A DNA stretch of 64,000 nucleotides from Pseudomonadota bacterium. GTDB lineage: Bacteria > Pseudomonadota > Gammaproteobacteria > Burkholderiales > Rhodocyclaceae. The translations under genes were made by a program, and so were the position numbers. The first letter of the stretch is position 1. Every line of letters starts with the position of its first letter. The notes beneath the pieces were generated by a model. That model ran no database searches, was not told the DNA's origin, and saw only the letters and a list, made by a program, of their open reading frames with translations. The stretch spans positions 124,001 to 188,000 of the forward strand of contig JAFEFC010000003.1 in assembly GCA_018240785.1 (NCBI GenBank). The letters are read 5' to 3'. Of this stretch, positions 1-64,000 are shown piece by piece.

Positions 1-196
1 GCACCATCGCCGCCAGGCCGGGATCGGAGAGATGGATCGCCAGCCCGCTCGGCACCAGCGTGGTCTCGCCCGGGTGCAGGGTGATCGCCGCCGGCAGGCA
101 GGCGCGCAGATCGAGGCCGGCGGAGCCCGACGTGGCATAGGCCGGAGGATGGCTCCGGAGTCGTTCGTCCAGGATCTTGATGTCGATTCGGTGCAT
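1..196 (-). CDS. dut: dUTP diphosphatase, C-terminally cut by window edge
   Basis: Reads leftward from ATG at 196 and runs off the window after about 65 codons. The visible N-terminus has the trimeric dUTPase pattern: a KILDERL start, then [15 protein letters not shown] (motif I with the Asp that coordinates the active-site Mg) and PSGLAIHL. The enzyme hydrolyses dUTP to dUMP and pyrophosphate, keeping uracil out of DNA and supplying dTMP synthesis. It lies just downstream of coaBC on the same strand, the common dfp-dut arrangement of proteobacteria. Identity is clear; motifs III-V are outside the window. Confidence 0.93.
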
Positions 197-263
197 GTCG
201 GCCCTCCGGGAGTCCTTGGCGCGTCGCGCTCGGTGGTGTGTGCGGTCGTGCCGGTGTCGCCGC

Positions 264-1457
264 TCAGGTCTTGGGCGGCAGCATCGCGGCCAAGTGGTCG
301 ACGATGCCGCGCGCCACCTCCGCCTTCGATGCGCGCGGCAGCGGATGACGCCCTGCGTCGTCGTAAAGGATCACCGTATTGTCGTCCCCGCCCATGCCGT
401 CGCTCACCAGGTTGCCGACCAGCAGCGGCAGGCGCTTGTTGCGTCGCTTGCCCTCCGCGTAGGCGTCCAGATCACGGCTTTCGGCCGCAAAACCCACGCA
501 GAACGGCGCCGCCGGCAAGGCGGCGACTTCCGCCAGGATATCGGGATTCGGTGTCAGGGCGATGGACAGGTCCGCGCCCGTCTTCTTGATCTTGTGCTCG
601 GCCGCCTGCACTGGGCGGTAGTCGGCCACCGCCGCCACACCGATGAAGACGTCGGCATCGGGGAGCGCCCGCAGCACCGCCGCGCGCATGTCCCGTGCGC
701 TGGCAGCCGGCACGCACTGCACGCCCAGCGGCACGGGCAGCGATACCGGCCCGCTCACCAGCACGACTTCGGCACCCGCCTGCGCGCAAGCGCGCGCCAG
801 CGCGTAACCCATCTTTCCCGAACTGATGTTGGTGATGCCACGCACCGGATCGATGGCTTCGAAAGTCGGCCCGGCAGTCATCACCACCTTGCGCGCCGCC
901 AGGCGCTTGGGCACGAAATAGCCTTCCAGCAGTTCGAGAAGTTCCTCCGGCTCGAGCATGCGCCCCATGCCGACCTCCCCGCAGGCCTGGTCTCCCGCGG
1001 CGGGGCCGAATACCGTCACGCCGTCCTCGCGCAACTGCCGGACGTTGCGCTGGGTGGGCGGCGAATCCCACATCTGGCGGTTCATCGCCGGCGCGACGAT
1101 GAGCGGCACATCGCGCGCCAGGCACAGCGTCGTGAGCAGGTCATCGGCCAGCCCATGCGCCAGGCGGGCGATGAAATCGGCCGTCGCTGGCGCCACCAGG
1201 ATCGCGTCCGCGTCGCGGCCGAGATCAATGTGCGCCATGTTGTTGGGCATGCGCGCATCCCACAGATCCGACCACACCGTGTTCCCCGACAGTGCCTGGA
1301 AGGTCACCGGCGTGACGAAGCGCGCGCCCCCCTCGGTCAGCACGACATGCACGTCGGCTCCTGACTTGCCCAGCAGGCGCACCAGTTCCGCCGCCTTGTA
1401 CGCTGCGACGCCGCCGGTGACACCCAGCACGATTTTCCTGCCCTGTAGACCGTTCAT
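264..1457 (-). CDS. coaBC: bifunctional phosphopantothenoylcysteine decarboxylase/phosphopantothenate-cysteine ligase
   Basis: 397 aa, normal length for the fused enzyme. The N-terminal CoaC half (about 1-185) is an FMN flavoprotein with the [14 protein letters not shown] start, a central AHIDLG segment carrying the catalytic His and the substrate-clamp APAMN motif. The C-terminal CoaB half carries [13 protein letters not shown] and [10 protein letters not shown], typical of the CTP-dependent ligase. Together they convert 4'-phosphopantothenate and cysteine to 4'-phosphopantetheine in coenzyme A synthesis. Followed on the same strand by dut; divergent from radC. Confidence 0.97.
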
Positions 1458-1533
1458 GACATTCGATTAAAATGGACGCCCGCGCACCCGACCTCACCTA
1501 CCTCCTCGATGGCGCGAAAACCAAGGAGCCACC

Positions 1534-2211
1534 ATGGCAATCACCGACTGGCCGGCGGACGAACGGCCGCGCGAAAAACTGCTCGCGCGCGGCACGCAGG
1601 CCCTGTCCGACGCGGAACTGCTCGCCATCTTCCTGCGCGTCGGCATCCGCGGCCACAGCGCAGTCGACCTTGCGCGCAGCCTGATACATCGCTTCGGCAG
1701 CCTCACCCGGTTGTGCAGCGCCAGCGCGGACGACTTCTCCGCCGTCCCGGGAATGGGGCTGGCGAAGTATGCCCAACTGCAGGCAGTGATGGAACTGGCC
1801 CGACGTGCGCTCAGCGAGACGATCCGCGAACGCGCACTGTTCGATTCACCGCAGGCAGTGCGCGACTGGCTGCGCCTGCGCCTGGGCCACCTCCCTCATG
1901 AGACCTTCTGCGTGATGCTGCTCGATGCACGCCATTGCCTGATCGACGCGGTGGACCTGTTCCGTGGCACGCTGACACAAACCTCGGTCTATCCTCGTGA
2001 AGTGGTCAAGCTCGCGCTCGAGTACAATGCGGCGGCGGTCATCTTTGCGCACAACCACCCCTCCGGCGCCTCCGAGCCGAGCACCGCCGACGAGATGCTG
2101 ACACGCGCGCTCAAGGATGCGCTGGCGCTGGTGGACGTCCGCGTCCTCGACCATTTCGTTGTTCCAGCGCATGGCGCGCCGGTATCATTCGCCGAACGTG
2201 GCCTGCTCTGA
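1534..2211 (+). CDS. radC: RadC family JAB/MPN protein
   Basis: 225 aa. An N-terminal helix-hairpin-helix-like region (LFRSL-type repeats, [13 protein letters not shown] near residue 70) is followed by a JAMM domain with HNHPSG near residue 173 and a downstream Asp in VRVLDHFVV, the zinc-binding pattern of the family. The family was once linked to DNA repair but its function is unsettled. An AGGAG-like site (ccaaggagccacc) sits just before the ATG. It is divergent from coaBC and upstream of rpmB, a gene order widely conserved in proteobacteria. Confidence 0.93.
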
Positions 2212-2313
2212 TCACCGCTCGTCCAGCCGCAGTCGCAAGCAGCGCTTGCCATCGCCTGCCCTTCTACAGTATCCTCCACCGTTTCCCGAACTTAGAATTC
2301 CCTGGAGCAACGT

Positions 2314-2550
2314 ATGGCTCGCGTCTGCCAAGTCACCGGTAAAGCACCGATGGTGGGAAACAACGTCTCCCACGCCAATAACAAGACCAAGCGCCGTTTC
2401 CTGCCGAACCTGCAGAACCGCCGTTTCTGGAGCGAGAGCGAAAACCGCTGGATCCGCCTGCGCGTTTCCAACGCCGGTCTGCGCACCATCGACAAGAAGG
2501 GCATCGACGTCGTCGTTGCCGAGCTTCGCGCCCGCGGCGAGAAGCTTTAA
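2314..2550 (+). CDS. rpmB: 50S ribosomal protein L28
   Basis: 78 aa, starting [20 protein letters not shown] with the RRFLPNLQ segment typical of bacterial L28. It is a small basic structural protein of the large ribosomal subunit. The start is supported by a GGAG at 2304-2307. It is followed 26 bp later by rpmG, the usual L28-L33 pair. The Cys pair of zinc-binding L28 forms is absent. Confidence 0.98.
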
Positions 2551-2576
2551 TCCGCCCGAACTGAACGGAGAACGCC

Positions 2577-2744
2577 ATGGCCAAAGGCATCCGCGAAAAG
2601 ATCAAGCTGGAATCGACCGCCGGCACCGGTCATTTCTACACCACGTCCAAGAACAAGCGCACCACGCCGGAAAAGCTCGAGTTCAACAAGTACGACCCGG
2701 TCGCGCGCAAGCACGTGCCGTACAAGGAAATCAAGCTGAAGTGA
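2577..2744 (+). CDS. rpmG: 50S ribosomal protein L33
   Basis: 55 aa, [16 protein letters not shown] to the C-terminal YKEIKLK, the standard length and sequence of proteobacterial L33. A large-subunit structural protein at the E-site side. The zinc-ribbon cysteines found in some L33 paralogues are missing (C-minus form). Preceded by a GGAG at 2567-2570 and co-transcribed with rpmB; a hairpin terminator lies 100 bp downstream. Confidence 0.97.
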
Positions 2745-2842
2745 TGCTCGGGGCGGAGCCTTTCCGCCCTGTCCTTGCCACCCCAGCCGCAACTTCAGGT
2801 TGCGGGTGACGATACGGCGAGCGACGCATACGAACTCCAGAC

Positions 2843-2880
2843 AGCAAGAAGGCCATCGGGAAACCGATGGCCTTCTTGCT
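2843..2880. terminator. bidirectional terminator between rpmG and the cold-shock gene
   Basis: Perfect 17-bp stem (agcaagaaggccatcgg pairing with its complement at 2864-2880) with a GAAA loop. The stem ends in AAGAA/TTCTT runs, so both strands can give a T-rich 3' end. It separates the rightward rpmB-rpmG unit from the leftward csp gene. Confidence 0.85.
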
Positions 2881-2925
2881 TTCCAAGGCCAGCCCGGGCT
2901 TACGCGCCGGGCGGGTCTGGCCACA

Positions 2926-3129
2926 TCAAGCCTTTTGAATGTTCGAGGCCTGCTTGCCCTTGGGGCCTTGGGTCACCTCGAAGGAAACCTTCTCGCCCTC
3001 CTTGAGGGTCTTGAAGCCACTCATGTTGATGGCAGAAAAGTGCGCGAAAAGGTCTTCGCTGCCGTCATCGGGAGTAATGAAGCCGAAACCCTTGGAATCG
3101 TTGAACCACTTCACGGTGCCAGTTGCCAT
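2926..3129 (-). CDS. cold-shock protein (CspA family)
   Basis: 67 aa single cold-shock domain: [18 protein letters not shown] (RNP1, KGFGFI) and DLFAHFSAI (RNP2-like), ending in [11 protein letters not shown]. Binds single-stranded RNA and DNA and acts as an RNA chaperone. The ATG at 3129 is preceded by AAGGAAAG; an in-frame start further up would add a non-homologous N-terminus. The approximately 330-bp gap upstream leaves room for the long 5' leader common in this family, but a thermosensor was not resolved by eye. Confidence 0.96.
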
Positions 3130-3461
3130 ATTGCATCTTTCCTTCAAGGTTGCTTGATACGATCGGCCCCCCGGCCGATACATCGGCGCCAGCCCCCCGT
3201 CGTTATCTTCGACAAGCCTGAAACCGGCGCACAGCTTGGCTTTTACGCACTTGCCCGCACACCGTCAACGACTTCTTCGGGTGCAATTTTGGCGCGTCGC
3301 AGCATTCGGTTAAAGGGATAATTCCGGAACATACTAAATTGACAGGCACTTTCCCGGAATCCAGGCATGTCGCACCGCACGAGCCGCTCTTGAAATCACG
3401 CAACACTCCCCCATCTGCACACTGAATTCGACTTGTTGCACTCTGCCCGGAGTTCTTTAGA
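3130..3461. other. intergenic region between csp and clpS
   Basis: Divergent 332-bp gap without a credible ORF. It should hold the csp promoter and leader on the minus strand and the clpS-clpA promoter on the plus strand. A short ttccggaa palindrome lies at 3322-3329. The stretch around 3310-3345 is less GC-rich than its surroundings. No confident promoter hexamers were assigned. Confidence 0.5.
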
Positions 3462-3779
3462 ATGAATTTCATGGGTACCCGTAAACAAGACGAATTCCTG
3501 CTGGAGGCGAAGCGGACACGCACCAAGCCGCCGCCCCTATATAAGGTGCTTCTGCTGAACGACGACTACACGCCGATGGACTTCGTGATAATCGTGTTGC
3601 AGAAATTTTTCGGCATGGATCGCGAACGTGCCACGCGAGTCATGCTCCAAGTGCACAGAGAGGGCATGGGGATATGCGGAGTCTTTCCGCGTGACATTGC
3701 CTCGACGAAGGTCGAACAGGTCGTATCCTTTGCTCGTCAGCATCAACATCCGCTGGCATGCGTGATGGAGGAAAATTGA
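3462..3779 (+). CDS. clpS: ATP-dependent Clp protease adaptor ClpS
   Basis: 105 aa. The core [20 protein letters not shown] and the following VMLQVHREG and GVFPRDIA segments are the ClpS signature. ClpS binds N-degron substrates through the NDDYTPM region and hands them to ClpA. The start ATG at 3462 has a GGAG 9 nt upstream; ATG 3471 is an alternative giving the more usual N-terminus. The stop is immediately followed by the clpA ATG, so the two are translationally coupled. Confidence 0.96.
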
Positions 3780-6056
3780 ATGATCGCGCAAGAGCTTGAA
3801 GTGAGCCTGCACATGGCCTTTGTAGAGGCGCGCCAGAAGCGACACGAGTTCATCACCGTGGAGCATCTGCTGCTCGCCCTGCTCGACAATCCCTCGGCGG
3901 CAGAAGTGCTGCGCGCCTGCGCCGCCAACATCGACGAGTTGCGGCGCGAGCTCACCAACTTCATCAACGAGCACACGCCAACCATCGAAGGCAGCGGTGA
4001 AATCGACACCCAGCCCACGCTCGGATTCCAGCGCGTGATCCAGCGGGCTATCCTGCACGTCCAGTCTTCCGGCAAGAAGGAAGTCACGGGCGCGAACGTG
4101 CTGGTCGCGATCTTCGGCGAGAAGGATTCCCACGCGGTGTATTTCCTGCAGCGGCAGAACATCTCGCGGCTGGACGTGGTGAATTTCATCTCGCACGGCA
4201 TCGCCAAGACGCCGCAGCAGGGCGCCAACCAGCCGAACCGGAGCGACTCGGAGCAGAACGAGCCCGAACAGGAGGAGAAGCAACCTGGCGGCGCACTCGA
4301 GAATTACACGCAGAACCTGAACCAGCAGGCGCTCGTCGGCAAGATCGATCCGCTGATCGGACGCGAGAAGGAGGTCGAGCGCGTCATCCAGACCTTGTGC
4401 CGCCGCCGCAAGAACAACCCGCTGCTGGTCGGCGAGGCTGGCGTGGGCAAGACGGCGATCGCCGAGGGTTTGGCGCACCGTATCGTCGAAGGGCGCGTGC
4501 CCGAGATCCTCGAGAACGCCCAGGTCTATGCGCTGGACATGGGTGCGCTGCTGGCCGGCACCAAATACCGTGGCGACTTCGAGCAGCGTCTGAAGGCTGT
4601 CCTCAAGCAGTTGCTCGAGAACCCGAATGCAATCCTGTTCATCGACGAGATCCACACGCTGATCGGTGCCGGCGCCGCATCCGGCGGCACGCTGGATGCG
4701 TCCAACCTGCTCAAGCCGGCGCTGTCATCCGGTCAGTTGAAGTGCATCGGCGCCACCACCTACAACGAGTTCCGCCAGATCTTCGAGAAGGACCACGCGC
4801 TGTCCCGCCGCTTCCAGAAGGTGGACGTCGTCGAGCCCTCGGTGGCTGAAACAGTGGAGATCCTGAAGGGACTCAAGAGCCGCTTCGAGGAACACCACGG
4901 CGTGAAGTACTCGACATCGGCGCTGTCGAGCGCGGCGGAGCTGTCGGCGCGCTACATCAACGACCGTCACCTGCCCGACAAGGCGATCGACGTCATCGAC
5001 GAGGCGGGCGCGGCGCAGCGCATCCTGCCCAAGTCCAGGCAGAAGAAGACCATCGGCAAGAACGAGATCGAGGAAATCGTCGCCAAGATTGCCCGCATCC
5101 CGCCGCGCACCGTCTCCAACGACGACCGCGCGGCACTGAAGACATTGGAGCGCGACCTCAAGAACGTGGTGTTCGGCCAGGACGCGGCCATCGACGCGCT
5201 CGCGCAGGCAATCAAGATGTCGCGGTCCGGCCTCGGAAATCCGCAGAAGCCGATCGGCTCCTTCCTGTTCTCGGGCCCGACGGGTGTCGGCAAGACCGAG
5301 GTCGCACGCCAGCTTGCCTACGTGCTGGGCATCGAGCTGGTGCGCTTTGACATGTCGGAGTACATGGAGCGCCATGCGGTGAGCCGCCTGATCGGTGCGC
5401 CACCGGGCTATGTGGGCTTCGACCAGGGCGGCCTGCTCACCGAGCAGATCACCAAGAAGCCGCACTGCGTGCTGCTGCTCGACGAGATCGAGAAGGCGCA
5501 TCCGGACATCTACAACATCCTGCTGCAGGTCATGGACCACGGCACGCTGACCGACAACAACGGCCGGCAGGCGGACTTCCGCAACGTGATCGTGATCATG
5601 ACCACCAACGCGGGAGCGGAGACGATGCAGAAATCGGTCATCGGCTTCTCCGCCAAGCGCGAAGCCGGCGACGAGATGGAAGACATCAAGCGCATGTTCT
5701 CGCCGGAGTTCCGCAACCGGCTGGATGCCACCATCTCGTTCAAGGCGCTCGATAACGAAATCATCCTGCGCGTGGTGGACAAGTTCCTGATGCAGCTCGA
5801 AGCACAACTGCACGAGAAGAAGGTCGAGGCGCACTTCACCGAAGACCTGAAAGCCTGGCTCGCCGAAAAGGGCTTCGATCCGCTGATGGGTGCACGCCCG
5901 ATGGCCCGCCTGATCCAGGACACGATCCGCTCCGCACTCGCCGACGAACTCCTGTTCGGGCGGCTGGCCAACGGCGGCAAAGTCACCATCGACCTCGACG
6001 AGGACGACAAGGTGAAGCTGCTGTTCGAGCAGACCGAGGATGCGACGACGGTCTGA
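3780..6056 (+). CDS. clpA: ATP-dependent Clp protease ATP-binding subunit ClpA
   Basis: 758 aa, full length. Order: Clp N-domain (1-145), AAA+ module 1 with Walker A GEAGVGKT near residue 218 and Walker [13 protein letters not shown]+ module 2 with GPTGVGKT near residue 499 and [11 protein letters not shown], then a C-terminal D2-small domain ([11 protein letters not shown]). An unfoldase that feeds N-degron and tagged proteins to ClpP. It begins directly after the clpS stop codon. A hairpin terminator follows at 6081-6103. Confidence 0.97.
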
Positions 6057-6080
6057 ACCGCTCTCGCCAGCCCGTGCATG

Positions 6081-6110
6081 ACGCCTCCCTGTGCGGGAGG
6101 CGTTCTTCTT
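6081..6110 (+). terminator. terminator after clpA
   Basis: 9-bp GC-rich stem (acgcctccc / gggaggcgt) with a TGTGC loop followed by the T-rich tail tcttcttt. It lies 25 bp after the clpA stop. Confidence 0.8.
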
Positions 6111-6231
6111 TGTACGGCCGGATCGCTTCACCGACGCCCCGTCACCCCGTGCCCGCGCAGGCATGCCGCACTCGGCTATCATGCGCGGGCCCGCAGGCAC
6201 CCGTCCTGCACGTTTTCAGCGAGGAGCTTCC

Positions 6232-6711
6232 ATGACCATCCAGACCACCGATCTCTGCGACGCCAACGAAGACACGGTGAGCGTCGTCAGCCCGATGTTC
6301 CGCAGCTTTGGCGGCCGCAGCGCGTTCGGCGGGCCGATCACCACGCTGAAGCTGTTCGAGGACAACGCGCTGGTGCGCAAGACGCTGGAGACCGCAGGCG
6401 AAGGCCGGGTGCTCGTCATCGACGGCGGCGGCTCGATGCGCTGCGCGCTCGTCGGCGACCAGTTGGCCGAGCTCGGTGTGCGCAACGGCTGGGGCGGCAT
6501 CGTCGTGTACGGTTGCATTCGGGATTCGAAAGCGATCGGCGCGATGAATATCGGTGTGTTCGCCCTCGGCACCCATCCGCGCAAAACAGTCAAACGCAAT
6601 ACCGGCGAGACCGATCTGCCCGTCACGTTCGGTGGCGTGACTTTCATTCCCGGGCACTACCTCTACGCAGACGAGGACGGAGTCATCGTCTCCCCAACCG
6701 CGCTCTTCTGA
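6232..6711 (+). CDS. rraA: RraA family protein
   Basis: 159 aa with the RraA / HMG-CHA aldolase-like fold: [13 protein letters not shown] at the N-terminus, [18 protein letters not shown] and [13 protein letters not shown] in the middle, DEDGVIVSP at the end. In Escherichia coli RraA inhibits RNase E. The wider family includes 4-hydroxy-4-methyl-2-oxoglutarate aldolases, and the catalytic-type G-D-x20-R-D arrangement is present here, so aldolase activity is a real alternative. The ATG at 6232 follows GAGGAG. Monocistronic. Confidence 0.88.
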
Positions 6712-7039
6712 CGCCGGCGGTGCCCCAGGTTCCAACAAGGTCACCGCGATCGGCCTGCAGGGCGCCGCAGCGCAACACACGCTGTACCGGATTCCGTTTC
6801 ACGACGTCGATTCCTTTCTCATACCGTGAAACGTAATATCCAAGCACTTGTTTTTATGAGTAAAATTTTTTTCTTATATCTTATATAAGACATATTGCTG
6901 CTGCGCACGATGCAGCCTATACTTTCTCTCAACCGCAACACCTCTCTCCCTCGAAGATGTTCCGGCTTGGACCTCTGCCGGCGAGCGCAACGCCGGCGGC
7001 TGAGGTTGAATCAACTCTCGAATCAGACAAGGAAGCATC
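6712..7039. other. regulatory region upstream of isocitrate lyase
   Basis: 328-bp gap with no ORF. An unusually AT-rich patch at about 6850-6895 (runs of T and TTATATCTTATATAAGA) stands out in this GC-rich DNA and precedes a strong sigma-70 promoter at 6895-6923. Such AT-rich DNA could be an UP element or a regulator-binding site for acetate or fatty-acid control of aceA; the regulator is not identifiable here. Confidence 0.6.
6895..6923 (+). promoter_or_regulatory. sigma-70 promoter of aceA
   Basis: TTGCTG (6895-6900), exactly 17 nt, TATACT (6918-6923). Transcription would start about 110 bp before the aceA ATG. The spacer contains a short inverted repeat (CTGC...GCAG) that could be an operator. 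Confidence 0.7.
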
Positions 7040-8353
7040 ATGACCCTGACCCGCGAACAGCAAATCGCCGCCCTCGAAAAAGACTGGGCCGAGAATCCCC
7101 GTTGGAAAGGCATCAAGCGCGGTTACGCCGCCGCCGACGTGGTTCGCCTGCGCGGCAGCCTGCAGCCCGAATACACGCTGGCCCAGCGCGGTGCAAAGCT
7201 GCTGTGGGAGCGCGTCAACGGCGGCGCCAAGAAGGGTTATGTGAACGCCTTCGGCGCGATCACCGCCGGTCAGGCGATGCAGCAGGCCAAGGCCGGCCTC
7301 GAGGCGGTCTATCTGTCGGGCTGGCAGGTCGCCGCCGACGGCAACACCTCCGAGACCATGTACCCCGACCAGTCGCTGTACGCCTACGACTCGGTGCCGA
7401 CCATGGTCCGCCGCATCAACAACACCTTCAAGCGCGCCGACGAGATCCAGTGGTCGCGCGGCATCAACCCGGGCGACAAGGAATTCATCGACTATTTCCT
7501 GCCGATCGTCGCCGACGCTGAAGCCGGTTTCGGCGGCGTGCTGAACGCCTTCGAACTGATGAAGAACATGATCGCCGCCGGCGCCGCCGGTGTGCACTTC
7601 GAAGACCAGCTCGCCGCGGTGAAGAAGTGCGGCCACATGGGCGGCAAGGTGCTGGTGCCGACCCAGGAGGCGATCGAGAAGCTGATCTCGGCCCGCTTCG
7701 CCGCCGACGTCATGGGCGTGCCGACCATCATCCTGGCCCGTACCGATGCGGAAGCTGCGAACCTGATCACTTCCGATCACGATGCCAACGACAAGCCCTT
7801 CCTCACTGGCGAGCGCACGCAGGAAGGCTTCTACCGTGTCAAGAACGGTCTTGAGCAGGCCATCAGCCGCGGCGTCGCCTACGCGCCGTACGCCGACCTG
7901 GTGTGGTGCGAGACCGGCACGCCGGATCTCGGCTTCGCCCGCGAGTTCGCCCAGGCCGTGCATGCCGCCTGCCCGGGCAAGCTGCTGTCGTACAACTGCT
8001 CGCCGTCCTTCAACTGGAAGAAGAACCTGGACGACGCCACCATCGCCAAGTTCCAGGACGAGCTCTCGGCGCTGGGCTACAAGTACCAGTTCATCACGCT
8101 GGCCGGCATCCACATCAACTGGTTCAACACCTTCAAGTTCGCCCACGCCTACGCCCGCGGCGAAGGCATGAAGCACTACACCGAGATGGTGCAGGAGCCG
8201 GAATTCGCCGCGCGCGAGCAGGGTTACACCTTCGTGTCGCACCAGCAGGAAGTCGGCGCCGGTTACTTCGACGACGTCACCACCGTCATCCAGGGCGGTT
8301 CTTCCTCGGTGAAGGCGCTCACCGGTTCGACCGAAGAAGAGCAGTTCCACTAA
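7040..8353 (+). CDS. aceA: isocitrate lyase
   Basis: 437 aa, the length of proteobacterial isocitrate lyase. The KKCGHMGGK loop with the catalytic Cys is present, as are TDAEAANL and SYNCSPSFNWKK. It cleaves isocitrate to glyoxylate and succinate, the first step of the glyoxylate shunt, needed for growth on acetate and fatty acids and usable for glyoxylate regeneration in some C1 metabolisms. The start is preceded by aaggaagcatc. Monocistronic, with its own promoter and terminator. Confidence 0.98.
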   Translation: MTLTREQQIAALEKDWAENPRWKGIKRGYAAADVVRLRGSLQPEYTLAQRGAKLLWERVNGGAKKGYVNAFGAITAGQAMQQAKAGLEAVYLSGWQVAADGNTSETMYPDQSLYAYDSVPTMVRRINNTFKRADEIQWSRGINPGDKEFIDYFLPIVADAEAGFGGVLNAFELMKNMIAAGAAGVHFEDQLAAVKKCGHMGGKVLVPTQEAIEKLISARFAADVMGVPTIILARTDAEAANLITSDHDANDKPFLTGERTQEGFYRVKNGLEQAISRGVAYAPYADLVWCETGTPDLGFAREFAQAVHAACPGKLLSYNCSPSFNWKKNLDDATIAKFQDELSALGYKYQFITLAGIHINWFNTFKFAHAYARGEGMKHYTEMVQEPEFAAREQGYTFVSHQQEVGAGYFDDVTTVIQGGSSSVKALTGSTEEEQFH

Positions 8354-8390
8354 GAGACTGCGTCCCCGAATAAACGGGGGAGGAGACAGG

Positions 8391-8418
8391 AAGGCCACCC
8401 CACGGGGTGGCCTTCTTC
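8391..8418 (+). terminator. terminator after aceA
   Basis: 10-bp perfect stem (aaggccaccc / gggtggcctt) with a CACG loop followed by CTTCC. It lies 37 bp after the aceA stop and can also serve the leftward gene that ends at 8533. Confidence 0.8.
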
Positions 8419-8532
8419 CATTTCGGCGGCCGCGCATCAGCCGCGACAGTTGCTCGAGCCGAGCCGCCTTGCAGGCGCGGTTCGAGCGGGCCGCACGCAG
8501 GCTGACCGACTGCGGTCCGCGGCTTTTCAGCC

Positions 8533-9102
8533 TCAGCCGCGGCCCGGCTCCATGCCCCGACCAGGACCCATTCCCTGCCTCGCGCCGTCCGCGCGCCCCT
8601 GCCGCATGCCCGGCCCGCGATCCCCCTTGCCGCCGCGCGGCCCCATGTGGAAGTCGGCGTCGAAGACCTTCTTCTGCGCATCGCTCAGGTGCGGATAAAA
8701 GGCCTCCACCGCGCGTCGCGTTTCAGCCAGCTCGGTCTGGTGGATGCGGCTCATTTCCTCCATGCGCTGCAGGCGCTCGAGCGCGGTGGCAGGCCACGGC
8801 GCCGCACGGTGCGCAGCCATGCGCTCGCCGACGTCCTTTGCACGCACCAGCATCGCGCCCTTGAACTGCGACCAAGCACCTTGCTGGTCCGGCTTCAGCG
8901 CCAGCGCGAGCTCAAGCCGGGCGAGCCGGGTTTCGCTGCGCTGCACGACGCGCTCGTCCAACTGCGCCGGATCGAAGCGCTGCATCATCGGCCCCGGGCC
9001 GTAGCCGTCACAGTGTCCGCCACGCGCCATCGCAGCCGATGCGCCGAAGGCGGTGCTGGCAACAAGGGCGGCGGCAATGGTGGTCTTCATCCAGGTCTTC
9101 AT
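8533..9102 (-). CDS. Spy/CpxP-like periplasmic LTxxQ-motif protein
   Basis: 189 aa. A signal peptide (MKTWMKTTIAAALVASTAFGASAAMA) leads into a helical domain resembling Spy/CpxP, with LALKPDQQGAW and LSDAQKKVFDADFH as LTxxQ-type repeats, and a low-complexity Gly/Arg/Met tail. Family members are periplasmic chaperones or stress sensors of envelope and metal stress. The ATG at 9102 has AGGAGAAA upstream. It is divergent from a two-component system, the layout of cpxP with cpxRA, which suggests regulation by that system. Confidence 0.8.
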   Translation of the reverse strand: MKTWMKTTIAAALVASTAFGASAAMARGGHCDGYGPGPMMQRFDPAQLDERVVQRSETRLARLELALALKPDQQGAWSQFKGAMLVRAKDVGERMAAHRAAPWPATALERLQRMEEMSRIHQTELAETRRAVEAFYPHLSDAQKKVFDADFHMGPRGGKGDRGPGMRQGRADGARQGMGPGRGMEPGRG

Positions 9103-9222
9103 GATGTTTCTCCTCGTGGGGCATTGCCCGTTCATTCGGGCGACGGAGCCATTGAAGCACCCTGATGTAAGCCGGATTTGTCCGCGAGCCTTCGATTTGC
9201 AGCCTCTTGTCTCCGTGCCCGC

Positions 9223-9241
9223 GCTGGATACGCTGGGATAC
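9223..9241 (+). repeat. tandem GCTGG(G)ATAC repeat, possible response-regulator box
   Basis: GCTGGATAC at 9223-9231 is directly followed by GCTGGGATAC at 9232-9241. Tandem copies at roughly one helical turn are the usual form of OmpR-family binding sites. It sits 50 bp before the response-regulator start in the divergent region. Confidence 0.45.
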
Positions 9242-9289
9242 AAAGCACGTGCGTGTCCGACATAAGATGCCGGCCATGGAGAGATCGCC

Positions 9290-10054
9290 ATGAGCAACCA
9301 GACCGACCACATCCTCATCGTCGATGACGATCGCGACATCCGCCAACTGCTCGCCGAGTACCTCGAGAAGCAGGGCCTGCGCTGCACGACTGCGGCTGAC
9401 GGTCGCGACATGAAGGCCAAGCTCGAGACCCACCGCGTCGACCTCATCGTGCTCGACATCATGATGCCCGGCGAGGACGGCCTGAGCCTGTGCCGCAACC
9501 TGCGCGCCAGCGGCAGCCCGCAGGCCAACACGCCGATCCTGATGCTTACCGCGCGCGGCGAGGACATGGACCGCATCCTCGGCCTCGAGATGGGCGCCGA
9601 CGACTACCTGCCCAAGCCCTTCGTCCCGCGAGAGCTGTACGCGCGCATCCGCGCCATCCTGCGCCGCACCCGGGCACTGCCGCCCAACCTCGAGGCCTCG
9701 CCGCCGGCGAATGCACGCGAACTGCACTTCGCCCACTGGCGCCTGGACACGGTGAACCGCCACCTGATCGACGGCTCCGGCACCGTGGTCGCGCTGTCGG
9801 GTGCGGAATACCGGCTGCTGGGCGTGTTCCTCGCCCATCCGCAGAAGGTGCTGTCGCGTGACCAGTTGATGGAGCTGACGCAGGGTCGCGAGGCGGACGT
9901 GTTCGACCGCTCGATCGACCTGCTGGTGAGCCGGCTGCGCCAGCGCCTCGGCGACAACGCGCGCGAACCGGCGATCATCAAGACTGTGCGCAATGAAGGC
10001 TATGTGCTCGCCGCTGAGGTCATCACCGTGGGCGATGAGCGGGGATCCGCATGA
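9290..10054 (+). CDS. OmpR-family response regulator
   Basis: 254 aa. Receiver domain (1-125) with the acidic pair in ILIVDDD, phosphoacceptor Asp56 in VLDIMMP and Lys in DDYLPKPF; C-terminal winged helix (about 145-240) with LSGAEYRLL and VLSRDQLMEL. A transcription factor controlled by the histidine kinase whose gene overlaps its 3' end by 4 bp. The divergent Spy-like gene is the likely target. The closest known relatives are OmpR-type regulators; ligand and signal are not evident. Confidence 0.92.
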   Translation: MSNQTDHILIVDDDRDIRQLLAEYLEKQGLRCTTAADGRDMKAKLETHRVDLIVLDIMMPGEDGLSLCRNLRASGSPQANTPILMLTARGEDMDRILGLEMGADDYLPKPFVPRELYARIRAILRRTRALPPNLEASPPANARELHFAHWRLDTVNRHLIDGSGTVVALSGAEYRLLGVFLAHPQKVLSRDQLMELTQGREADVFDRSIDLLVSRLRQRLGDNAREPAIIKTVRNEGYVLAAEVITVGDERGSA

Positions 10055-11379
10055 AACTGCCGGCGCCGCGCAGCCTCTTCGCGCGCCTGATGCTGATCTG
10101 GCTGATCGGCATCGCGCTGGTGCTGGCGCTGAGCTTCATGCTCTTCGCGGGCGAACGCGAACGCGTCGGGCGCGCGGCGCTGCTGGCCGGCATCGCGCAG
10201 GAGATCGCCACCGCGGCCGACGTCCTCGATCGCATGCCATCGGCCGAGCGCGAGCGCTGGATCGACGAGTTCGGCCGCCGCCGGCTGCGCTTCGCACTGC
10301 GCGCTCCAGGTGAGCCGATGCCGCCCGAGCAGGCGGGCCACCCGCTTCTGCAGGCCTTGCGCGAAGCCATGCCGGAGCGCACGGTGAGCCTGCACCGGCA
10401 GGAACGTCCTGGCATGCCCCACCCGCTGCTGCTGGCGTCGGTGAGCCTCGCCGACGGCACCGCGCTGCTGGTTCGGCTACCCGGCTTTCCGTCGCCGCCG
10501 GGCCTGCGACTGCCGCCCCCGGACCGGCTGTTCGCCGCGCTGTTCGCGCTGATCGGTGGCGTCAGCCTGCTTGCCTGGATCGCGGTGCGGCTCGCCACCC
10601 GCCCGCTGTCGCGCATGGCCGCCGCAGCCCGCGCACTTGGCGACGACCCGGAGCGCGCGCCGATGGAAACGTCGGGCCCGACCGAGGTGGCGCAGGCAGC
10701 CATCGCCTTCAATCAGATGCAGCAACGCATCCGCGAGCATGTCGCCGAACGCACCCGTATCCTGGCAGCGATCTCGCACGATCTGCAGACACCGATCACC
10801 CGCCTGCGGCTGCGCGCCGAGCTGGTCGACGACGACAGCCTGCGCTCACGCATCCAGTCCGACCTCGATGCCATGCAGGCGCTCGTCAAGGAAGGGCTGG
10901 CGTACGCACGCAGCCTGGACGAGCGCCAGCCGGCGCAACCCATCGACCTCGAGGGCCTGCTGTCGGCCCTGCGCGCCGACGCCGAGGACATGGGCTGGCA
11001 GGTCAGCGTGGCCGGCAGCACGCGGCATCCTTGCGTGGGCCAGCCCACGGCGCTGCGCCGCGCGCTGTGGAACCTGATCGAGAACGGCATCAAGTTCGGC
11101 GGGCGGGTCGAGATCCTGCTGGCCGAGCAGCCCGACGCATTCGAGATCCGCATCCGCGATCACGGCACCGGCCTGGCCGAGGCGGAACTCGACAAGGTGT
11201 TCGAGCCTTTCTATCGCACCGAGTCCTCGCGCAGCCGGGAGACCGGCGGCACCGGACTGGGCCTTGCGATCACGCGCAACCTGCTGCGCGCGCAGCGTGG
11301 CGAGGTGAAGCTGCGCAATCACCCCGACGGCGGTCTCGAGGCCGTGGTCAGCCTGCCGACGGGGCCTGCGGCACACTGA
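10051..11379 (+). CDS. two-component sensor histidine kinase
   Basis: 442 aa. An N-terminal membrane segment (LMLIWLIGIALVLALSFMLF), a periplasmic loop of about 130 residues, a second membrane segment (LFALIGGVSLLAWIAVRLAT), HAMP, H-box AISHDLQTPITRLRLRAEL (His near residue 244), N-box NLIENGIKFG, and G-boxes DHGTGL and GTGLGLAITRNLL. The partner of the preceding response regulator (ATGA overlap). Its 3' end overlaps the convergent LysR gene by 32 bp. Confidence 0.92.
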   Translation: MKLPAPRSLFARLMLIWLIGIALVLALSFMLFAGERERVGRAALLAGIAQEIATAADVLDRMPSAERERWIDEFGRRRLRFALRAPGEPMPPEQAGHPLLQALREAMPERTVSLHRQERPGMPHPLLLASVSLADGTALLVRLPGFPSPPGLRLPPPDRLFAALFALIGGVSLLAWIAVRLATRPLSRMAAAARALGDDPERAPMETSGPTEVAQAAIAFNQMQQRIREHVAERTRILAAISHDLQTPITRLRLRAELVDDDSLRSRIQSDLDAMQALVKEGLAYARSLDERQPAQPIDLEGLLSALRADAEDMGWQVSVAGSTRHPCVGQPTALRRALWNLIENGIKFGGRVEILLAEQPDAFEIRIRDHGTGLAEAELDKVFEPFYRTESSRSRETGGTGLGLAITRNLLRAQRGEVKLRNHPDGGLEAVVSLPTGPAAH

Positions 11380-12382
11380 GCCGGTGCCCTGCGGGCAGCG
11401 GCGCCTCTTGCGGACACAAGGGCGCCGCGAGGTCTGCCGCCACCTCGGCGCGCAACCACGCGAGAAAATCGCTCAGCAGCGGGCTGTCCGCCTGGCGTTC
11501 CGGCAGCACGATCCAGTAGTGCCAGCGCGGACGGGCGTCGAACTCCGCCGGGCCATCGAAGCTGCAGCCGCTCTCGCTGTGCGGCGCATGCGCGGCGGGG
11601 ATGCCGATCATGAACGGCCGCAGCAGCTTGCCCGCGCGCAGCGCCAGCGCGGCGAGGCTGCGACGCGCCAGTGCGACGCCGCGGCCCTCGATGGCCGCCT
11701 GCACCACCAAGGCGGAGTCCGAGATCATCAGTCCGGTCGACGGCTCGGGCCAGTCCAGGCCGGCCGCACGAAACCACGGCAGCCAGTCCTCGCCTTCCGA
11801 GCGCAGCAACGGCAGGCCGGCGAGGTCAGCCGGCTCGGCGAGGCATCGGTTCGACACCAGGGTCGGGCTGAGCACGGGAAAAAGCTCGTCCTCCATGAGC
11901 AGCTCCGCGCGCACTCCCGAATAGCCGCCCGGTCCCCAGCGGATGCAGACATCGACGGCATCGCGCGCGAAATCCGCGAGTTCGTTGGTGGCAGTGACGT
12001 TCACTTCTGCGTCGGGATGGCGATCGATGAAGTCGCCAATTCGCGGCGCCAGCCAGCGGCCGGCAAAGGACGGCATCGTGCTGACGGACAGGCGGTTCCG
12101 GTTCATCCGTCGACGCAGCGCGGACACCGTGTCCGACAACTGTCGCAGGGCCGCGTTGGCGCTGTGCAGCAGTTCCGTTCCAGCCGGCGTCAGGCTGACC
12201 TGTCGCCCCTGCCGCAGGAACAGTGGGAAGCCGAGTTGCTCCTCCAGCGCACGAATCTGGTGGCTGACGGCTCCATGCGTGACGAACAGCTCGTCCGCCG
12301 CACGCGAGAAGCTGCCGAGCCGCGCAGCGGCCTCGAACATGCGCAGGGCCGATAGCGGCGGGAGTCTGCCAGGACGTTCCAT
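11348..12382 (-). CDS. LysR-family transcriptional regulator (GcvA-like)
   Basis: 344 aa. An N-terminal winged HTH (LPPLSALRMFEAAARLGSFSRAADELFVTHGAVSHQIRALEEQLG) and a PBP2-type effector domain with VNVTATNELADFARDAVDVCIRWG, the GcvA-clade pattern. The C-terminus carries about 40 extra residues and overlaps the histidine kinase gene tail to tail. It is divergent from a DUF2917 gene 98 bp away. DUF2917 genes commonly sit beside LysR regulators, so that gene is the first candidate target. Confidence 0.88.
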   Translation of the reverse strand: MERPGRLPPLSALRMFEAAARLGSFSRAADELFVTHGAVSHQIRALEEQLGFPLFLRQGRQVSLTPAGTELLHSANAALRQLSDTVSALRRRMNRNRLSVSTMPSFAGRWLAPRIGDFIDRHPDAEVNVTATNELADFARDAVDVCIRWGPGGYSGVRAELLMEDELFPVLSPTLVSNRCLAEPADLAGLPLLRSEGEDWLPWFRAAGLDWPEPSTGLMISDSALVVQAAIEGRGVALARRSLAALALRAGKLLRPFMIGIPAAHAPHSESGCSFDGPAEFDARPRWHYWIVLPERQADSPLLSDFLAWLRAEVAADLAAPLCPQEAPLPAGHRLSVPQAPSAG

Positions 12383-12480
12383 GTGTTAGCCCAGCTCACA
12401 AATCCGAGAGATTTCATCGTTTTGAAGTCGCCGGCCGCTCGACCACAATGAATTCACACAACCGCTCGAGGAGAGGCGAC

Positions 12481-12834
12481 ATGGAAGCCAGATTAGCATC
12501 GTTGGTGCAGACATTCGAGGTCGATCGGCTGATGTCCGTGCGCGACGCGGAAGGCTGGACGGTCATCTGCGAAGCCGGGCGCGCCTGGCTGACGCTTGAG
12601 GGTTATTCACAAGACAAGTGGCTGGCAAGGTGTGAGCGTATTGTGTTGCCCGGCAGCGGGCATGTGCTCATCGAGGCCGATGGCGCCGCCCGCATCAGGC
12701 TGCAGCCGCCACGCGAAGGCAGCACCGGGCGGCTGACTGCAGACGCATGGTCGCGCGGCCGGCAATGGCTGCATGCCGTAGCGAGCACCGCGATCGTGCG
12801 ACCCGAGGCGCTCGGCTGTGCGGGGCGACGCTGA
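12481..12834 (+). CDS. DUF2917 domain-containing protein
   Basis: 117 aa from ATG 12481, preceded by GAGGAGAGGCGAC (an ATG 33 nt earlier lacks a better site). The middle part (GWTVICEAGRAWLTLEG, ERIVLPGSGHVLIEADGAARIRLQPP) matches the DUF2917 beta-sandwich seen beside LysR regulators in beta- and gammaproteobacteria. No signal peptide or membrane segment. Function unknown. Confidence 0.7.
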   Translation: MEARLASLVQTFEVDRLMSVRDAEGWTVICEAGRAWLTLEGYSQDKWLARCERIVLPGSGHVLIEADGAARIRLQPPREGSTGRLTADAWSRGRQWLHAVASTAIVRPEALGCAGRR

Positions 12835-12884
12835 GGTACGCGCCCGCCGCGGCACCCGGCAACGGCGGCGGCGCCCGACGATGG

Positions 12885-14459
12885 CTACACACCCATGCCC
12901 AGGTCGCGATAGCGCGCCGCCAGCGCGGTAAAGCGCGCGCATTCGGCTGCGCACCAGTCGGCGCCCACGCCCCGCTCCTGCGCCAGGATGGACGCCACCG
13001 CGGGGGCGGCCGCGGCCGCCAGCGTGGCATCGAGGAACAGGGCCCGATGCCGCCGGGCGAGCACGTCGTCCACCGTACGGGCGAACTCAGCGCGAAACGC
13101 GTAGCGCACCTCGGCCTCGGTCAGGGTCAGCCCCTCGACCAGACGGTGGCCTGCGCCCGCGAGGCGATCCACCTGGTCACGGTCGGTTCCGTAGCAATCC
13201 GATGAGGACGCGGCGCCATGTGTCGAAGGCGCGCCATGCAGCGGCAGGCTTGCGGTCGGCGAGTCACGCCGCGGCAGCCCGGCCACCGACTGCGCCGCGT
13301 CCACCGCATCCTGCGCCATCAAGCGATAAGTGGTCCACTTGCCACCGGTCACGCTGACGAGCCCGCGTGACGACACCTCTACGACATGTTCGCGCGACAG
13401 GTTGCGTGTGGCCGACGCATCGCCGCCACCGATCAGCGGCCGCAGGCCCACGAAGGCGCTGCACACGTCGGCGCGCGTGGGCGCACGGGCCAGATGGCGC
13501 GCGGCGGTGGCGAGGATGAAGTCCACCTCACCAGGCAGCGGACGTGGCTCCAGCGGAGTGTCCGACCGCGGAGTGTCGGTGGTGCCGAGCAGCACCCTGC
13601 CCTGCCACGGAATGGCGAACAGGACCCGCCCGTCGGCGGTGCGCGGCACCAGCATTGCATCGGAGCCGGGCAGGAATTCGCGGCCGACGACCAGATGCAC
13701 GCCCTGGCTCGGCCGCAGCAGCGGCGGGACGGCGGGATCGGCCAGGCGGCGGATGGCGTCCGCCCACACGCCGGTGGCGTTGATCACCACCCGCGCCGCC
13801 ACCCGGCATGCCTCACCGGTCTCGTGGTCACGCACGCGCACGCCGCAGGCGCGGCCGTCCTCGACCACGACTTCGCAGACCTCGCAATGGTTGATCGCCG
13901 TGCCACCAAGGTCGAACACCGTGCGGGCAAGCGCCAGCGCGAGGCGTGCGTCGTCGAACTGCGCATCCATGTAGGCGATGCCGCCGCGCAGACCCGCAGT
14001 GTTGACATTGGGCAGCGCCGCCACCGTACGCGCGACATCGAGCGACCGGCTGCCGCCGATCGCGCTGCGGCCGCCAGCCAGCAGGTCGTACAGGCCCAGC
14101 CCGACGCCGATCAGCGGCCGGTCGTACCAGCGGTAAGCCGGCACCACGAAGCGCAGCGGGCGCACCAGATGGGGTGCGTTCTCTAGCAGGTGCGCACGTT
14201 CGGCGAGCGCTTCGCGCACCAGCGCGAGCCGCCCCTGCGCCAGATAACGCACCCCGCCGTGGACCAGCTTGGTGGCGCGCGAACTCGTGCCGGCGGCGAA
14301 GTCCTGCGCTTCGATCAGCAGCACGGAATGGCCGCGTGCAGCCGCATCGACGGCGCAGCCCAGGCCGCTCGCACCACCACCGATGACGACCACGTCCCAG
14401 GTGCGCGCCTCGTGCAGGCGCGCGATCAGCGCCGGCCGGGAAAGATCCGCTGCATGCAT
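12885..14459 (-). CDS. glpD: glycerol-3-phosphate dehydrogenase
   Basis: 524 aa from ATG 14459. FAD-binding motif VVVIGGGASGLGCAVDAAARG, then TSSRATKLVHGGVRYL, the GlpD signature; FAD-dependent oxidation of sn-glycerol 3-phosphate to dihydroxyacetone phosphate at the inner membrane, passing electrons to quinone. It follows glpK by 31 bp on the same strand. The open frame extends upstream into glpK, but those extra residues are not homologous. No GlpR or GlpF gene is adjacent. Confidence 0.94.
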   Translation of the reverse strand: MHAADLSRPALIARLHEARTWDVVVIGGGASGLGCAVDAAARGHSVLLIEAQDFAAGTSSRATKLVHGGVRYLAQGRLALVREALAERAHLLENAPHLVRPLRFVVPAYRWYDRPLIGVGLGLYDLLAGGRSAIGGSRSLDVARTVAALPNVNTAGLRGGIAYMDAQFDDARLALALARTVFDLGGTAINHCEVCEVVVEDGRACGVRVRDHETGEACRVAARVVINATGVWADAIRRLADPAVPPLLRPSQGVHLVVGREFLPGSDAMLVPRTADGRVLFAIPWQGRVLLGTTDTPRSDTPLEPRPLPGEVDFILATAARHLARAPTRADVCSAFVGLRPLIGGGDASATRNLSREHVVEVSSRGLVSVTGGKWTTYRLMAQDAVDAAQSVAGLPRRDSPTASLPLHGAPSTHGAASSSDCYGTDRDQVDRLAGAGHRLVEGLTLTEAEVRYAFRAEFARTVDDVLARRHRALFLDATLAAAAAPAVASILAQERGVGADWCAAECARFTALAARYRDLGMGV

Positions 14460-14490
14460 GCCCGCCCCCACCGCATCGCCCTGCTCCTCG

Positions 14491-15981
14491 TCACGGCTGC
14501 GCCCAACCGGTCGCCCGCTCCACCGCCCGCTGCCAGCGTGCGCACGCCGCCTCACGCGCGTCGGCCGCCAGCGACGGGGAGAACACGCGGTCGACCCGCC
14601 ACTGCGCGGCGAGCGCGTCTTCCCCGGCCCATACACCCACACCCAGACCGGCAAGAAAGGCGGCACCCTGCGCGGTGGTCTCGAGCATGCGCGGCCGCAG
14701 CACCGGCACGCCCAGCAGGTCGGCCTGGATCTGCATCAGCAGGTCGTTCGCCGCCGCGCCGCCGTCGACGCGCAGCTCGCGCAGCGGCGCGGCGCCGTCG
14801 CGCTGCATCGCGTCGACGAGATCCACCGTCTGCAAGGCGATCGCCTCCAGGGCCGCACGCGCGATATGGCCGGCACCTGTGCCCCGCGTCAGCCCCATCA
14901 GGGTTCCTCGCGCGTAGGCGTCCCAGTGCGGCGCCCCCAGGCCGGTGAAGGCCGGCACCAGGACCACACCCCCGCTGTCCGGCACGCTGGCGGCGAGCGC
15001 CTCGATGTCGGCCGCGCGCTTCACCAGGCCGAGCGCATCGCGCAGCCACTGCACCGTGGCGCCCCCCATGAACACGCTGCCCTCGAGGGCATAGCGTGTC
15101 GCGCCGCGCCCGGCCCATGCGATCGTGGTCAGCAGCCGGTTACGCGAGTCCACCGGCACTTCGCCGGTGTTCATGAGGAGGAAGCAACCGGTGCCGTAGG
15201 TGTTCTTGGCCATGCCCGCAGCGAAGCAGGCCTGGCCGAAGGCGGCTGCCTGCTGGTCGCCCGCAATACCCGCAATCGGCACTGCGGCGCCCAGCACCGC
15301 GGCATCGGTCTCGCCGCAGATGCCGCTGCTGTCCACCACCGCCGGCAGGAGCTGCGCCGGAATGCGGAAGCGCTCGAGCAGCAGCGGATCCCAGTCGCGC
15401 ATGTGGAGGTTGAACAGCAGCGTGCGCGACGCATTGGTCGGATCGGTGACATGCAGCCGGCCGCCGGTCAGGTGCCACACCAGCCAACTGTCCACGGTGC
15501 CAAAGGCGAGCTCGCCACGCTCCGCACGCTCGCGCGCACCGGGCAGATGGTCGAGCAGCCAGGCCAGCTTGGTGGCGGAGAAGTAGGGATCCAGCTCGAG
15601 ACCGGTGCGCGCGCGCAGCTCGTCCGCCCAGCCTTCTGCCCGCAGGCGATCGCAGTCAGCCGCAGTACGCCGGTCCTGCCAGACGATGGCGGGCGCCAGC
15701 GCACGACCACCGGCGCGCTCCCACAGCACCGTCGTCTCGCGCTGGTTGGCGATTCCGAGCGCAGCGAGCCCGCTGGCGTGCACACCCGCATCGGCAAGGG
15801 CCGCACGGGCACAGTCGAGCTGCGCCTGCAGGATCTCGTGCGCGTCGTGCTCGACCCAGCCAGGATGCGGGTAGTGCTGGGCAAGGCCGCGCTGCGCTGC
15901 GCCCCGCAGTCGGCCCTCCGCATCGAACACCATCGCCCGCGAACTCGTCGTCCCCTGGTCCAGCGCCAGCAGGTAGCTCAT
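14491..15981 (-). CDS. glpK: glycerol kinase
   Basis: 496 aa, full FGGY-family length. N-terminal [16 protein letters not shown] phosphate motif, [30 protein letters not shown] and [15 protein letters not shown] are glycerol kinase signatures. It phosphorylates glycerol to sn-glycerol 3-phosphate with ATP, feeding GlpD encoded next. First gene of the leftward glpKD unit; preceded by gggagaagg. Confidence 0.96.
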
Positions 15982-16120
15982 CGCCTTCTCCCCTGATGTG
16001 AGTGCGCCATGCGGGCGTCAAGCCTAACCCGAGTCGACGCTGTCGCGCGACCGGCCGGCAGCGCGATGTCGGATGGTCACTCGCGCCCGGCCAGAACCCT
16101 GCAGCGGCGCGGCGCTGCGA

Positions 16121-16149
16121 TTGAGCCGCACCGGCGCGAAGGCTATAGT
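16121..16149 (+). promoter_or_regulatory. sigma-70 promoter of the SpoIIAA-like gene
   Basis: TTGAGC (16121-16126), 17-nt spacer, TATAGT (16144-16149), 32 bp upstream of the start codon at 16182. The 200-bp divergent gap to glpK holds nothing else recognised. Confidence 0.6.
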
Positions 16150-16181
16150 GATAAGCACCTCATTGCCGAGCGGAGACTGCC

Positions 16182-16544
16182 ATGATCACCACCGACCACA
16201 GCGATAAACGGGTTGCCGTCACCGTATTCGGCGAATTCACGCTGTCGGACTACAAGGAGTTCGAGGAGCTCGTGAACTTCAAGGTCCAGTTCGAAGGGCA
16301 GGTCGACCTGCTCATGGATCTGCGCGAGATGGTCGGCTTCACGCTCGATGTAGCCTGGGAAGAGATCAAGTTCTCGCGCCAGCACGCGCACGATTTCCGC
16401 CGCATCGCCATCCTCACCGAAGACCAGTGGCTGACCTGGAGCGCGTGGGTGTCACAGCTCTTCGTCGATGCCGAAGTGCAGGTCTTCAGCGAGGAAGCCG
16501 AGGCACGCGACTGGCTGGCAGAAACGGCCGAGGCCGCGCCGTGA
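16182..16544 (+). CDS. SpoIIAA-like (STAS-type) protein
   Basis: 120 aa, cytoplasmic. The alternating strand/helix pattern (RVAVTVFGEFTLSDYKEFEELV, DLLMDLREMVGFTLDVAWEEIKF, RIAILTEDQW, VQVFSEEAEARDWL) matches the SpoIIAA-like family, a STAS-like fold of unknown role often found singly in proteobacteria. The start follows gcggagactgcc. Its stop overlaps the GTG start of the sulfurtransferase gene, so the two form an operon. Confidence 0.75.
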   Translation: MITTDHSDKRVAVTVFGEFTLSDYKEFEELVNFKVQFEGQVDLLMDLREMVGFTLDVAWEEIKFSRQHAHDFRRIAILTEDQWLTWSAWVSQLFVDAEVQVFSEEAEARDWLAETAEAAP

Positions 16545-17395
16545 ACGCTTCGTTCGCCACGCTGATCGGCGCGCTCGACCTGGCGCAACGATTGCGCGAC
16601 GCCGACTGGGTGGTCATTGACTGCCGCTTCGACCTGGCGAATCCGGATTTCGGCTACCAGGCCTGGCGCCGCAGCCATATTCCCGGCGCGTTCTTCCTCG
16701 ATCTCGATACCGATCTATCGGGCGTTCGCTCCGGCACCAACGGCCGTCACCCGCTGCCCGACCCGGCGCAGCTCGCCGCCCGCCTTGGCGAGTGCGGCAT
16801 CGACAGCCACTGCCAGGTCGTCGCCTACGACGACGCCGGCGGAATGTTCGCCGCACGCCTGTGGTGGCTCATGCGCTGGCTTGGTCATCACCGCGTCGCG
16901 GTGCTCGACGGCGGCCTGCAGGCATGGTGCCGCGCCGGACAGGCCCTCGACGGCGAAACGCCCGAACCGATACAGCGCAGCTACACGTTCTCGCTGCAGC
17001 CCGGACGGGTCGACGCCGACTACGTTGCCGCGCATCTGGGCCGGACGGACATGCTGCTGCTCGATGCGCGCAGCCCCGACCGCTTCCGCGGCGAAAACGA
17101 GATGCTGGATCCTGTCGGCGGCCACATCCCGGGCGCAATGAACCGATTCTTCCGCGACAACCTCGGCACCGACGGCTGCTTCAAGCAGGCCTCGGTGCTG
17201 CGCGAGGAGTTTGGCGCCCTGCTCGCCGCGCGCAACCCGCATCAGGTCGTGCATCAGTGCGGGTCGGGCGTCACCGCCTGCCACAACCTGCTCGCGATGG
17301 AAGCGGCCGGCTTTCCCGGCTCGCGCCTGTACGCCGGTTCGTGGAGCGAGTGGTGCACCGACCCCTCGCGTCCGGTCGCGACCGGTCCGACCTGA
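16541..17395 (+). CDS. sulfurtransferase with two rhodanese domains
   Basis: 284 aa from GTG 16541, which overlaps the preceding TGA. Two rhodanese domains: an inactive N-terminal one (VVIDCRFDL, HIPGAFFLDLDTDLSG) and a catalytic C-terminal one with VHQCGSGVTACHN carrying the active-site Cys. The CGSGVTA loop is that of 3-mercaptopyruvate sulfurtransferases of the SseA type rather than thiosulfate:cyanide rhodaneses. It transfers sulfane sulfur to acceptors; the physiological acceptor is unknown. Confidence 0.88.
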   Translation: MNASFATLIGALDLAQRLRDADWVVIDCRFDLANPDFGYQAWRRSHIPGAFFLDLDTDLSGVRSGTNGRHPLPDPAQLAARLGECGIDSHCQVVAYDDAGGMFAARLWWLMRWLGHHRVAVLDGGLQAWCRAGQALDGETPEPIQRSYTFSLQPGRVDADYVAAHLGRTDMLLLDARSPDRFRGENEMLDPVGGHIPGAMNRFFRDNLGTDGCFKQASVLREEFGALLAARNPHQVVHQCGSGVTACHNLLAMEAAGFPGSRLYAGSWSEWCTDPSRPVATGPT

Positions 17396-17400
17396 ACGCC

Positions 17401-18216
17401 CTACCAGTCGACTTTCTCGACCTGCCCCAGTGAGCGCCCGAGGAAGCGCTCGCCTATGGTCTGGAAGCGCAGCGGCACGTCGCTGACCACATAGTGGTAG
17501 CTCGCCGGGGCACTGCCACTCTGCGCCAGCCCTTCATGGTGCAGACGCTGCGCAGCGAACTCCGCCGTAGTCACGGCGGAATCGATGAGCTTCACCGCCG
17601 GTCCGGCGACGTCGCGCAAGAGCGGCTTGAGCAGCGGGTAATGCGTGCAACCAAGCACCAGGCTGTCGACCTCCTCCGCCAGCACCGGCCGCAGGTATTC
17701 CTGCGCAGTCAGGCGCGTGACCTCGTGGTCCAGCCAGCCCTCTTCCACCAGCGGCACGAACAGCGGGCAGGCCTGCGAGTACACCCGCGCCGTCGGATCG
17801 AGCGCATGGATGCGACGCGCGTAGGCATTGCTGTTGATCGTGGTGGGCGTGCCGATCACGCCGATGCGTCGGCCCGACGACTCGGCCACGGCAGCGCGCG
17901 CGCCGGCCTCGATGACGTCCAGCACCGGAACGTCCCGCGCCAGCCGGTGCACCACATGCGCCGCCACCGCCGCCATGGTGTTGCAGGCAATGATCAGCAT
18001 CTTCACGTCGCGCTGCAGCAGGAAGCGGGTGATCTGCTCGGTGAACTGCTCGATCGTGGCAACCGACTTCACGCCGTAGGGCACGCGCGCGGTATCGCCA
18101 AAATAGATGATGTTCTCGAGCGGCAGGCGCTCCATCAACGCCCGCACGACGGTCAGCCCGCCGACGCCGGAGTCGAACACGCCGATCGGGCGCGCGGCAT
18201 CGGCCGTCGTCAGCAT
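17401..18216 (-). CDS. murI: glutamate racemase
   Basis: 271 aa from ATG 18216. PIGVFDSGVGGLTV at the N-terminus, first catalytic Cys in MLIIACNTMAA and second in LVLGCTHYPLL. Interconverts L- and D-glutamate for peptidoglycan. The open frame continues upstream, but the FDSGVGG motif sits in its normal place with this start. It lies 40 bp downstream of tyrS on the same strand. Confidence 0.95.
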   Translation of the reverse strand: MLTTADAARPIGVFDSGVGGLTVVRALMERLPLENIIYFGDTARVPYGVKSVATIEQFTEQITRFLLQRDVKMLIIACNTMAAVAAHVVHRLARDVPVLDVIEAGARAAVAESSGRRIGVIGTPTTINSNAYARRIHALDPTARVYSQACPLFVPLVEEGWLDHEVTRLTAQEYLRPVLAEEVDSLVLGCTHYPLLKPLLRDVAGPAVKLIDSAVTTAEFAAQRLHHEGLAQSGSAPASYHYVVSDVPLRFQTIGERFLGRSLGQVEKVDW

Positions 18217-18256
18217 GCAGCCCCCCTGCCCGCGCCCGTGCGCGGCGCTGACTCGC

Positions 18257-19456
18257 TCATTCCAGCACCACTGCCGCGAACTTGCGCTTGCCGACCTGCA
18301 GCACGACCGTGGCACCGGCCGCCAGCACCTGGCCCTTGTCATCCACCCGCTCGCCGTTCAGCTTCACCGCGCCCTGTTCGATCATGCGCATCGCCTCCGA
18401 CGTGGAACCGGTGAGGCCCGCCTGCTTGACGACCTGGAACACGGGCAGCCCCTCGGCACCCACCTGCACGCGCACCTCGGGCAGATCGTCGGGAATCGCG
18501 TTGCGCTGAAAGCGCGCCTCGAAGTCGGCGAGCGCCTCTTCGGCGGCCTTCTGGCCATGGAAGCGGCCGACGAGTTCCATCGCCAGCATGACCTTGACGT
18601 CGCGCGGATTGCGCCCGCCCTCGACCTCGCTCCGCAGTTGCGCGATCTCGGCCGTCGAACGGAAGGACAACAGGTCGTAGTAGCGCCACATCAGCGTGTC
18701 CGACACCGACATCGTCTTGCCGAAGATCTCCTTGGGCGCCTCGGCGATGCCGATGTAGTTGCCGAGCGACTTGGACATCTTGTTGACGCCATCCAGCCCC
18801 TCGAGCAGCGGCACCATCACCACGCACTGCGGCGCCTGGCCGTAGTGCTTTTGCAACTCGCGCCCCATCAGCAGGTTGAAGCGCTGGTCGGTGCCGCCGA
18901 GCTCGACGTCGGACTTCATCGCCACCGAGTCGTACCCCTGGCACAGCGGGTACAGGAACTCGTGGATCGCGATCGACTGGTTGTTGGCGTAGCGCTTGGA
19001 GAAGTCGTCGCGCTCGAGCATGCGCGCCACCGTCTGCTGCGCGGCGAGGCGGATCATGCCGGCCGAACCCAGGCCTTCCATCCACGCCGAGTTGAAGCAG
19101 ATCTCGGTCTTCTCGGGGTCGAGGATCTTGAACACCTGCTCCTGGTAGGTCTTCGCGTTGTCGGCGATCTGCTCGCGCGACAGGGGCGGCCGGGTGGCGT
19201 TCTTTCCGCTGGGGTCGCCGATCATCCCGGTGAAGTCGCCGATCAGGAACATCACGTGATGCCCCAGCTCCTGGAAATGGCGCATCTTGTTGATCAGCAC
19301 GGTGTGGCCCAGATGCAGGTCGGGGGCGGTGGGGTCGAAACCGGCCTTGATACGCAACGGACGCCCGCTCCTGAGCTTCTCGACCAGTTCAGCCTCGATC
19401 AGCAGTTCATCCGTGCCACGCTTGATCAGGTCGATCGCGGCCTGAACATCACTCAT
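18257..19456 (-). CDS. tyrS: tyrosyl-tRNA synthetase
   Basis: 399 aa. Class I signatures: [19 protein letters not shown] (HIGH equivalent) and [12 protein letters not shown]; a C-terminal S4 RNA-binding domain ([15 protein letters not shown]). The sequence start [11 protein letters not shown] is that of the TyrRS2/TyrZ-like bacterial form. It charges tRNA-Tyr. Divergent from the M23 peptidase gene with a 90-bp gap. Confidence 0.96.
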
Positions 19457-19546
19457 TCGACTTCTCCAAAAACCTTTTCAGGGCAGGGGAAATGTTTGTT
19501 AGAATCCAACCCGTTTTTTTGTCCACTTCTGGAGCCGGACGCCCCG

Positions 19547-20872
19547 ATGCAGACCAGAAAGACCCGAATTCTAGCCGATCTACCGACCCAACTCCTCACC
19601 CGGCCGCGTGCCTGGGCGTTGACCGGGGTCGTCGGCCTCTCCCTGATGGGCGTCGTGGCCGCTGTCGCCGTTCCCCAGCAGGGCCCCTCACAGGTTCCCA
19701 CCGTCGCCGTCATCGAGGCCCTGCCGCCCCCGGTCGCCGTGTCCTCCGCCGCCACCGACCTGCCCTTCGTCAGCGAATTGCGCGTGCAGGGCGGTGACAC
19801 CGCGCAAACCCTGTTCCGCCGCCTGCGCATCGACGATCCGCAAGCGCTCGCAATGCTGACTGAGTCCCCTGACGGCCGTCAGGCCCTGCGCCAATTGCGC
19901 GCGGGCCGCACCGTCACCGCGGTGGTACATGGCGACGGCAGCGTCTTGTCCTTCCGCCTGCCGGTCGGCCAGGACGGCGAGCGGATCGTGCTCGAGCGTG
20001 GCAACGACGGACAGCTCACGCTGCGCACGGACCGGGAGGCCACGACGACGACGCTGGTGGAGATGCGTTCCGGCGTGATCCGCAGCTCGCTGTACGCGGC
20101 GACCGACGCTGCAGAATTGCCCGACGAGGTCGCGAACAAGCTCGTCGAGTTGTTCGGCACCGAGATCGACTTCCACACCGACCTGCGCAAGGGTGATCGC
20201 TTCAACGTGATCTATGAAGCGGTCTACGATCGCGGCGTACCAGTGCGCGCCGGCCGCGTACTGGCGGCCGAATTCGTGAACCAGGGTGAGAGCCACGTCG
20301 TCGTGCTGCACCAGCGCGCCGACAAGGAGCAGTACTACACCGCCGACGGTCGCAGCCTGGGGCAGGCCTTCCTGCGTTCGCCGCTGGAATTCTCGCGCGT
20401 CACCTCGGGCTTTGGCGGGCGCATCCATCCCATCCTGAACCGCGCGCGCGACCATAAGGGGGTCGACTTCGGCGCCCCGACCGGCACGCCGGTCAAGGCG
20501 ACTTCCGACGGCGTCGTCGAATTCGCAGGTACCCAGCGCGGCTACGGCAACCTGATCGTGCTGCAGCACCGCGGCAAGATTTCCACCGCCTACGCGCACC
20601 TCAGTGGTTTCGCCTCCGGCCTCAGGCAGGGCCAGGCGATCAGCCAGGGGGATCTCATCGGTTACGTCGGCACCACGGGCATGTCCACCGGCCCGCACCT
20701 GCACTACGAAGTGCGCATCGACGGCGAAGCGCAGGACCCGATGTCGGTCGAGCTGCCGATCGCCAATGCACTCGAAGGCCGCGAACTACAGGCCTTCAAG
20801 CGCGACACGGCGCCGCTGCTGCACCGCTTCGCGCTGCTCAATCGCGACACGCAACTGGCCCGCGCCAACTGA
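19547..20872 (+). CDS. M23 family peptidoglycan endopeptidase with OapA-type domain
   Basis: 441 aa from ATG 19547. N-terminal membrane anchor (WALTGVVGLSLMGVVAAVAV), an OapA/LysM-like region (VQGGDTAQTLFRRLRID), a beta-rich linker domain, and a C-terminal LytM/M23 domain with HPILNRARDHKGVDF (zinc His and Asp) and HLHYEV (zinc His). It is a probable envelope-bound zinc endopeptidase of the YebA/MepM type that cleaves peptide cross-links during cell growth. A TAGAAT (19500-19505) upstream is a candidate -10. Confidence 0.88.
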   Translation: MQTRKTRILADLPTQLLTRPRAWALTGVVGLSLMGVVAAVAVPQQGPSQVPTVAVIEALPPPVAVSSAATDLPFVSELRVQGGDTAQTLFRRLRIDDPQALAMLTESPDGRQALRQLRAGRTVTAVVHGDGSVLSFRLPVGQDGERIVLERGNDGQLTLRTDREATTTTLVEMRSGVIRSSLYAATDAAELPDEVANKLVELFGTEIDFHTDLRKGDRFNVIYEAVYDRGVPVRAGRVLAAEFVNQGESHVVVLHQRADKEQYYTADGRSLGQAFLRSPLEFSRVTSGFGGRIHPILNRARDHKGVDFGAPTGTPVKATSDGVVEFAGTQRGYGNLIVLQHRGKISTAYAHLSGFASGLRQGQAISQGDLIGYVGTTGMSTGPHLHYEVRIDGEAQDPMSVELPIANALEGRELQAFKRDTAPLLHRFALLNRDTQLARAN

Positions 20873-20909
20873 GCCGGGTTGGCGCCACGATCGGCGCGCA
20901 CCAAGAGAC

Positions 20910-20936
20910 GCGGGGCGCCGATGGCGCCCCGCTTTT
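20910..20936. terminator. terminator between the M23 peptidase gene and erpA
   Basis: 10-bp perfect stem gcggggcgcc / ggcgccccgc with a GAT loop followed by TTTT. It lies 37 bp after the peptidase stop and can also act for the convergent erpA. Confidence 0.85.
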
Positions 20937-20960
20937 CATTCCACGCTGCCGCTGAGAAAA

Positions 20961-21311
20961 TCAGACGGAGAAGGAAGAACCACAGCCGCAGGTGCTGGTG
21001 GCGTTAGGATTGCGAATCACGAACTGCGAGCCTTCCAGGCCTTCGGAGTAATCGATCTCGGCACCCAGGAGATACTGGTAGCTCATCGGGTCGATGAGCA
21101 GCGTGACGCCGTTCTTCTCGTAAGCCGTATCGTCCTCGTTCACTTCCTCGTCGAAAGTGAAGCCGTACTGGAAGCCGGAGCAGCCACCGCCGGACACGAA
21201 CACACGGAGTTTCAGACCGGGATTGCCTTCCTCTTCGATCAGCTCGCGAACCTTGTTCGCGGCATTGTCGGTAAAGACGAGAATTTCGGGGGTTTCGGCT
21301 ACAGCGTTCAT
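20961..21311 (-). CDS. erpA: iron-sulfur cluster insertion protein ErpA
   Basis: 116 aa from ATG 21311 with AGGAGAAAAT upstream. An A-type carrier with the three conserved cysteines: [11 protein letters not shown] and the C-terminal TCGCGSSF. It delivers [4Fe-4S] clusters to apoproteins such as IspG and respiratory enzymes. It lies downstream of argC on the same strand, a common betaproteobacterial gene order. Confidence 0.96.
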
Positions 21312-21402
21312 ATTTTCTCCTCTGCAGGGGTATGGAGCGGATGATGCGCCATCCGACCCTTTATCGTCAAAATCTGATTGTCCGGGACGCGACAAGTTCC
21401 CG

Positions 21403-22431
21403 TCACGGGCTGACCGGCACGATGTCGAGCGCGGTGCTTTCTTCGAAGCCGAACATGATGTTGAGGTTCTGCACCGCCTGGCCGGCCGCGCCCTTCACCA
21501 GGTTGTCGATCACCGACAGCACCACCACCGTGTCCCCGCCCTGCGGCCGGTGCACCGCGATGCGGCAAAGGTTGGAGGCGCGCACCGAGCGCGTTTCGGG
21601 ATGGCTGCCCGCCGGCATCACATCGACGAAGGGCTCTCCGGCAAAGCGCTGCTCGTAGAGCGCCTGCAGGTCGACGTCCTTCGTCAGGCGGGCGTACAGC
21701 GTGGCGTGGATGCCGCGGATCATCGGCGTGAGGTGCGGCACGAAAGTCAGCCCCACCGGCTGGCCAGCGAAGCGCGTCAGCCCTTGGCGGATTTCGGGCA
21801 GATGGCGGTGGCCCGCCACGCCGTAGGCCTTGAAGCTGTCCGCCGACTCGGAAAAGAGGGTGTGCACCTCCGCCTTGCGGCCGGCGCCCGATACGCCCGA
21901 CTTGGCGTCGGCAATGAGGTCGGAAAGGTCGACCGCACCGGCCTCGACCAGCGGCAGGAAGCCGAGCTGCACCGCAGTCGGATAGCAGCCGGGGTTGGCC
22001 AGCACACGCGCCTTGCGGATCTGTTCGCGGCTGGTCTCGGGCAGGCCATACACGGCCTCGGCGACGAGCTCGGGTGCGGCATGCTTCATGCCGTACCATT
22101 TTTCCCACTCGGCAATATCGCGAATGCGGAAGTCCGCCGCGAGGTCGATGATACGCACGCCGGCCGCCACCAGTTCAGCCGCCTGCTGCATGGCGATGCC
22201 GTTGGGCGTGGCGAAGAACACCGCGTCGCACTTGTCCAGCGCCGCTTCCTGCGGCGTGACGAACCTCAGATTCACGCGTCCGCGCAAGCTCGGGAACATG
22301 TCCGACACCGCCATGCCGGCTTCGCCGCGCGAGGTGATCGCCACCAGTTCGACCTGTGGATGGCGTGACAGCAGTCGCAGCAGCTCAACGCCGGTGTAAC
22401 CCGTCCCGCCAACAACGCCAACCTTGATCAT
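21403..22431 (-). CDS. argC: N-acetyl-gamma-glutamyl-phosphate reductase
   Basis: 342 aa, type 1 ArgC. NADP-binding [18 protein letters not shown], the catalytic Cys in [14 protein letters not shown], and HLTPMIRGI. It reduces N-acetylglutamyl phosphate to the semialdehyde in arginine synthesis. The start is preceded by ggaagcgac. Confidence 0.97.
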
Positions 22432-22508
22432 GTCGCTTCCTTGCCTGATTCGAGAACAGAGCCGCGATTATCGCATCCCGCGACCGGCAAGGGAGCGTGC
22501 ACCGGCGC

Positions 22509-24563
22509 TCAGTGCATGCGACCGAGCTTGCGATAGAGCGTGTTGCGGCTGACACCCAGGCGGCGCGCGGCCGCCGAGATGTTGCCGCCGACCTCGCGCA
22601 TCACCGAGGTGATCGCCTCCAGCTTGATCTCGTCCAGGCTGCGCGGCTCGGCCTTCAGCCGGCCTCCCGCGTGTTCCGGCTCCTCGACGGGTGCCGGCTG
22701 TGCGGCACCTGCGCCACCGCGGGGCCGCGTCGGCGCGTCGTCGAAGGGTTCGCTGCCGAACAGGTCCTCCGGCAGATGGATGGCGCGCAACTCGTGCTCG
22801 TCCTCGTCCATCAGCGCCACCGCCAGGCGCAGCACGTTGTGCAACTGGCGCAGGTTGCCGGGCCAGGCGTAGCGCTCGAAGAAGTTCATCACCTCGTCGC
22901 TGATCGAAACCCCAGAGCGACGCACTTCCGCCAGTTCTGCGCCGAAGATGCTCTCCACCAATGGCCGGATGTCGCTGCGCTCGCGCAGTGGAGGCAGCGT
23001 GACGGTCAGGCCGTTGATGCGGTAGTAGAGGTCTTCGCGGAATTCACTTGCCGCCACCGCTTCGCGCAATGCACGGTGCGTTGCGCAAACCAGCGAGATA
23101 TCCACCGGGATCGACTTCGTCGAGCCGATCGGCGTCACGCAGCGCTCCTGCAACACGCGCAGCAGCCGTGTCTGCATCGCCAGCGGCATGTCACCGATTT
23201 CATCCAGGAACAAGGTGCCGCCGTGCGCCAGTTGCACCTTGCCGACACCGCCTTCGCGACGGGCTCCGGTGAAGGCGCCGCCCACGTAGCCGAAGAGTTC
23301 GGACTCGATCAGGTTCTCGGGAATGGCCGCGCAGTTGACCGCCACGAAGGGACCGTCGGCACGCGGGCCGCTGTTGTGGAATGCGCGCGCGAAGAGTTCC
23401 TTGCCCACGCCGGATTCGCCCTGGATCAGCAGCGGGATGCCCTTTCCCTCGATGCGCATCGCCCGGTCCAGCGCACGCTGCAGCCGTTCGTCGCCCGTCG
23501 AGAGGCTGGCGAGCGAGACCTCGCCGCTGCGCTTGCCACCGCCTGCCGCCTCGCCCCTCGCAGCCGGCTCGGCCACTGGTGCCGGAGCGGTCACGGAGGC
23601 CATCGCCTGCATGCCGGGATTCGACACCATCAACGGACGCAGCGAACGCACCTGGAGATAGAGCTCGCCTCCCTGACGCAGGTCCAGCTTGAGCAGCGCA
23701 TTGGGCGCCATCGATGCGCGGTCGAGGATGGCGCCAAAGCCGATCTTGAACAGGCTCGCGAAGCTCGACACCGTCGCACTGCGGCCCGCCCGCGTCAGCC
23801 ACTCGCGCCCTGCACCATTGGCGCCCAGGACGGTCCCATCCGCACCGAGCGCGATGAGCCCCTCCTGCAGGCTGCCGAGATACTCCGGGCGCGGATGAAA
23901 CGCGATCAGGATGTCGTTCGGATAACGCGCCTCGAACAGACGCTTTTCCAGCAACTGCACCGACAGCCGCACCAGCCCCAGGGTGTGGCGCTGCGGGTTG
24001 CGAAAATCGCCCGAGATATCGAGTACCCCTGCCAATTCGCCGTCGGCGCCGATGATCGGCGCCGCACTGCAGGTCAGGAAGCTGTTGCGGTCGAGGTAGT
24101 GCTCCGAGCCCAGCACCTCCACCGCCAGGCGTTCCTCGATCGCAGTGCCGATGCCATTGGTGCCGCGCAAACCTTCGCTCCAGCATGCTCCGGGCTGCAA
24201 GGCAACCCGGCCGGCGCGATCGACAAAGGACGGATCGCCCAGGCTGTGGATGATCGTGCCGTCCACATCGGCCAGCAGCACCATGCTGCCCGAGGCCCGG
24301 ATCTGGTCGAACACATGCTCCATGACGCCGCCCGCGTGTGCCAGCAGCACGGCGTTCCGCTCCCTGGACTCCGCCAGTTGCAGGCGGCCGACCGGCTCCA
24401 GCGGACGGCTGTCCGTGTGGTCGAGACCGCTGTCGCGACAGCGCTGCCACGAGCGCACGATCGTCGGCGAAATCGCGCTTTCGGGAACGATTCCGTCGTC
24501 GAAAAACTTCTGGCGCGCGATCACGATGGCGTGATCCCGCGAATCCTTAGGCTGGAGCAACAC
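22509..24563 (-). CDS. sigma-54-dependent transcriptional activator, AcoR-like
   Basis: 684 aa from GTG 24563, which follows GGAAGGAGGAGGTGGG. Order: an N-terminal sensory region with a GAF domain (about 70-200), a PAS-like segment, an AAA+ domain with Walker A GESGVGKE near residue 380 and the sigma-54-contacting GAFTGA near 428, and a C-terminal Fis-type HTH (ISAAARRLGVSRNTLYRKLG). AcoR-like activators respond to alcohols, acetoin or their oxidation products. A 25-bp element at 24645-24669 upstream of this gene recurs upstream of xoxF, which has a sigma-54 promoter, so this is the leading candidate xoxF regulator (inference). Confidence 0.9.
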   Translation of the reverse strand: MLLQPKDSRDHAIVIARQKFFDDGIVPESAISPTIVRSWQRCRDSGLDHTDSRPLEPVGRLQLAESRERNAVLLAHAGGVMEHVFDQIRASGSMVLLADVDGTIIHSLGDPSFVDRAGRVALQPGACWSEGLRGTNGIGTAIEERLAVEVLGSEHYLDRNSFLTCSAAPIIGADGELAGVLDISGDFRNPQRHTLGLVRLSVQLLEKRLFEARYPNDILIAFHPRPEYLGSLQEGLIALGADGTVLGANGAGREWLTRAGRSATVSSFASLFKIGFGAILDRASMAPNALLKLDLRQGGELYLQVRSLRPLMVSNPGMQAMASVTAPAPVAEPAARGEAAGGGKRSGEVSLASLSTGDERLQRALDRAMRIEGKGIPLLIQGESGVGKELFARAFHNSGPRADGPFVAVNCAAIPENLIESELFGYVGGAFTGARREGGVGKVQLAHGGTLFLDEIGDMPLAMQTRLLRVLQERCVTPIGSTKSIPVDISLVCATHRALREAVAASEFREDLYYRINGLTVTLPPLRERSDIRPLVESIFGAELAEVRRSGVSISDEVMNFFERYAWPGNLRQLHNVLRLAVALMDEDEHELRAIHLPEDLFGSEPFDDAPTRPRGGAGAAQPAPVEEPEHAGGRLKAEPRSLDEIKLEAITSVMREVGGNISAAARRLGVSRNTLYRKLGRMH

Positions 24564-24604
24564 CCCACCTCCTCCTTCCCTCGGCGTCTGGCTCGACGCC
24601 GCGC

Positions 24605-24669
24605 GTGACCTGTCCGAGGTCTTGCTTATCGTGATTGTGATGCGCCAAAAATTAGCACCTGCACCACTT
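24605..24669 (-). promoter_or_regulatory. upstream region of the sigma-54 activator gene with shared element
   Basis: Positions 24645-24669 match 50724-50748 upstream of xoxF at 22 of 25 positions (CCAAAAA-n-TAGCAC-n-TGC-n-CCACTT on the plus strand). A second 12-mer, GTGACCTGTCCG at 24605-24616, recurs exactly at 59183-59194. This looks like autoregulation by the activator or a shared promoter/operator. Confidence 0.55.
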
Positions 24670-24714
24670 CGAAGCAACTCATCCGAGGGAAAACGCCGCC
24701 AATCCTGCCCAAAA

Positions 24715-25440
24715 TCAGCGAGCGCGCGTGCAGACCTGCCGGTGCTGCCCACCCCAGGCGCTCAAGTCGCTCAAATCGTCGACCACCGGCCAGCCGTTCC
24801 GTTCGGCATGGCGTCGCAGACCGTCATCGGGATGGACCGCGACCGGATGGCTGACCGCGGCAAGCAGCGGCAGGTCGCTGCGCGAATCGGAATAAAAGAT
24901 CGTGCGCGAGAAGCCGGCCCAGTCTTCGCCGCGGGACTGCAGCCATGCTGCCACGCGGCGGACCTTGGCCGCACCGTGGCACAGCTCGCCCTCGATCTCG
25001 CCAGTATGACGTTCGTCGGCGCCACGCTGCGCCTCGCTGGCAAGCAGATGCTCGATGCCGAAGGCCTGCGCCAGCGGCGCCGCGATCGCGCGGGTGGTGG
25101 CGGTGACGATGCAGCAAAGGTCGCCCGCCGCGCGGTGACGCTCGACCAGCGCACGCGACGCGGCGGGAACGACGTCGGCGAGCGTCGCGGCAAAGCGCTG
25201 CTGAAATGCAGCAAGCTGCGCGCCCGGCAGGCGTGCCAGGCTGCCCAGCACGAAACGATGCAGCGTCACCGCATCCCCCTCGCCCGCGAGGTAACGCTGG
25301 CACAGCGCCAGATAGGCTTCGTCGAACCCGTCCTCCAGCACACCGCAGCGCATCAGGAAACGCACCCAGTGCATGCCGCTGTCGAAAGGCACGAGGGTGA
25401 AATCGAGATCGAACAGTGCGAGCGCGCGTTCAGAGGTCAC
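24715..25440 (-). CDS. HAD-superfamily hydrolase, subfamily IB
   Basis: 241 aa from GTG 25440, overlapping the pabBC stop region by 11 bp. Motif I FDLDFTLVPFDS (nucleophile and acid/base Asp), motif II CIVTATT and motif III/IV FYSDSRSDLPLL. The family includes phosphoserine phosphatase-like and PGP-synthase-associated phosphatases. Coupling with pabBC leaves open a role in folate or pterin metabolism, but the substrate cannot be read from sequence. Confidence 0.85.
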   Translation of the reverse strand: MTSERALALFDLDFTLVPFDSGMHWVRFLMRCGVLEDGFDEAYLALCQRYLAGEGDAVTLHRFVLGSLARLPGAQLAAFQQRFAATLADVVPAASRALVERHRAAGDLCCIVTATTRAIAAPLAQAFGIEHLLASEAQRGADERHTGEIEGELCHGAAKVRRVAAWLQSRGEDWAGFSRTIFYSDSRSDLPLLAAVSHPVAVHPDDGLRRHAERNGWPVVDDLSDLSAWGGQHRQVCTRAR

Positions 25441-27331
25441 AAACCGCGCTCCCTTCAAGCAACCGCGCCTCGCGCGCACCCCGCAGCGCATTGCAGACCA
25501 CGATGCGCTCGGCACGATGGAGGTCGGTCAATTTCACCGCAGCCTCGCGCGCACGCCATGCAGGATCGTCCAGCAGCACGCCACGCATCACGCCCGGCAG
25601 CACGCCCGCCGCGAGCGGCGGCGTGACCCACTCGCCGTCGAGCAGCAGGAAGACGTTGCTGCGCCCGCCTTCGGTCAGATGCCCCATACGGTTATGGAAC
25701 AGCACATCGAACGCGCCCTGGCGCGTCGCCTCGGCCACTGCCGCGTCGTAGCGGGCGCGCAGCGTGGTCTTGTGGCGCAGCAGGGGATCGCCTTCATCCA
25801 TGGGGTCGGCTGCGACGAGCAGCGACACCGGTCCGTCCGCAAGCGCATCGAGCGGCGCCACGACGATGTCGAAATGGCCGTCCTTGCGCAAAGCGAGGCG
25901 CAGCCGATGCGCCCGGTCACCCGCCAGTGCGCCAACCTGGGCGGCAAGGGCTGCACGAATGTCGCCTTCCGGCAGTGCGAAACCGAGCTCGACCGCACTC
26001 CGCGCGAGGCGGGCCAGATGCCGCTCGAGGTGACGCACGCCGTCGCCGCGCGTGGCGTACATCGTCTCGAACAGGCTGAAGCCGGGGTCGAGCCCGGTGA
26101 GGAAGCGTGCCTTCAGCCGGCACTCCTCGTACTCGTCGTCGGCACGGCTGTCGATCACGATGCCGGCGCCGATGCCCAGCCGCCCCGGGCGCAGGCCCCC
26201 AGGGCCCGCGGCCTCGAGGGTCAGCGTGCGGATCGCCACCGATAGGCAGAAGTCGCCGCATGCCGCATGCACCCGATCGCCGGCCGGCGCATCGATCCAG
26301 CCGATGCTGCCAGTGTAGAGGCCACGCGGTGTGGTCTCCAGGCCGGCGATGAGCTGCATGGTGCGGTGCTTGGGCGCGCCGGTGATCGAGCCGCAGGGAA
26401 ACAGCGCGCGCAGCAGATCGGCAAAGCCGACCTCGTCCGGCAGCTCGGCCTCGATCATCGACGTCATCTGGAACACCGTCGGGTAGGCCTCGACCGAGAA
26501 CAAGGCTGGCACGCGGACGCTGCCGGTGCGCGCGATGCGGCCCAGATCGTTGCGCAGCAGGTCAACGATCATCAGGTTCTCGGCGCGATTCTTGGTGTCG
26601 CCGCCGAGTATGCGCGCGATCTCGCTGTCGCCTTCGGGCACGCTGGCGCGCGACGCCGTGCCCTTCATCGGCCTCGCTTCGAGCCGGCCGCCGCGGTTGC
26701 GCAGGAAAAGCTCCGGCGAGCACGACAGCACATGCGTCGGACCGCCGCCCCCCGACGGCGGCAGCGCGATGAAGGCACCGAAAGCCACCGGCTGGCGCGC
26801 ACGCAGCCGCCGGTACAGGCTGATCGGCGAGCCGAAGCTGCGCAGATCGAGGCGGTAGGTGTAATTGACCTGGTAGGTTTCGCCTTCGCGGATCGCCGCG
26901 TGGATGCGATCGATGGCATGGCGAAATGCATCGCGATCCACGCTGGGCTGCAGGTCCAGCACGCCAGCCGGCGCGGGCGTCGCAGCCGCCGCGTCCAGGT
27001 TGAGCGCGGCACGCTCACGTTGCGCCAGCCAGACATCGACCTGCGCTGTGGACAAGTGTTGCAGCGACTCGAAGAGCAGCACGCGAAGTGCTCCGCCGTC
27101 CTCCGGCGCCAGGGCCTCGTCGCCCGCATGCTGCAGGCGCGCGCCCCACTCGTAATCGGCCAGGACCACCGCATGACGGCCAGCGCGAAGCTCGCGTTCC
27201 ACCTCGGCCCACGCTTCGTCGAGGCGCGCCGGGTCGTCGCAGCGGCATTCGCGCACGAAACCCGTGTAGAGACGGCTCGTCGGCGCCGCCTCGGTGGCGG
27301 CGCAGTCGTCGAGCAGGGCGAAGCACTCCAT
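25430..27331 (-). CDS. pabB: aminodeoxychorismate synthase component I fused to class-IV aminotransferase/lyase (PabBC)
   Basis: 633 aa. The N-terminal two thirds is the chorismate-binding domain (GETYQVNYTYRL, KGTASR, RNDLGRIARTGSV, PCGSITGAPKHRTMQLI); the C-terminal 200 residues form a PLP class-IV domain like 4-amino-4-deoxychorismate lyase (FETMYATRGDGVRHLERHL, EGGRSNVFLLLDG). The fusion makes p-aminobenzoate from chorismate. p-Aminobenzoate is used for folate and, via beta-RFAP synthase, for H4MPT, which fits the adjacent C1 island. It ends 19 bp from the Fae-like gene on the same strand. Confidence 0.94.
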   Translation of the reverse strand: MECFALLDDCAATEAAPTSRLYTGFVRECRCDDPARLDEAWAEVERELRAGRHAVVLADYEWGARLQHAGDEALAPEDGGALRVLLFESLQHLSTAQVDVWLAQRERAALNLDAAAATPAPAGVLDLQPSVDRDAFRHAIDRIHAAIREGETYQVNYTYRLDLRSFGSPISLYRRLRARQPVAFGAFIALPPSGGGGPTHVLSCSPELFLRNRGGRLEARPMKGTASRASVPEGDSEIARILGGDTKNRAENLMIVDLLRNDLGRIARTGSVRVPALFSVEAYPTVFQMTSMIEAELPDEVGFADLLRALFPCGSITGAPKHRTMQLIAGLETTPRGLYTGSIGWIDAPAGDRVHAACGDFCLSVAIRTLTLEAAGPGGLRPGRLGIGAGIVIDSRADDEYEECRLKARFLTGLDPGFSLFETMYATRGDGVRHLERHLARLARSAVELGFALPEGDIRAALAAQVGALAGDRAHRLRLALRKDGHFDIVVAPLDALADGPVSLLVAADPMDEGDPLLRHKTTLRARYDAAVAEATRQGAFDVLFHNRMGHLTEGGRSNVFLLLDGEWVTPPLAAGVLPGVMRGVLLDDPAWRAREAAVKLTDLHRAERIVVCNALRGAREARLLEGSAVCDL

Positions 27332-27350
27332 CGCGGCAGGGGGCAGAAGC

Positions 27351-27881
27351 TCAGCTCCAGTCGTCGTAGTCGTGCTTGATCGTGTGCCGGTTGGCGATCA
27401 GCTCGTCGATCGAGGGCTCGTTGTTCAGCGCGCGCTTGATGGCGAGCTTGGTGGCCTCGTAGTTGGTGCGGTACATGTCCTTCTTGTCGAGGTTCGGGTC
27501 GGTCGCGCAGCGCGGGTCGATCCACACCAGGCTGATGATGCACAGTTCGTCGACGAGCTCTTTCGGGATGATGCCGTCGATCACGCAGTCGAGCACTGCA
27601 TCGGCAGTCGCCGACTGCACCACGCCGCCGAACAGCTCGATGTTCGTCATGTCCTTCAGCGTGACCTTGGGCACGGTGATCGTCGCCGGGCGGACTAGTT
27701 GGTTGCAGGCGCGGATCGCGAACATCGCGGTGTGGCCCTTGGTCTGCGCCATCATGTTGGCGAAGGCCTGGCCGACCGGGCCGTCGGTGCGGCCGATCAG
27801 GATCTCGGGCATCGCGTCGGTGAATTGACCTTCGGCGGCGAGCACGGTGGCTTCGCCGGCGTGGAAAACGTACTTGCTCAT
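27351..27881 (-). CDS. formaldehyde-activating-enzyme-like protein lacking the catalytic His
   Basis: 176 aa Fae homologue. The shared framework IG...P..AF..MM, KVTLKDM and RTNYEATKLAIKRALNNEPSIDEL is clear against the canonical fae product encoded at 43167-43676. An ungapped alignment around IGRTDGPVGQAF puts Met24 where canonical Fae has the conserved His of NEVAHID, and Glu26 for the Asp. Such Fae paralogues are known in methylotrophs and their role is unsettled (sensor, carrier or a different aldehyde). Same strand as fhcBADC upstream and pabBC downstream. Confidence 0.85.
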   Translation of the reverse strand: MSKYVFHAGEATVLAAEGQFTDAMPEILIGRTDGPVGQAFANMMAQTKGHTAMFAIRACNQLVRPATITVPKVTLKDMTNIELFGGVVQSATADAVLDCVIDGIIPKELVDELCIISLVWIDPRCATDPNLDKKDMYRTNYEATKLAIKRALNNEPSIDELIANRHTIKHDYDDWS

Positions 27882-27992
27882 GAGGACTCCGGAAGAGACG
27901 CGTTGAAGAATCGGCCAGGCGGCATTCTAGGGCCTGGTTGGAGTAAGAAGGAGTCACGGGCGCGACAGGCATTGGCTTGTTGCCGACAATCC

Positions 27993-28089
27993 GGTCTGGC
28001 GGCCCGGGATGTGCGGAGCGGGCGAGGACTGTCTGAGCCCGAAGGGCGAGTTCCGCAGCCCGACGGAGCACATCCCGGGCCGCCAGACC
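27993..28089. repeat. 22-bp perfect inverted repeat with structured 53-nt loop
   Basis: Left arm 27993-28014 and right arm 28068-28089 are exact reverse complements. The loop holds two further small hairpins, each bounded by GGGC...GCCC (28020-28040 and 28044-28061), so an RNA could fold as a three-way junction. It lies in the 287-bp gap between fhcC and the Fae-like gene, which contains no credible ORF. No T-run follows on either strand. Confidence 0.7.
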
Positions 28090-28168
28090 TACCGTTTTAC
28101 CAGCCTCACGGGCGAGAAACCCGAGGCACATACGGCCTTGCGAACTAGAACTGCGCACCCCGGGCCTG

Positions 28169-28993
28169 TCAGCCGGCGATCAGCCACTCACCCTTGCCGT
28201 CCGCCGCCAGATCGCCGACGACACGTCGCGGCGCGCGCGCGGGTCGCCCCTCGAAGGCGGGGTGCAGCTTGCCGAGGCTGCGCGACAGCAGCGCCCACAT
28301 CACGCGAATGTCGTGGCTCGTTTCGGCAAACGTCGCCGGCACGTCGGGTGCCGACCCGCCGAACACCAGCGTGCCGCGGCGCATGCCGTAGCCGCAGTGG
28401 GCACCGACCCGCCCGGCCAGCGCGATCGTTCCTGCCACCATGCGCGAGGCGCAGAAATCGCCGGCATCGCCCAGCAACAGTACGGTGCCGCGCCGCATGC
28501 GGTCGCCGAAGCGGGCGCCGGCGTTGCCACGCACGACCAGCGTGCCGCCGCGCATGCCGTCCATGCTGCCGGGCAAGGCGCCGGCGGCAAAGTCGCCGAC
28601 ATCGCCAAGCACTTCCAGCCGGCCGCCCGCCATCTCGCAGGCGGCCAGGTGACCGGCGCTCCCGTCGACGACGATTTCGCCAGCGCGCATCGCGGCGCCG
28701 AGGTAATCGCCGACCTCGCCGGTCACGCTCAGGCGCCCGCCGTCCATGCCCTGGCCGATGCGGTCGAAGCGGCGCAAGTCGCCCTCGATGCGCAGCTCGG
28801 GCGCCTCCGACGGCAAGGCGTCGACATCGAACAGTTCGCCCAGCTCGACATGCGCGTTGGCATGCCGCAGTTCCAGCCGCGCGACCTCGCCGACGTCACG
28901 GCCGGCCAGCACCGCAGGCTGCAGCGGACTCAGATCCACGCGGAAGTCGGGCTGCGCGCGCAGGCGCAGGCGGAAACCCTGTGCTGCGCTCAT
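28169..28993 (-). CDS. fhcC: formylmethanofuran dehydrogenase/hydrolase subunit C
   Basis: 274 aa from ATG 28993, overlapping the fhcD stop by 4 bp. A glutamate-synthase-alpha-C-like beta-helix of repeated GxxGD/GxxAG turns (MAGGRLEVLGDVGDFAAG, MRGGTLVVRGNAGARFG, MRRGTVLLLGDAGDF), the FwdC/FhcC fold. In methylotrophs FhcC is part of the FhcABCD formyltransferase/hydrolase complex that moves formyl from H4MPT to methanofuran and releases formate. Confidence 0.93.
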   Translation of the reverse strand: MSAAQGFRLRLRAQPDFRVDLSPLQPAVLAGRDVGEVARLELRHANAHVELGELFDVDALPSEAPELRIEGDLRRFDRIGQGMDGGRLSVTGEVGDYLGAAMRAGEIVVDGSAGHLAACEMAGGRLEVLGDVGDFAAGALPGSMDGMRGGTLVVRGNAGARFGDRMRRGTVLLLGDAGDFCASRMVAGTIALAGRVGAHCGYGMRRGTLVFGGSAPDVPATFAETSHDIRVMWALLSRSLGKLHPAFEGRPARAPRRVVGDLAADGKGEWLIAG

Positions 28994-29949
28994 ATGCTTG
29001 CCTCCGCGCCCAGCAGCTTGTGCAGATGAAAATGGAAAGGGCCGAGCTTGCCGCCGTAGTTGCCGGCAGAGATACGCGTCACGCCGGCGTCGCCGCCGCG
29101 GGCGACGATGGCCTCGATGCCGGCGCGCATCGCCGCCGACACGTCGGCTTCGGTCAGTCCGTCGATGACGATCTCCATCACGCAGCGCGTGCCGGCGTCG
29201 AGCTCGGTCTTCTTCGCCAGCGGGATCAGCGCCGGGCAGAAGGCGTCGTTGGTGGACGCCATCAGCGACGCGTACTTGCTGCCGACCTTGGAGCCCGAGC
29301 GCACCACCCCGCCGGGGAAAGGCATGATCACGCCCGGCACCGCCCGCATCGCTTCGACCGCGGCTTCGGCGCCGGCCAGCGCGGCGTCGGTGTCGCGCGC
29401 CAGCAGCAGCAGGTTGCCGCCCCCCACCGCCTTCATCACCGCAGTCGTCTCCTGCGCGACGAACTCGCCGTCCATCACCGGCACCCGCCAGTAGCGCTTG
29501 CCGTCGATCATCTTGGAGATCTGCCAGCCGTCGCCGAAGAAGCGCAGGTTCTTGCCCAGCGCGACCGCTTCGCCGTCGTCCAACCCGGCGTAAACCGCAG
29601 TGGTCGGGCAGGTCAGCACGCACTGGCCGACACGGCGTTCGAGCTGCTTGGCGAGTTCCTTGCCCGACATGGAGAACAGCAGCACTGCCACGCCCGGCCT
29701 GCCGTCCGGCGTTTCGTCGGGCGACAGCATGCGCTCGATGCCCGCTTCGCAGCCGCAAGCGATCACCGAAGTGGCGAAGCCGGTCATCGCCACTGCGGCG
29801 TTGCGCGCCCAGATGTCGTTGTGGGCGGTGATCAGCACCCGCGTCGCCTTCATCGGAAAGGCCTCGGCGAAGGTCGGGTCGATGCTCACGCCGTTGCGCA
29901 CCACCACCTGCTCCGCGGCGCCGGATGTCGTCTCTGCCTGTGCGCTCAT
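28990..29949 (-). CDS. fhcD: formylmethanofuran:H4MPT formyltransferase (FhcD/Ftr)
   Basis: 319 aa from ATG 29949 (an upstream in-frame start would overlap fhcA further). Ftr signatures include EAFPMKATRVLITAHNDIWARNAAVAMTGFATSVIACGCEAGIE and PGVIMPFPGGVVRSGSKVGSKY. It transfers the formyl group of formyl-H4MPT to methanofuran inside the Fhc complex. Overlaps fhcA and fhcC by 4 bp each, giving a coupled fhcBADC operon. Confidence 0.95.
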   Translation of the reverse strand: MSAQAETTSGAAEQVVVRNGVSIDPTFAEAFPMKATRVLITAHNDIWARNAAVAMTGFATSVIACGCEAGIERMLSPDETPDGRPGVAVLLFSMSGKELAKQLERRVGQCVLTCPTTAVYAGLDDGEAVALGKNLRFFGDGWQISKMIDGKRYWRVPVMDGEFVAQETTAVMKAVGGGNLLLLARDTDAALAGAEAAVEAMRAVPGVIMPFPGGVVRSGSKVGSKYASLMASTNDAFCPALIPLAKKTELDAGTRCVMEIVIDGLTEADVSAAMRAGIEAIVARGGDAGVTRISAGNYGGKLGPFHFHLHKLLGAEASI

Positions 29950-31622
29950 TTGCCCCCCCGACGGCCATGCACCTTGCACGCCAGCAACGCGCCGCCGTTG
30001 GCGCACGAGCACAGCTCGTCATTGCCGATCTTCGCGTTGCGGTAGCTCACGCTGAGGTGACGCTGCGCGTATTGCTCGATGGTCTTCTCGATGCCCGGAT
30101 CGAACTCGGTCTCGAGGAAGTGGGTACCCCCCACCGGCACCGCTTCGAGGCGGCCCTGGCGCGCGACCAGGCGGCCGTCCTTGAAGACGTATTCCGGCGT
30201 GGCGAACATCGCCTCGCGGTCGGCGTCCTCGCGATACACCGCGATGTCGGCCGCGGCGCCGACGCCGAGCTGGCCGCGGTCGGCCAGCCCCAGCAGGCGC
30301 GCGGGTGCGGCGCGGGTCATGATCGCGATCTCGTACAGGCTCAGCTCGCGGCCGATCTCACGCAGGTCGACCGAGGCCGCCACGTCCGGATGCAGGCGCG
30401 CCAACTGCTCGTCGCGGAAGGACTTGTCCATCAGCAGCCGGATCAGGTGCGGATAGCTGGTGAAAGGGCCACCGTTGGGGTGGTCGGTGGTCAGCACCAC
30501 CCGCCACGGGTCGTCCATCAGCAGGAAGATCTCCAGCCCGATCGCCCACTGCAGCGCATTCACATAGCTCTGCTCGCGATAGCGGAACGGCACCACGCCG
30601 CAGCCGGCGTCACACTCGATGTCGCCGCCGACGTACTTGCGCGGGCTGCCGAGGTCGGCGTTGGCGAACTGACGCATGGTGTCGCCGGACGCGGTGACCG
30701 TCTGGCCGAAGATGATCTGGCCGACGTCGATGCTGACGTTGGGTGCGGCCTTTACCTTCTCGATCAACTGCCGCGTGGCCGACGAGAATTTCTTCGGGCC
30801 TTCCTTGCCGTAGCTGTGGAACTGGATGTGCGTCAGGTGGCCAGGCAGGCCGTCGAGCGCGTCGATGGTCGCCAGCGTGGATTCGATGTTGCCGGCTACG
30901 CCGAGGTTGCTGGCGTGGATGTGCAGCGGATGCGGCACGCCCAGCTCGGTCAGCGCGCGCGCCAGGGTGTGCACCACATGGCGCGGCGTGACCTGCCAAT
31001 GCACGTGGTTCTCGTCGACGTCGAGCTTCCTCTGGTTGAACTTGAAGGCGGAGATGCCGCCCGGGTTCACCACCTTCACGCCCATCGCCTTGCTGGCGTC
31101 GATGGACCAGCCGACGTAGTCGCGGATGCGCTCGAAGTCCTCGCCGCGCGCCAGCATCTCGAGGAACAGCTCCTCGTTGCCCAGCATCACGTAGGCGCCA
31201 TGGTCGAGGATGGGCGTGTCGCCCATCTCCATGTGCGCGTGGCGGGCGTTGGCGGCCAGCATCGCCGGCTCGAACGCTGCCGTGTAGCCCATCTGCGCGT
31301 AGCGGTAGCCGGTTTCCAGCGTGCCCGGCGTGCAGCAGCCGTTGGAGGCGAGTTCGAGCAGCGAGTCGCGCGCGCGGTTGGCGCGGTGGTCCTCGGGCAG
31401 CATCATGCGCGCGAGGTTCACCTTGCCGCCACCGATGTGCGTGTGCAGGTCGATGCCGCCCGCCATCACCACGCAGCCCGACACGTCGTACTCGTGGTCG
31501 GCTTCTTCCCGCGGATGCAACGCGACGATGCGTCCATCGCGCATGCCGATGTCGCGCGTCTCGCCGTCGACACCGTTGGCAGGGTCATACACCCGCCCGC
31601 CCTTCAAGCGGATCGTGCTCAT
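29946..31622 (-). CDS. fhcA: formylmethanofuran dehydrogenase/hydrolase subunit A
   Basis: 558 aa amidohydrolase-fold protein. The first metal motif is GGIDLHTHIGGGK (His60, His62), followed by HIHASNLG and VLTTDHPNGGPF. FhcA is the zinc hydrolase that releases formate from formylmethanofuran in bacterial C1 oxidation. A C-terminal CSCANGGALLAC cluster is visible. Start ATG 31622 overlaps the fhcB stop (ATGA). Confidence 0.95.
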   Translation of the reverse strand: MSTIRLKGGRVYDPANGVDGETRDIGMRDGRIVALHPREEADHEYDVSGCVVMAGGIDLHTHIGGGKVNLARMMLPEDHRANRARDSLLELASNGCCTPGTLETGYRYAQMGYTAAFEPAMLAANARHAHMEMGDTPILDHGAYVMLGNEELFLEMLARGEDFERIRDYVGWSIDASKAMGVKVVNPGGISAFKFNQRKLDVDENHVHWQVTPRHVVHTLARALTELGVPHPLHIHASNLGVAGNIESTLATIDALDGLPGHLTHIQFHSYGKEGPKKFSSATRQLIEKVKAAPNVSIDVGQIIFGQTVTASGDTMRQFANADLGSPRKYVGGDIECDAGCGVVPFRYREQSYVNALQWAIGLEIFLLMDDPWRVVLTTDHPNGGPFTSYPHLIRLLMDKSFRDEQLARLHPDVAASVDLREIGRELSLYEIAIMTRAAPARLLGLADRGQLGVGAAADIAVYREDADREAMFATPEYVFKDGRLVARQGRLEAVPVGGTHFLETEFDPGIEKTIEQYAQRHLSVSYRNAKIGNDELCSCANGGALLACKVHGRRGGK

Positions 31623-32908
31623 GGCCTGTCCTCCGTTGCCAGGCGGCGCACGGCGAGCCGCACCTCCAGCGCCTTGGCGACGCCGGCCACCGTCGGCAAC
31701 CCGTCGTCGCGCAGCGCGCGCAGCGGCAGGGTGACGACGCCATCAGCGCGGAACAGGTGACCATCGGCGTTGATGCCGGGCGTGGCCACCTGGATGAAGA
31801 CGGTGCCCGCTGCGGCGCAATCCGCCGCCAGCGCGGGATGACCGAGCACGATGCGCGGCAGCGCCGTCGCGGGCGGCTCCGGCTTCGGCCCCAGGCTCGC
31901 CACCCACAACAGCAGATCGACCGCGCCTTCCTGCAGCAGCCGTTCGCTGGCGTATTGCACCGGGTCATGATCGAGGCCGAGCGGCCCGACGCGGCTGCGC
32001 AGCGGCAGGCCGGACATCCAGGTGGTGACGGCATTCGCGGTCTGCAGGCCGTCCGCGCCGCCTAGCATGAAGGCGCCGGCGCGCGTCTTGCGGTTGAGCG
32101 ACATCACGATGCGCAGCACCGCCTCGGTGATCAGCGTACCCTGCGCCGGAAGTCGGCCGGGCTCGAACACCACCACGCAGTACGTCGACGCGCGCATCGC
32201 CTGCGCCAGGCCTTCCAGCGCGGCATCGGCTGCCGGCAGCCGGCGGCCGTCGATGAGCGCGCCCAGCATCGCCACCGCATCGAACAGGTCGCCGTGCGGC
32301 GCCACCTCGTCGACTTCGCCCTGCAGCCCGGCGGGCGCGCTTGCGCCGACGAATACGGTGCGGCGGGCGAAAGCCGCTCCCTCCACTGGCGCACAGCGGC
32401 GGAGGAATTCGGGGAAATTGCTCGCGGCGTCAGTGCCGATGCACACGACCAGGTCGGCCCGGTTGCGGATCTCGGCGAGCGTGGAGAACATCTGGCCGCG
32501 ATCCTGCAGCGTGCGCAACACCGGCATCAGCGTATCGCCGCGCGCGTGGTCGAGGATGGCACCGCGCTGATTGGCCAGCCGGACCAACTGCCGCATGCCG
32601 GCGACGTCGGTCGCCAGCCCACCGAACAGCGGCATGCGGCTGGCGGCGAGACGTTCGGCGGCGGCATCGAGCGCAGCATCGGGCGAGACTTCACGCCCAT
32701 CGACGGTCGCCGATGGCGCGGAGGGCACCGGCCCGAAGCTGGCCAGCCCCTGTACCGCTTTGGAACAGTCGCTACCGACGAGCTTCAGTCCGCCCTGTTG
32801 CGATTCGACACGGAAGCCGTCGCACAGCAGCGAGCAGAATGGGCAAGTCCAGTCCTGCCCACTGCTGCCGGACGAGTCCGGGTTCTGGGTTTGAGTGGTG
32901 GCATTCAT
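31619..32908 (-). CDS. fhcB: formylmethanofuran dehydrogenase/hydrolase subunit B
   Basis: 429 aa. Homologous to molybdopterin-type FwdB/FmdB, with an N-terminal CPFCSLLC (Cys22, 25, 29) that resembles a cluster-binding motif; bacterial FhcB has lost the Mo/W redox role and serves as a structural subunit of the Fhc hydrolase. LVRLANQRGAILDHARGDT and FPEFLRRCAPVEG match the family. First gene of fhcBADC; 78 bp separate it from the upstream HisA-like gene. Confidence 0.92.
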   Translation of the reverse strand: MNATTQTQNPDSSGSSGQDWTCPFCSLLCDGFRVESQQGGLKLVGSDCSKAVQGLASFGPVPSAPSATVDGREVSPDAALDAAAERLAASRMPLFGGLATDVAGMRQLVRLANQRGAILDHARGDTLMPVLRTLQDRGQMFSTLAEIRNRADLVVCIGTDAASNFPEFLRRCAPVEGAAFARRTVFVGASAPAGLQGEVDEVAPHGDLFDAVAMLGALIDGRRLPAADAALEGLAQAMRASTYCVVVFEPGRLPAQGTLITEAVLRIVMSLNRKTRAGAFMLGGADGLQTANAVTTWMSGLPLRSRVGPLGLDHDPVQYASERLLQEGAVDLLLWVASLGPKPEPPATALPRIVLGHPALAADCAAAGTVFIQVATPGINADGHLFRADGVVTLPLRALRDDGLPTVAGVAKALEVRLAVRRLATEDRP

Positions 32909-32986
32909 GGCGCTTTTCTCAGCAAATCATGTGCCAGAAGAACGGGCGGCTCTGCCCTCATTGCGTCATGGCGGTTCGCGCCGGCC

Positions 32987-33712
32987 TCAGTCCGCGCACG
33001 GCGCAAGGCGCCGATCGTGCAGCGCCGAGGCGGTCAGCCACGCCGCGGCGCCGGCTTGCTCGGCCAGGCGCAAGTCGGCCTCGTCGCGGATGCCGCCGGC
33101 GCCGATCAGCATTGCCTGCGGCGCGCGGCGGGCGCAGTCGCGCAGCGTGGCCAGGTCCGGCCCGTCGAAAGATCCGACGCGATCCAGCGTCATGACGATG
33201 ACGCGCTCCGGCCACAGGCTCTCGTCGGCCCAGCAGCCGGCCGGGTCCATCAGCTCGCCGCAGCGGCGGTCCAGCGACAGGATGGCGCCGGCCTTGTCCG
33301 CCAGGCTGGTGCGTGCCGCCTCAGCCGAGGCCAGCGCTTCGCTGGCAAAAACGGGCGCGACTCTTGCTGCCGATTCCCCCGACGCGTCGTCCAACCCGGC
33401 GCCCAGTTCTGCACGCAGCCTGCCGAACGCCGCTGCATCCGCAAAACCCGCATCCAGCCACAAGCGCACGCGGGGCAAGGCCGCGAGCAGGTCGCGGATC
33501 ACCGCCACCTGCACGGCGCCGCCGGTCAGTGCGTCCAGATCGGCGACGTACAACGTCTCGGCACGGACGTAATCAACCAATGCGCGCGCCACCGTCACCG
33601 GATCGCTGCCGGCGCACAGCCCGGACACGATGGGCTGATAGTCGCTGCGCTGGCCGCGCACCGCACGCACCACCTGGCCTTTCATCAGATCCAACACCGG
33701 TATGATTTGCAT
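32987..33712 (-). CDS. HisA/HisF-like protein of the C1 cofactor cluster
   Basis: 241 aa from ATG 33712 (ATG 33718 also possible). A TIM barrel like HisA: IPVLDLMKGQVVRAVRG and TLYVADLDALTGG at the N-terminal half and AMLIGAGGIRDEADL at the C-terminal phosphate site. The N-terminal phosphate-binding loop that is GGG-like in true HisA reads WLDAGFAD, so it is not the histidine enzyme. Homologues occur only in archaea and in H4MPT-type methylotroph clusters; a methanofuran or H4MPT synthesis role is likely but unproven. Its 5' end overlaps the divergent ATP-grasp gene. Confidence 0.8.
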   Translation of the reverse strand: MQIIPVLDLMKGQVVRAVRGQRSDYQPIVSGLCAGSDPVTVARALVDYVRAETLYVADLDALTGGAVQVAVIRDLLAALPRVRLWLDAGFADAAAFGRLRAELGAGLDDASGESAARVAPVFASEALASAEAARTSLADKAGAILSLDRRCGELMDPAGCWADESLWPERVIVMTLDRVGSFDGPDLATLRDCARRAPQAMLIGAGGIRDEADLRLAEQAGAAAWLTASALHDRRLAPCAD

Positions 33713-34871
33713 GACCATGACTGAACCAAAGCCCGAACTCGTCCTCGTCTACGAATTTATCAGCGCCGGAGCCATCGACGCCGGAATCATCGGTGCCACA
33801 GAGTCGGGCCTCGAGCTTAGCACCGCAGCGGCCCCGGCTTCGACCGGCGAAGGCGAATCGCTGCTGCAGCAGGGCATCTCGATGCGCGACGCGATGGTCG
33901 CCGACCTGATCGCCGCGGGCGGCTGCGACATCGCCGTGGCGACGAGCGATGCTGCGCCCTTTGCGCCAGCAGACGATTCCGCTGCCACGCTACCCTCGGC
34001 TCCCACCCTGCTCTGCGAGCCATCCCGGCCGCGACGCCCATCGCGTTGCAGCGCGCTGCGCGTGCCGGCCGGCGAGTCGCCCATCGCCTTCCTCGCGCGG
34101 CTTGCGCCCGCCTTCGACCGTGTCTGGGTCGTCGCGCCGGAGACGGACGGCGTCCTCGCCGACCTCTGCCGCGTCGTCGGGCCGCGACGCTGGGTCGGCT
34201 GCAGCGAGGACGCCATCGTGCGCTGCAGCAGCAAGCGCGCCACCCGCGACGCCCTGGCCGCGCACGGCATCGCCGTACCTGCCGCATGGCAACCCGGCAA
34301 AGGCGAGCCGCCGGCAGACGGCGCCTGGATCGTGAAGCCCGATGACGGCGCCGGCACCCAGGACACGCGCCGGCACACGCACTTTGTCGACGCGCTCGGA
34401 GACTTCGAAACCCGACAGCAGGCGGGCCGCAGCGCGACACTGGAACAATGGGTGGCGGGCGAGCCCCTGAGCCTGTCGCTGCTGTGCCGCAGCGACCGCA
34501 CCGAACTCCTGTGCATCAACCGCCAGCGCATCGAGCTCGCAGTCGATGGCACCCTCAGCTACCACGGCGTCGATCCCGACATCGAGCCGATCGGCAGCCA
34601 CTGCGGCCGACAACTGGCCGAACTGGCATGCAGGATCCGCGCCGCCATGCCGGGCCTCGCCGGCTTCGTCGGCGTCGATGTGGTCTGGACGCCCGAAGGC
34701 CGGCCGGTCGTCATCGAGATCAACCCGCGCCAGACCTGCGCCTACGTCGGCCTGTCTCGCCGCCTCGGCCGCAACCTCGCCGCCGAGATCCTGGCGATCC
34801 ACGACACCGTGCCGACATCGAGCCCAGCGGTCCGCGACAGCGAATCCATCGAAACGGAACAAACCGCATGA
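33702..34871 (+). CDS. ATP-grasp ligase, MfnD-like (tyramine-glutamate ligase candidate)
   Basis: 389 aa from ATG 33702 (33711 and 33717 also possible). ATP-grasp features: CSSKRATRDALAAHGI, WIVKPDDGAGTQDT (ATP-binding Lys), LEQWVAGEPLSLSLL and FVGVDVVWTPEGRPVVIEINPRQTCAYVGL (metal-binding Glu/Asn). The archaeal enzyme MfnD joins tyramine to glutamate in methanofuran synthesis; the direct coupling here (ATGA) to MfnF- and MfnE-like genes supports that role. Start codons of this and the divergent HisA-like gene overlap. Confidence 0.8.
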   Translation: MICMTMTEPKPELVLVYEFISAGAIDAGIIGATESGLELSTAAAPASTGEGESLLQQGISMRDAMVADLIAAGGCDIAVATSDAAPFAPADDSAATLPSAPTLLCEPSRPRRPSRCSALRVPAGESPIAFLARLAPAFDRVWVVAPETDGVLADLCRVVGPRRWVGCSEDAIVRCSSKRATRDALAAHGIAVPAAWQPGKGEPPADGAWIVKPDDGAGTQDTRRHTHFVDALGDFETRQQAGRSATLEQWVAGEPLSLSLLCRSDRTELLCINRQRIELAVDGTLSYHGVDPDIEPIGSHCGRQLAELACRIRAAMPGLAGFVGVDVVWTPEGRPVVIEINPRQTCAYVGLSRRLGRNLAAEILAIHDTVPTSSPAVRDSESIETEQTA

Positions 34872-36031
34872 CGCCGCCTTCATCCACCCGACCCGGCACT
34901 GCCGCCGCGCCGGCAGTCATCGGCTGGGACATCGGCGGCGCCCATGTGAAGGCGAGCCTGCTCGTAGCCGGTCGCATCGCCGACATCGTGCAGTGGCCGA
35001 CGCCGATGTGGCAGGGCCTCGAGCATCTCGACAACGCTGTGGCCGCCACCCGCGCGCGCTGGCCGCAATTCGGCGCCACGCGCCACGCGGTGACGATGAC
35101 GGCGGAAATGGCCGACCTGTTTCCGGACCGGGAAGCCGGCGTGCTCGCGATCGCCAGCCGGATGGGCGAACAGCTCGGCGCCCAAGTCCGCTTCTTCGCC
35201 GGCGATGCCGGCTGGGCGAAGCTCGATGCCGTGGCCGAAAAGTGGGAAGCGATCGCCTCGGCGAACTGGCTTGCCACCGCCCGTATGGTCGCCCTCCGGC
35301 ATCCCGACGCCCTTCTGGTCGACATCGGCAGCACCACCACCGACCTGATCCCCATCGTCGCCGGCCGGCCTTCACCCGCCGGCCGCAGCGATGCCGCGCG
35401 TCTGGCGAGCGGCGAACTCGTCTACCTCGGCGTGGTGCGCACCCCGCTGTGCGCGCTGGCGCGGCGCATCCCGTTCGACGGCACGTACACCAACGTCATG
35501 AACGAGTTCTTCGCCACCACCGCCGACGTGTTCCGCCTCACCGGCGAGCTGGACGCCGACCACGACCAGTACCCGCCCGCCGACGGCGGCAGCAAGGACA
35601 CCGCCGCCACCTGCCAGCGCCTCGCGCGGATGATCGGCCGCGACGCACGCGACGCGAGCGAGGCGGCGTGGCGCGAATTCGCCAGGCAATGGCGACGGAT
35701 GATGACGGCAGAGATCGGACGCAACGCGAGCCGGGTCGAGCCCAGAACCGCAGCGGCCCGGCTCTCCCCGCCGACTTCAGGACTCGAGCAGCCAGCCGAC
35801 TCGATCGCACGCGGCAAGCAATCCAGCCAGGCCCACGCCGGCACCGCTCCCGCGCCCATCGTCGGCGCCGGCTGCGGCCTTTTCCTGGCGCAGGCCCTCG
35901 CCGACCGTCTCGGCCGCCCTTTCCAGCCCTTCGACGCGCTGATCGACGCCGATCCTGCGTGCCGCAGATGGGTCGCGACCTGCGCGCCCGCCGTGGCGGT
36001 CGCGGTGCTGCTCGAACGGGAACTGCCGTGA
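34868..36031 (+). CDS. hydantoinase/oxoprolinase-like protein, MfnF-like
   Basis: 387 aa. ASKHA-fold motifs: VIGWDIGGAHVKASLL (phosphate 1), LLVDIGSTTTDLIPI (phosphate 2) and IVGAGCGLFLAQALADRLG (adenosine). The archaeal homologue MfnF couples the phosphorylated aminomethylfuran unit to gamma-glutamyltyramine to form the methanofuran core. A less conserved insertion of about 45 residues precedes the last motif (NASRVEPRTAAARL... region). Overlaps both neighbours by 4 bp. Confidence 0.82.
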   Translation: MTPPSSTRPGTAAAPAVIGWDIGGAHVKASLLVAGRIADIVQWPTPMWQGLEHLDNAVAATRARWPQFGATRHAVTMTAEMADLFPDREAGVLAIASRMGEQLGAQVRFFAGDAGWAKLDAVAEKWEAIASANWLATARMVALRHPDALLVDIGSTTTDLIPIVAGRPSPAGRSDAARLASGELVYLGVVRTPLCALARRIPFDGTYTNVMNEFFATTADVFRLTGELDADHDQYPPADGGSKDTAATCQRLARMIGRDARDASEAAWREFARQWRRMMTAEIGRNASRVEPRTAAARLSPPTSGLEQPADSIARGKQSSQAHAGTAPAPIVGAGCGLFLAQALADRLGRPFQPFDALIDADPACRRWVATCAPAVAVAVLLERELP

Positions 36032-36666
36032 TCCGGGTCGTCAAGCTCGGCGGCAGCCTCGCCCGCGACCCGCTGCTGCCGCAGTGGCTGCAGATGCTCG
36101 CCGAGCACGGCGGCGGCCACATCGTCATCGTGCCCGGCGGCGGCCCCTTCGCCGATGCCGCGCGCGACGCGCAGGCCGCCTGGCAGTCGAACGACGTCAC
36201 CGCCCACAACATGGCCGTCCTCGGCATGGCGCAGTTCGGCTACCTGCTGCAGGGCCTGTGCCCCGGCCTCGTGACTGCACGCAATGTGGCTGAGGTCGAG
36301 CGCGTGCTGAAATCCGCCAAGGTCGCCGTGTGGCTCCCGTTCGACCTGCTGCGCGAAGCGCCCGACGAACTGACTAGCTGGGACGTCACCTCGGACAGCC
36401 TCGCGTTGTGGCTCGCCAGCGAGCTTGGCGCGGCCCACGTGGCGCTGGTCAAATCGTGCGCGATTCCCGTCAGTCAGGATTGGGATGCACTATCGACGGC
36501 TGGCATCGTCGACCGGCGCTTTCCGACGCTGGGACGCGATGCGCGCTGCACCGTCGAGTTGGTCGCGCGCGACGACCTTGCAGCGCCAACTCGATGGCTT
36601 TCCCTGCCGATCGCCCGCGTGGAAGCGACCAACACAAGGTTCCACCGCCAAACATACGAGGGCTGA
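36028..36666 (+). CDS. amino-acid-kinase family protein, MfnE-like
   Basis: 212 aa from GTG 36028, overlapping the upstream TGA. Amino acid kinase fold: VIRVVKLGGSLARDP and IVIVPGGGPFADAAR at the N-terminus and WDVTSDSLALWLASELGA in the middle. The archaeal MfnE phosphorylates 5-(aminomethyl)-3-furanmethanol phosphate to the diphosphate, the substrate of MfnF. Last gene of the mfnD-F-E-like operon. Confidence 0.82.
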   Translation: MIRVVKLGGSLARDPLLPQWLQMLAEHGGGHIVIVPGGGPFADAARDAQAAWQSNDVTAHNMAVLGMAQFGYLLQGLCPGLVTARNVAEVERVLKSAKVAVWLPFDLLREAPDELTSWDVTSDSLALWLASELGAAHVALVKSCAIPVSQDWDALSTAGIVDRRFPTLGRDARCTVELVARDDLAAPTRWLSLPIARVEATNTRFHRQTYEG

Positions 36667-36697
36667 GCGACAGGTAGAGACCCAATACGCCAATCAG

Positions 36698-36724
36698 ACT
36701 TCTCGACTGGATATTCCGAGAAGT
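36698..36724. repeat. 8-bp inverted repeat after the mfnE-like gene
   Basis: ACTTCTCG, 11 nt, CGAGAAGT. It lies 32 bp after the stop without a T-run, so it is either a weak transcript end structure or a protein-binding site. It marks the entry to the lower-GC patch at 36.7-38.8 kb. Confidence 0.4.
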
Positions 36725-36769
36725 TCGAACTCAGCTGTGCCGGGAGTGAAAGGTCTGTCGGCTCAGCCG

Positions 36770-37189
36770 TTACGGGCTTCGGTCGCGAGTGCCATGTGTA
36801 CGCCTCATGAACGCGGGCATCAGTGCGAATAGCAGCAGCATTGCCAGATATGCGCCTCCAGAGACGGGATCGCGGCTGGACACATAGTCTGCAAGTGATC
36901 GTTCCTGCAATACCGCGGCCAACACAAGTTCTGCAGCGAGCAACAGCACAAGGGCCAGCAGCCCTGTACCAAGGCGCGCAGGCATGGAAGGCGGCACGGC
37001 GAAGTGCCTGATCACGAATCTTGCCGCGACCAGCGTGACGACAAACATGATCGGCATCTCGCCCAATTCAGCAATGCGTTCGCCCACGCGGGGCACGATA
37101 AAAGTGATGCGAATCGCCCCCAACATGAACCCAGCGCCAAACACCAGCGCGAAGTAGACCAGTCCGGCCTTGATCGCAGGCAATTTCAA
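36770..37189 (-). CDS. conserved hypothetical membrane protein
   Basis: 139 aa with four likely membrane segments (AGLVYFALVFGAGFMLGAIRITFI; MPIMFVVTLVAARFVI; LGTGLLALVLLLAAELVLAAVL; GGAYLAMLLLFALMPAF). No catalytic motif seen. Its ATG overlaps the stop of the nitroreductase-like gene (ATGA), so the two are co-expressed. Not recognised beyond a small uncharacterised membrane family; it has no evident link to C1 metabolism. Confidence 0.7.
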   Translation of the reverse strand: MKLPAIKAGLVYFALVFGAGFMLGAIRITFIVPRVGERIAELGEMPIMFVVTLVAARFVIRHFAVPPSMPARLGTGLLALVLLLAAELVLAAVLQERSLADYVSSRDPVSGGAYLAMLLLFALMPAFMRRTHGTRDRSP

Positions 37190-38304
37190 GTCAGCACTGC
37201 GTCTATTGGCCTGCGCAGCGATGGCGGCAACTTCGGCCCGCGGCCGAAGCGAACGACGAGGTCGGGCCTGCGTCCGCCAACACCCAGGAAGCTTGCAAAC
37301 TGTGGTCTCAGCGTGGGGACCTCCACCGGCTGATTAAGCATTGAGTTGCGGATTCCCAAGGCCGCCGACTGGAGTGCAAAGCGCTCGTAGCAACGCCCTA
37401 CCTCGATCCATTGGGCGGGGCTCTCCCCCTCGGAGACGAAGACAGCGATTCCGGCCGAGCTGCGCACATGTTTCGCGTACTTTTCGTTCTCCACTTTCGG
37501 CGTAAAGAACAGGCCGAAGAGCAGGCGGCCAAGCCAGGAAGGCACGGAGGGATTCCCCGACGACGCGGCATACAGACCATCGCCCGTGCGGACTGCATCG
37601 TCGGCGTTGAAGCGAATCCACGCTTTCAACTCCTCGACGAAAGCCGGGTCATGCATCTGCGCCGTATTTCCCTGCACGACATACTCGAGAACCTTCTCCA
37701 ATGCGTCGCGCACGGTGAGAAGAATGACATGAACGCCGTTGCCTTGGCTTGCTTTCTCCAGCAGCGCAAGCTCCCTCGCTGAAATCGGCTTGCCGTCGTA
37801 CTCGGCGCGCGTGCTCTGGCGTTCGGGGATAGCGTTGAACAGACTGGTCGCAACAGCCCTGGTCGGCTCCAGGGCAATCCGCAGCAATTTGCCCGCAGAA
37901 TCATTGAAGACGAGGTTCCCGTAGAGTCCGTTGGCAAGTGCCGCCTGAAGCAGGTTCTCGGCGGCACAACCGATGGAAACGAACAGATGATGATCATCCG
38001 GGTCCACCGCGGGACAGCGTCGCGAAAAATCCGGCAGGATCGATATGGAGCGGTGTTCCAGCCGAAACTTCCAGCACTGGGTATTGTGACTGGATGGCGC
38101 CAAAGTCGCGCAGCGCACCAGTTCGCGCAGGAGCGCCGAGTTGTCGCCAGCGTCTGCCATCCCGTGACGCCAAGTGTTGCTTGCCGCATTGGCGTAGCCA
38201 GCGTCAGTGGTTTCCGATGAGCAGGACGCCACGGCAGCCAATGTGGCAAGGGTCGCCGATCCGGAAAGAATGAATTCTCGTCGAGTGACCATCACGCGCG
38301 TCAT
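37186..38304 (-). CDS. Tat-exported nitroreductase-like (Acg-type) protein
   Basis: 372 aa. The twin-arginine leader (TRREFILSGSATLATLAAVASCSS) also carries a lipobox-like AVASC, so it may be a Tat lipoprotein. The mature part has the nitroreductase/Acg pattern APSSHNTQCWKF near residue 75, VNPDDHHLF-like DPDDHHLFVSIG, and a C-terminal FAS-LGVGGRRPDLVVRFGRG. Likely FMN-binding, but the redox substrate is unknown. Coupled to the membrane protein downstream. Confidence 0.78.
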   Translation of the reverse strand: MTRVMVTRREFILSGSATLATLAAVASCSSETTDAGYANAASNTWRHGMADAGDNSALLRELVRCATLAPSSHNTQCWKFRLEHRSISILPDFSRRCPAVDPDDHHLFVSIGCAAENLLQAALANGLYGNLVFNDSAGKLLRIALEPTRAVATSLFNAIPERQSTRAEYDGKPISARELALLEKASQGNGVHVILLTVRDALEKVLEYVVQGNTAQMHDPAFVEELKAWIRFNADDAVRTGDGLYAASSGNPSVPSWLGRLLFGLFFTPKVENEKYAKHVRSSAGIAVFVSEGESPAQWIEVGRCYERFALQSAALGIRNSMLNQPVEVPTLRPQFASFLGVGGRRPDLVVRFGRGPKLPPSLRRPIDAVLT

Positions 38305-38390
38305 TCCGAAGTCAGAGGCAGGAAGCTTGAGGTTGCGCCCCCCCGGTTAGCCAGACCAGAAGAAGTGGATCAGAATCTCTCGAGAACGTC

Positions 38391-38565
38391 ATGCGATCCG
38401 TCAGGATGCTCCAGGCAAGGTCGTCGCTGACCCGCTTGGTGGAAGCCATCGAGCGGAGGCGGGAACGCGGGATCGCCACCGCGCCCAATGGTCGCCCTGC
38501 CGCCAAGCTGTTACCCATGGATACCTTGCACGCAACGCAGCGAATCGGTATTGCGAGGGACTTGA
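38391..38565 (+). pseudogene. Phd/YefM-type antitoxin remnant
   Basis: The first 57 codons (MRSVRMLQARSSLTRLVEAI ... APNGRPAAKLLPMD ... QRIGIA) match the N-terminal half and GRPxAKL motif of Phd-family antitoxins. Homology then ends and the reading frame runs on through DNA that is antisense to a Fic fragment, giving a chimeric 123-codon ORF. No toxin gene follows. A decayed toxin-antitoxin locus. Confidence 0.65.
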
Positions 38566-38824
38566 GCCGATACGCCACCACCACGCCTTCCCTGCGCGTC
38601 GACGACTCGGTCAACCCGACGACCGCCATCGGTCGCAAGTCGCCCAGCCCCTCTCGCGGCTGCGCGACGCAGATCGGCTGCTTGCCCCGGTATTCGCCCA
38701 GCGCACGCAGCGTCGCCAGTTGCCGGGCATCAAAGCTCAGCCGGGCGAGCGTGACGGCATGAAGGGTCTCGGAGGCCGCCGATGCGGTAATCGTATCCGG
38801 TATTGGGAAAGATGAGTGCTTCAT
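38555..38824 (-). pseudogene. Fic/DUF4172-type protein N-terminal fragment
   Basis: About 90 codons from ATG 38824 resemble the N-terminus of Fic-family adenylyltransferases: LRALGEYRGKQ, then the substituted AVVGLTESSTRREGV where intact proteins have the inhibitory helix ESSNRIEG. The catalytic HPFxxGNGR region is missing; the frame runs into antisense of the Phd fragment. A truncated, non-functional remnant. Confidence 0.6.
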
Positions 38825-38904
38825 CACGCCAATCAACCAATGCCTACCCGATTTGGCCAAGCCTGCTTTCTGGGCCGTTCAGCGCGTGCAGGCGGCCTCA
38901 CCAA

Positions 38905-39642
38905 TCAAGCCGGAGCACCCAGAGGAACGCCAGGCCGACCGCCCGCGACAGTGTCTTGGGCAAGCGCGCGACGCAAGGCCCCGACCTTTTCGCCGACCAG
39001 TTCGCCCGTACGCGCGCCATCGCACACCGCGCTGCGAAAGCCGGCGAAGTCCGGCTGCAGGGCGAGCAGTTTCGGCAAGTCCGCCTCGTGCAAGGCGCCG
39101 GCCAGGCCGATCAGCTTGCCGGCCGTGCGGGCCTGCCGAACCACTGCGGCGACGTCCTTCACCGGCATGAAATCGAACAGGCTGCCGGCCGTCTTGCCCT
39201 GCGTGTCCAGCATCAGCGCAGGAAAAGGCTGGGCGCAGGCTGTTGCGAGCAGGTTCGCAGCGACACCGGCGTCGGCAAGCAGCACCGGCACGACCTGCCA
39301 TTGCGTTGTGCCCAGGCGCCTCAGCAGCTCGCAGGCCGTGGCGTCGCCCTGCCCCGGCACGCCGACCTTGACCAGATCGACGCCGCAGCGGCCGACCGCC
39401 TCCACTCGTTCGAGGATTGCCCCAATGTCCGCAAGATCGGGCGCCGGCAGGTCGCCGATCGTCGCGCTGATGCTCAGCCCGGGATGCCGCCCGCGCAGCA
39501 GGCCGACGATGTCGCGGATCTGCGATGGCTCCAGCCCGCCGAGCGCACCGGCGCGCGGCTCCTTCAGGTCGATGAAGTCGGCGCCGGCCTCGGCCGCGCG
39601 CAGCGCCTCGGTGCCATTGCGTACGCTGACGAGCATGCGCAT
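38905..39642 (-). CDS. mfnB: (5-formylfuran-3-yl)methyl phosphate synthase
   Basis: 245 aa from ATG 39642 (GTG 39645 is one codon earlier). TIM-barrel MfnB features: MLVSVRNGTEALRAAEAGADFIDLKEPRAGALGGL with the Schiff-base-type Lys in DLKEP, DLVKVGV and MLDTQGKTAGSLFDF. It condenses two glyceraldehyde 3-phosphate molecules into the furan precursor of methanofuran. The start overlaps the stop of the DUF447 gene (TGATG). Confidence 0.9.
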   Translation of the reverse strand: MRMLVSVRNGTEALRAAEAGADFIDLKEPRAGALGGLEPSQIRDIVGLLRGRHPGLSISATIGDLPAPDLADIGAILERVEAVGRCGVDLVKVGVPGQGDATACELLRRLGTTQWQVVPVLLADAGVAANLLATACAQPFPALMLDTQGKTAGSLFDFMPVKDVAAVVRQARTAGKLIGLAGALHEADLPKLLALQPDFAGFRSAVCDGARTGELVGEKVGALRRALAQDTVAGGRPGVPLGAPA

Positions 39643-40223
39643 CACGCCGCCTCCGCGGCCGACCGGCCACCGTGGTGCCGGTCAACCGCCTCGACGAGCC
39701 AACCCCAGGCTTCCAGCTCGGCGGGGCCGGCGGTCTTGTCGATGGCGATCTGCAGGTAGGCCATTTCGCCCTCGACCTTGTCGCGGGGCAGCATGCCGAG
39801 CCGGCTCACCAGCACCGCGCCCTCGATCACCGCTGCCTGCGCGCGGTTGAAGCCGCGAAAGGCGCCGTGCGACACCTCGCGCGCGCGCGCCATGTGCAGC
39901 ACCGGGCGCAGCGGGTCGTCGTCAACGCGCAGCAACTCGAGCTCGACGTGCCCCAGCGTGTCGGCCAGCCGGCAGCCGGGGAAATCCTGCAGCGCCACGG
40001 TGGCGAAGTCGCGGCGGCCGGTCACGCAGCCGGCGAACACGCGCACGTCGTCGGTGAGATTCAGCACCGCGCAGCGGGTGGCGAGGATGTTGGCCAGCGT
40101 GGTCGAAGGCTTGAAGGGCATCAGCACCACCTCATCGCCTTGGTAGCGCACGCCCATTGGCGCCAGGTGCGCCACGCCGGCGGCGCACTGCGTCGTCACC
40201 AGGGTCTCAAAGATCATCGGCAT
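39642..40223 (-). CDS. DUF447 family protein
   Basis: 193 aa from ATG 40223 (40217 also possible). Matches the archaeal/methylotroph DUF447 family: IFETLVTTQC, LAPMGVRYQGDEVVLMPFKPSTTLANI, FAGCVTGRRDFATVALQDF, VLHMARAREVSHGAFRGFNRAQAAVIEGAVLVSRL. The fold resembles FMN-binding split barrels. It is confined to organisms with H4MPT and is presumed to work in cofactor synthesis or reduction. Overlaps both neighbours. Confidence 0.82.
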   Translation of the reverse strand: MPMIFETLVTTQCAAGVAHLAPMGVRYQGDEVVLMPFKPSTTLANILATRCAVLNLTDDVRVFAGCVTGRRDFATVALQDFPGCRLADTLGHVELELLRVDDDPLRPVLHMARAREVSHGAFRGFNRAQAAVIEGAVLVSRLGMLPRDKVEGEMAYLQIAIDKTAGPAELEAWGWLVEAVDRHHGGRSAAEAA

Positions 40224-41685
40224 CGGCTTCCTTGCTGGCACGCGTCGCGGCGCCGAGCGATGCGCCGTCGGATTCGCGTGCCGGACTGTCATTGCGGAGC
40301 GCGCTCCGCTGCTTCTTCGTCGGCCCCGGTGCACACTGGTGCAGCAAATCCTGGGCCTGGCGGTCGGCGGCACAACCCCAGTCAAGCGGCTGGTCCTGCG
40401 TGTAGCGCTTGCCCAGGGTCCAGGCGATCTCGGCGCGGGCAAGTTCCACGCCCATGTAGAAGGCGTGGCCGGCGTCGCCTTCGAGCCCGAGCTGTGGCCA
40501 CAGTGCGAACGGATCGGTGCCTCGGCGGATGCCGTCGCGGTTGTAGACGTGCAGGCCGGATTCGGACACCTGCACGCGGAAATTGGGGTCGCGCACCGCG
40601 GCGGCCGTCTCCGCGATCTCGGCGTCGCTGTCGGGGAACGGCCGCTTGGCGTGCACCGTCATCAGCTCGTCGGTGTAGCCCTTGGGCAGCGACTGGTGCT
40701 CGCGTGCGGCATACATCACCCGCCGCGCCACATCGGCCTCCTTCACCGCGCGCCGCGCATGGCCGCTGACCTGGGTAGTGAGCACCGCACCCGCGCGCAG
40801 CTCGGCGGCGATGCCGAACAGCACGGCGTTGATGCCGCTGGTGTCGGCTTCGGTCAGCTCGGTGACGTTGCCGACACCCATCATGATGTCGATGTCCGGG
40901 TAGCGCTCGCGCAGGCGCTGGTAGCGGCACAGCGAGGACAGCAGGCCGAAAGGGATGGGATCGAGGATGGCGTCGGCGAGGAAGGGCTTGCCCTTGGCGC
41001 GCATCGCGTCGATCGCCGCCTGCAGCGAGGCCTCGTCATGCGGCTCGCGCGGAATCAGCACCGGCACCGCAGCCACCTCGTCCGCCACCCAGAGTTTGTC
41101 GATGGTGAGGCTCAGCAGGTAGTCCGCCCCGGCGCGGCCGCCACGCAGCAGTTCCTGCGCATCGAGCGAATCGACGCTGACGCGAAAGCCGTCGGCCTTC
41201 AGCGCCCGCACCGCGTCCTCGAGGTGGTCGAAGGCCGTGGCGGGCAGGCAGCCCAGGTCGATGACGTCGGCGCCGTCGGCCGCCAGTGCCCGCGCGCGCG
41301 CGACGATGGCGGGCACCGTGAGACGGGGCGCATCGACGATCTCGGCAAAGATGCGGATGTCGTGGGCGGAGAGGTCCACATGCTGCGCCGCCTGATTGAA
41401 GTGGCGCGGGATGTCCTTCAGCTCTTCCGGCCCGCGCTCGACCGGCAGGCCGAAATGCGCCGTCAGTTCGTCGAGGTCGCCACGACAGCGACCCGGCACC
41501 ATGATGCGGTCGGCCTGTACCGGCGCGTCCACCCGGCGGCGGATCATGTCGGCGGTCATCAGGCCGGCGACCTGCAGGCCGATCTCGCGCACTTCCCAGG
41601 TGAAGGACGGCGGCTGCATGGCCGCCAGCACCTTCTCGAGGTTGCGCTGCGCAAGCCGGCCGGTCAGGAAGACGATGTGTTCCAT
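40207..41685 (-). CDS. DUF6513 / dihydropteroate synthase-like protein
   Basis: 492 aa from ATG 41685. An N-terminal archaeal-type extension (HIVFLTGRLAQRNLEKVLAAM) precedes a pterin-binding TIM barrel (AADGADVIDLGCLPATAFDHLEDAVRALKADGFRVSVDSLDAQELLRGG, MMGVGNVTELTEADTSGINAVLFGIAAEL). In methanogens related proteins catalyse the dihydropteroate-synthase-type step of H4MPT synthesis, joining the pterin to beta-RFA-P. The last 50 residues are a variable, polar tail. Overlaps the flavoprotein gene by 22 bp. Confidence 0.85.
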   Translation of the reverse strand: MEHIVFLTGRLAQRNLEKVLAAMQPPSFTWEVREIGLQVAGLMTADMIRRRVDAPVQADRIMVPGRCRGDLDELTAHFGLPVERGPEELKDIPRHFNQAAQHVDLSAHDIRIFAEIVDAPRLTVPAIVARARALAADGADVIDLGCLPATAFDHLEDAVRALKADGFRVSVDSLDAQELLRGGRAGADYLLSLTIDKLWVADEVAAVPVLIPREPHDEASLQAAIDAMRAKGKPFLADAILDPIPFGLLSSLCRYQRLRERYPDIDIMMGVGNVTELTEADTSGINAVLFGIAAELRAGAVLTTQVSGHARRAVKEADVARRVMYAAREHQSLPKGYTDELMTVHAKRPFPDSDAEIAETAAAVRDPNFRVQVSESGLHVYNRDGIRRGTDPFALWPQLGLEGDAGHAFYMGVELARAEIAWTLGKRYTQDQPLDWGCAADRQAQDLLHQCAPGPTKKQRSALRNDSPARESDGASLGAATRASKEADADDL

Positions 41686-42287
41686 GCCAGTCCGAGTTCG
41701 TCGAGTCGCGCCTGCAAGGCCTCCTGCAGCGCCTGCGGGGTTTCCACCACCACCGCGTGGTCGATCGCGCGCAGCCGCTCGACATTCTGCAGCTCGATGT
41801 TGCGCGGCTTGAGCTCCACCCATTCGCGCGGCGCCTTGGTGATGACCACCGGTGCGGTGTCGCAGGCCAGCACGATGCCCGGGATCTCCAGCTTGCCCGC
41901 CTGGGCGAAGATGTTGGTGGGCAAGGTGTCGGAAATGCCGAAGGCGCACTTCGCCACCGTGTTGCTGGTGGCCGGCGCGACCACCACCGTGTGGTAGATG
42001 TCGTCGTACAGCATGCCGACCGGCACCGAGCTCGCCGTCTTGTCGCGGAACACCCGGCAGCGCGCCTTCAGCGCGTCGATACGGTAGTCGTAAAGCGGCA
42101 ACACTTCCTCCGCCGCCGCCGACAGGAACAGGTCCAGGGCCGGCAGGCGGAAAGCGAGCTCCATGCATTCGGTCAGGTAGTGGCCGGACCCGGTGACTGC
42201 CCAGGCGAAGCGGCTGCGGCGATGGAAATCGCCTGCCGTGCCGCCGGTGGGATGCAGTTCGTCCGAGTCGGGAATTTGTCGCAACAT
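41664..42287 (-). CDS. archaeal-type flavoprotein (DmrB/AfpA-like)
   Basis: 207 aa from ATG 42287 (an upstream in-frame start at 42326 would add 13 residues). Flavoprotein-fold motifs FAWAVTGSGHYL at the N-terminus and VVVAPATSNTVAKCAFGISDTLPTNI in the middle. Homologues reduce dihydromethanopterin to H4MPT (DmrB) in archaea and occur as AfpA in methylotrophs. First gene of the leftward afpA-DUF6513-DUF447-mfnB operon. Confidence 0.85.
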   Translation of the reverse strand: MLRQIPDSDELHPTGGTAGDFHRRSRFAWAVTGSGHYLTECMELAFRLPALDLFLSAAAEEVLPLYDYRIDALKARCRVFRDKTASSVPVGMLYDDIYHTVVVAPATSNTVAKCAFGISDTLPTNIFAQAGKLEIPGIVLACDTAPVVITKAPREWVELKPRNIELQNVERLRAIDHAVVVETPQALQEALQARLDELGLAWNTSSS

Positions 42288-42409
42288 CGATGAGTTCCAG
42301 CGCTGATTCAATGCTACCTTGCGCACATGAGCTGGCGCGCAGGTCGATGTCGATTAGACAGGATTACGCCCGCCCGAGGAACCCCGCCAACGCAACAAGC
42401 ATGCCCACG

Positions 42410-42428
42410 CCACGCCACGCCACGCCCA
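42410..42428. repeat. short CCACG tandem repeat
   Basis: Four near-perfect CCACG copies in the 226-bp gap between the flavoprotein gene and the FolB-like gene. Function unknown; may be slippage-prone. Confidence 0.4.
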
Positions 42429-42434
42429 GCCGGG

Positions 42435-42453
42435 CGGGCCTTGGCCCGTTTTT
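42435..42453 (+). terminator. hairpin plus T-run upstream of the FolB-like gene
   Basis: CGGGCC-TT-GGCCCG followed by TTTTT. It lies 61 bp before the start at 42514 on the plus strand, where no upstream rightward gene needs ending, so it may be an attenuator in the leader of that gene or a fortuitous palindrome. Confidence 0.4.
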
Positions 42454-42513
42454 CGCTAAAGCCGTTGGCAAACCGAATTTCCGATAACGACCCAAGGTGC
42501 CGAGGAGCGCGCA

Positions 42514-43035
42514 GTGACCCACACCCCGACCAGCCGGCTGATGCCGCACTACCTGCCGCCTGACTCGGCACTCGCGACCCAGCCCGGCGATGCACCGCTC
42601 GACGTGATCTTCATCAACGGCTTCGTCGGTGAAACCGTCATCGGCATCGACCACGAAGAACTCCATCGCACCCAGCCGCTGCGCATCGACCTGGCCGCCG
42701 GCCTGCCGCGCAGCCTGGCGTGCGACACCGACCGCATCGGCGACACGATCCACTATGGCGAGGTGCGGGCGGCGCTGCACGAGATGCTGCGCGAGCACCG
42801 CTACCAGTTGCTGGAGGCGTTCGCCGAAGGGGTGGCGAACCTGCTGCTGAACCGCTTCGGCGCGCACTGGGTGCGCGTCGGCATCACCAAGCCGCGCAAG
42901 TTCGACGACGTGGAAGGCGTGGGCGTGCTGATCGAGCGGCGCCGCATCCGCCGCGAATCCATCGAGCCTCGGCGCGACGCCGAAGTGCTGAGCCTGCTGG
43001 GCTCCGGCCTGGTGCCCGGCAGCCGCCAGCGCTGA
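42514..43035 (+). CDS. dihydroneopterin aldolase-like protein (FolB family)
   Basis: 173 aa, longer than a standard 120-aa FolB through an N-terminal extension of about 35 residues. DVIFINGFVGETVIGIDHEELHRTQPLRIDLA is the FolB core, with DRIGDTIHYGEVRAALHEML and LLEAFAEGVANLLL following. It would cleave 7,8-dihydroneopterin to the hydroxymethylpterin. Its place in the C1 island suggests the pterin branch of H4MPT synthesis rather than folate. Preceded by gaggagcgcagtg. Confidence 0.83.
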   Translation: MTHTPTSRLMPHYLPPDSALATQPGDAPLDVIFINGFVGETVIGIDHEELHRTQPLRIDLAAGLPRSLACDTDRIGDTIHYGEVRAALHEMLREHRYQLLEAFAEGVANLLLNRFGAHWVRVGITKPRKFDDVEGVGVLIERRRIRRESIEPRRDAEVLSLLGSGLVPGSRQR

Positions 43036-43084
43036 CCCCCTCCGCTCCCCGCCCCCAGTACGAAATCGGGGTGGGGGACAAGAA

Positions 43085-43115
43085 AATGCCGAAGCAACGC
43101 TTCGGCATTCTTTTG
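43085..43115. terminator. bidirectional terminator between the FolB-like gene and fae
   Basis: 11-bp perfect stem AATGCCGAAGC / GCTTCGGCATT with an AAC loop, followed by CTTTTG on the plus strand and TTTCTTG on the minus strand. It separates two convergent genes. Confidence 0.85.
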
Positions 43116-43166
43116 CGTCCTGACGCCGCACACGAGTGGCCGCACACGGGTGCGGCACCAGAGACC

Positions 43167-43676
43167 TTACTTGGCCGCGAACGGGTGCGCCGAGCTGCCC
43201 TTCTTCGACTGCACTTCGGCGGCGGACGGCTCGCCGTTGACCGCACGCTTGATCGCCTCGCGCGTGGCGCGGTAGTTGTAGTCCTGGATCTTGGCGTCGT
43301 CCTCGGCCATCCAGTGGATGAACACGCCGACGCAGACGAAGAGGTTGTCGGCCTCGTCAGCCGGGATGGTGCCATCCTCGACACTGTCGGCCACCGCCAT
43401 GGCGACCGCGCGCTGCGCCGGGCCGAACATCTGCACCGCCTGCTTGGCGCCCTTGATGGTGACCTTGTTGAACATGACCGTGGCCGGCTTGCACAGCAGG
43501 TTGGGCGCCACCACCGCGAGCAGCGAGGTGAAGCCGTCCTTGTTGTTGGTCAGCGTGTTCGCGAAAGCGGTTTCAGCCGCGCTGCCGCGGGGCCCCAGAA
43601 TCAGGTCGATATGCGCCACTTCGTTGCCGTCGCCGACAAGAGACTCGCCCACCATCATCCGATCGATTTTCGCCAT
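43167..43676 (-). CDS. fae: formaldehyde-activating enzyme
   Basis: 169 aa from ATG 43676 with ACGAGGAGAAG upstream. Canonical Fae: [30 protein letters not shown] with the conserved His22, [35 protein letters not shown] and [19 protein letters not shown]. It condenses formaldehyde with H4MPT to methylene-H4MPT, both detoxifying formaldehyde and starting its oxidation. Transcribed alone from the 250-bp gap upstream. Confidence 0.97.
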
Positions 43677-43930
43677 TCGTCTTCTCCTCGTTGAAATGTT
43701 CGGCCCCCCAAGGCCGGGAAGTCCGATATGCGGACGCCCGTCGGCAATCCGATACCCGTCCCTCTGATACAGGATTCGTGCCAGCTCGATCCATCGAGGC
43801 TGCAACCATGCCGGAACGAGCGAATCGACGCCGCGGCACACCCTTCCCCAGCTCGCCGCCTTGCCCCTGCCCCAAAACGGAACAGGCGACTCAACACCTG
43901 TGGCGTTCCGTGACAAGGCAGCGATCAGAC
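43677..43930 (-). other. upstream region of fae
   Basis: About 250 bp without a credible ORF. On the minus strand it carries CTGGCACG-AATC-CTGTA at 43784-43768, a perfect -24 but imperfect -12 sigma-54-like element about 95 bp from the start codon, and GTCCG-N5-CGGAC at 43719-43733, a possible operator. Confidence 0.4.
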
Positions 43931-43963
43931 AAAAAGGCCGGACCACGTTACCGTGATCCGGCC
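43931..43963 (-). terminator. terminator of the mtdB-mch operon
   Basis: 11-bp stem (GGCCGGATCAC / GTGGTCCGGCC, one G-T pair) followed by TTTTTGT on the minus strand. It lies 31 bp past the stop of the ATP-grasp gene at 43995. Confidence 0.85.
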
Positions 43964-43994
43964 AGGGTTAACTGCTGCGGTTCAGGCGGAGTCT

Positions 43995-44957
43995 TCAACC
44001 GGTGAGCGTCGTCGCCTCATGCGCGTACAGCATGCCGAGCCGTCGCTGCAGCAGATCGTCGACCAGTGCCTGGGCGATGTCGAAGGCCGTCACCTTCTGC
44101 AGGCCTCGCCAGGCCGCCACGCCATTGACCTCAATCACCTGCGCGCCGGCGGCCGCCGCCGGATCGGGCACGAGGTCGACCCCGGCGTAATCCATGTCCA
44201 GCGCGGCCGCGGCACGCTCGGCGAGATCGGCCAGGCCCAAGTCGAGCGCGCAAGGCGTGCAGCGCGCACCCTGTGCCACGTTGTGCACCCAGTGCTCGCT
44301 GACGCGCTTCATCGCCGCCACCGCGCGGCCGCCCACCACCAGCACGCGCCAGTCGAAACCGGGCACCTGCGCCTGCGGCACGAAGCGCTGCAGGTAGGCC
44401 AGCCCACCATAGCGCTTGAGCTCGGGCAGCGGCACCGACACCCCATCGACCATGCCGACGCGCATCAGGCCCTTGCCCTGCGAGCCGAACATCGGCTTCA
44501 GCACCAGGCTGCGGCCCGCCGAGGCCTCGCGCATCAGGATGCGGCGCGCCTGCGCCTCGTCCTCAACCGCCCAGGCCGGCGGCGAGGCGACTCCCGCCTT
44601 CTGCAGCAGGAAGCTGGTCATGGACTTATCCACGCTGCGCTCGATGGCCCGCGCGTCGTTGTACACCGGCACGCCCAGTTCGCGCAGCGCGTGCAGGATG
44701 CCCAACCGCTTGGTGACCTGCTCCAGGCTGCCGCCCGCGATGCCGCGCACGATCGCAGCAAGCGGCAGGTCACGGCCGAAACCGGGGATTACCAGGCCAT
44801 GGCCTGCAACGCCGGTTTCGAAACGGCACTGCTCGAGATCCACGCAGCGCCCTTCGAAGCCGCGCCGCGCGAAGGCGCGCTGCAGCCTGCGCGTGTGCCA
44901 GCCCGTCTCGTCGGTGAAGATCGCGATGCGCCTGCGCGGCGCGATGTCCAGGCTCAC
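43995..44957 (-). CDS. RimK-type ATP-grasp ligase (MptN-like)
   Basis: 320 aa from GTG 44957, 10 bp after the mch stop. ATP-grasp/RimK features: NDARAIERSVDKSMTSFLLQKAGV, RSLVLKPMFGSQGKGLMRV, YLQRFVPQAQVPGFDWRVLVVGG and YAGVDLVPD...VIEVNGVAAWRGLQKVT. The archaeal relative MptN adds glutamate to H4MPT; glutamylation of the bacterial cofactor is the likely role. Last gene of the leftward operon. Homologues sit next to mch in other methylotrophs. Confidence 0.85.
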   Translation of the reverse strand: MSLDIAPRRRIAIFTDETGWHTRRLQRAFARRGFEGRCVDLEQCRFETGVAGHGLVIPGFGRDLPLAAIVRGIAGGSLEQVTKRLGILHALRELGVPVYNDARAIERSVDKSMTSFLLQKAGVASPPAWAVEDEAQARRILMREASAGRSLVLKPMFGSQGKGLMRVGMVDGVSVPLPELKRYGGLAYLQRFVPQAQVPGFDWRVLVVGGRAVAAMKRVSEHWVHNVAQGARCTPCALDLGLADLAERAAAALDMDYAGVDLVPDPAAAAGAQVIEVNGVAAWRGLQKVTAFDIAQALVDDLLQRRLGMLYAHEATTLTG

Positions 44958-44967
44958 CGCGGCCGCC

Positions 44968-45972
44968 TCAACGCGATTCCTCGAGCCACAGGTCGCGCAG
45001 CAAGGCCATGTTGAGGCTGCCGGCAGTCCAGGTGCGGCCGCTGTCCAGGTTGCTGACCCAGACTTCCGCCGGCGCGAACAGGGCGGGGTCGATCTTGTAG
45101 AAGTCGTATTCGTAGTCGCGGAAGATGTCGGCGAAGGAGCGGCCGTAGTCGCGCGAATTGAGTGAGGGCAGGCGCAGCGCCAGATCGTGCGCGCCCTCGT
45201 CGCTGCCGCGCACCGACAGATGCACACGGCCGCCGTACAGGATGGCGTCGTTGGTGCGCCCCATGGCGATGCCGCCGTCCGGGCTGGGCGAAGGCAGCGG
45301 CGCCGAGGCACTGCCGTCGACGATGTCCTGCAGCGCAAAGCCCAGCTCATGCGCCTTGTGCATCGCCACTTCCAGCACGCGCGCCACCACCTGCGTCGTC
45401 CCGGCGAGGCTGGTGGTGGGCGTGAGGATCAGCACCAGTTGCTCCGGCGTCAGCCCGCAGTCGCGCAGGATCTTGTCGATCACCACCTGCGGCGGCCGGC
45501 GATCGACCTCCAGCACCAACGCGCTGCAATCGGCCTCATCGCGGTAGCCCAGCTCGGTGAACAGGTCCTCGCGGCAGGCCAGCGCCCGCGCCGGCCCGGA
45601 GCCGAGCGAGAAGAACTTCTTGCCGCCCGCCTCTTCCTTGCTCGCCGACAGGCTCCAGCCCGCATACTGGCTCGCCAGGCAGGCCAGCACCGGTTGCGCG
45701 CTGGCCACTTCCAGCCAGGCAGGCCAGCCGTCGGAGGCGCGCGTGGAGAGGCGCACCGTTCCCAGGCCGCCCATGCAGATCTCGCCGATCGCCAGGCCCG
45801 CCGCCACGCTGCCGGGCGCATCGATGCCGGCGTCGATCAGCGTCACGCCGCCCGCCAGCCGCTCCACCCTCAAGCCCAGCGGCCCGGCCTGCTCCCGCAA
45901 CGCAGCGACGTGCGCCGTCGCCAGCCGATTGACGCTGAGACCGCCCCACCTGCCCTGCATGCCCTCGCTCAT
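44968..45972 (-). CDS. mch: methenyl-H4MPT cyclohydrolase
   Basis: 334 aa from ATG 45972 (45960 also possible). Mch signatures: GGLSVNRLATAHVAAL, GEICMGGLGTV, LACLASQYAGWSL, FFSLGSGPARAL and AMGRTNDAILYGG. Converts methenyl-H4MPT to formyl-H4MPT between MtdB and the Fhc complex. It lies 41 bp after mtdB on the same strand. Confidence 0.96.
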   Translation of the reverse strand: MSEGMQGRWGGLSVNRLATAHVAALREQAGPLGLRVERLAGGVTLIDAGIDAPGSVAAGLAIGEICMGGLGTVRLSTRASDGWPAWLEVASAQPVLACLASQYAGWSLSASKEEAGGKKFFSLGSGPARALACREDLFTELGYRDEADCSALVLEVDRRPPQVVIDKILRDCGLTPEQLVLILTPTTSLAGTTQVVARVLEVAMHKAHELGFALQDIVDGSASAPLPSPSPDGGIAMGRTNDAILYGGRVHLSVRGSDEGAHDLALRLPSLNSRDYGRSFADIFRDYEYDFYKIDPALFAPAEVWVSNLDSGRTWTAGSLNMALLRDLWLEESR

Positions 45973-46013
45973 GTCCTTGCTCCCTGTCGGCGCGTTCACC
46001 CCATTCGACCCAT

Positions 46014-46919
46014 TCAACCCTTGGCGGCGACGATCTCGCGCGCCTTGGCGAAGGCCTCGCGAAAACCGAGGTACAGCGGCTTTTCTGCATTGCGCATCGC
46101 CACCAGCAACTGATGCTCGGTCTGGTACTTGACGTTGCCCACCGCCAGCGCGCCGATGCCCACCGCCTTGCCTTCCGGCAAGGCCTTGCCGTCGTCCATC
46201 ACCCCGACCCCGGCGATGCCCTCGGGCGGCACCGCATTGACGTCGGCCGCCACCAGCAGGCGGTTCGCCAGCGCGCGTTCGTCCGCACTCACCACCTGCA
46301 CGCCAGCCGCTGCCGTCGCCAGCACCACATCGGCCTCTGCGAGCGCCGCGCGCCGCGCCTCCCGCTCGGCGAGCCCGGCGCCCTCAAGCGTGCAGCCAAA
46401 GCGCTCGCCCGTCGCCCGCGCCGCCTCCCTGGCCGTGGCAGCGTCGCGGTGGCTGCCGAGCGTGACTTCAGCTCCAAGCCCCGCCGCAAGCACACCGGCG
46501 ATACGGCCCACGGTACCGGTACCGCCCAGGATCAGCGCGCGCTTGCCGGCCAGGTCGGTGCCATGACTGCGCTGCAACTGGCGCTCCACGCAGGCGACGA
46601 GCGCCGCGGCAGTGGTGAAGGAGCCGCTCGGGTCGGCGATCACCGACACCTCGAACGGCGGCACCATCGCCTTGCGCGCCGTCTCCAGCATGTCGGCCGC
46701 CAGCAGCACGTCGCGACCGCCGATGAAGATGCCCGTCGCCTTCACGCCCTTGGGGCCGCGCGAGAAGATGGCGTCCTGCGTGAGGCCGGTGATCTCGCCC
46801 GCGCTTACACCGCAGTACGGCACCACCACCTGATAGCCGGCATCGACTGCCATGTTGATGTCGAAGGGGCTCATCTGCTTGCCCGGCGTGAACATGTGCA
46901 GGATGTAGCTGCGTTCCAT
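46014..46919 (-). CDS. mtdB: NAD(P)-dependent methylene-H4MPT dehydrogenase
   Basis: 301 aa from ATG 46919. LHMFTPGKQMSPFDINMAVDAGYQ and YCGVSAGEITGLTQDAIFSRGPKG mark the MtdA/MtdB substrate domain; KRALILGGTGTVGRIAGVLAAGLGAEV is the dinucleotide-binding fold. With mch adjacent and no MtdA-type tetrahydrofolate context, MtdB is preferred. It oxidises methylene-H4MPT to methenyl-H4MPT with NAD or NADP. Confidence 0.93.
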   Translation of the reverse strand: MERSYILHMFTPGKQMSPFDINMAVDAGYQVVVPYCGVSAGEITGLTQDAIFSRGPKGVKATGIFIGGRDVLLAADMLETARKAMVPPFEVSVIADPSGSFTTAAALVACVERQLQRSHGTDLAGKRALILGGTGTVGRIAGVLAAGLGAEVTLGSHRDAATAREAARATGERFGCTLEGAGLAEREARRAALAEADVVLATAAAGVQVVSADERALANRLLVAADVNAVPPEGIAGVGVMDDGKALPEGKAVGIGALAVGNVKYQTEHQLLVAMRNAEKPLYLGFREAFAKAREIVAAKG

Positions 46920-46987
46920 CGTTGCATTCCTCTGGATTGGAAAGTAGGTGTCCGGCGGCGGCGCGTCGCGCACCGCGCCCAGCGGCC

Positions 46988-48055
46988 TCAGTCGCCCGGA
47001 TGGGCCTGGAAATCCGTCACTGCGTCGATCCGCGCTCCGCGATTGCGGCCGCCCACGACCAGGATGCGCAAGGCAGGATCGACGACGCCTGCATCCCGCG
47101 CGGCGCTGACCGCCTGTTCGGCCGCGTCGATGCTGGGCAGGATGGCAAAACCGGTCGGCCCCCAGGAGCTTTGTCCGACGGCAGCGGCTTGGCGCGCGGC
47201 GATCCACTCGATCACACGCTCCACCGCAGCGCTGGTGTACATCGAGCCGCCCTGCGCAGGAGCGAAATGATTGCCGACCAGGCGCTGGATGGCGCTGACG
47301 CCCTCGGCGAACGGCACGAAGTCGCGCTCGATGGCTCCGGGCAGCACGCGCATCAGCACCTGGTGGCAGATGTCGGCCGCGCATTCGCGCGGGAAGGGCG
47401 GCAAGCTGGCCATCGCTTCACGCTCCGCGCAACCGCTCAGCCCATTGGTACGCTCGTCCATCACCAGGACAATGCGCCACGCCGCTGGAAACTCGATGCG
47501 CGTGATCAGGGGCGCGGCCGAACCGGCGGCACCCGGACCGCAATCGAGCAGCAGGCCGCCACGATCGAAGCCGGCAATGCCCACCCCCGAACGCTCGCCG
47601 CGTCCGAGCAGCCCGGCGATGTCGGCACTGCCCATGTCGAGCCGGTGGTAACGGGCGAAGGCGTGACCGATCGCGAGCGCCAACTGGGTGCCCGAGCCGA
47701 AGCCGGAGTGGGCGGGTGGCGCGCGCAGCAGCGTCACCCGCAGCGGCAGGGCGCGTCCGGTGCGCGCCTGCAGCGTGGCCAGATGACGCCGCAGCCGCTC
47801 GCCCTCGCCCGCATCGATGCCTTCGGCGACGACCACCTCGTTGCATGGGGCCGCGGTGATGCCGACTCGCGTGCTTAGCCCGTCGATGACCAGACCGAGG
47901 CTCGCGTACTTGCGCCCCAGGCTGCCACTGGGGTCCATGAAGCCCAGATGGAGGCGCGCAGGCGCATCGACGACCAGCGCGTCAGGGCCGGGCGAACGGG
48001 TTACCTGGCGGATCATCTCGCGACTTTGTCGTCTAAGCGCGGCATGGGAAGACAT
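46988..48055 (-). CDS. beta-ribofuranosylaminobenzene 5'-phosphate synthase family protein
   Basis: 355 aa from ATG 48055. GHMP-type fold: VVDAPARLHLGFMDPSGSLGRKYASLGLVIDG, PPAHSGFGSGTQLALAIGHAF (phosphate loop), and GQSSWGPTGFAIL near the C-terminus. The enzyme condenses p-aminobenzoate and PRPP with loss of CO2, the committed step of H4MPT synthesis; the pabBC product would supply p-aminobenzoate. A TTG start 39 nt upstream is possible but lacks a ribosome-binding site. Confidence 0.9.
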   Translation of the reverse strand: MSSHAALRRQSREMIRQVTRSPGPDALVVDAPARLHLGFMDPSGSLGRKYASLGLVIDGLSTRVGITAAPCNEVVVAEGIDAGEGERLRRHLATLQARTGRALPLRVTLLRAPPAHSGFGSGTQLALAIGHAFARYHRLDMGSADIAGLLGRGERSGVGIAGFDRGGLLLDCGPGAAGSAAPLITRIEFPAAWRIVLVMDERTNGLSGCAEREAMASLPPFPRECAADICHQVLMRVLPGAIERDFVPFAEGVSAIQRLVGNHFAPAQGGSMYTSAAVERVIEWIAARQAAAVGQSSWGPTGFAILPSIDAAEQAVSAARDAGVVDPALRILVVGGRNRGARIDAVTDFQAHPGD

Positions 48056-48173
48056 CTCTCGGCAATCCTCGAACAATCCCGATTTCTTCGGCAACGAGGC
48101 AGGTCAGCAAGATCCAGGCCACGCGCAACTGCAGCGCGATCCGGGCGCCGCCCTCGCGCAAGGATCGGCGGCC

Positions 48174-49082
48174 TCATGCAGACCGCTGCCCGCCGCCCGT
48201 CAGCGCGGGTCGCACCAGGGCCGCCGTGAACAGCGTCGCCACCGTGAGATCCGCGCTGGTGCCGGGATTGAGCCCGCGCTGCTTGAGCGACGCATCCCAA
48301 GCCGCGAAGCGCGGCGACGCCGCGGCCATCCCGTCGTGCTCGATCGCCGCCAGCCAGGGTTTTGCCTCGTCCTGCACCTGGCGCGCGGTCTCCAGGCCGA
48401 ACTTGCGCGCGATGTGCGAGTCCGGAAATGCCGACAGGAAGCCCAGGAAGGTGCGCTGCACGCGCAAGGGCAGCGCATGGCCACGATCGGTCTCACGCAG
48501 GAATGGGTGCAGACCCACCGTGACCAGGTCATCGAAGCCTTGCGCATACTGGCGCGCAATCAGGTCGCGATCGGCGGCGAGCGCCATCGCAGAGCGCAGG
48601 TCCACCGTCGGCGTGGCCGACACGTCCTGCTCGGCCGGTTTCCCCAATCCGCCGGGGTTGGCCAGCGCGATTGCGCGAAAGGCCGCGCGCGCATCGACCA
48701 CATCGAGAGCCGCAAGCACTTTGTGCAGCTCGGCGAGCAGGCCGCCTTCGTCGCCCAGGCCGGCGCGCTCCGCGGCCAACGCCAGCGGCGCGCACAGCAA
48801 CAGGATGCCAAGGTTGGTGTTGCAGCCAACGGCATGGCGGGTGGCGACGACGGCGCCCTCGACGCGCTCGCCCACCGGCGCGCCGGTACGCAGCAACGGG
48901 CCTGCTGCAGCCGCCGCGCTGGACAGGAACTGCGCGGCGACCATGTCGTGCCCCGCGGACGCGAGGCTGACATTGCCGGGCTTGACCACTTCCACGTCCA
49001 GCCGGCATGCCCAGCCGAACGCCGCCTCGACGCGCGAGAGCGCAGCCAGATCCGCAGCCGGGTCAATACCGCCGGGCGGCAT
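48174..49082 (-). CDS. triphosphoribosyl-dephospho-CoA synthase-like protein (CitG family)
   Basis: 302 aa. CitG/MdcB features: ACRLDVEVVKPGNVSLASAGHDM, VGCNTNLGILLLCAPLALA and GLNPGTSADLTVATLFTAAL. True CitG makes the prosthetic-group precursor of citrate lyase, but no lyase genes are here, and homologues are regular members of methylotroph H4MPT clusters. A role in cofactor synthesis, perhaps a phosphoribosyl or ADP-ribosyl-type transfer, is likely. Start overlaps the upstream stop (TGATG). Confidence 0.85.
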   Translation of the reverse strand: MPPGGIDPAADLAALSRVEAAFGWACRLDVEVVKPGNVSLASAGHDMVAAQFLSSAAAAAGPLLRTGAPVGERVEGAVVATRHAVGCNTNLGILLLCAPLALAAERAGLGDEGGLLAELHKVLAALDVVDARAAFRAIALANPGGLGKPAEQDVSATPTVDLRSAMALAADRDLIARQYAQGFDDLVTVGLHPFLRETDRGHALPLRVQRTFLGFLSAFPDSHIARKFGLETARQVQDEAKPWLAAIEHDGMAAASPRFAAWDASLKQRGLNPGTSADLTVATLFTAALVRPALTGGGQRSA

Positions 49083-49468
49083 CAGCGGTACTTGATGTAG
49101 CTGAAGCGGGGATCGTCGGGCGTGCCTTCGAGGGCACCGCCTTCCTTGCCCGGCTGCCACATCACGACCTCCTCGATCTTCTTCGCCAATTCGAAATCCT
49201 TGTCGGTGACGCCCTTCGCCGCGTGGTTCATCAGCTTGACGATCACGAATGCGTAGGAAGCGGCGATGTCGGGATGATGAAACGCGGCCTCCGCCAGGTG
49301 GCCGACGGTGTTGATCACCATCAGCGTGCCCTTCCAGCCGCTGGTCCTGTACTTGCGCCGGATCCAGCCGTCCTCGTAATACCACTCCGGCAGTTCTGCC
49401 GCGAGCCGGGCCTTGATCTCCTCCTCGGCATAGGGCTCGTCCTTCTGCTTGCTGCGCCATTGCGCCAT
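49082..49468 (-). CDS. pterin-4a-carbinolamine dehydratase-like protein
   Basis: 128 aa from ATG 49468 with ACGGAGGTGG upstream. It has the PCD/DCoH core (WYYEDGWIRRKYRTSGWKGTLMVINTVGHLAEAAFHHPDI), with the conserved HHPD loop close to intact; the first His of the usual EHHP motif reads FHHP. It could act in pterin handling during H4MPT synthesis. A tail of about 25 residues follows the PCD domain. Between two C1-cluster genes. Confidence 0.82.
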   Translation of the reverse strand: MAQWRSKQKDEPYAEEEIKARLAAELPEWYYEDGWIRRKYRTSGWKGTLMVINTVGHLAEAAFHHPDIAASYAFVIVKLMNHAAKGVTDKDFELAKKIEEVVMWQPGKEGGALEGTPDDPRFSYIKYR

Positions 49469-49533
49469 GGTCCACCTCCGTTGGTTCGGGCGCGCACACC
49501 TCCGGGTTCGCTGATCGCCACCCTGGGCGTCGA

Positions 49534-50715
49534 TCAGCTTGCGGAGGCAGCGTGCGCCACTGCGTCCATTACCGCGCGTCGGCGCTCGGCCAGCAGGCGC
49601 TCGACCTCCGCCGTACTCTCCGCGGACGCGCTCACGCTGCACACCGGGTCGCCCCATGCATGGGCCGTACCCGCCGCAGGCAGGTCGTGACACCAGCCCT
49701 GCGCTGCCAGCCAGTCCGCCGTTTCATCGTCGATGCGGCCGGCGCGCGGCGCGAACACCACCTCGCTGCCACGCACCCCGCGCAAAGGCAGAAACCTCAG
49801 CGCGTCGAGGGCCGCGCCACGGCACACCGCCGCATGCGCCAGCAGCAACCCACCGGCGACGCAATCGTCGAACAGCGCGACGCTGGCAGTCGGACGGGGG
49901 TTGAGCTCGATCAGCAGCGGCCCATCCTCGTGCAGGATGAAGTCGATGCCATTGAGCCCGACGAGGCCGAGCCCGCCCACGATGCTGTCCACCATCGCCC
50001 GCAGCGCGTCCAGCGCGGCGGCCGGCAGATCGATCGGGCCGACGCCGCCGCGATGGACGTATTGATGTCCGCCAAGTGGGCGAATCTTCTGGCGCGCGAT
50101 GCCCGCAATGTGCCAGCGATGCCCGTCGGCGAGAAAGAGCACCGACATCGGCACTCCTTCGATGCGTCGCTGAAAGTAATGCCCCGCGCCGCCGCCAGGC
50201 ACTGCCGTCAGCGCGGGTCGCACATGCCAGCCCCCGCAGGCACGCGCGTCCTTTGACAGCCAGCCTTCGAGCTGCACCGGAGGCACGACACTGACCGCCG
50301 CGTGCGGCACCCGGCGCGCCGCCAGCCAGGGGTAGAACCAGCCGGGCGTGCGGACCCGCCGCACCAGCTCCGGCGGATTGCCCAGCAGCGGCAGCAGCGC
50401 GGCGCCGCGCGCAAGCAGGTCCGGCCGCGCCTCGAAGCCGCTGCCTGCGACCCAGGCGCCGACCTCGCCCTCGTCCGCGAGCCGGGCCAGCGCGTCGAGC
50501 AGGGCCGCGCCATCCAGCGCGAGCTGGGCTCCGCTGCCGATGTCGTGCCAAGCCGCGGCCGCGGCGCGCGTGTCGACATCGCCGAACAGATCCAGCGCCA
50601 CCGCCTTTGCGCCACCAGCGGTGACCGACTCGGCCAGCATGCGTGCCGACAGGGCAGCGACAGCGATCGCTCGCCGTCCGGGTGGGCGAATCTCAAGGGA
50701 TACCAAAGCCGACAC
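49534..50715 (-). CDS. ATP-grasp protein of the C1 cluster
   Basis: 393 aa, taken from GTG 50715; TTG 50706 or 50727 are alternatives. An N-terminal [18 protein letters not shown]...[12 protein letters not shown] region and a C-terminal ATP-grasp core ([45 protein letters not shown], the last with the metal-binding Glu/Asn). Homologues occur in methylotroph H4MPT clusters without an assigned step. First gene of the leftward operon to 43995 and divergent from xoxF; the shared element at 50724-50748 starts 9 bp upstream of its start. Confidence 0.82.
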
Positions 50716-50723
50716 CTCATGTC

Positions 50724-50748
50724 CCAAAAAGTAGCACTTGCCCCACTT
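50724..50748. promoter_or_regulatory. shared 25-bp element in the xoxF/H4MPT divergent region
   Basis: CCAAAAA-G-TAGCAC-T-TGC-C-CCACTT. It differs at 3 of 25 positions from 24645-24669 upstream of the sigma-54 activator gene. It lies about 110 bp upstream of the xoxF -24/-12 promoter, the usual place of an enhancer site. A related CACTTTGCAGCAGG (50744-50757) recurs with one added T at 50827-50841. Confidence 0.55.
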
Positions 50749-50859
50749 TGCAGCAGGGCGCCGAACAGTTCAGCCCTGCACGCGGCGCCCATGCCGCGGC
50801 CGGGCAATTTTCCCGGGCTTGTCAGTCACTTTTGCAGCAGGCCAGCCGGCGGCACATTC

Positions 50860-50874
50860 TGGCACAAGGTTTGC
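50860..50874 (+). promoter_or_regulatory. sigma-54 (-24/-12) promoter of xoxF
   Basis: TGGCAC (50860-50865), N5, TTGC (50871-50874), followed by A: a full match to the RpoN consensus TGGCAC-N5-TTGCW. It lies 111 bp before the xoxF start codon. Activation would need an AAA+ activator such as the AcoR-like protein encoded at 22509-24563. Confidence 0.75.
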
Positions 50875-50985
50875 ATCGACGTTTCCGCTGTCGTTAGGAA
50901 CCCGCGCTCCGCATGCCGCGGCGGGGCCTCCGGTCTTTTCATGTGGCGAAGTCGCACGTTGTTCACAAAGAGAGAGGAGACAAAA

Positions 50986-52809
50986 ATGAAACGTTCCGGA
51001 ACACCCGCTCGATTCGCACCGACCGTCCTCGCCACCGCCCTGGCGTTTGCGCTGCCTGGTGTCGCGCAGGCCAACGCCGACCTCGAGTCGAAGATCGCCA
51101 ACCCGAAGAACTGGGCGATGCAGGCCGGCGACATGTTCAACCAGCGTTACAGCAAGCTGAAGCAGATCAACGTCGGCAACGTCGGCAAGTTGCAGGTCGC
51201 GTGGACCTTCTCCACCGGCGTGCTGCGCGGCCATGAGGGCTCGCCCCTGGTCATCGACGGCATGATGTATCTGCACACGCCGTTCCCCAACAAGGTATTC
51301 GCGCTCGACCTCGACACGCAGAAGATCGTCTGGCGCTATGAGCCCAAGCAGGATCCGTCGGTCATCGCGCAGATGTGCTGCGACACGGTGAATCGCGGCC
51401 TAGCCTACGCGGAGGGCAAGATCTTCCTGCAACAGGCGGATTCGACCCTGGTTGCGCTGGATGCGAAGACTGGCAAGGTGTTGTGGAGCGCGGTCAACGG
51501 CGATCCGAAGCTGGGCGCGGTCAACACCAACGCCCCGCACGTCTTCGGCGACAAAGTGCTGACCGGCATCTCGGGTGGCGAGTGGGGCGTGCGCGGCTTC
51601 GTCGCAGCGTACGACATGAACACCGGCAAGCAGGTGTGGAAGGCCTACAGCACCGGCCCCGACAACGAGATGCTGATGGATCCGGACAAGACGATGACCT
51701 GGACCGACGGCAAGATGGCGCCGGTCGGCAAGGATTCGTCGCTCAAGACCTGGAAGGGCGACCAGTGGAAGACCGGCGGCGGCACGACCTGGGGCTGGTA
51801 CAGCTACGACAAGGCGACCAACACCGTCTATTACGGCACCGGCAACCCCTCGACCTGGAACCCGTCGCAGCGTCCGGGCGACAACAAGTGGTCGATGACG
51901 ATCATGGCGCGTGACATGAGCACCGGCATGGCCAAGTGGGTCTACCAGATGACGCCGCACGACGAGTGGGACTTCGACGGCATCAACGAGATGATCCTTG
52001 CCGACATCGACGTCAAGGGCAAGCCGACCAAGGCGCTGGTCCACTTCGACCGCAACGGCTTCGGCTACACGCTGGACCGCACCACGGGCGAACTGCTGGT
52101 GGCCGAAAAGTACGACCCGCAGGTCAACTGGGCGACCCACGTCGACATGAAGACCGGCCGGCCGCAGGTGGTCACCAAGTACTCCACTCAAGCGGGCGGA
52201 CCGGACGTCAACGTGAAAGGGATCTGCCCGGCGGCGCTCGGCTCGAAGGACCAGCAGCCGGCCTCGTTCGACCCGAACACCAAGCTCTTCTACGTGCCTA
52301 CCAACCACGTCTGCATGGACTACGAGCCGTTCCAGGTCGATTACGTCGCCGGCCAGCCCTACGTCGGGGCCACGCTGTCGATGTTCCCGGCACCCAACAG
52401 TCATGGCGGCATGGGCAACTTCATCACCTGGGATGCGGGCAAGGGCAAGATCGTGCAGTCCAAGCCGGAGAAGTTCTCGGTGTGGAGCGGCTCGCTCAAC
52501 ACAGCGGGCGGACTCTCGTGCTTCGGCACGCTCGAGGGCTACCTGAAGTGCGTCGATGCCAAAGACATCAAGAAGGAGCTCTACAAGTTCAAGACGCCGT
52601 CCGGCATCATCGGCAACGTCTTCACGTATGAGCACAAGGGCAAGCAGTATCTGGGCGTGTTCTCGGGCATCGGCGGCTGGGCCGGCATCGGCATGGCGGC
52701 GGGCCTGGAGAAGGCGAACGAGGGTCTGGGTGCGGTCGGCGGTTATCGCGAGCTGGCCGATTACACGCAGCTCGGCGGCTCGCTCACCGTGTTCGCGCTG
52801 CCCAATTGA
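50986..52809 (+). CDS. xoxF: lanthanide-type PQQ methanol dehydrogenase
   Basis: 607 aa from ATG 50986 with AGAGAGGAG upstream. Signal peptide ([12 protein letters not shown]), eight-bladed PQQ propeller with the adjacent disulfide Cys131-Cys132 (QMCCDT). Metal and catalytic residues: Glu199 (GGEWG), Asn287 (GTGNPSTW), catalytic Asp329 and the extra Asp331 in EWDFDG. That second Asp is the XoxF hallmark for lanthanide binding; calcium MxaF enzymes have Ala there. It oxidises methanol (perhaps other alcohols) in the periplasm and passes electrons to the cytochrome encoded next. No mxaI-like small subunit follows. Confidence 0.95.
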
Positions 52810-52899
52810 GCTCGACAGGGCCGGGCCTTTACGGTCCGGCCCGCCGCGGGATGACCCCGAGGGCTTCCCGCTATGGCTCCGATAGCTTCACGTGCATGG

Positions 52900-52928
52900 C
52901 GGATGACGAACTCCAGGTTCGTCATCCG
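52900..52928 (+). other. 12-bp hairpin between xoxF and the cytochrome gene
   Basis: CGGATGACGAAC / GTTCGTCATCCG with a TCCAG loop, perfect and without a T-run. Together with a weaker GGGCCGG...CCGGCCC hairpin at about 52819-52843 it could stabilise the xoxF message or lower read-through into downstream genes. The 267-bp gap has no other ORF. Confidence 0.6.
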
Positions 52929-53076
52929 ACTCGAAGCCAGTGTGGAAAGCACCCGCTCCCCGGCGCCGATCGCTCTCAAGGTCACAGCGTCGCGAGCCTC
53001 CTGATTCATCATTCAACGAAAGGTGTCAGGCCAAAGCAGCCACGACACATCCGCCGCAAGCGAGGAGGATTCACCC

Positions 53077-53469
53077 ATGAAGTACGCGATGTTGTTGTGT
53101 GCAGCCCTGATGGTCGTCGGTAGCCCAAGCCATGCTGCAGATGCACAGAAGCCGCTGTACACGGTGGTCGACGGCAACAAGGTCGATCCGAACACGCTGA
53201 AGGGATTCCACACCTGGCGCGCTGCGGCCTGCGATCGCTGCCACGGCGCGAATCAGGAGGGCATGGTCGGGCCTTCATTGATCGAGAGCCTGAAGGTGCT
53301 GACGAAGGAACAGTTCATCCAGACGGTGCGCGACGGCAGGCAGGAAAAAGGCATGGTCAGCTTCGGCAACAACCCCAGGGTGATGGACAACATCGATGCC
53401 CTGTATGCGTATCTGAAGGGCCGTTCCGACGGCGCCATCACCCAGGCCAAGGTTCAGCCGATCGAGTGA
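53077..53469 (+). CDS. xoxG: periplasmic cytochrome c of the xoxF cluster
   Basis: 130 aa from ATG 53077 with CGAGGAGGAT upstream. Signal peptide (MKYAMLLCAALMVVGSPSHA), one heme c site AACDRCHG (Cys52, Cys55, His56) and likely Met ligand in EKGMVSFGN. Small for a XoxG/cL cytochrome but in the expected position between xoxF and xoxJ; the direct electron acceptor of XoxF. Assignment to XoxG rests on position. Confidence 0.85.
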   Translation: MKYAMLLCAALMVVGSPSHAADAQKPLYTVVDGNKVDPNTLKGFHTWRAAACDRCHGANQEGMVGPSLIESLKVLTKEQFIQTVRDGRQEKGMVSFGNNPRVMDNIDALYAYLKGRSDGAITQAKVQPIE

Positions 53470-53485
53470 GGTCGAGGAAGACACG

Positions 53486-54397
53486 ATGACCGCGACCAAG
53501 GAACAGGCCCGCCCGAACGCCACGCGCAAGTGCGGCCGTGGCATCACCCTCATTGTCGGGCTCGCCGCCCTGCTGACGGCAGGCGCATCACTGGCACAGG
53601 ACAATGGCGGCGCACCGGAGCGCAAGGCGCTGCGCGTGTGCCAGGATCCCAACAACCTGCCGTTCGCCAACGACAAGCAACAGGGGTTCGAGAACCGCAT
53701 CGCCGAACTGTTCGGCAAGTCGCTCAAGCTGCCGGTCACCTACTACAACTACCCGCAGCGTTTCGTCTTCATCCGCAACACCCTGCGCTACAAGTTGCCC
53801 GGCCAGGACTATCCTTGCGACATCATCATGGGGCTGCCGGTGGGCTTCGATCAGGCCTCGGTGACGAAACCCTATTTCCGCTCGCCCTACGTGCTCGTCT
53901 TTCCGGCTGGCAAGGGAATGGACGACGTGCGCACGAGCGACGATTTCCTCGCGCTGCCGCGGGAGAAGCTCGCCAGCCTTAAGATTGGCGTTTTCGACCA
54001 CTCGCCGGCGTCGAAATGGATGGCGAGGCACGACCTGGTTGACCAGGGCGTCCCGTATCACACGATCAACGTTGAAATGGATTACTACCCGGGCCGGATC
54101 ATCGATCAGGATCTTGCCTCCGGCAAGATCGACGTTGCCATCGTCTGGGGACCGGTCGGCAGCTACTACGGCCTGACGGCTGCGAGGCAAGCGATGCACG
54201 TCGTGCCGATCCGCCCCGAACCGGGGATTCCCCTGGAGTTCTCCGTCGGCATGGGCGTGCGCTATGGCGAGCCCGAGTGGAAGAAGCAGGTGGAGGAATT
54301 CATCGACACGCATCGCGCCGAGATCCAGTCCATCCTCGCCGAATACCGCGTGCCGCTGACTGAAGAGCCGCCTGCATCAGCGGCGGTCTCCAGATGA
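53486..54397 (+). CDS. xoxJ: XoxJ-like periplasmic substrate-binding-fold protein
   Basis: 303 aa. Signal peptide (GITLIVGLAALLTAGASLAQ), then a PBP2-like domain: KALRVCQDPNNLPFANDKQQGFENRIAELFGKSL, DIIMGLPVGFDQASVTKPYFRSPYVLVF and KIDVAIVWGPVGSYYGL. This is the quinoprotein-dehydrogenase-associated family that includes MxaJ/XoxJ, thought to help assemble or activate the dehydrogenase. 16 bp after the cytochrome gene; its stop overlaps a possible start of the next gene. Confidence 0.9.
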   Translation: MTATKEQARPNATRKCGRGITLIVGLAALLTAGASLAQDNGGAPERKALRVCQDPNNLPFANDKQQGFENRIAELFGKSLKLPVTYYNYPQRFVFIRNTLRYKLPGQDYPCDIIMGLPVGFDQASVTKPYFRSPYVLVFPAGKGMDDVRTSDDFLALPREKLASLKIGVFDHSPASKWMARHDLVDQGVPYHTINVEMDYYPGRIIDQDLASGKIDVAIVWGPVGSYYGLTAARQAMHVVPIRPEPGIPLEFSVGMGVRYGEPEWKKQVEEFIDTHRAEIQSILAEYRVPLTEEPPASAAVSR

Positions 54398-54477
54398 GCG
54401 TTCGGACCCTTTGCCGGAGCGCGCTCGACGCAGCACCCGCCTCCCTGAGTCACTTTCACCGCTTGCACCCCTGGAGC

Positions 54478-55209
54478 ATGGCCATCCGTCCGCCTATCCC
54501 CGCACTGTTCGCCCTGCTTGCGGGGCTCGCCACCTGCCTGCCCTCATGGGCCGCGCAGGGTGAACCCAGGCCCGACTCCACGCCCGATTATTCTGTCGCC
54601 GAGCGCCTGATCTTCATGGACGAGCATCTGTCGGCGGAGCATCCGCCGGCGACGCTGAAATATTCCTTCCGCAAGACGGGCAGCCTCGAAGCGTCCTTCG
54701 AGGACTCGGTCAGCATCTCGCTCGGGCAACGGCCCGACGGCACCTGCTGCACCGCCAGCGGGTCCTTCCTGAGCGGCGAACACCGGCTGGCGCTGCCCGA
54801 AATCGACGATGCACGCTCCAACCCGGTCATCCTGTATTTCCTCGAGCACGACGTGCGCGACATGCAGCGGCTCACCAAAGGTCAGCAGGCCCACTTCCGC
54901 AAGCGCATCCGCATGGCGGTGTACAACGGCGCAGAGGTGCGCGCCACCACGTTCCGCTATCGCGGGAAATCGATCTCGGGCCAGGAGGTTTCGATCGCTC
55001 CCTATCTCGACGATCCGTCCCGCCAGCGCTTCGCAAGCCTCGCCCGCAAGCACTATGTGTTCATGATGTCGGACGCAGTGCCGGGCCGGGTGTATGGCAT
55101 CCGCAGCCGGATCGACAATGCGGACGCCTCCTCGCCACCACTGATGGTGGAAGAGATGTACATCGACGGCGCCGAGGTCGTAACCGCGTCCGCGCCGGGC
55201 GCCCGCTAA
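54478..55209 (+). CDS. uncharacterised periplasmic protein of the xox cluster
   Basis: 243 aa from ATG 54478 (ctggag upstream), where a clear signal peptide begins (MAIRPPIPALFALLAGLATCLPSWA). An earlier ATG at 54394 overlaps the xoxJ stop and would give a long non-secretory extension. The mature protein is beta-rich, with a CC pair (GTCCTAS), EDSVSISLG and KHYVFMMSDAVPGRVYGI. I do not recognise a family. The 4-gene neighbourhood suggests a role in XoxF maturation or electron transfer. Confidence 0.7.
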   Translation: MAIRPPIPALFALLAGLATCLPSWAAQGEPRPDSTPDYSVAERLIFMDEHLSAEHPPATLKYSFRKTGSLEASFEDSVSISLGQRPDGTCCTASGSFLSGEHRLALPEIDDARSNPVILYFLEHDVRDMQRLTKGQQAHFRKRIRMAVYNGAEVRATTFRYRGKSISGQEVSIAPYLDDPSRQRFASLARKHYVFMMSDAVPGRVYGIRSRIDNADASSPPLMVEEMYIDGAEVVTASAPGAR

Positions 55210-55219
55210 GGACAAAGGA

Positions 55220-55591
55220 ATGCCGATGACTCCCCGCCTCTTGCTGCCTGTCGCAGTCGCACTGCTCGCCGGTGTGCCTGCCGTGCCGGCCGCAGCCAAT
55301 GATTTTCCGACCCAGGAACGCGTGCTGTACGTGCAGGAGTGCCTGCAGCAGCATCCGGGCAACAGCTACGAGATGATCAGCAAGTGCTCGTGCGCGCTAG
55401 ACGCGCTGGCTACCGAACTGAGCTACGACGACTACACGACGCTGCACACCGCCACACTGGCGCAGCGCATCGCCGGCGACCGTGGCGCCGCCTTGCGCGA
55501 GAATCCATCGGTCGGCAAGGAGATCAAGCGCCTGCGTGAAATCCAGGCGCGCGCCAACAAGCATTGCTTCATCGACACCGCGGCGAAATAG
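55220..55591 (+). CDS. uncharacterised small periplasmic protein with four cysteines
   Basis: 123 aa. Signal peptide (LLLPVAVALLAGVPAVPAAA), then a mostly helical 95-residue domain with Cys in QECLQQHP, SKCSCALDALATEL and NKHCFID, compatible with two disulfides. The start follows GGACAAAGGA. Such short helical secreted proteins accompany quinoprotein dehydrogenase clusters, but no function is known to me. 10 bp after the preceding gene and 8 bp before the relay hydrolase. Confidence 0.72.
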   Translation: MPMTPRLLLPVAVALLAGVPAVPAAANDFPTQERVLYVQECLQQHPGNSYEMISKCSCALDALATELSYDDYTTLHTATLAQRIAGDRGAALRENPSVGKEIKRLREIQARANKHCFIDTAAK

Positions 55592-55599
55592 GCCCGGAC

Positions 55600-56568
55600 A
55601 TGATCACCCCGTCAGCGCCGCGCCGACATGCCAGGTTGCTGACCGCGCTGCTGGGCGTGTCGCTGCTGCTCACGCCAGACATACCGGCGAAGGCTGCTGC
55701 CGTCGAGCCGTTGCCGACGACAGAGATTGCTCCCGGGGTCCATGTGCACCAGGGCAGCCACCACGCCTGGGCCGCGCATGACGGCGAGGACGTGGCCAAT
55801 ATCGGCTTCATCGTGGGCGCGAGATGCGTTGCCGTCATCGACACCGGCGGCAGCCCGGCGATCGGCCAGCGCCTGAAGGCAGCGATCGAGCGCGTGACCG
55901 CGCTGCCGGTGTGCTACGTGATCAACACCCACATGCATCCCGATCACGTGCTGGGCAACGTCGCACTCGGCGCCGGCAGTCCCGGGCCGGCCTACGTCGC
56001 CCACGTGCGCCTCGGCCCATCCCTGTCCGCACGCGCGCCCTACTACCTGGAGGCCTTCCGCCGCGAGGGCGGGCAGGCACTCGCGCCCGACGCGGTGGTC
56101 TACCCGACGCAGACGGTGGCTGACCGGGCAAGCCTCGACCTGGGCGGACGCCAACTGGAACTGCGCGCCTGGCCGACGGCCCACACCGACAACGACCTGA
56201 CGGTTTTCGACCAGCAGACGGGAACCCTGTTCACTGGCGATCTGCTCTTCATGGGCCACCTGCCAGTGATCGACGGCCAGTTGCGCGGCTGGCTGCGCGT
56301 CGTCGGCGAGCTCAAGGCGCTGGATGTGGCGCGTGCCGTGCCCGGCCATGGCACGGTAAGCGACGACCTGCGCCAGGCCATCGGCCCGGAGGAAACCTAC
56401 CTCACGACCGTGTTGCGCGAGGTTCGCGCTGCCATCAAGGCCGGCGTACCCATTGCACGCACGCTCGACCAGTTGTCTGCGACAGGCATCGCCGGCTGGC
56501 AGCTTGCGGACGAGTTCCACCGTCGCAACCTGACCGCCGCCTACGCCGAGCTGGAGTGGGAAGACTGA
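55600..56568 (+). CDS. quinoprotein relay metallohydrolase 2 (metallo-beta-lactamase fold)
   Basis: 322 aa from ATG 55600. Signal peptide, then an MBL fold with an intact metal site: HMHPDH (His111, His113, Asp115, His116), AHTDNDLTVFD (His), LFTGDLLFMG (Asp) and PGHGTV (His). It belongs to the SoxH-like family associated with PQQ dehydrogenases and SoxYZ-like carriers. Likely acts on the thiol-bound or oxidised intermediate of the adjacent carrier; the real substrate is unknown. Confidence 0.85.
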   Translation: MITPSAPRRHARLLTALLGVSLLLTPDIPAKAAAVEPLPTTEIAPGVHVHQGSHHAWAAHDGEDVANIGFIVGARCVAVIDTGGSPAIGQRLKAAIERVTALPVCYVINTHMHPDHVLGNVALGAGSPGPAYVAHVRLGPSLSARAPYYLEAFRREGGQALAPDAVVYPTQTVADRASLDLGGRQLELRAWPTAHTDNDLTVFDQQTGTLFTGDLLFMGHLPVIDGQLRGWLRVVGELKALDVARAVPGHGTVSDDLRQAIGPEETYLTTVLREVRAAIKAGVPIARTLDQLSATGIAGWQLADEFHRRNLTAAYAELEWED

Positions 56569-56590
56569 GACGCCCGCAAGGAGGGCAAGC

Positions 56591-57439
56591 ATGAATCCGA
56601 AACGCAGGATGCTGATTTCGCTGCCGTTGTTGCTCGCGGCCGGCAGGATGGTGCACGCCCAGCAGGCCGGCGCGACCGACCCCGCGCTCGATATCGACGC
56701 CAACCCGATGTGGCTGCAGTTCCGCGACAGCCTCTTCGCCGGCCGCCCGATCACCACGCCCGCCGACGACGTGTTGAGGCTCGAGGCACCCGCCCGTGCC
56801 GAGGATGCCGCAATCGTGCCGATCGCCCTGCGCGCGCAGTTCCCGCAGAGCGACAGCCGCTACATCCGCCGGATCTACCTGATCATCGACAACAATCCCT
56901 CGCCGATGGGTGCGGTGTTCGACTTCACCCCGGCGAGCGGGCGCGCCGAGATCGAGACCCGCGTGCGCGTTGATGCCTACACCCACATGCGTGCGATCGC
57001 GGAGATGAACGACGGGAAGCTTTTCATGAGCACCCGCTTCGTCAAGGCGTCGGGCGGGTGCTCCGCGCCGCCGGGCAAGGATCCACAGGCCGCGCTCGCC
57101 ACCCTGGGCAGGATGCGGCTGCGCGTGGAAGGCGAACCGGTACTGAACAGGCCGTCGCTCGCGCAACTGATGATGAGCCACCCGAACCATTCCGGCCTCG
57201 CCATGGATCAGCTCACGCGGAACTACACGCCTGCACATTACGTGCGGCTGGTCCGCATCAGCTATGCAGGCGAACCCGTGCTCACCGCGGAAGTGGATTT
57301 CACCATCAGCGAGAATCCCAACTTCCGCTTCTACTTCGTGCCCAAGGGCCGCGGGGAACTGAAGGCCGAGGTGCTCGACAGCCAATCCCGGCGCTTCGAG
57401 GCGACGCTGCCGGTGCAACCGGTCAGCAATCCGGCCTGA
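56591..57439 (+). CDS. quinoprotein dehydrogenase-associated SoxYZ-like carrier
   Basis: 282 aa. Signal peptide (MLISLPLLLAAGRMVHA), a SoxY-like domain ending in KASGGCSAPPGKD, where the Cys would be the carrier thiol, fused to a SoxZ-like immunoglobulin domain (GLAMDQLTRNYTPAHYVRLVRISYAGEPVLTAEVDFTISENPNFRFYF). In sulfur oxidation SoxYZ carries intermediates on a C-terminal GGCGG Cys. Here the single-chain carrier lies between two relay hydrolases, supporting a carrier-substrate cycle. Confidence 0.85.
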   Translation: MNPKRRMLISLPLLLAAGRMVHAQQAGATDPALDIDANPMWLQFRDSLFAGRPITTPADDVLRLEAPARAEDAAIVPIALRAQFPQSDSRYIRRIYLIIDNNPSPMGAVFDFTPASGRAEIETRVRVDAYTHMRAIAEMNDGKLFMSTRFVKASGGCSAPPGKDPQAALATLGRMRLRVEGEPVLNRPSLAQLMMSHPNHSGLAMDQLTRNYTPAHYVRLVRISYAGEPVLTAEVDFTISENPNFRFYFVPKGRGELKAEVLDSQSRRFEATLPVQPVSNPA

Positions 57440-57517
57440 CGCGGTGAACGGCCGGGGTTGCCCTCGCTGGGAGCATGCCGTGCCGACTGCGGTTGCGACG
57501 CGAGACGTGAAGACCGA

Positions 57518-58066
57518 TCAGCCGCCCGAGTCGGCGCCGGGCGGCTGGCGCTCCACCAGTTTCCGCACCAGGAAGTGCATGCCCCGCGTCCACGACTCAT
57601 CGGTATTGCCGCGAATGTCGACCGACTGCACGGCGAGCACCCGTCCGGTCGTCGCATCACTGACTTCCACGTTGATGTTCAGGATCAGGTTGCTGACCTT
57701 CTGCACCCATCCGACTGCCACCAGATGCACGCCGGCGGCCTGCCCCAGCTCGCCCTTGCATTGCGGGCAGTCGTAAAGGAATGCGTGCCGTGCCCGCAAC
57801 TGGTCGACGACTTCCCGCGCTGATTCAGGCGCCACCACGCGATAGAGACCATGCGCCTGAATCTCGTCGATGAACTGGCTGCGGACGGCCTCGAGCCGTC
57901 GCTGCTGGTCGGCGGCGCGACTCGGGTCGGGGTGCTCCTCGATGAGGTCGAACGGCGCCACGACCAGCGGTGGCGCTTCGGCGGCGGCAGGCTGCGCCCC
58001 CGCCAGCGCGACGAGCATCGACAAGCCCCCGAGGAACCGGGTCACCTTCTTCTTCACATCGTCCAT
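57518..58066 (-). CDS. secreted DUF3280/DUF2380-like protein
   Basis: 182 aa from ATG 58066. Signal peptide (FLGGLSMLVALAGAQPAAA), then LVVAPFDLIEEHPDPSRAADQQRRLEAVRSQFIDEIQAHGLYRVV and LYDCPQCKGELGQAAGVHLVAVGWVQKVSNLILNINVEVSDATTGRVL, with a CPQC pair. Members are found in quinoprotein clusters. It is the only leftward gene among the rightward xox genes, and only 36 bp separate its start from that of relay protein 1. Confidence 0.75.
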   Translation of the reverse strand: MDDVKKKVTRFLGGLSMLVALAGAQPAAAEAPPLVVAPFDLIEEHPDPSRAADQQRRLEAVRSQFIDEIQAHGLYRVVAPESAREVVDQLRARHAFLYDCPQCKGELGQAAGVHLVAVGWVQKVSNLILNINVEVSDATTGRVLAVQSVDIRGNTDESWTRGMHFLVRKLVERQPPGADSGG

Positions 58067-58102
58067 GGCCTGCTCTCCCTCGTTTCGTCCGGATTGAATG
58101 GG

Positions 58103-59044
58103 ATGTTCTGGCTCGCGTGCGGCCTGGCCCTCTGCATGACCGCCGCTGCCCCGGGGCGCGCCTCCCCTGCCGATGATGCGGCGCTCACCGCGACCGCGCT
58201 CGACAACGGCGTCTATGCCGTCTTCGGAAGCACGAATGAGGCCAGCCCGGAGAACCAGGGCCGCATCGGCAACGCCGGCTTCATCGTCGGCGCGGATGGC
58301 ACCATCGTCATCAACACGGGCAGTTCCTATCGGCATGGCCGCGAACTGCTCGAGACGGCCGAGCGCGTCGGCGGCAAGCCGGTCGTGCTGGCGGTGATCA
58401 CCCAGCCGTTGCAGGAGTTCATCATGGGCAGCGCGGCCTTCGCCGACCGCGACATCCCCATCCTCGCCCACGAGGCCGGTGCGCGGCTGATCGGCGAGCG
58501 CTGCGAGAACTGCCTGCGCAACCTCAGGCGCCTGCTCGGCGAGCAAGCGATGCTTGGCACCCGCGTGATGGTGCCCGCGCGCACCGTGTCGCACTCCATC
58601 GAGCTTGACGCCGGCGGCCGCAAGCTGCGCGTGCTGCACTTCGGATGGGGCAGCACACCGGGCGACCTCGCTGTTTACGACTCAACCAGCGGCATCCTGT
58701 TCGCCGGGGCGCTGGTTTCCATCAGCCGCGTGCCCGACCTGCGCGATTCGAACACCTCGGGCTGGCTCTTCGCCCTCCACGCCATCGACGAGCTGTCGCC
58801 ACGCATCCTGGTGCCGGGATATGGACCGCCCGGCACCGCTGCGGCGACAGCGCCGGTGCGGCACTACATCGAGCGGGTCGCAGAGCTCGCCCGTGATCGG
58901 CAACGCGGAGGAGCAAGCCTCTACGAGACGCTGCGGAAGGCGCAGTTGCCCGAATTCCAGGACTGGGCGCTCTATGCCTTGCTGCACCCGCGGAATGTCC
59001 AGAAGCTGTATCTGCAATTCGAGAACGAGGAGTTCGACCGTTGA
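58103..59044 (+). CDS. quinoprotein relay metallohydrolase 1 homologue with lost metal site
   Basis: 313 aa from ATG 58103 (TTG 58094 alternative). Secreted, with the same MBL layout as relay protein 2. Every metal motif is altered: HxHxDH position reads TQPLQEF (100-106), the next His position GWGSTPGD (Ser184), the Asp position FAGALV (Ala203), and the last His PGYGPP (Tyr240). The surrounding fold is intact and the gene is uninterrupted, so it is a probable non-catalytic partner rather than a decaying pseudogene. Confidence 0.8.
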   Translation: MFWLACGLALCMTAAAPGRASPADDAALTATALDNGVYAVFGSTNEASPENQGRIGNAGFIVGADGTIVINTGSSYRHGRELLETAERVGGKPVVLAVITQPLQEFIMGSAAFADRDIPILAHEAGARLIGERCENCLRNLRRLLGEQAMLGTRVMVPARTVSHSIELDAGGRKLRVLHFGWGSTPGDLAVYDSTSGILFAGALVSISRVPDLRDSNTSGWLFALHAIDELSPRILVPGYGPPGTAAATAPVRHYIERVAELARDRQRGGASLYETLRKAQLPEFQDWALYALLHPRNVQKLYLQFENEEFDR

Positions 59045-59182
59045 GCGCCCGGATCCGACGCGACCGCCCGCGTGCGACCAGGCTTGCGAGGTCGATCTCG
59101 AGCAACGCTCCGGCACCTGCGCGCAATATGTCATCGACACAAACGCCCACGCGGGGCGAGGCTTCGGTAACATTCCACCTTG

Positions 59183-59215
59183 GTGACCTGTCCGGGTCAC
59201 ACATGTAGCACCTGC
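59183..59215 (+). promoter_or_regulatory. partial third copy of the shared element before the GGDEF gene
   Basis: GTGACCTGTCCG (59183-59194) is identical to 24605-24616, and TAGCACCTGC (59206-59215) to the core of the element at 24653-24662. GTGACC...GGTCAC at 59183-59200 is also a palindrome. It lies 11 bp before the start codon at 59227. Confidence 0.4.
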
Positions 59216-59226
59216 CGCCAAAGACA

Positions 59227-60771
59227 ATGCCCGCCAGCAGTCCTCCTGCCGACCCCAGGCCCGCCCCCTGCCCTTTCTGCCGCTCGGCCGAGACACACGT
59301 GGCGAGCGATGCGAACGGGAAGTGGGCTGCTCGCTGCTTCGAGTGCGGTGCAGTCGGTCCCTGCGCGGACGAATGGGGCGACGCACTGGCGAGTTGGGCG
59401 CGGGCGCGCGAAGGCGAGGAACTGCTGCGCACCGTCATCGACGAGTCCCCGGACATCATCCTGCTGAAGGACTGGAACGGTCGCTTCCTGCTCGGCAACG
59501 CAGCGCTGGCCACGCTCTACGGCACGACCCCGGATCAGCTCGTGGGCAAGGACGACGGTCATTTCAACCCGAATCGCGAGCAAGTCGAGTTCTACCTGCA
59601 GAACGTGCGCGGCGTCATGCTGGCGGGCGAGACGCAGTTGGTACAGGAGAGCTCGACGAACGCCGAAACTGGCGAGATCCGGCATTTCCACTCGATCAAG
59701 AAACCCTTGCACGGTCCGGACGGCGAGCGGCGCATCCTCGTCATCGCCCACGACGTGACCGACCTGCAGCGTGCGCACCAGGTCATCGAAGAGCGCGAGC
59801 GCAGCTACGCCTACGCGATGGCGGCCGCGGGCGATGGCATCTGGGACTGGGACATTCCGCGCGGCATCGTCACCCACAACGCGAGCTGGTGCACGCTGCT
59901 CGGATTCCCAACTGACGAACTCCAGCACCCGATCGAAGAATTCGCCGCGCAACTGCACGAGGACGATCGCGACACGGTGCTCGCCTCGATCGACGCCGCC
60001 TTGCACCGGAGCGGGCACTACTGGCATGAACACCGCATGCAGCGCAAGGACGGCAGCGAGATCTGGGTACTCGACCGTGGCGAGGTCGTCGAGCGCGACC
60101 CCGCCGGCCGCCCCATCCGCATGGCCGGTTGCGTCACCGACATCTCTGCGCGCAAGCGCGACGAACAGGCGCTGCGCAGGGCGACCGAGGCGCTGGCGGA
60201 GATGAACGCCCAGCTCGAGCAGAAAGTTGCCGAACGCACCGAGGCGCTGGCGCGCGCCAACGAAGAGCTGCGCCTGCTGGCCCGTCACGATGCGCTTACC
60301 GGGCTGCCGAACCGGCTTGCCGGCAATGAGCGCCTGACCGACGAGTTCATCCGCATGAAGCGTTCAGGCGTCGCCTATGCGGTGCTGATGATGGACCTCG
60401 ATCACTTCAAATCCATCAATGACTCGCACGGCCATGCCGTCGGCGACGCCGTGCTGCGGCATACCGCCGAGGTGCTCAGGCGATCCATCCGCGAAAGCGA
60501 TTTCGTCGCCCGTTTCGGCGGCGAGGAATTCCTCGCGGTCATCCCTGCAACCGACCTGACCGGCGCACAGATCGTCGGCGAGAAGATCCGCCAGGCCATC
60601 GAAACAAGCGTGGCACCGATCGTCGAGCGGCTGACGATGAGCCTGGGGCTGGCGCTCGCGACGCCGGATCACGACGACATCCACGTCGCGATGCGACACG
60701 CGGACCGCGGCCTTTACCGGGCCAAGCGCTCGGGGCGCAACCAATTGGTGATCGCGACACCCTCGCCCTGA
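59227..60771 (+). CDS. diguanylate cyclase with N-terminal Lar-like zinc ribbon and two PAS domains
   Basis: 514 aa. Residues 12-60 form a zinc ribbon (CPFC at 15-18, CFEC at 37-40) followed by GAVGPCADEWGDALASWARA, which matches the Lar restriction-alleviation pattern. Then a PAS (about 65-180), a second PAS/PAC (190-300), a short coiled coil, and a GGDEF domain with GGEEF and an upstream inhibitory site RESD at the right spacing. It makes c-di-GMP; the ribbon may sense metal, redox or a nucleic acid. Unusual fusion. Confidence 0.85.
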   Translation: MPASSPPADPRPAPCPFCRSAETHVASDANGKWAARCFECGAVGPCADEWGDALASWARAREGEELLRTVIDESPDIILLKDWNGRFLLGNAALATLYGTTPDQLVGKDDGHFNPNREQVEFYLQNVRGVMLAGETQLVQESSTNAETGEIRHFHSIKKPLHGPDGERRILVIAHDVTDLQRAHQVIEERERSYAYAMAAAGDGIWDWDIPRGIVTHNASWCTLLGFPTDELQHPIEEFAAQLHEDDRDTVLASIDAALHRSGHYWHEHRMQRKDGSEIWVLDRGEVVERDPAGRPIRMAGCVTDISARKRDEQALRRATEALAEMNAQLEQKVAERTEALARANEELRLLARHDALTGLPNRLAGNERLTDEFIRMKRSGVAYAVLMMDLDHFKSINDSHGHAVGDAVLRHTAEVLRRSIRESDFVARFGGEEFLAVIPATDLTGAQIVGEKIRQAIETSVAPIVERLTMSLGLALATPDHDDIHVAMRHADRGLYRAKRSGRNQLVIATPSP

Positions 60772-60819
60772 CGGTGCCCGCGTATGGCCTGAAGCACGTG
60801 CGCCGTTGCGCGCCGTCGA

Positions 60820-61821
60820 TCAGCGGACAGCGGCCTCCGGCACGTCGGCAATGAAAGCGCCGAAGGCGCGCGGACCATTGCCGGTGCGCACGCTTCCCGT
60901 CACCCGCAGACGGACGGTGTCGATACGCGATAGCGTGTTGTCGAACCAGTTGGCCACATAGACGAAGCGGCCATCGGCGGACGCCGCGATGCCCTCCGGG
61001 TATTCGCCGGTCTCGATCGTGGCGACCACGTTCAGGCTCTGCAGATCGAAAACCGACACCGTCCCGGCGTACTGGTTGGTGACGAAGGCGCGACCGCCCG
61101 CGACGGCCAGGGCATAGGGACGGTCACCGACGGGTACCGACGCCAGTGCGCGACGCGAGTCCACATCGATCACGGTGACGGCATTGGAGCCGACATCGGC
61201 CGACATGAGACGGCGTCCATCGGGCGTGAAACCGAGGCCAAACGGACGTTTGCCGGTGCCCACGGTCCCGATCAGGCGATGATCCGCGGTGCTGAACAAC
61301 GAAACCTGATCGCTGTCTCGATCCGCCGTCGCCAGCAGCGATCCATCGGGCGACACCGCCACGCCCGACGGCGACAGGCCGGTGGGCAATTCGTCGAGGA
61401 TGTCACCGCTCGCGACATCGACGACGAAAACCCGGTTTCCGTACCAGTCCGCAACGAAGAGACGCGTGCCGTCCGGATGCACGGCGATCCCCAGCGGCCC
61501 GCCCTGCAGCGCGATGCGGCGCAGCAGCGCGGGAGGTCGCGTGCCGAGCACGCTGACGTAGCTGCCCTCGGGGCTGGTGATGTACACGTGGTGGCCATCC
61601 GGCGACGCGGCCACCCCGGCGGGCTTGCCACCGACTTCGAGTGTGGCGGCGACCTTGTCCTCACCCAGCGCGACGATCGACACCGAGTCGTCGGACTGGG
61701 TGGTCACGAAGGCCACCTCCGCAGCGCCACCGCCCCTGGCGAGCAGGAGTGCGCCTGCCCACAGCAGCGGCTTCAGCGCCGCCATCCGGAGCGGAAATCG
61801 CTGCGGCAACGGACGCACCAT
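60820..61821 (-). CDS. PQQ-associated YVTN-type beta-propeller protein
   Basis: 333 aa with a signal sequence (LKPLLWAGALLLARGGGAA). Seven repeats of the YVTN type, such as GVAASPDGHHVYITSPEGSYVSVL, GIAVHPDGTRLFVADWYGNRVFVVD and GIAASADGRFVYVANWFDNTLSRID. Such propellers accompany PQQ-dependent alcohol catabolism genes (the pedABC-like clusters). Periplasmic; binding partner unknown. Last gene of the leftward unit; convergent with the GGDEF gene. Confidence 0.85.
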   Translation of the reverse strand: MVRPLPQRFPLRMAALKPLLWAGALLLARGGGAAEVAFVTTQSDDSVSIVALGEDKVAATLEVGGKPAGVAASPDGHHVYITSPEGSYVSVLGTRPPALLRRIALQGGPLGIAVHPDGTRLFVADWYGNRVFVVDVASGDILDELPTGLSPSGVAVSPDGSLLATADRDSDQVSLFSTADHRLIGTVGTGKRPFGLGFTPDGRRLMSADVGSNAVTVIDVDSRRALASVPVGDRPYALAVAGGRAFVTNQYAGTVSVFDLQSLNVVATIETGEYPEGIAASADGRFVYVANWFDNTLSRIDTVRLRVTGSVRTGNGPRAFGAFIADVPEAAVR

Positions 61822-61833
61822 GCCTGCCGCCGC

Positions 61834-62385
61834 TCAGCGCCCGCCTTTTTCCATTTCCGCCTTCAATGCGTCGAGGCCGGACTGGTAGATGCCGGTGACC
61901 GCCTTGATGGCGGCATCGTCGTTCAGGTTGGCGGGCGGATCGTTGTTCGGAAAGCCGCGATAGAAACCTCCCCGCCACTCCACCTTGGACGAAGAGGGGC
62001 CGGTGGCGGTGACGGTGATGGTTGCCGCGTAGTTGGTCACCGGCAGCACCGCCACGTCGACCTTGGTGATCTTGTACATATAGCTCATGTGCTCGGCACT
62101 GTACTTGTTGAGTGCCTCCTCGATCGTCGCCTTGCCGTCGCCGCCCTTCAGCGTCAGCAGCCGGGTGGCATCCGGCACATTGCCGCCGCTGCCCTGGGTG
62201 CTGGCGATCGCCGGGTGCCAGGACATGTCATGGAAGTTGGCGATGCGCGCCCAGACCTTGTCGGCCGGCGCCTGGATGTCGATGCTGTGCTCGACCTTGA
62301 GCCGTGCCGGGCCGTGGGCGCCCGCGGTGCCGGCGACCACGCCGCAGGCAGCCAGCAGCATGAAATGTTTGGTGCGGATGATCAT
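61834..62385 (-). CDS. secreted SRPBCC-type protein
   Basis: 183 aa. Signal peptide (FMLLAACGVVAGTAGA), then a START/SRPBCC domain (RLKVEHSIDIQAPADKVWARIANFHDMSWHP, TRLLTLKGGDGKATIEEALNKY, KVEWRGGFYRGFP). The cavity fold binds hydrophobic ligands. In the same leftward unit as the ABC permease and propeller, homologues are seen with PQQ-dependent alcohol dehydrogenases. Confidence 0.8.
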   Translation of the reverse strand: MIIRTKHFMLLAACGVVAGTAGAHGPARLKVEHSIDIQAPADKVWARIANFHDMSWHPAIASTQGSGGNVPDATRLLTLKGGDGKATIEEALNKYSAEHMSYMYKITKVDVAVLPVTNYAATITVTATGPSSSKVEWRGGFYRGFPNNDPPANLNDDAAIKAVTGIYQSGLDALKAEMEKGGR

Positions 62386-62424
62386 TGCTCCTCCAGTGCC
62401 GATTCACGGCTTTCTTGGTTTGGT

Positions 62425-63234
62425 TCAACCGGGCTTTCCGGTCCGTTTCAGCATGCCACGCTGCGGGTCATACCCCCACGCCGCCAGCAAGAAAAATGCC
62501 ACGAGACACCCGACGACGATGGACAGCGACATCGCCGAAAACTGACCGTACAGCGCAAAGCGAATCGCTTCCACCGCATGAGTGAACGGGTTCCACTGCG
62601 CGACGAAGTGGATGATCTCCGCCCCCGACTCCTCCAGCTTCCAAAGCGGATACAGCGCCGGCGACAGGAAGAACATCGGGAAGATGACGAAATTCATCGT
62701 GCCGGCAAAGTTCTCCAACTGGCGGATCTGCACCGACAGCAACAGGCCGAGGGCGCCCAGCATCATGCCGCCCAGCACCAGCACCGGCAGCACCTGCAGC
62801 CAGCCCATCCACGGCACGGTGACACCGAACAGTGCGGCGATGATCAGGAACACATAGGCCTGCAGCACCGAGAGCAGCGTGCCGGCGAGGAGCTTGGCGA
62901 ACAGGAGGTACCAGCGCGGCAGCGGCGCCGTCAGCAGCAGGCGCATCACCCCCATCTCGCGGTCGTAGACCATCGCCAGCGACGACTGCATGCCGTTGAA
63001 CAGCAGCACCATGCCCAGCAGGCCGGGGACGATGTACACCTGGTACGGAATGTAAGTGTCGTAGGGCGGAATGATGGAAACGCCGAAGACGTTCTGAAAG
63101 CCGGCGGCGAACACCACCAGCCACAACAGGGGGCGCACCAGCGCCGACGCGAAGCGGCCGCCCTGGCGGACGAATTTCGCCACCTCGCGGCTGGTGACGG
63201 CCTGGAGCGCAAGCAGGGCGTGAGCAAGTCTCAT
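62425..63234 (-). CDS. ABC-2 type transporter permease, PQQ-alcohol associated
   Basis: 269 aa with six membrane segments (VRPLLWLVVFAAGFQNVFG, IVPGLLGMVLLFNGMQS, LLSVLQAYVFLIIAALFGV, LPVLVLGGMMLGALGLLL, FVIFPMFFLSPALYPLW, IVVGCLVAFFLLAAWGY). It resembles the PedC permease of PQQ-dependent phenylethanol and other alcohol clusters. The ATPase and the remainder of the transporter are not in the window; they are expected upstream of 64000. Confidence 0.85.
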   Translation of the reverse strand: MRLAHALLALQAVTSREVAKFVRQGGRFASALVRPLLWLVVFAAGFQNVFGVSIIPPYDTYIPYQVYIVPGLLGMVLLFNGMQSSLAMVYDREMGVMRLLLTAPLPRWYLLFAKLLAGTLLSVLQAYVFLIIAALFGVTVPWMGWLQVLPVLVLGGMMLGALGLLLSVQIRQLENFAGTMNFVIFPMFFLSPALYPLWKLEESGAEIIHFVAQWNPFTHAVEAIRFALYGQFSAMSLSIVVGCLVAFFLLAAWGYDPQRGMLKRTGKPG

Positions 63235-63255
63235 CTGGGGAAGCGATCCGTTTCT

Positions 63256-64000
63256 TCAGAACTTGCAGCGGCTGTCGCGCTTGTCGAAGCCCAGCGTGTC
63301 CATGTTGTTGGTCTGGTGCAGGAAGCCCTGGATGGGCGCGCGCTCGATGACGGCGTTGTGCGTGGCGAGCAGGATGGGCTGGCGCAACTGGCCGTCCCAC
63401 TGGCGGAAGCCGAGGCGATTGCCCTTGAAGCCGTCGATGGTGATGTCATCGCTGCCGATGTACTTCGCCAGCGTGCGGAAATCGCCGTTGTTCGTCCTCA
63501 CCACCGCCTCGACCACCGTCTTGACGGCGATCCAGGCGGCCCAGTCGGGGCTGGACATGCGGCGCGATGCCAGCTTCTCCAGCCGGTTGTTGAGCTGCGG
63601 CGCGCCGTGGCGTTCCCACGACCAATGCCAGGCTTCGGCCACCAGCCCCTCGCTGCCCACCACCGGCCGCGGGCGGACGGTGCGGTAGGGCACGCTGCGC
63701 GCGAACTCGCCGTCGGAGTCGGCGACGAAGACGGCGTCGTAATCGGGGCCGGCAGTGAGCAAGCTGACGTTGCCCTGATCTCGCTGGCGCGGATCGTTGC
63801 TGAGCAGGAAGGGGCGCTTCTCCACGATCTTCAGGCCGAAGCGCTTCGCCGAATTCTCGAACGCGGCCGACACCAGCTTGTCGTCCGCCAGCGGGCCCTC
63901 GAGCATCAGCACCGAGCGCCACTTGCGCGACACCAGGTACTGCGCCATGGCATCGGCCTGCATGGCGTGGTTCGGGATGGTGTGCAGCAGGTTGGGCTGG
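63256..64000 (-). CDS. ABC transporter substrate-binding protein, PQQ-associated, partial
   Basis: About 248 codons, N-terminus outside the window. A type-I periplasmic-binding fold: YLVSRKWRSVLMLEGPLADDKL, GPDYDAVFVADSDGEFARSVPYRT and RMSSPDWAAWIAVKTVVEAVVR. It matches the PQQ-catabolism-associated branched-amino-acid-type binding proteins. Ends with a C-terminal SRCKF. 21 bp before the permease on the same strand, so one operon. Confidence 0.85.
   Translation of the reverse strand, partial: QPNLLHTIPNHAMQADAMAQYLVSRKWRSVLMLEGPLADDKLVSAAFENSAKRFGLKIVEKRPFLLSNDPRQRDQGNVSLLTAGPDYDAVFVADSDGEFARSVPYRTVRPRPVVGSEGLVAEAWHWSWERHGAPQLNNRLEKLASRRMSSPDWAAWIAVKTVVEAVVRTNNGDFRTLAKYIGSDDITIDGFKGNRLGFRQWDGQLRQPILLATHNAVIERAPIQGFLHQTNNMDTLGFDKRDSRCKF

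Follow-up and report, generated by a model that had tools for sequence, protein, structure and literature searches.

Several regulators of lanthanide-type alcohol dehydrogenase genes are known. PMC6115532 describes MxcQE, MxbDM and MxaB of Methylobacterium, MxaY of Methylomicrobium and PedS2/PedR2 of Pseudomonas (pedE/pedH) as controlling xoxF or pedH, and work cited there places exaA of Azospirillum brasilense, which encodes a quinoprotein alcohol dehydrogenase, under sigma-54 together with a LuxR-type regulator. Another sigma-54-dependent regulator, BmoR of Thauera butanivorans, is described as alcohol-responsive, with an inverted repeat upstream of the -24/-12 Pbmo promoter (PMC8899819, PMC8784404), and its own promoter is termed constitutive (PMC8899819).

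In the 64-kb window studied here (the whole stretch of DNA that was analysed), an earlier note had drawn attention to a short element found both upstream of xoxF and upstream of a gene for a sigma-54-dependent activator. It proposed that this activator controls xoxF and its own gene, and perhaps also the H4MPT operon that diverges from xoxF. The comparisons described below support the former part of that proposal but not the latter. Based on these comparisons, we consider it very probable that the element is the operator of this sigma-54 enhancer-binding protein (bEBP; Act1 in Table 1), which would bind the element as a dyad, activate xoxF via sigma-54 and regulate its own gene.

The two copies of the element and the genes beside them

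The 25-mers at 50724-50748 (ccaaaaagtagcacttgccccactt) and 24645-24669 (ccaaaaattagcacctgcaccactt) are indeed identical at 22 of 25 positions, with three mismatches. When they are merged into one degenerate pattern and up to three mismatches are allowed, these two are the only matches within the window, and also within the whole genome to which the window belongs (4,712,237 bases, here G000). At the same tolerance, the pattern has no match in 100 dinucleotide shuffles of the window, and a reversed control pattern has none across the 4,712,237 bases. A 39-nt profile trained on both copies and related sites also recovers just the two known sites in this genome at E≤0.5, and no further operators. 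Thus, the whole-genome scan suggested in the earlier note, carried out by pattern and by profile, returns two copies only, one at the activator gene and one at xoxF.

The 25-mer core is real, but 25 bp is not the whole of the element. In both copies the conserved block exceeds the 25-mers and spans 39 nt (Table 1), and its most conserved columns pair as an imperfect dyad of 36 bp, TG-N4-AA-N6-GCA-N2-TGC-N6-TT-N4-CA. Both copies are essentially intergenic, as had been stated, but the open reading frame of the ATP-grasp gene can be read as far as the TTG at 50727 and then touches the xoxF copy. The block at xoxF ends about 103 nt before the GG of the -24/-12 box TGGCACAAGGTTTGCA; the earlier note had put this distance at about 110 bp and called it an enhancer position. 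The other copy lies, as claimed, 5' of the RpoN activator gene, its block being 76-115 nt upstream of the start codon, a GTG that was inferred from a ribosome-binding-site-like run and from orthologues.

Table 1. Features of the window that bear on the predicted circuit
Feature	Coordinates	Strand	Remarks
Predicted operator block at xoxF, 39 nt	50719..50757	+	dyad core 50720-50755; contains 25-mer 50724-50748
Predicted operator block at activator gene, 39 nt	24640..24678	+	dyad core 24641-24676; opposite orientation to gene
xoxF -24/-12 sigma-54 box TGGCACAAGGTTTGCA	50860..50875	+	11/12 consensus letters
Activator gene, Act1	22509..24563	-	GAF sensor, AAA+ sigma-54 domain with GAFTGA loop, Fis-type HTH
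xoxF, lanthanide-type methanol dehydrogenase	50986..52809	+	TIGR03075 above cutoff
c-type cytochrome gene 3' of xoxF	53023..53469	+	xoxG-like by position; TIGR03874 58.9 bits, below cutoff 161.75
MoxJ-like periplasmic protein (xoxJ-like)	53486..54397	+	TIGR03871 above cutoff
ATP-grasp gene, divergent from xoxF	49534..50727	-	start uncertain: TTG at 50727 or later
HAD-family phosphatase gene	24715..25515	-	just upstream of activator, same strand

The activator has the domains expected of a bEBP, namely an AAA+ sigma-54 interaction domain (PF00158, 6e-65) in which the GAFTGA loop is present and a C-terminal Fis-type HTH (PF02954, 9.6e-12). Its N-terminal GAF sensor (PF01590, 6.2e-10) is of the kind found in AcoR-like or BmoR-like ligand-sensing regulators. 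Neither a receiver domain nor a sensor kinase is among its Pfam matches at E≤0.001, which sets it apart from two-component xoxF regulators of the MxbM, MxaB and PedR2 kind. Among the best 25 of the 29 NCBIfam models that it matches, none reaches its curated cutoff (the top one, PrdR, gives 302 vs 795 bits), so that these models do not indicate orthology to a named bEBP; BmoR and AcoR were compared by description only. We take the activator to be AcoR-like, although no AcoR model matched.

Judging by its nearest solved relatives, the target enzyme is XoxF rather than MxaF: XoxF 6dam and 6oc5 score 926 and 923 bits, and the next relative 651 bits. A SoxYZ-like gene is also found downstream of xoxF. 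On the other side, the ATP-grasp gene heads a same-strand cluster of the H4MPT type with mch (TIGR03120, above cutoff) and an MptN-like ligase. The HAD-family phosphatase is not thought to be part of the circuit.

Conservation within the genus

A pattern search of 61 genomes (our own and 60 relatives) found matches at 23 places in 14 genomes, all of the same genus, and by tblastn all 23 lie either 5' of an activator orthologue or in the region that separates xoxF from the ATP-grasp gene. Of the 29 genomes of the genus, 16 have xoxF, and these 16 are also the ones with the ATP-grasp protein; contig ends truncate xoxF in G011 and G027, and the ATP-grasp gene beside xoxF in G001 (G001:C1:3058933-3060068) gives a two-piece match with an in-frame TGA in one piece. 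A 39-nt matrix was built from 18 distinct sites and used to score 700 nt upstream of both genes in the 16 genomes. One clear site was found in 16/16 xoxF and 16/16 activator upstream regions. The xoxF sites all lie on the coding strand, 232-410 nt away from the start codon, and the activator sites all lie on the opposite strand, where the far end of the site is 99-122 nt upstream of the aligned start. Site scores in the 32 regions range from 22.6 to 67.8, and no second-best score exceeds 0.7. Nine of these promoters, comprising seven distinct site sequences, had been held out of the matrix (xoxF of G002, G003, G005, G009, G015, G017 and G023; activator of G002 and G017), and all nine were detected. 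The weak xoxF sites are those of G002, G017 and G023 (22.6, 22.6 and 27.1), compared with at least 41.8 at the other 13.

The element has a mean pairwise identity of 78% at xoxF and 83% at the activator gene, whereas that of the 60-nt flanks is 29-33% and 33-37%, respectively (12 of the 16 rows per gene, near-duplicates having been removed). The flanks have diverged to near background and the element has not. The earlier note had named absence of the element from relatives as the observation that would speak against its reading; the element is retained at both promoters in all 16 of the xoxF-bearing genomes among the 29. It should also be noted that the activator of G016 is represented by a C-terminal fragment at the end of a contig, which groups with the clade in a quick tree, and that this genome gives no match to xoxF or to the ATP-grasp protein. 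With this fragment the activator clade is present in 17/29 genomes vs 16/29 for xoxF, an exception that incomplete assembly or contamination could explain.

The dyad shape is borne out by the aligned sites, since complementarity is seen at 7 of 19 column pairs, each in 86-100% of 22 sites. When the columns were permuted, with the best of five centres chosen each time, only 11 of 5000 permutations reached the observed symmetry. Out of the 14 fixed letters, the mean number matched is 13.7 at the 16 xoxF sites, 13.8 at the 16 activator sites and 12.6 at 36 sites from the family.

A -24/-12 box with 11 or 12 of the 12 consensus letters is present in 16/16 xoxF upstream regions of the genus, 41-218 nt downstream of the element (box scores are letters matched of 12). 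A looping enhancer tolerates variable spacing between operator and promoter. We also considered a sigma-54 box overlapping the element itself and rejected it, as the spacing, with the letters read by eye, is unfit. For the activator gene, no sigma-54 box of at least 10 letters was found in the 16 activator promoters of the genus. Many of these promoters have a -10-like ATAA run just beyond the operator, with no convincing -35 seen; hence, binding could affect the activator's own transcription, although repression is not claimed.

The element and xoxF across the family

Among 395 genomes of the family, 37 have an XoxF match, and 26 of these are outside the genus. One xoxF locus each was examined in 19 of the 26, and the operator was found at 0/19 (best score 1.3). 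A sigma-54 box of 11 or 12 letters is present at eight of the 19, and G061 has one of 10 letters. Four genomes (G251, G260, G279 and G390) have xoxF as well as a pedF-type activator homologue with the operator, and in 0/4 is the operator at xoxF; G294 also has the site and xoxF, its xoxF being outside the 19 examined. The XoxF proteins of G061 and G087 are 85% and 88% identical to that of the window (the xoxF upstream region of G087 is cut by a contig end). G061 has both the clade activator and xoxF, but its operator faces formate dehydrogenase and none is found at xoxF. Given that none of the 19 out-of-genus loci, G061 included, carries the operator at xoxF, the link to xoxF is confined to this genus, as far as examined.

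Some xoxF promoters of other genera show features of their own. At eight loci (L255, L256, L259, L263, L266, L267, L269 and L270), which have sigma-54 boxes, tandem repeats like ACTGTGTCAC ... TGTGTAAC replace the operator, about 160-190 nt upstream of the box as judged by eye. Apparently, a different regulator acts there on the same promoter type. A candidate for this other regulator is the product of a gene about 1.5 kb from xoxF in G111 (L277, ~1585-2292), which contains an AAA+ sigma-54 activator domain (56% identity across the domain); L277 is the sole locus with such a gene among six tested. The xoxF upstream region of G061 (L252) has two tandem repeats TGTCACAAAAAGTGACACGTGACCAAAAAGTGACATGT 5' of its sigma-54 box.

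The operator itself also occurs in other genera of the family. The R1 sequence profile, made from 23 sites of which one is from a paralogue promoter, finds it at E≤0.01 in at least 68 of the 395 genomes, which represent 19 of the 68 genera; the filters applied miss some weak matches. Out-of-genus R1 matches fall at 59 places, and the 40 loci examined cover 42 of them. At 36/40 loci, the best site is in the same orientation and lies just 5' of an activator homologue with 48-67% identity; at L230 it is the second-best site that adjoins the homologue, giving 37/40 in all, while L232, L239 and L240 have weak best sites with no activator homologue adjoining. At every one of the 37 loci but L215, a sigma-54 box of at least 10 letters lies about 100-190 nt on the far side of the operator and reads away from the activator. 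The gene opposite the activator encodes a PedF-type cytochrome c550, with a PedG-like binding protein, at 34/37 loci and formate dehydrogenase at two (L210 and L219); neither was seen opposite the activator at L215.

Unlike the window's clade, many of the other-genus loci and group-2 paralogues also have a sigma-54 box about 30 nt before the operator. This TGGCA-N6-TTGC-like box is seen at many of L201-L238 and L055-L070, at a nearly fixed distance, and reads toward the activator; it is not found at 10 or more letters in the window's activator clade. Second, more symmetric sites of the form CTGYTCC...GGAGCAG occur about 1.5-3 kb from the first operator at L207, L212, L213, L214, L222, L230, L233, L236, L075 and others, near the far end of pedF operons and in some cases beside another activator paralogue.

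In a quick tree, the clade of the window's activator unites the activators of this kind from the genus with their counterparts in G087 and G061 (SH-aLRT 84-85, moderate). The activator gene is divergent from a formate dehydrogenase operon (NuoF-like and alpha subunits) in 8/16 genomes of the genus, as it is in G061 and G087, and in those eight a sigma-54 box follows beyond the operator at a distance of 65-84 nt. In three others (G002, G017 and G023) the box is present and the nearest tested neighbour of the activator is the HAD gene, and in the window's subclade (5/16) neither the box nor formate dehydrogenase is found beside the activator.

Rival readings, predicted mechanism and relation to known systems

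What the raw sequence alone offers is two copies in one genome, which could be a chance similarity, a dispersed repeat or the end of a mobile element. This reading was rejected, and we regard its probability as negligible: the shuffles gave 0 matches in 100, the genome holds just the two copies, orientation and neighbours are constant in 16/16 genomes, and conservation is far above that of the flanks. It is also very unlikely that the main role of the site is at the divergent ATP-grasp/H4MPT operon, with any effect on xoxF incidental. The block does lie close to the ATP-grasp gene, only some 20 nt from the reading frame drawn for it in the window, and its TGT end faces that gene. Nevertheless, its GCA end faces the xoxF sigma-54 box in 16/16 genomes, just as at 36/37 family loci it points to the sigma-54 box of the divergent gene, whereas no box faces the ATP-grasp gene in 15/16 genomes and the 16th has a single weak match of 10 letters. 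On the same count, sigma-54 control of the H4MPT operon, which the earlier note had put forward with a hedge, is unsupported and was rejected. Since the ATP-grasp promoter must lie near or under the operator in the window, some effect on it may still be exerted.

A common site speaks for co-regulation and is silent on which protein binds. Since several related activators are encoded in every genome of the genus (3-13 matches at E≤1e-60), a further paralogue might bind as well; a paralogous bEBP or a global factor might then occupy both sites, with the activator gene as merely a second target. We hold this to be unlikely, as operators of this type stand beside homologues of this very activator at 37/40 family loci, and most group-2 paralogues in the genus carry an operator variant of their own at the same position (among the group-3 loci L068 and L071-L074, the operator was recognised in 0/5). 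Furthermore, where the recognition helix reads SRNRLYRKL instead of SRNTLYRKL, nine of ten in-register operators have CG in place of TG at positions 2-3. The SRNRLYRKL/CG cases all fall in one clade and thus amount to one event, and the SRNT-type loci L213 and L215 also deviate from TG at these positions; as a sign of the binder's identity, this covariation between helix and operator letters is only suggestive.

Taken together, the conservation, position and orientation of the element, the promoter box, the domains of the activator, the co-occurrence of the two and the family pattern are all observed here. The site is at both promoters in 16/16 genomes, sigma-54 boxes are at 16/16 xoxF genes and operators stand beside homologues of the activator in the family, which supports control of xoxF by Act1 as first proposed. 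This co-occurrence, along with the pairing of the operator with the activator gene across the family, makes Act1 the predicted binder. We infer binding, activation and autoregulation along the following lines. Act1 would dock on the 36-bp dyad, which lies roughly 100 nt 5' of the -24/-12 box of xoxF. Once a signal reached the GAF domain, Act1 would contact sigma-54 RNA polymerase by DNA looping, upon which the xoxF promoter would open. The second copy, in front of the activator's own gene at 76-115 nt before the start codon, implies that Act1 may also regulate itself, with either sign. More speculatively, methanol or one of its C1 products (formaldehyde, formate) could be the inducer, as the clade has links to xoxF and formate dehydrogenase, and the relatives of the clade have links to alcohol oxidation.

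As to how this arrangement arose, we favour, with some reserve, the view that an ancestral bEBP clade of the pedF type, devoted to alcohol oxidation, was re-targeted to C1 metabolism, first at a divergent formate dehydrogenase operon and then, in one genus, at xoxF by means of a second operator copy. One ligand-sensing protein would thereby serve both ends of methanol oxidation through sigma-54, independently of the two-component lanthanide switches. If true, this would provide the family with a single-gene regulator of lanthanide-type methanol oxidation that is directly testable, an operator that is defined and has natural variants, and a clear example of how regulation was rewired between the oxidation of alcohols and that of one-carbon compounds.

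Among the matches listed in the openly licensed literature (titles and the starts of abstracts, subscription papers being mostly absent), no report of a sigma-54 activator of xoxF is apparent. The circuit is of an ordinary kind, made up of a bEBP, a dyad and a sigma-54 promoter; its assignment to xoxF is well supported and apparently undescribed. MxcQE, MxbDM, MxaB, MxaY and PedS2/PedR2 are two-component regulators, whereas the window's activator shows no receiver domain among its Pfam matches and is tied to a sigma-54 box. The exaA system of Azospirillum brasilense differs in its LuxR-type regulator and in having a target other than xoxF. With bEBPs of the AcoR, DhaR and PrpR type, the activator has the AAA+ sigma-54 domain in common, which in its case is combined with a GAF sensor and a Fis-type HTH. 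Thauera butanivorans presumably belongs to the same bacterial family as the window's genome, and its BmoR, compared by description only, is likewise a bEBP with an inverted repeat upstream of a -24/-12 promoter, as in the circuit predicted for xoxF. The difference lies in the target: BmoR controls butane monooxygenase, while Act1 would control xoxF.
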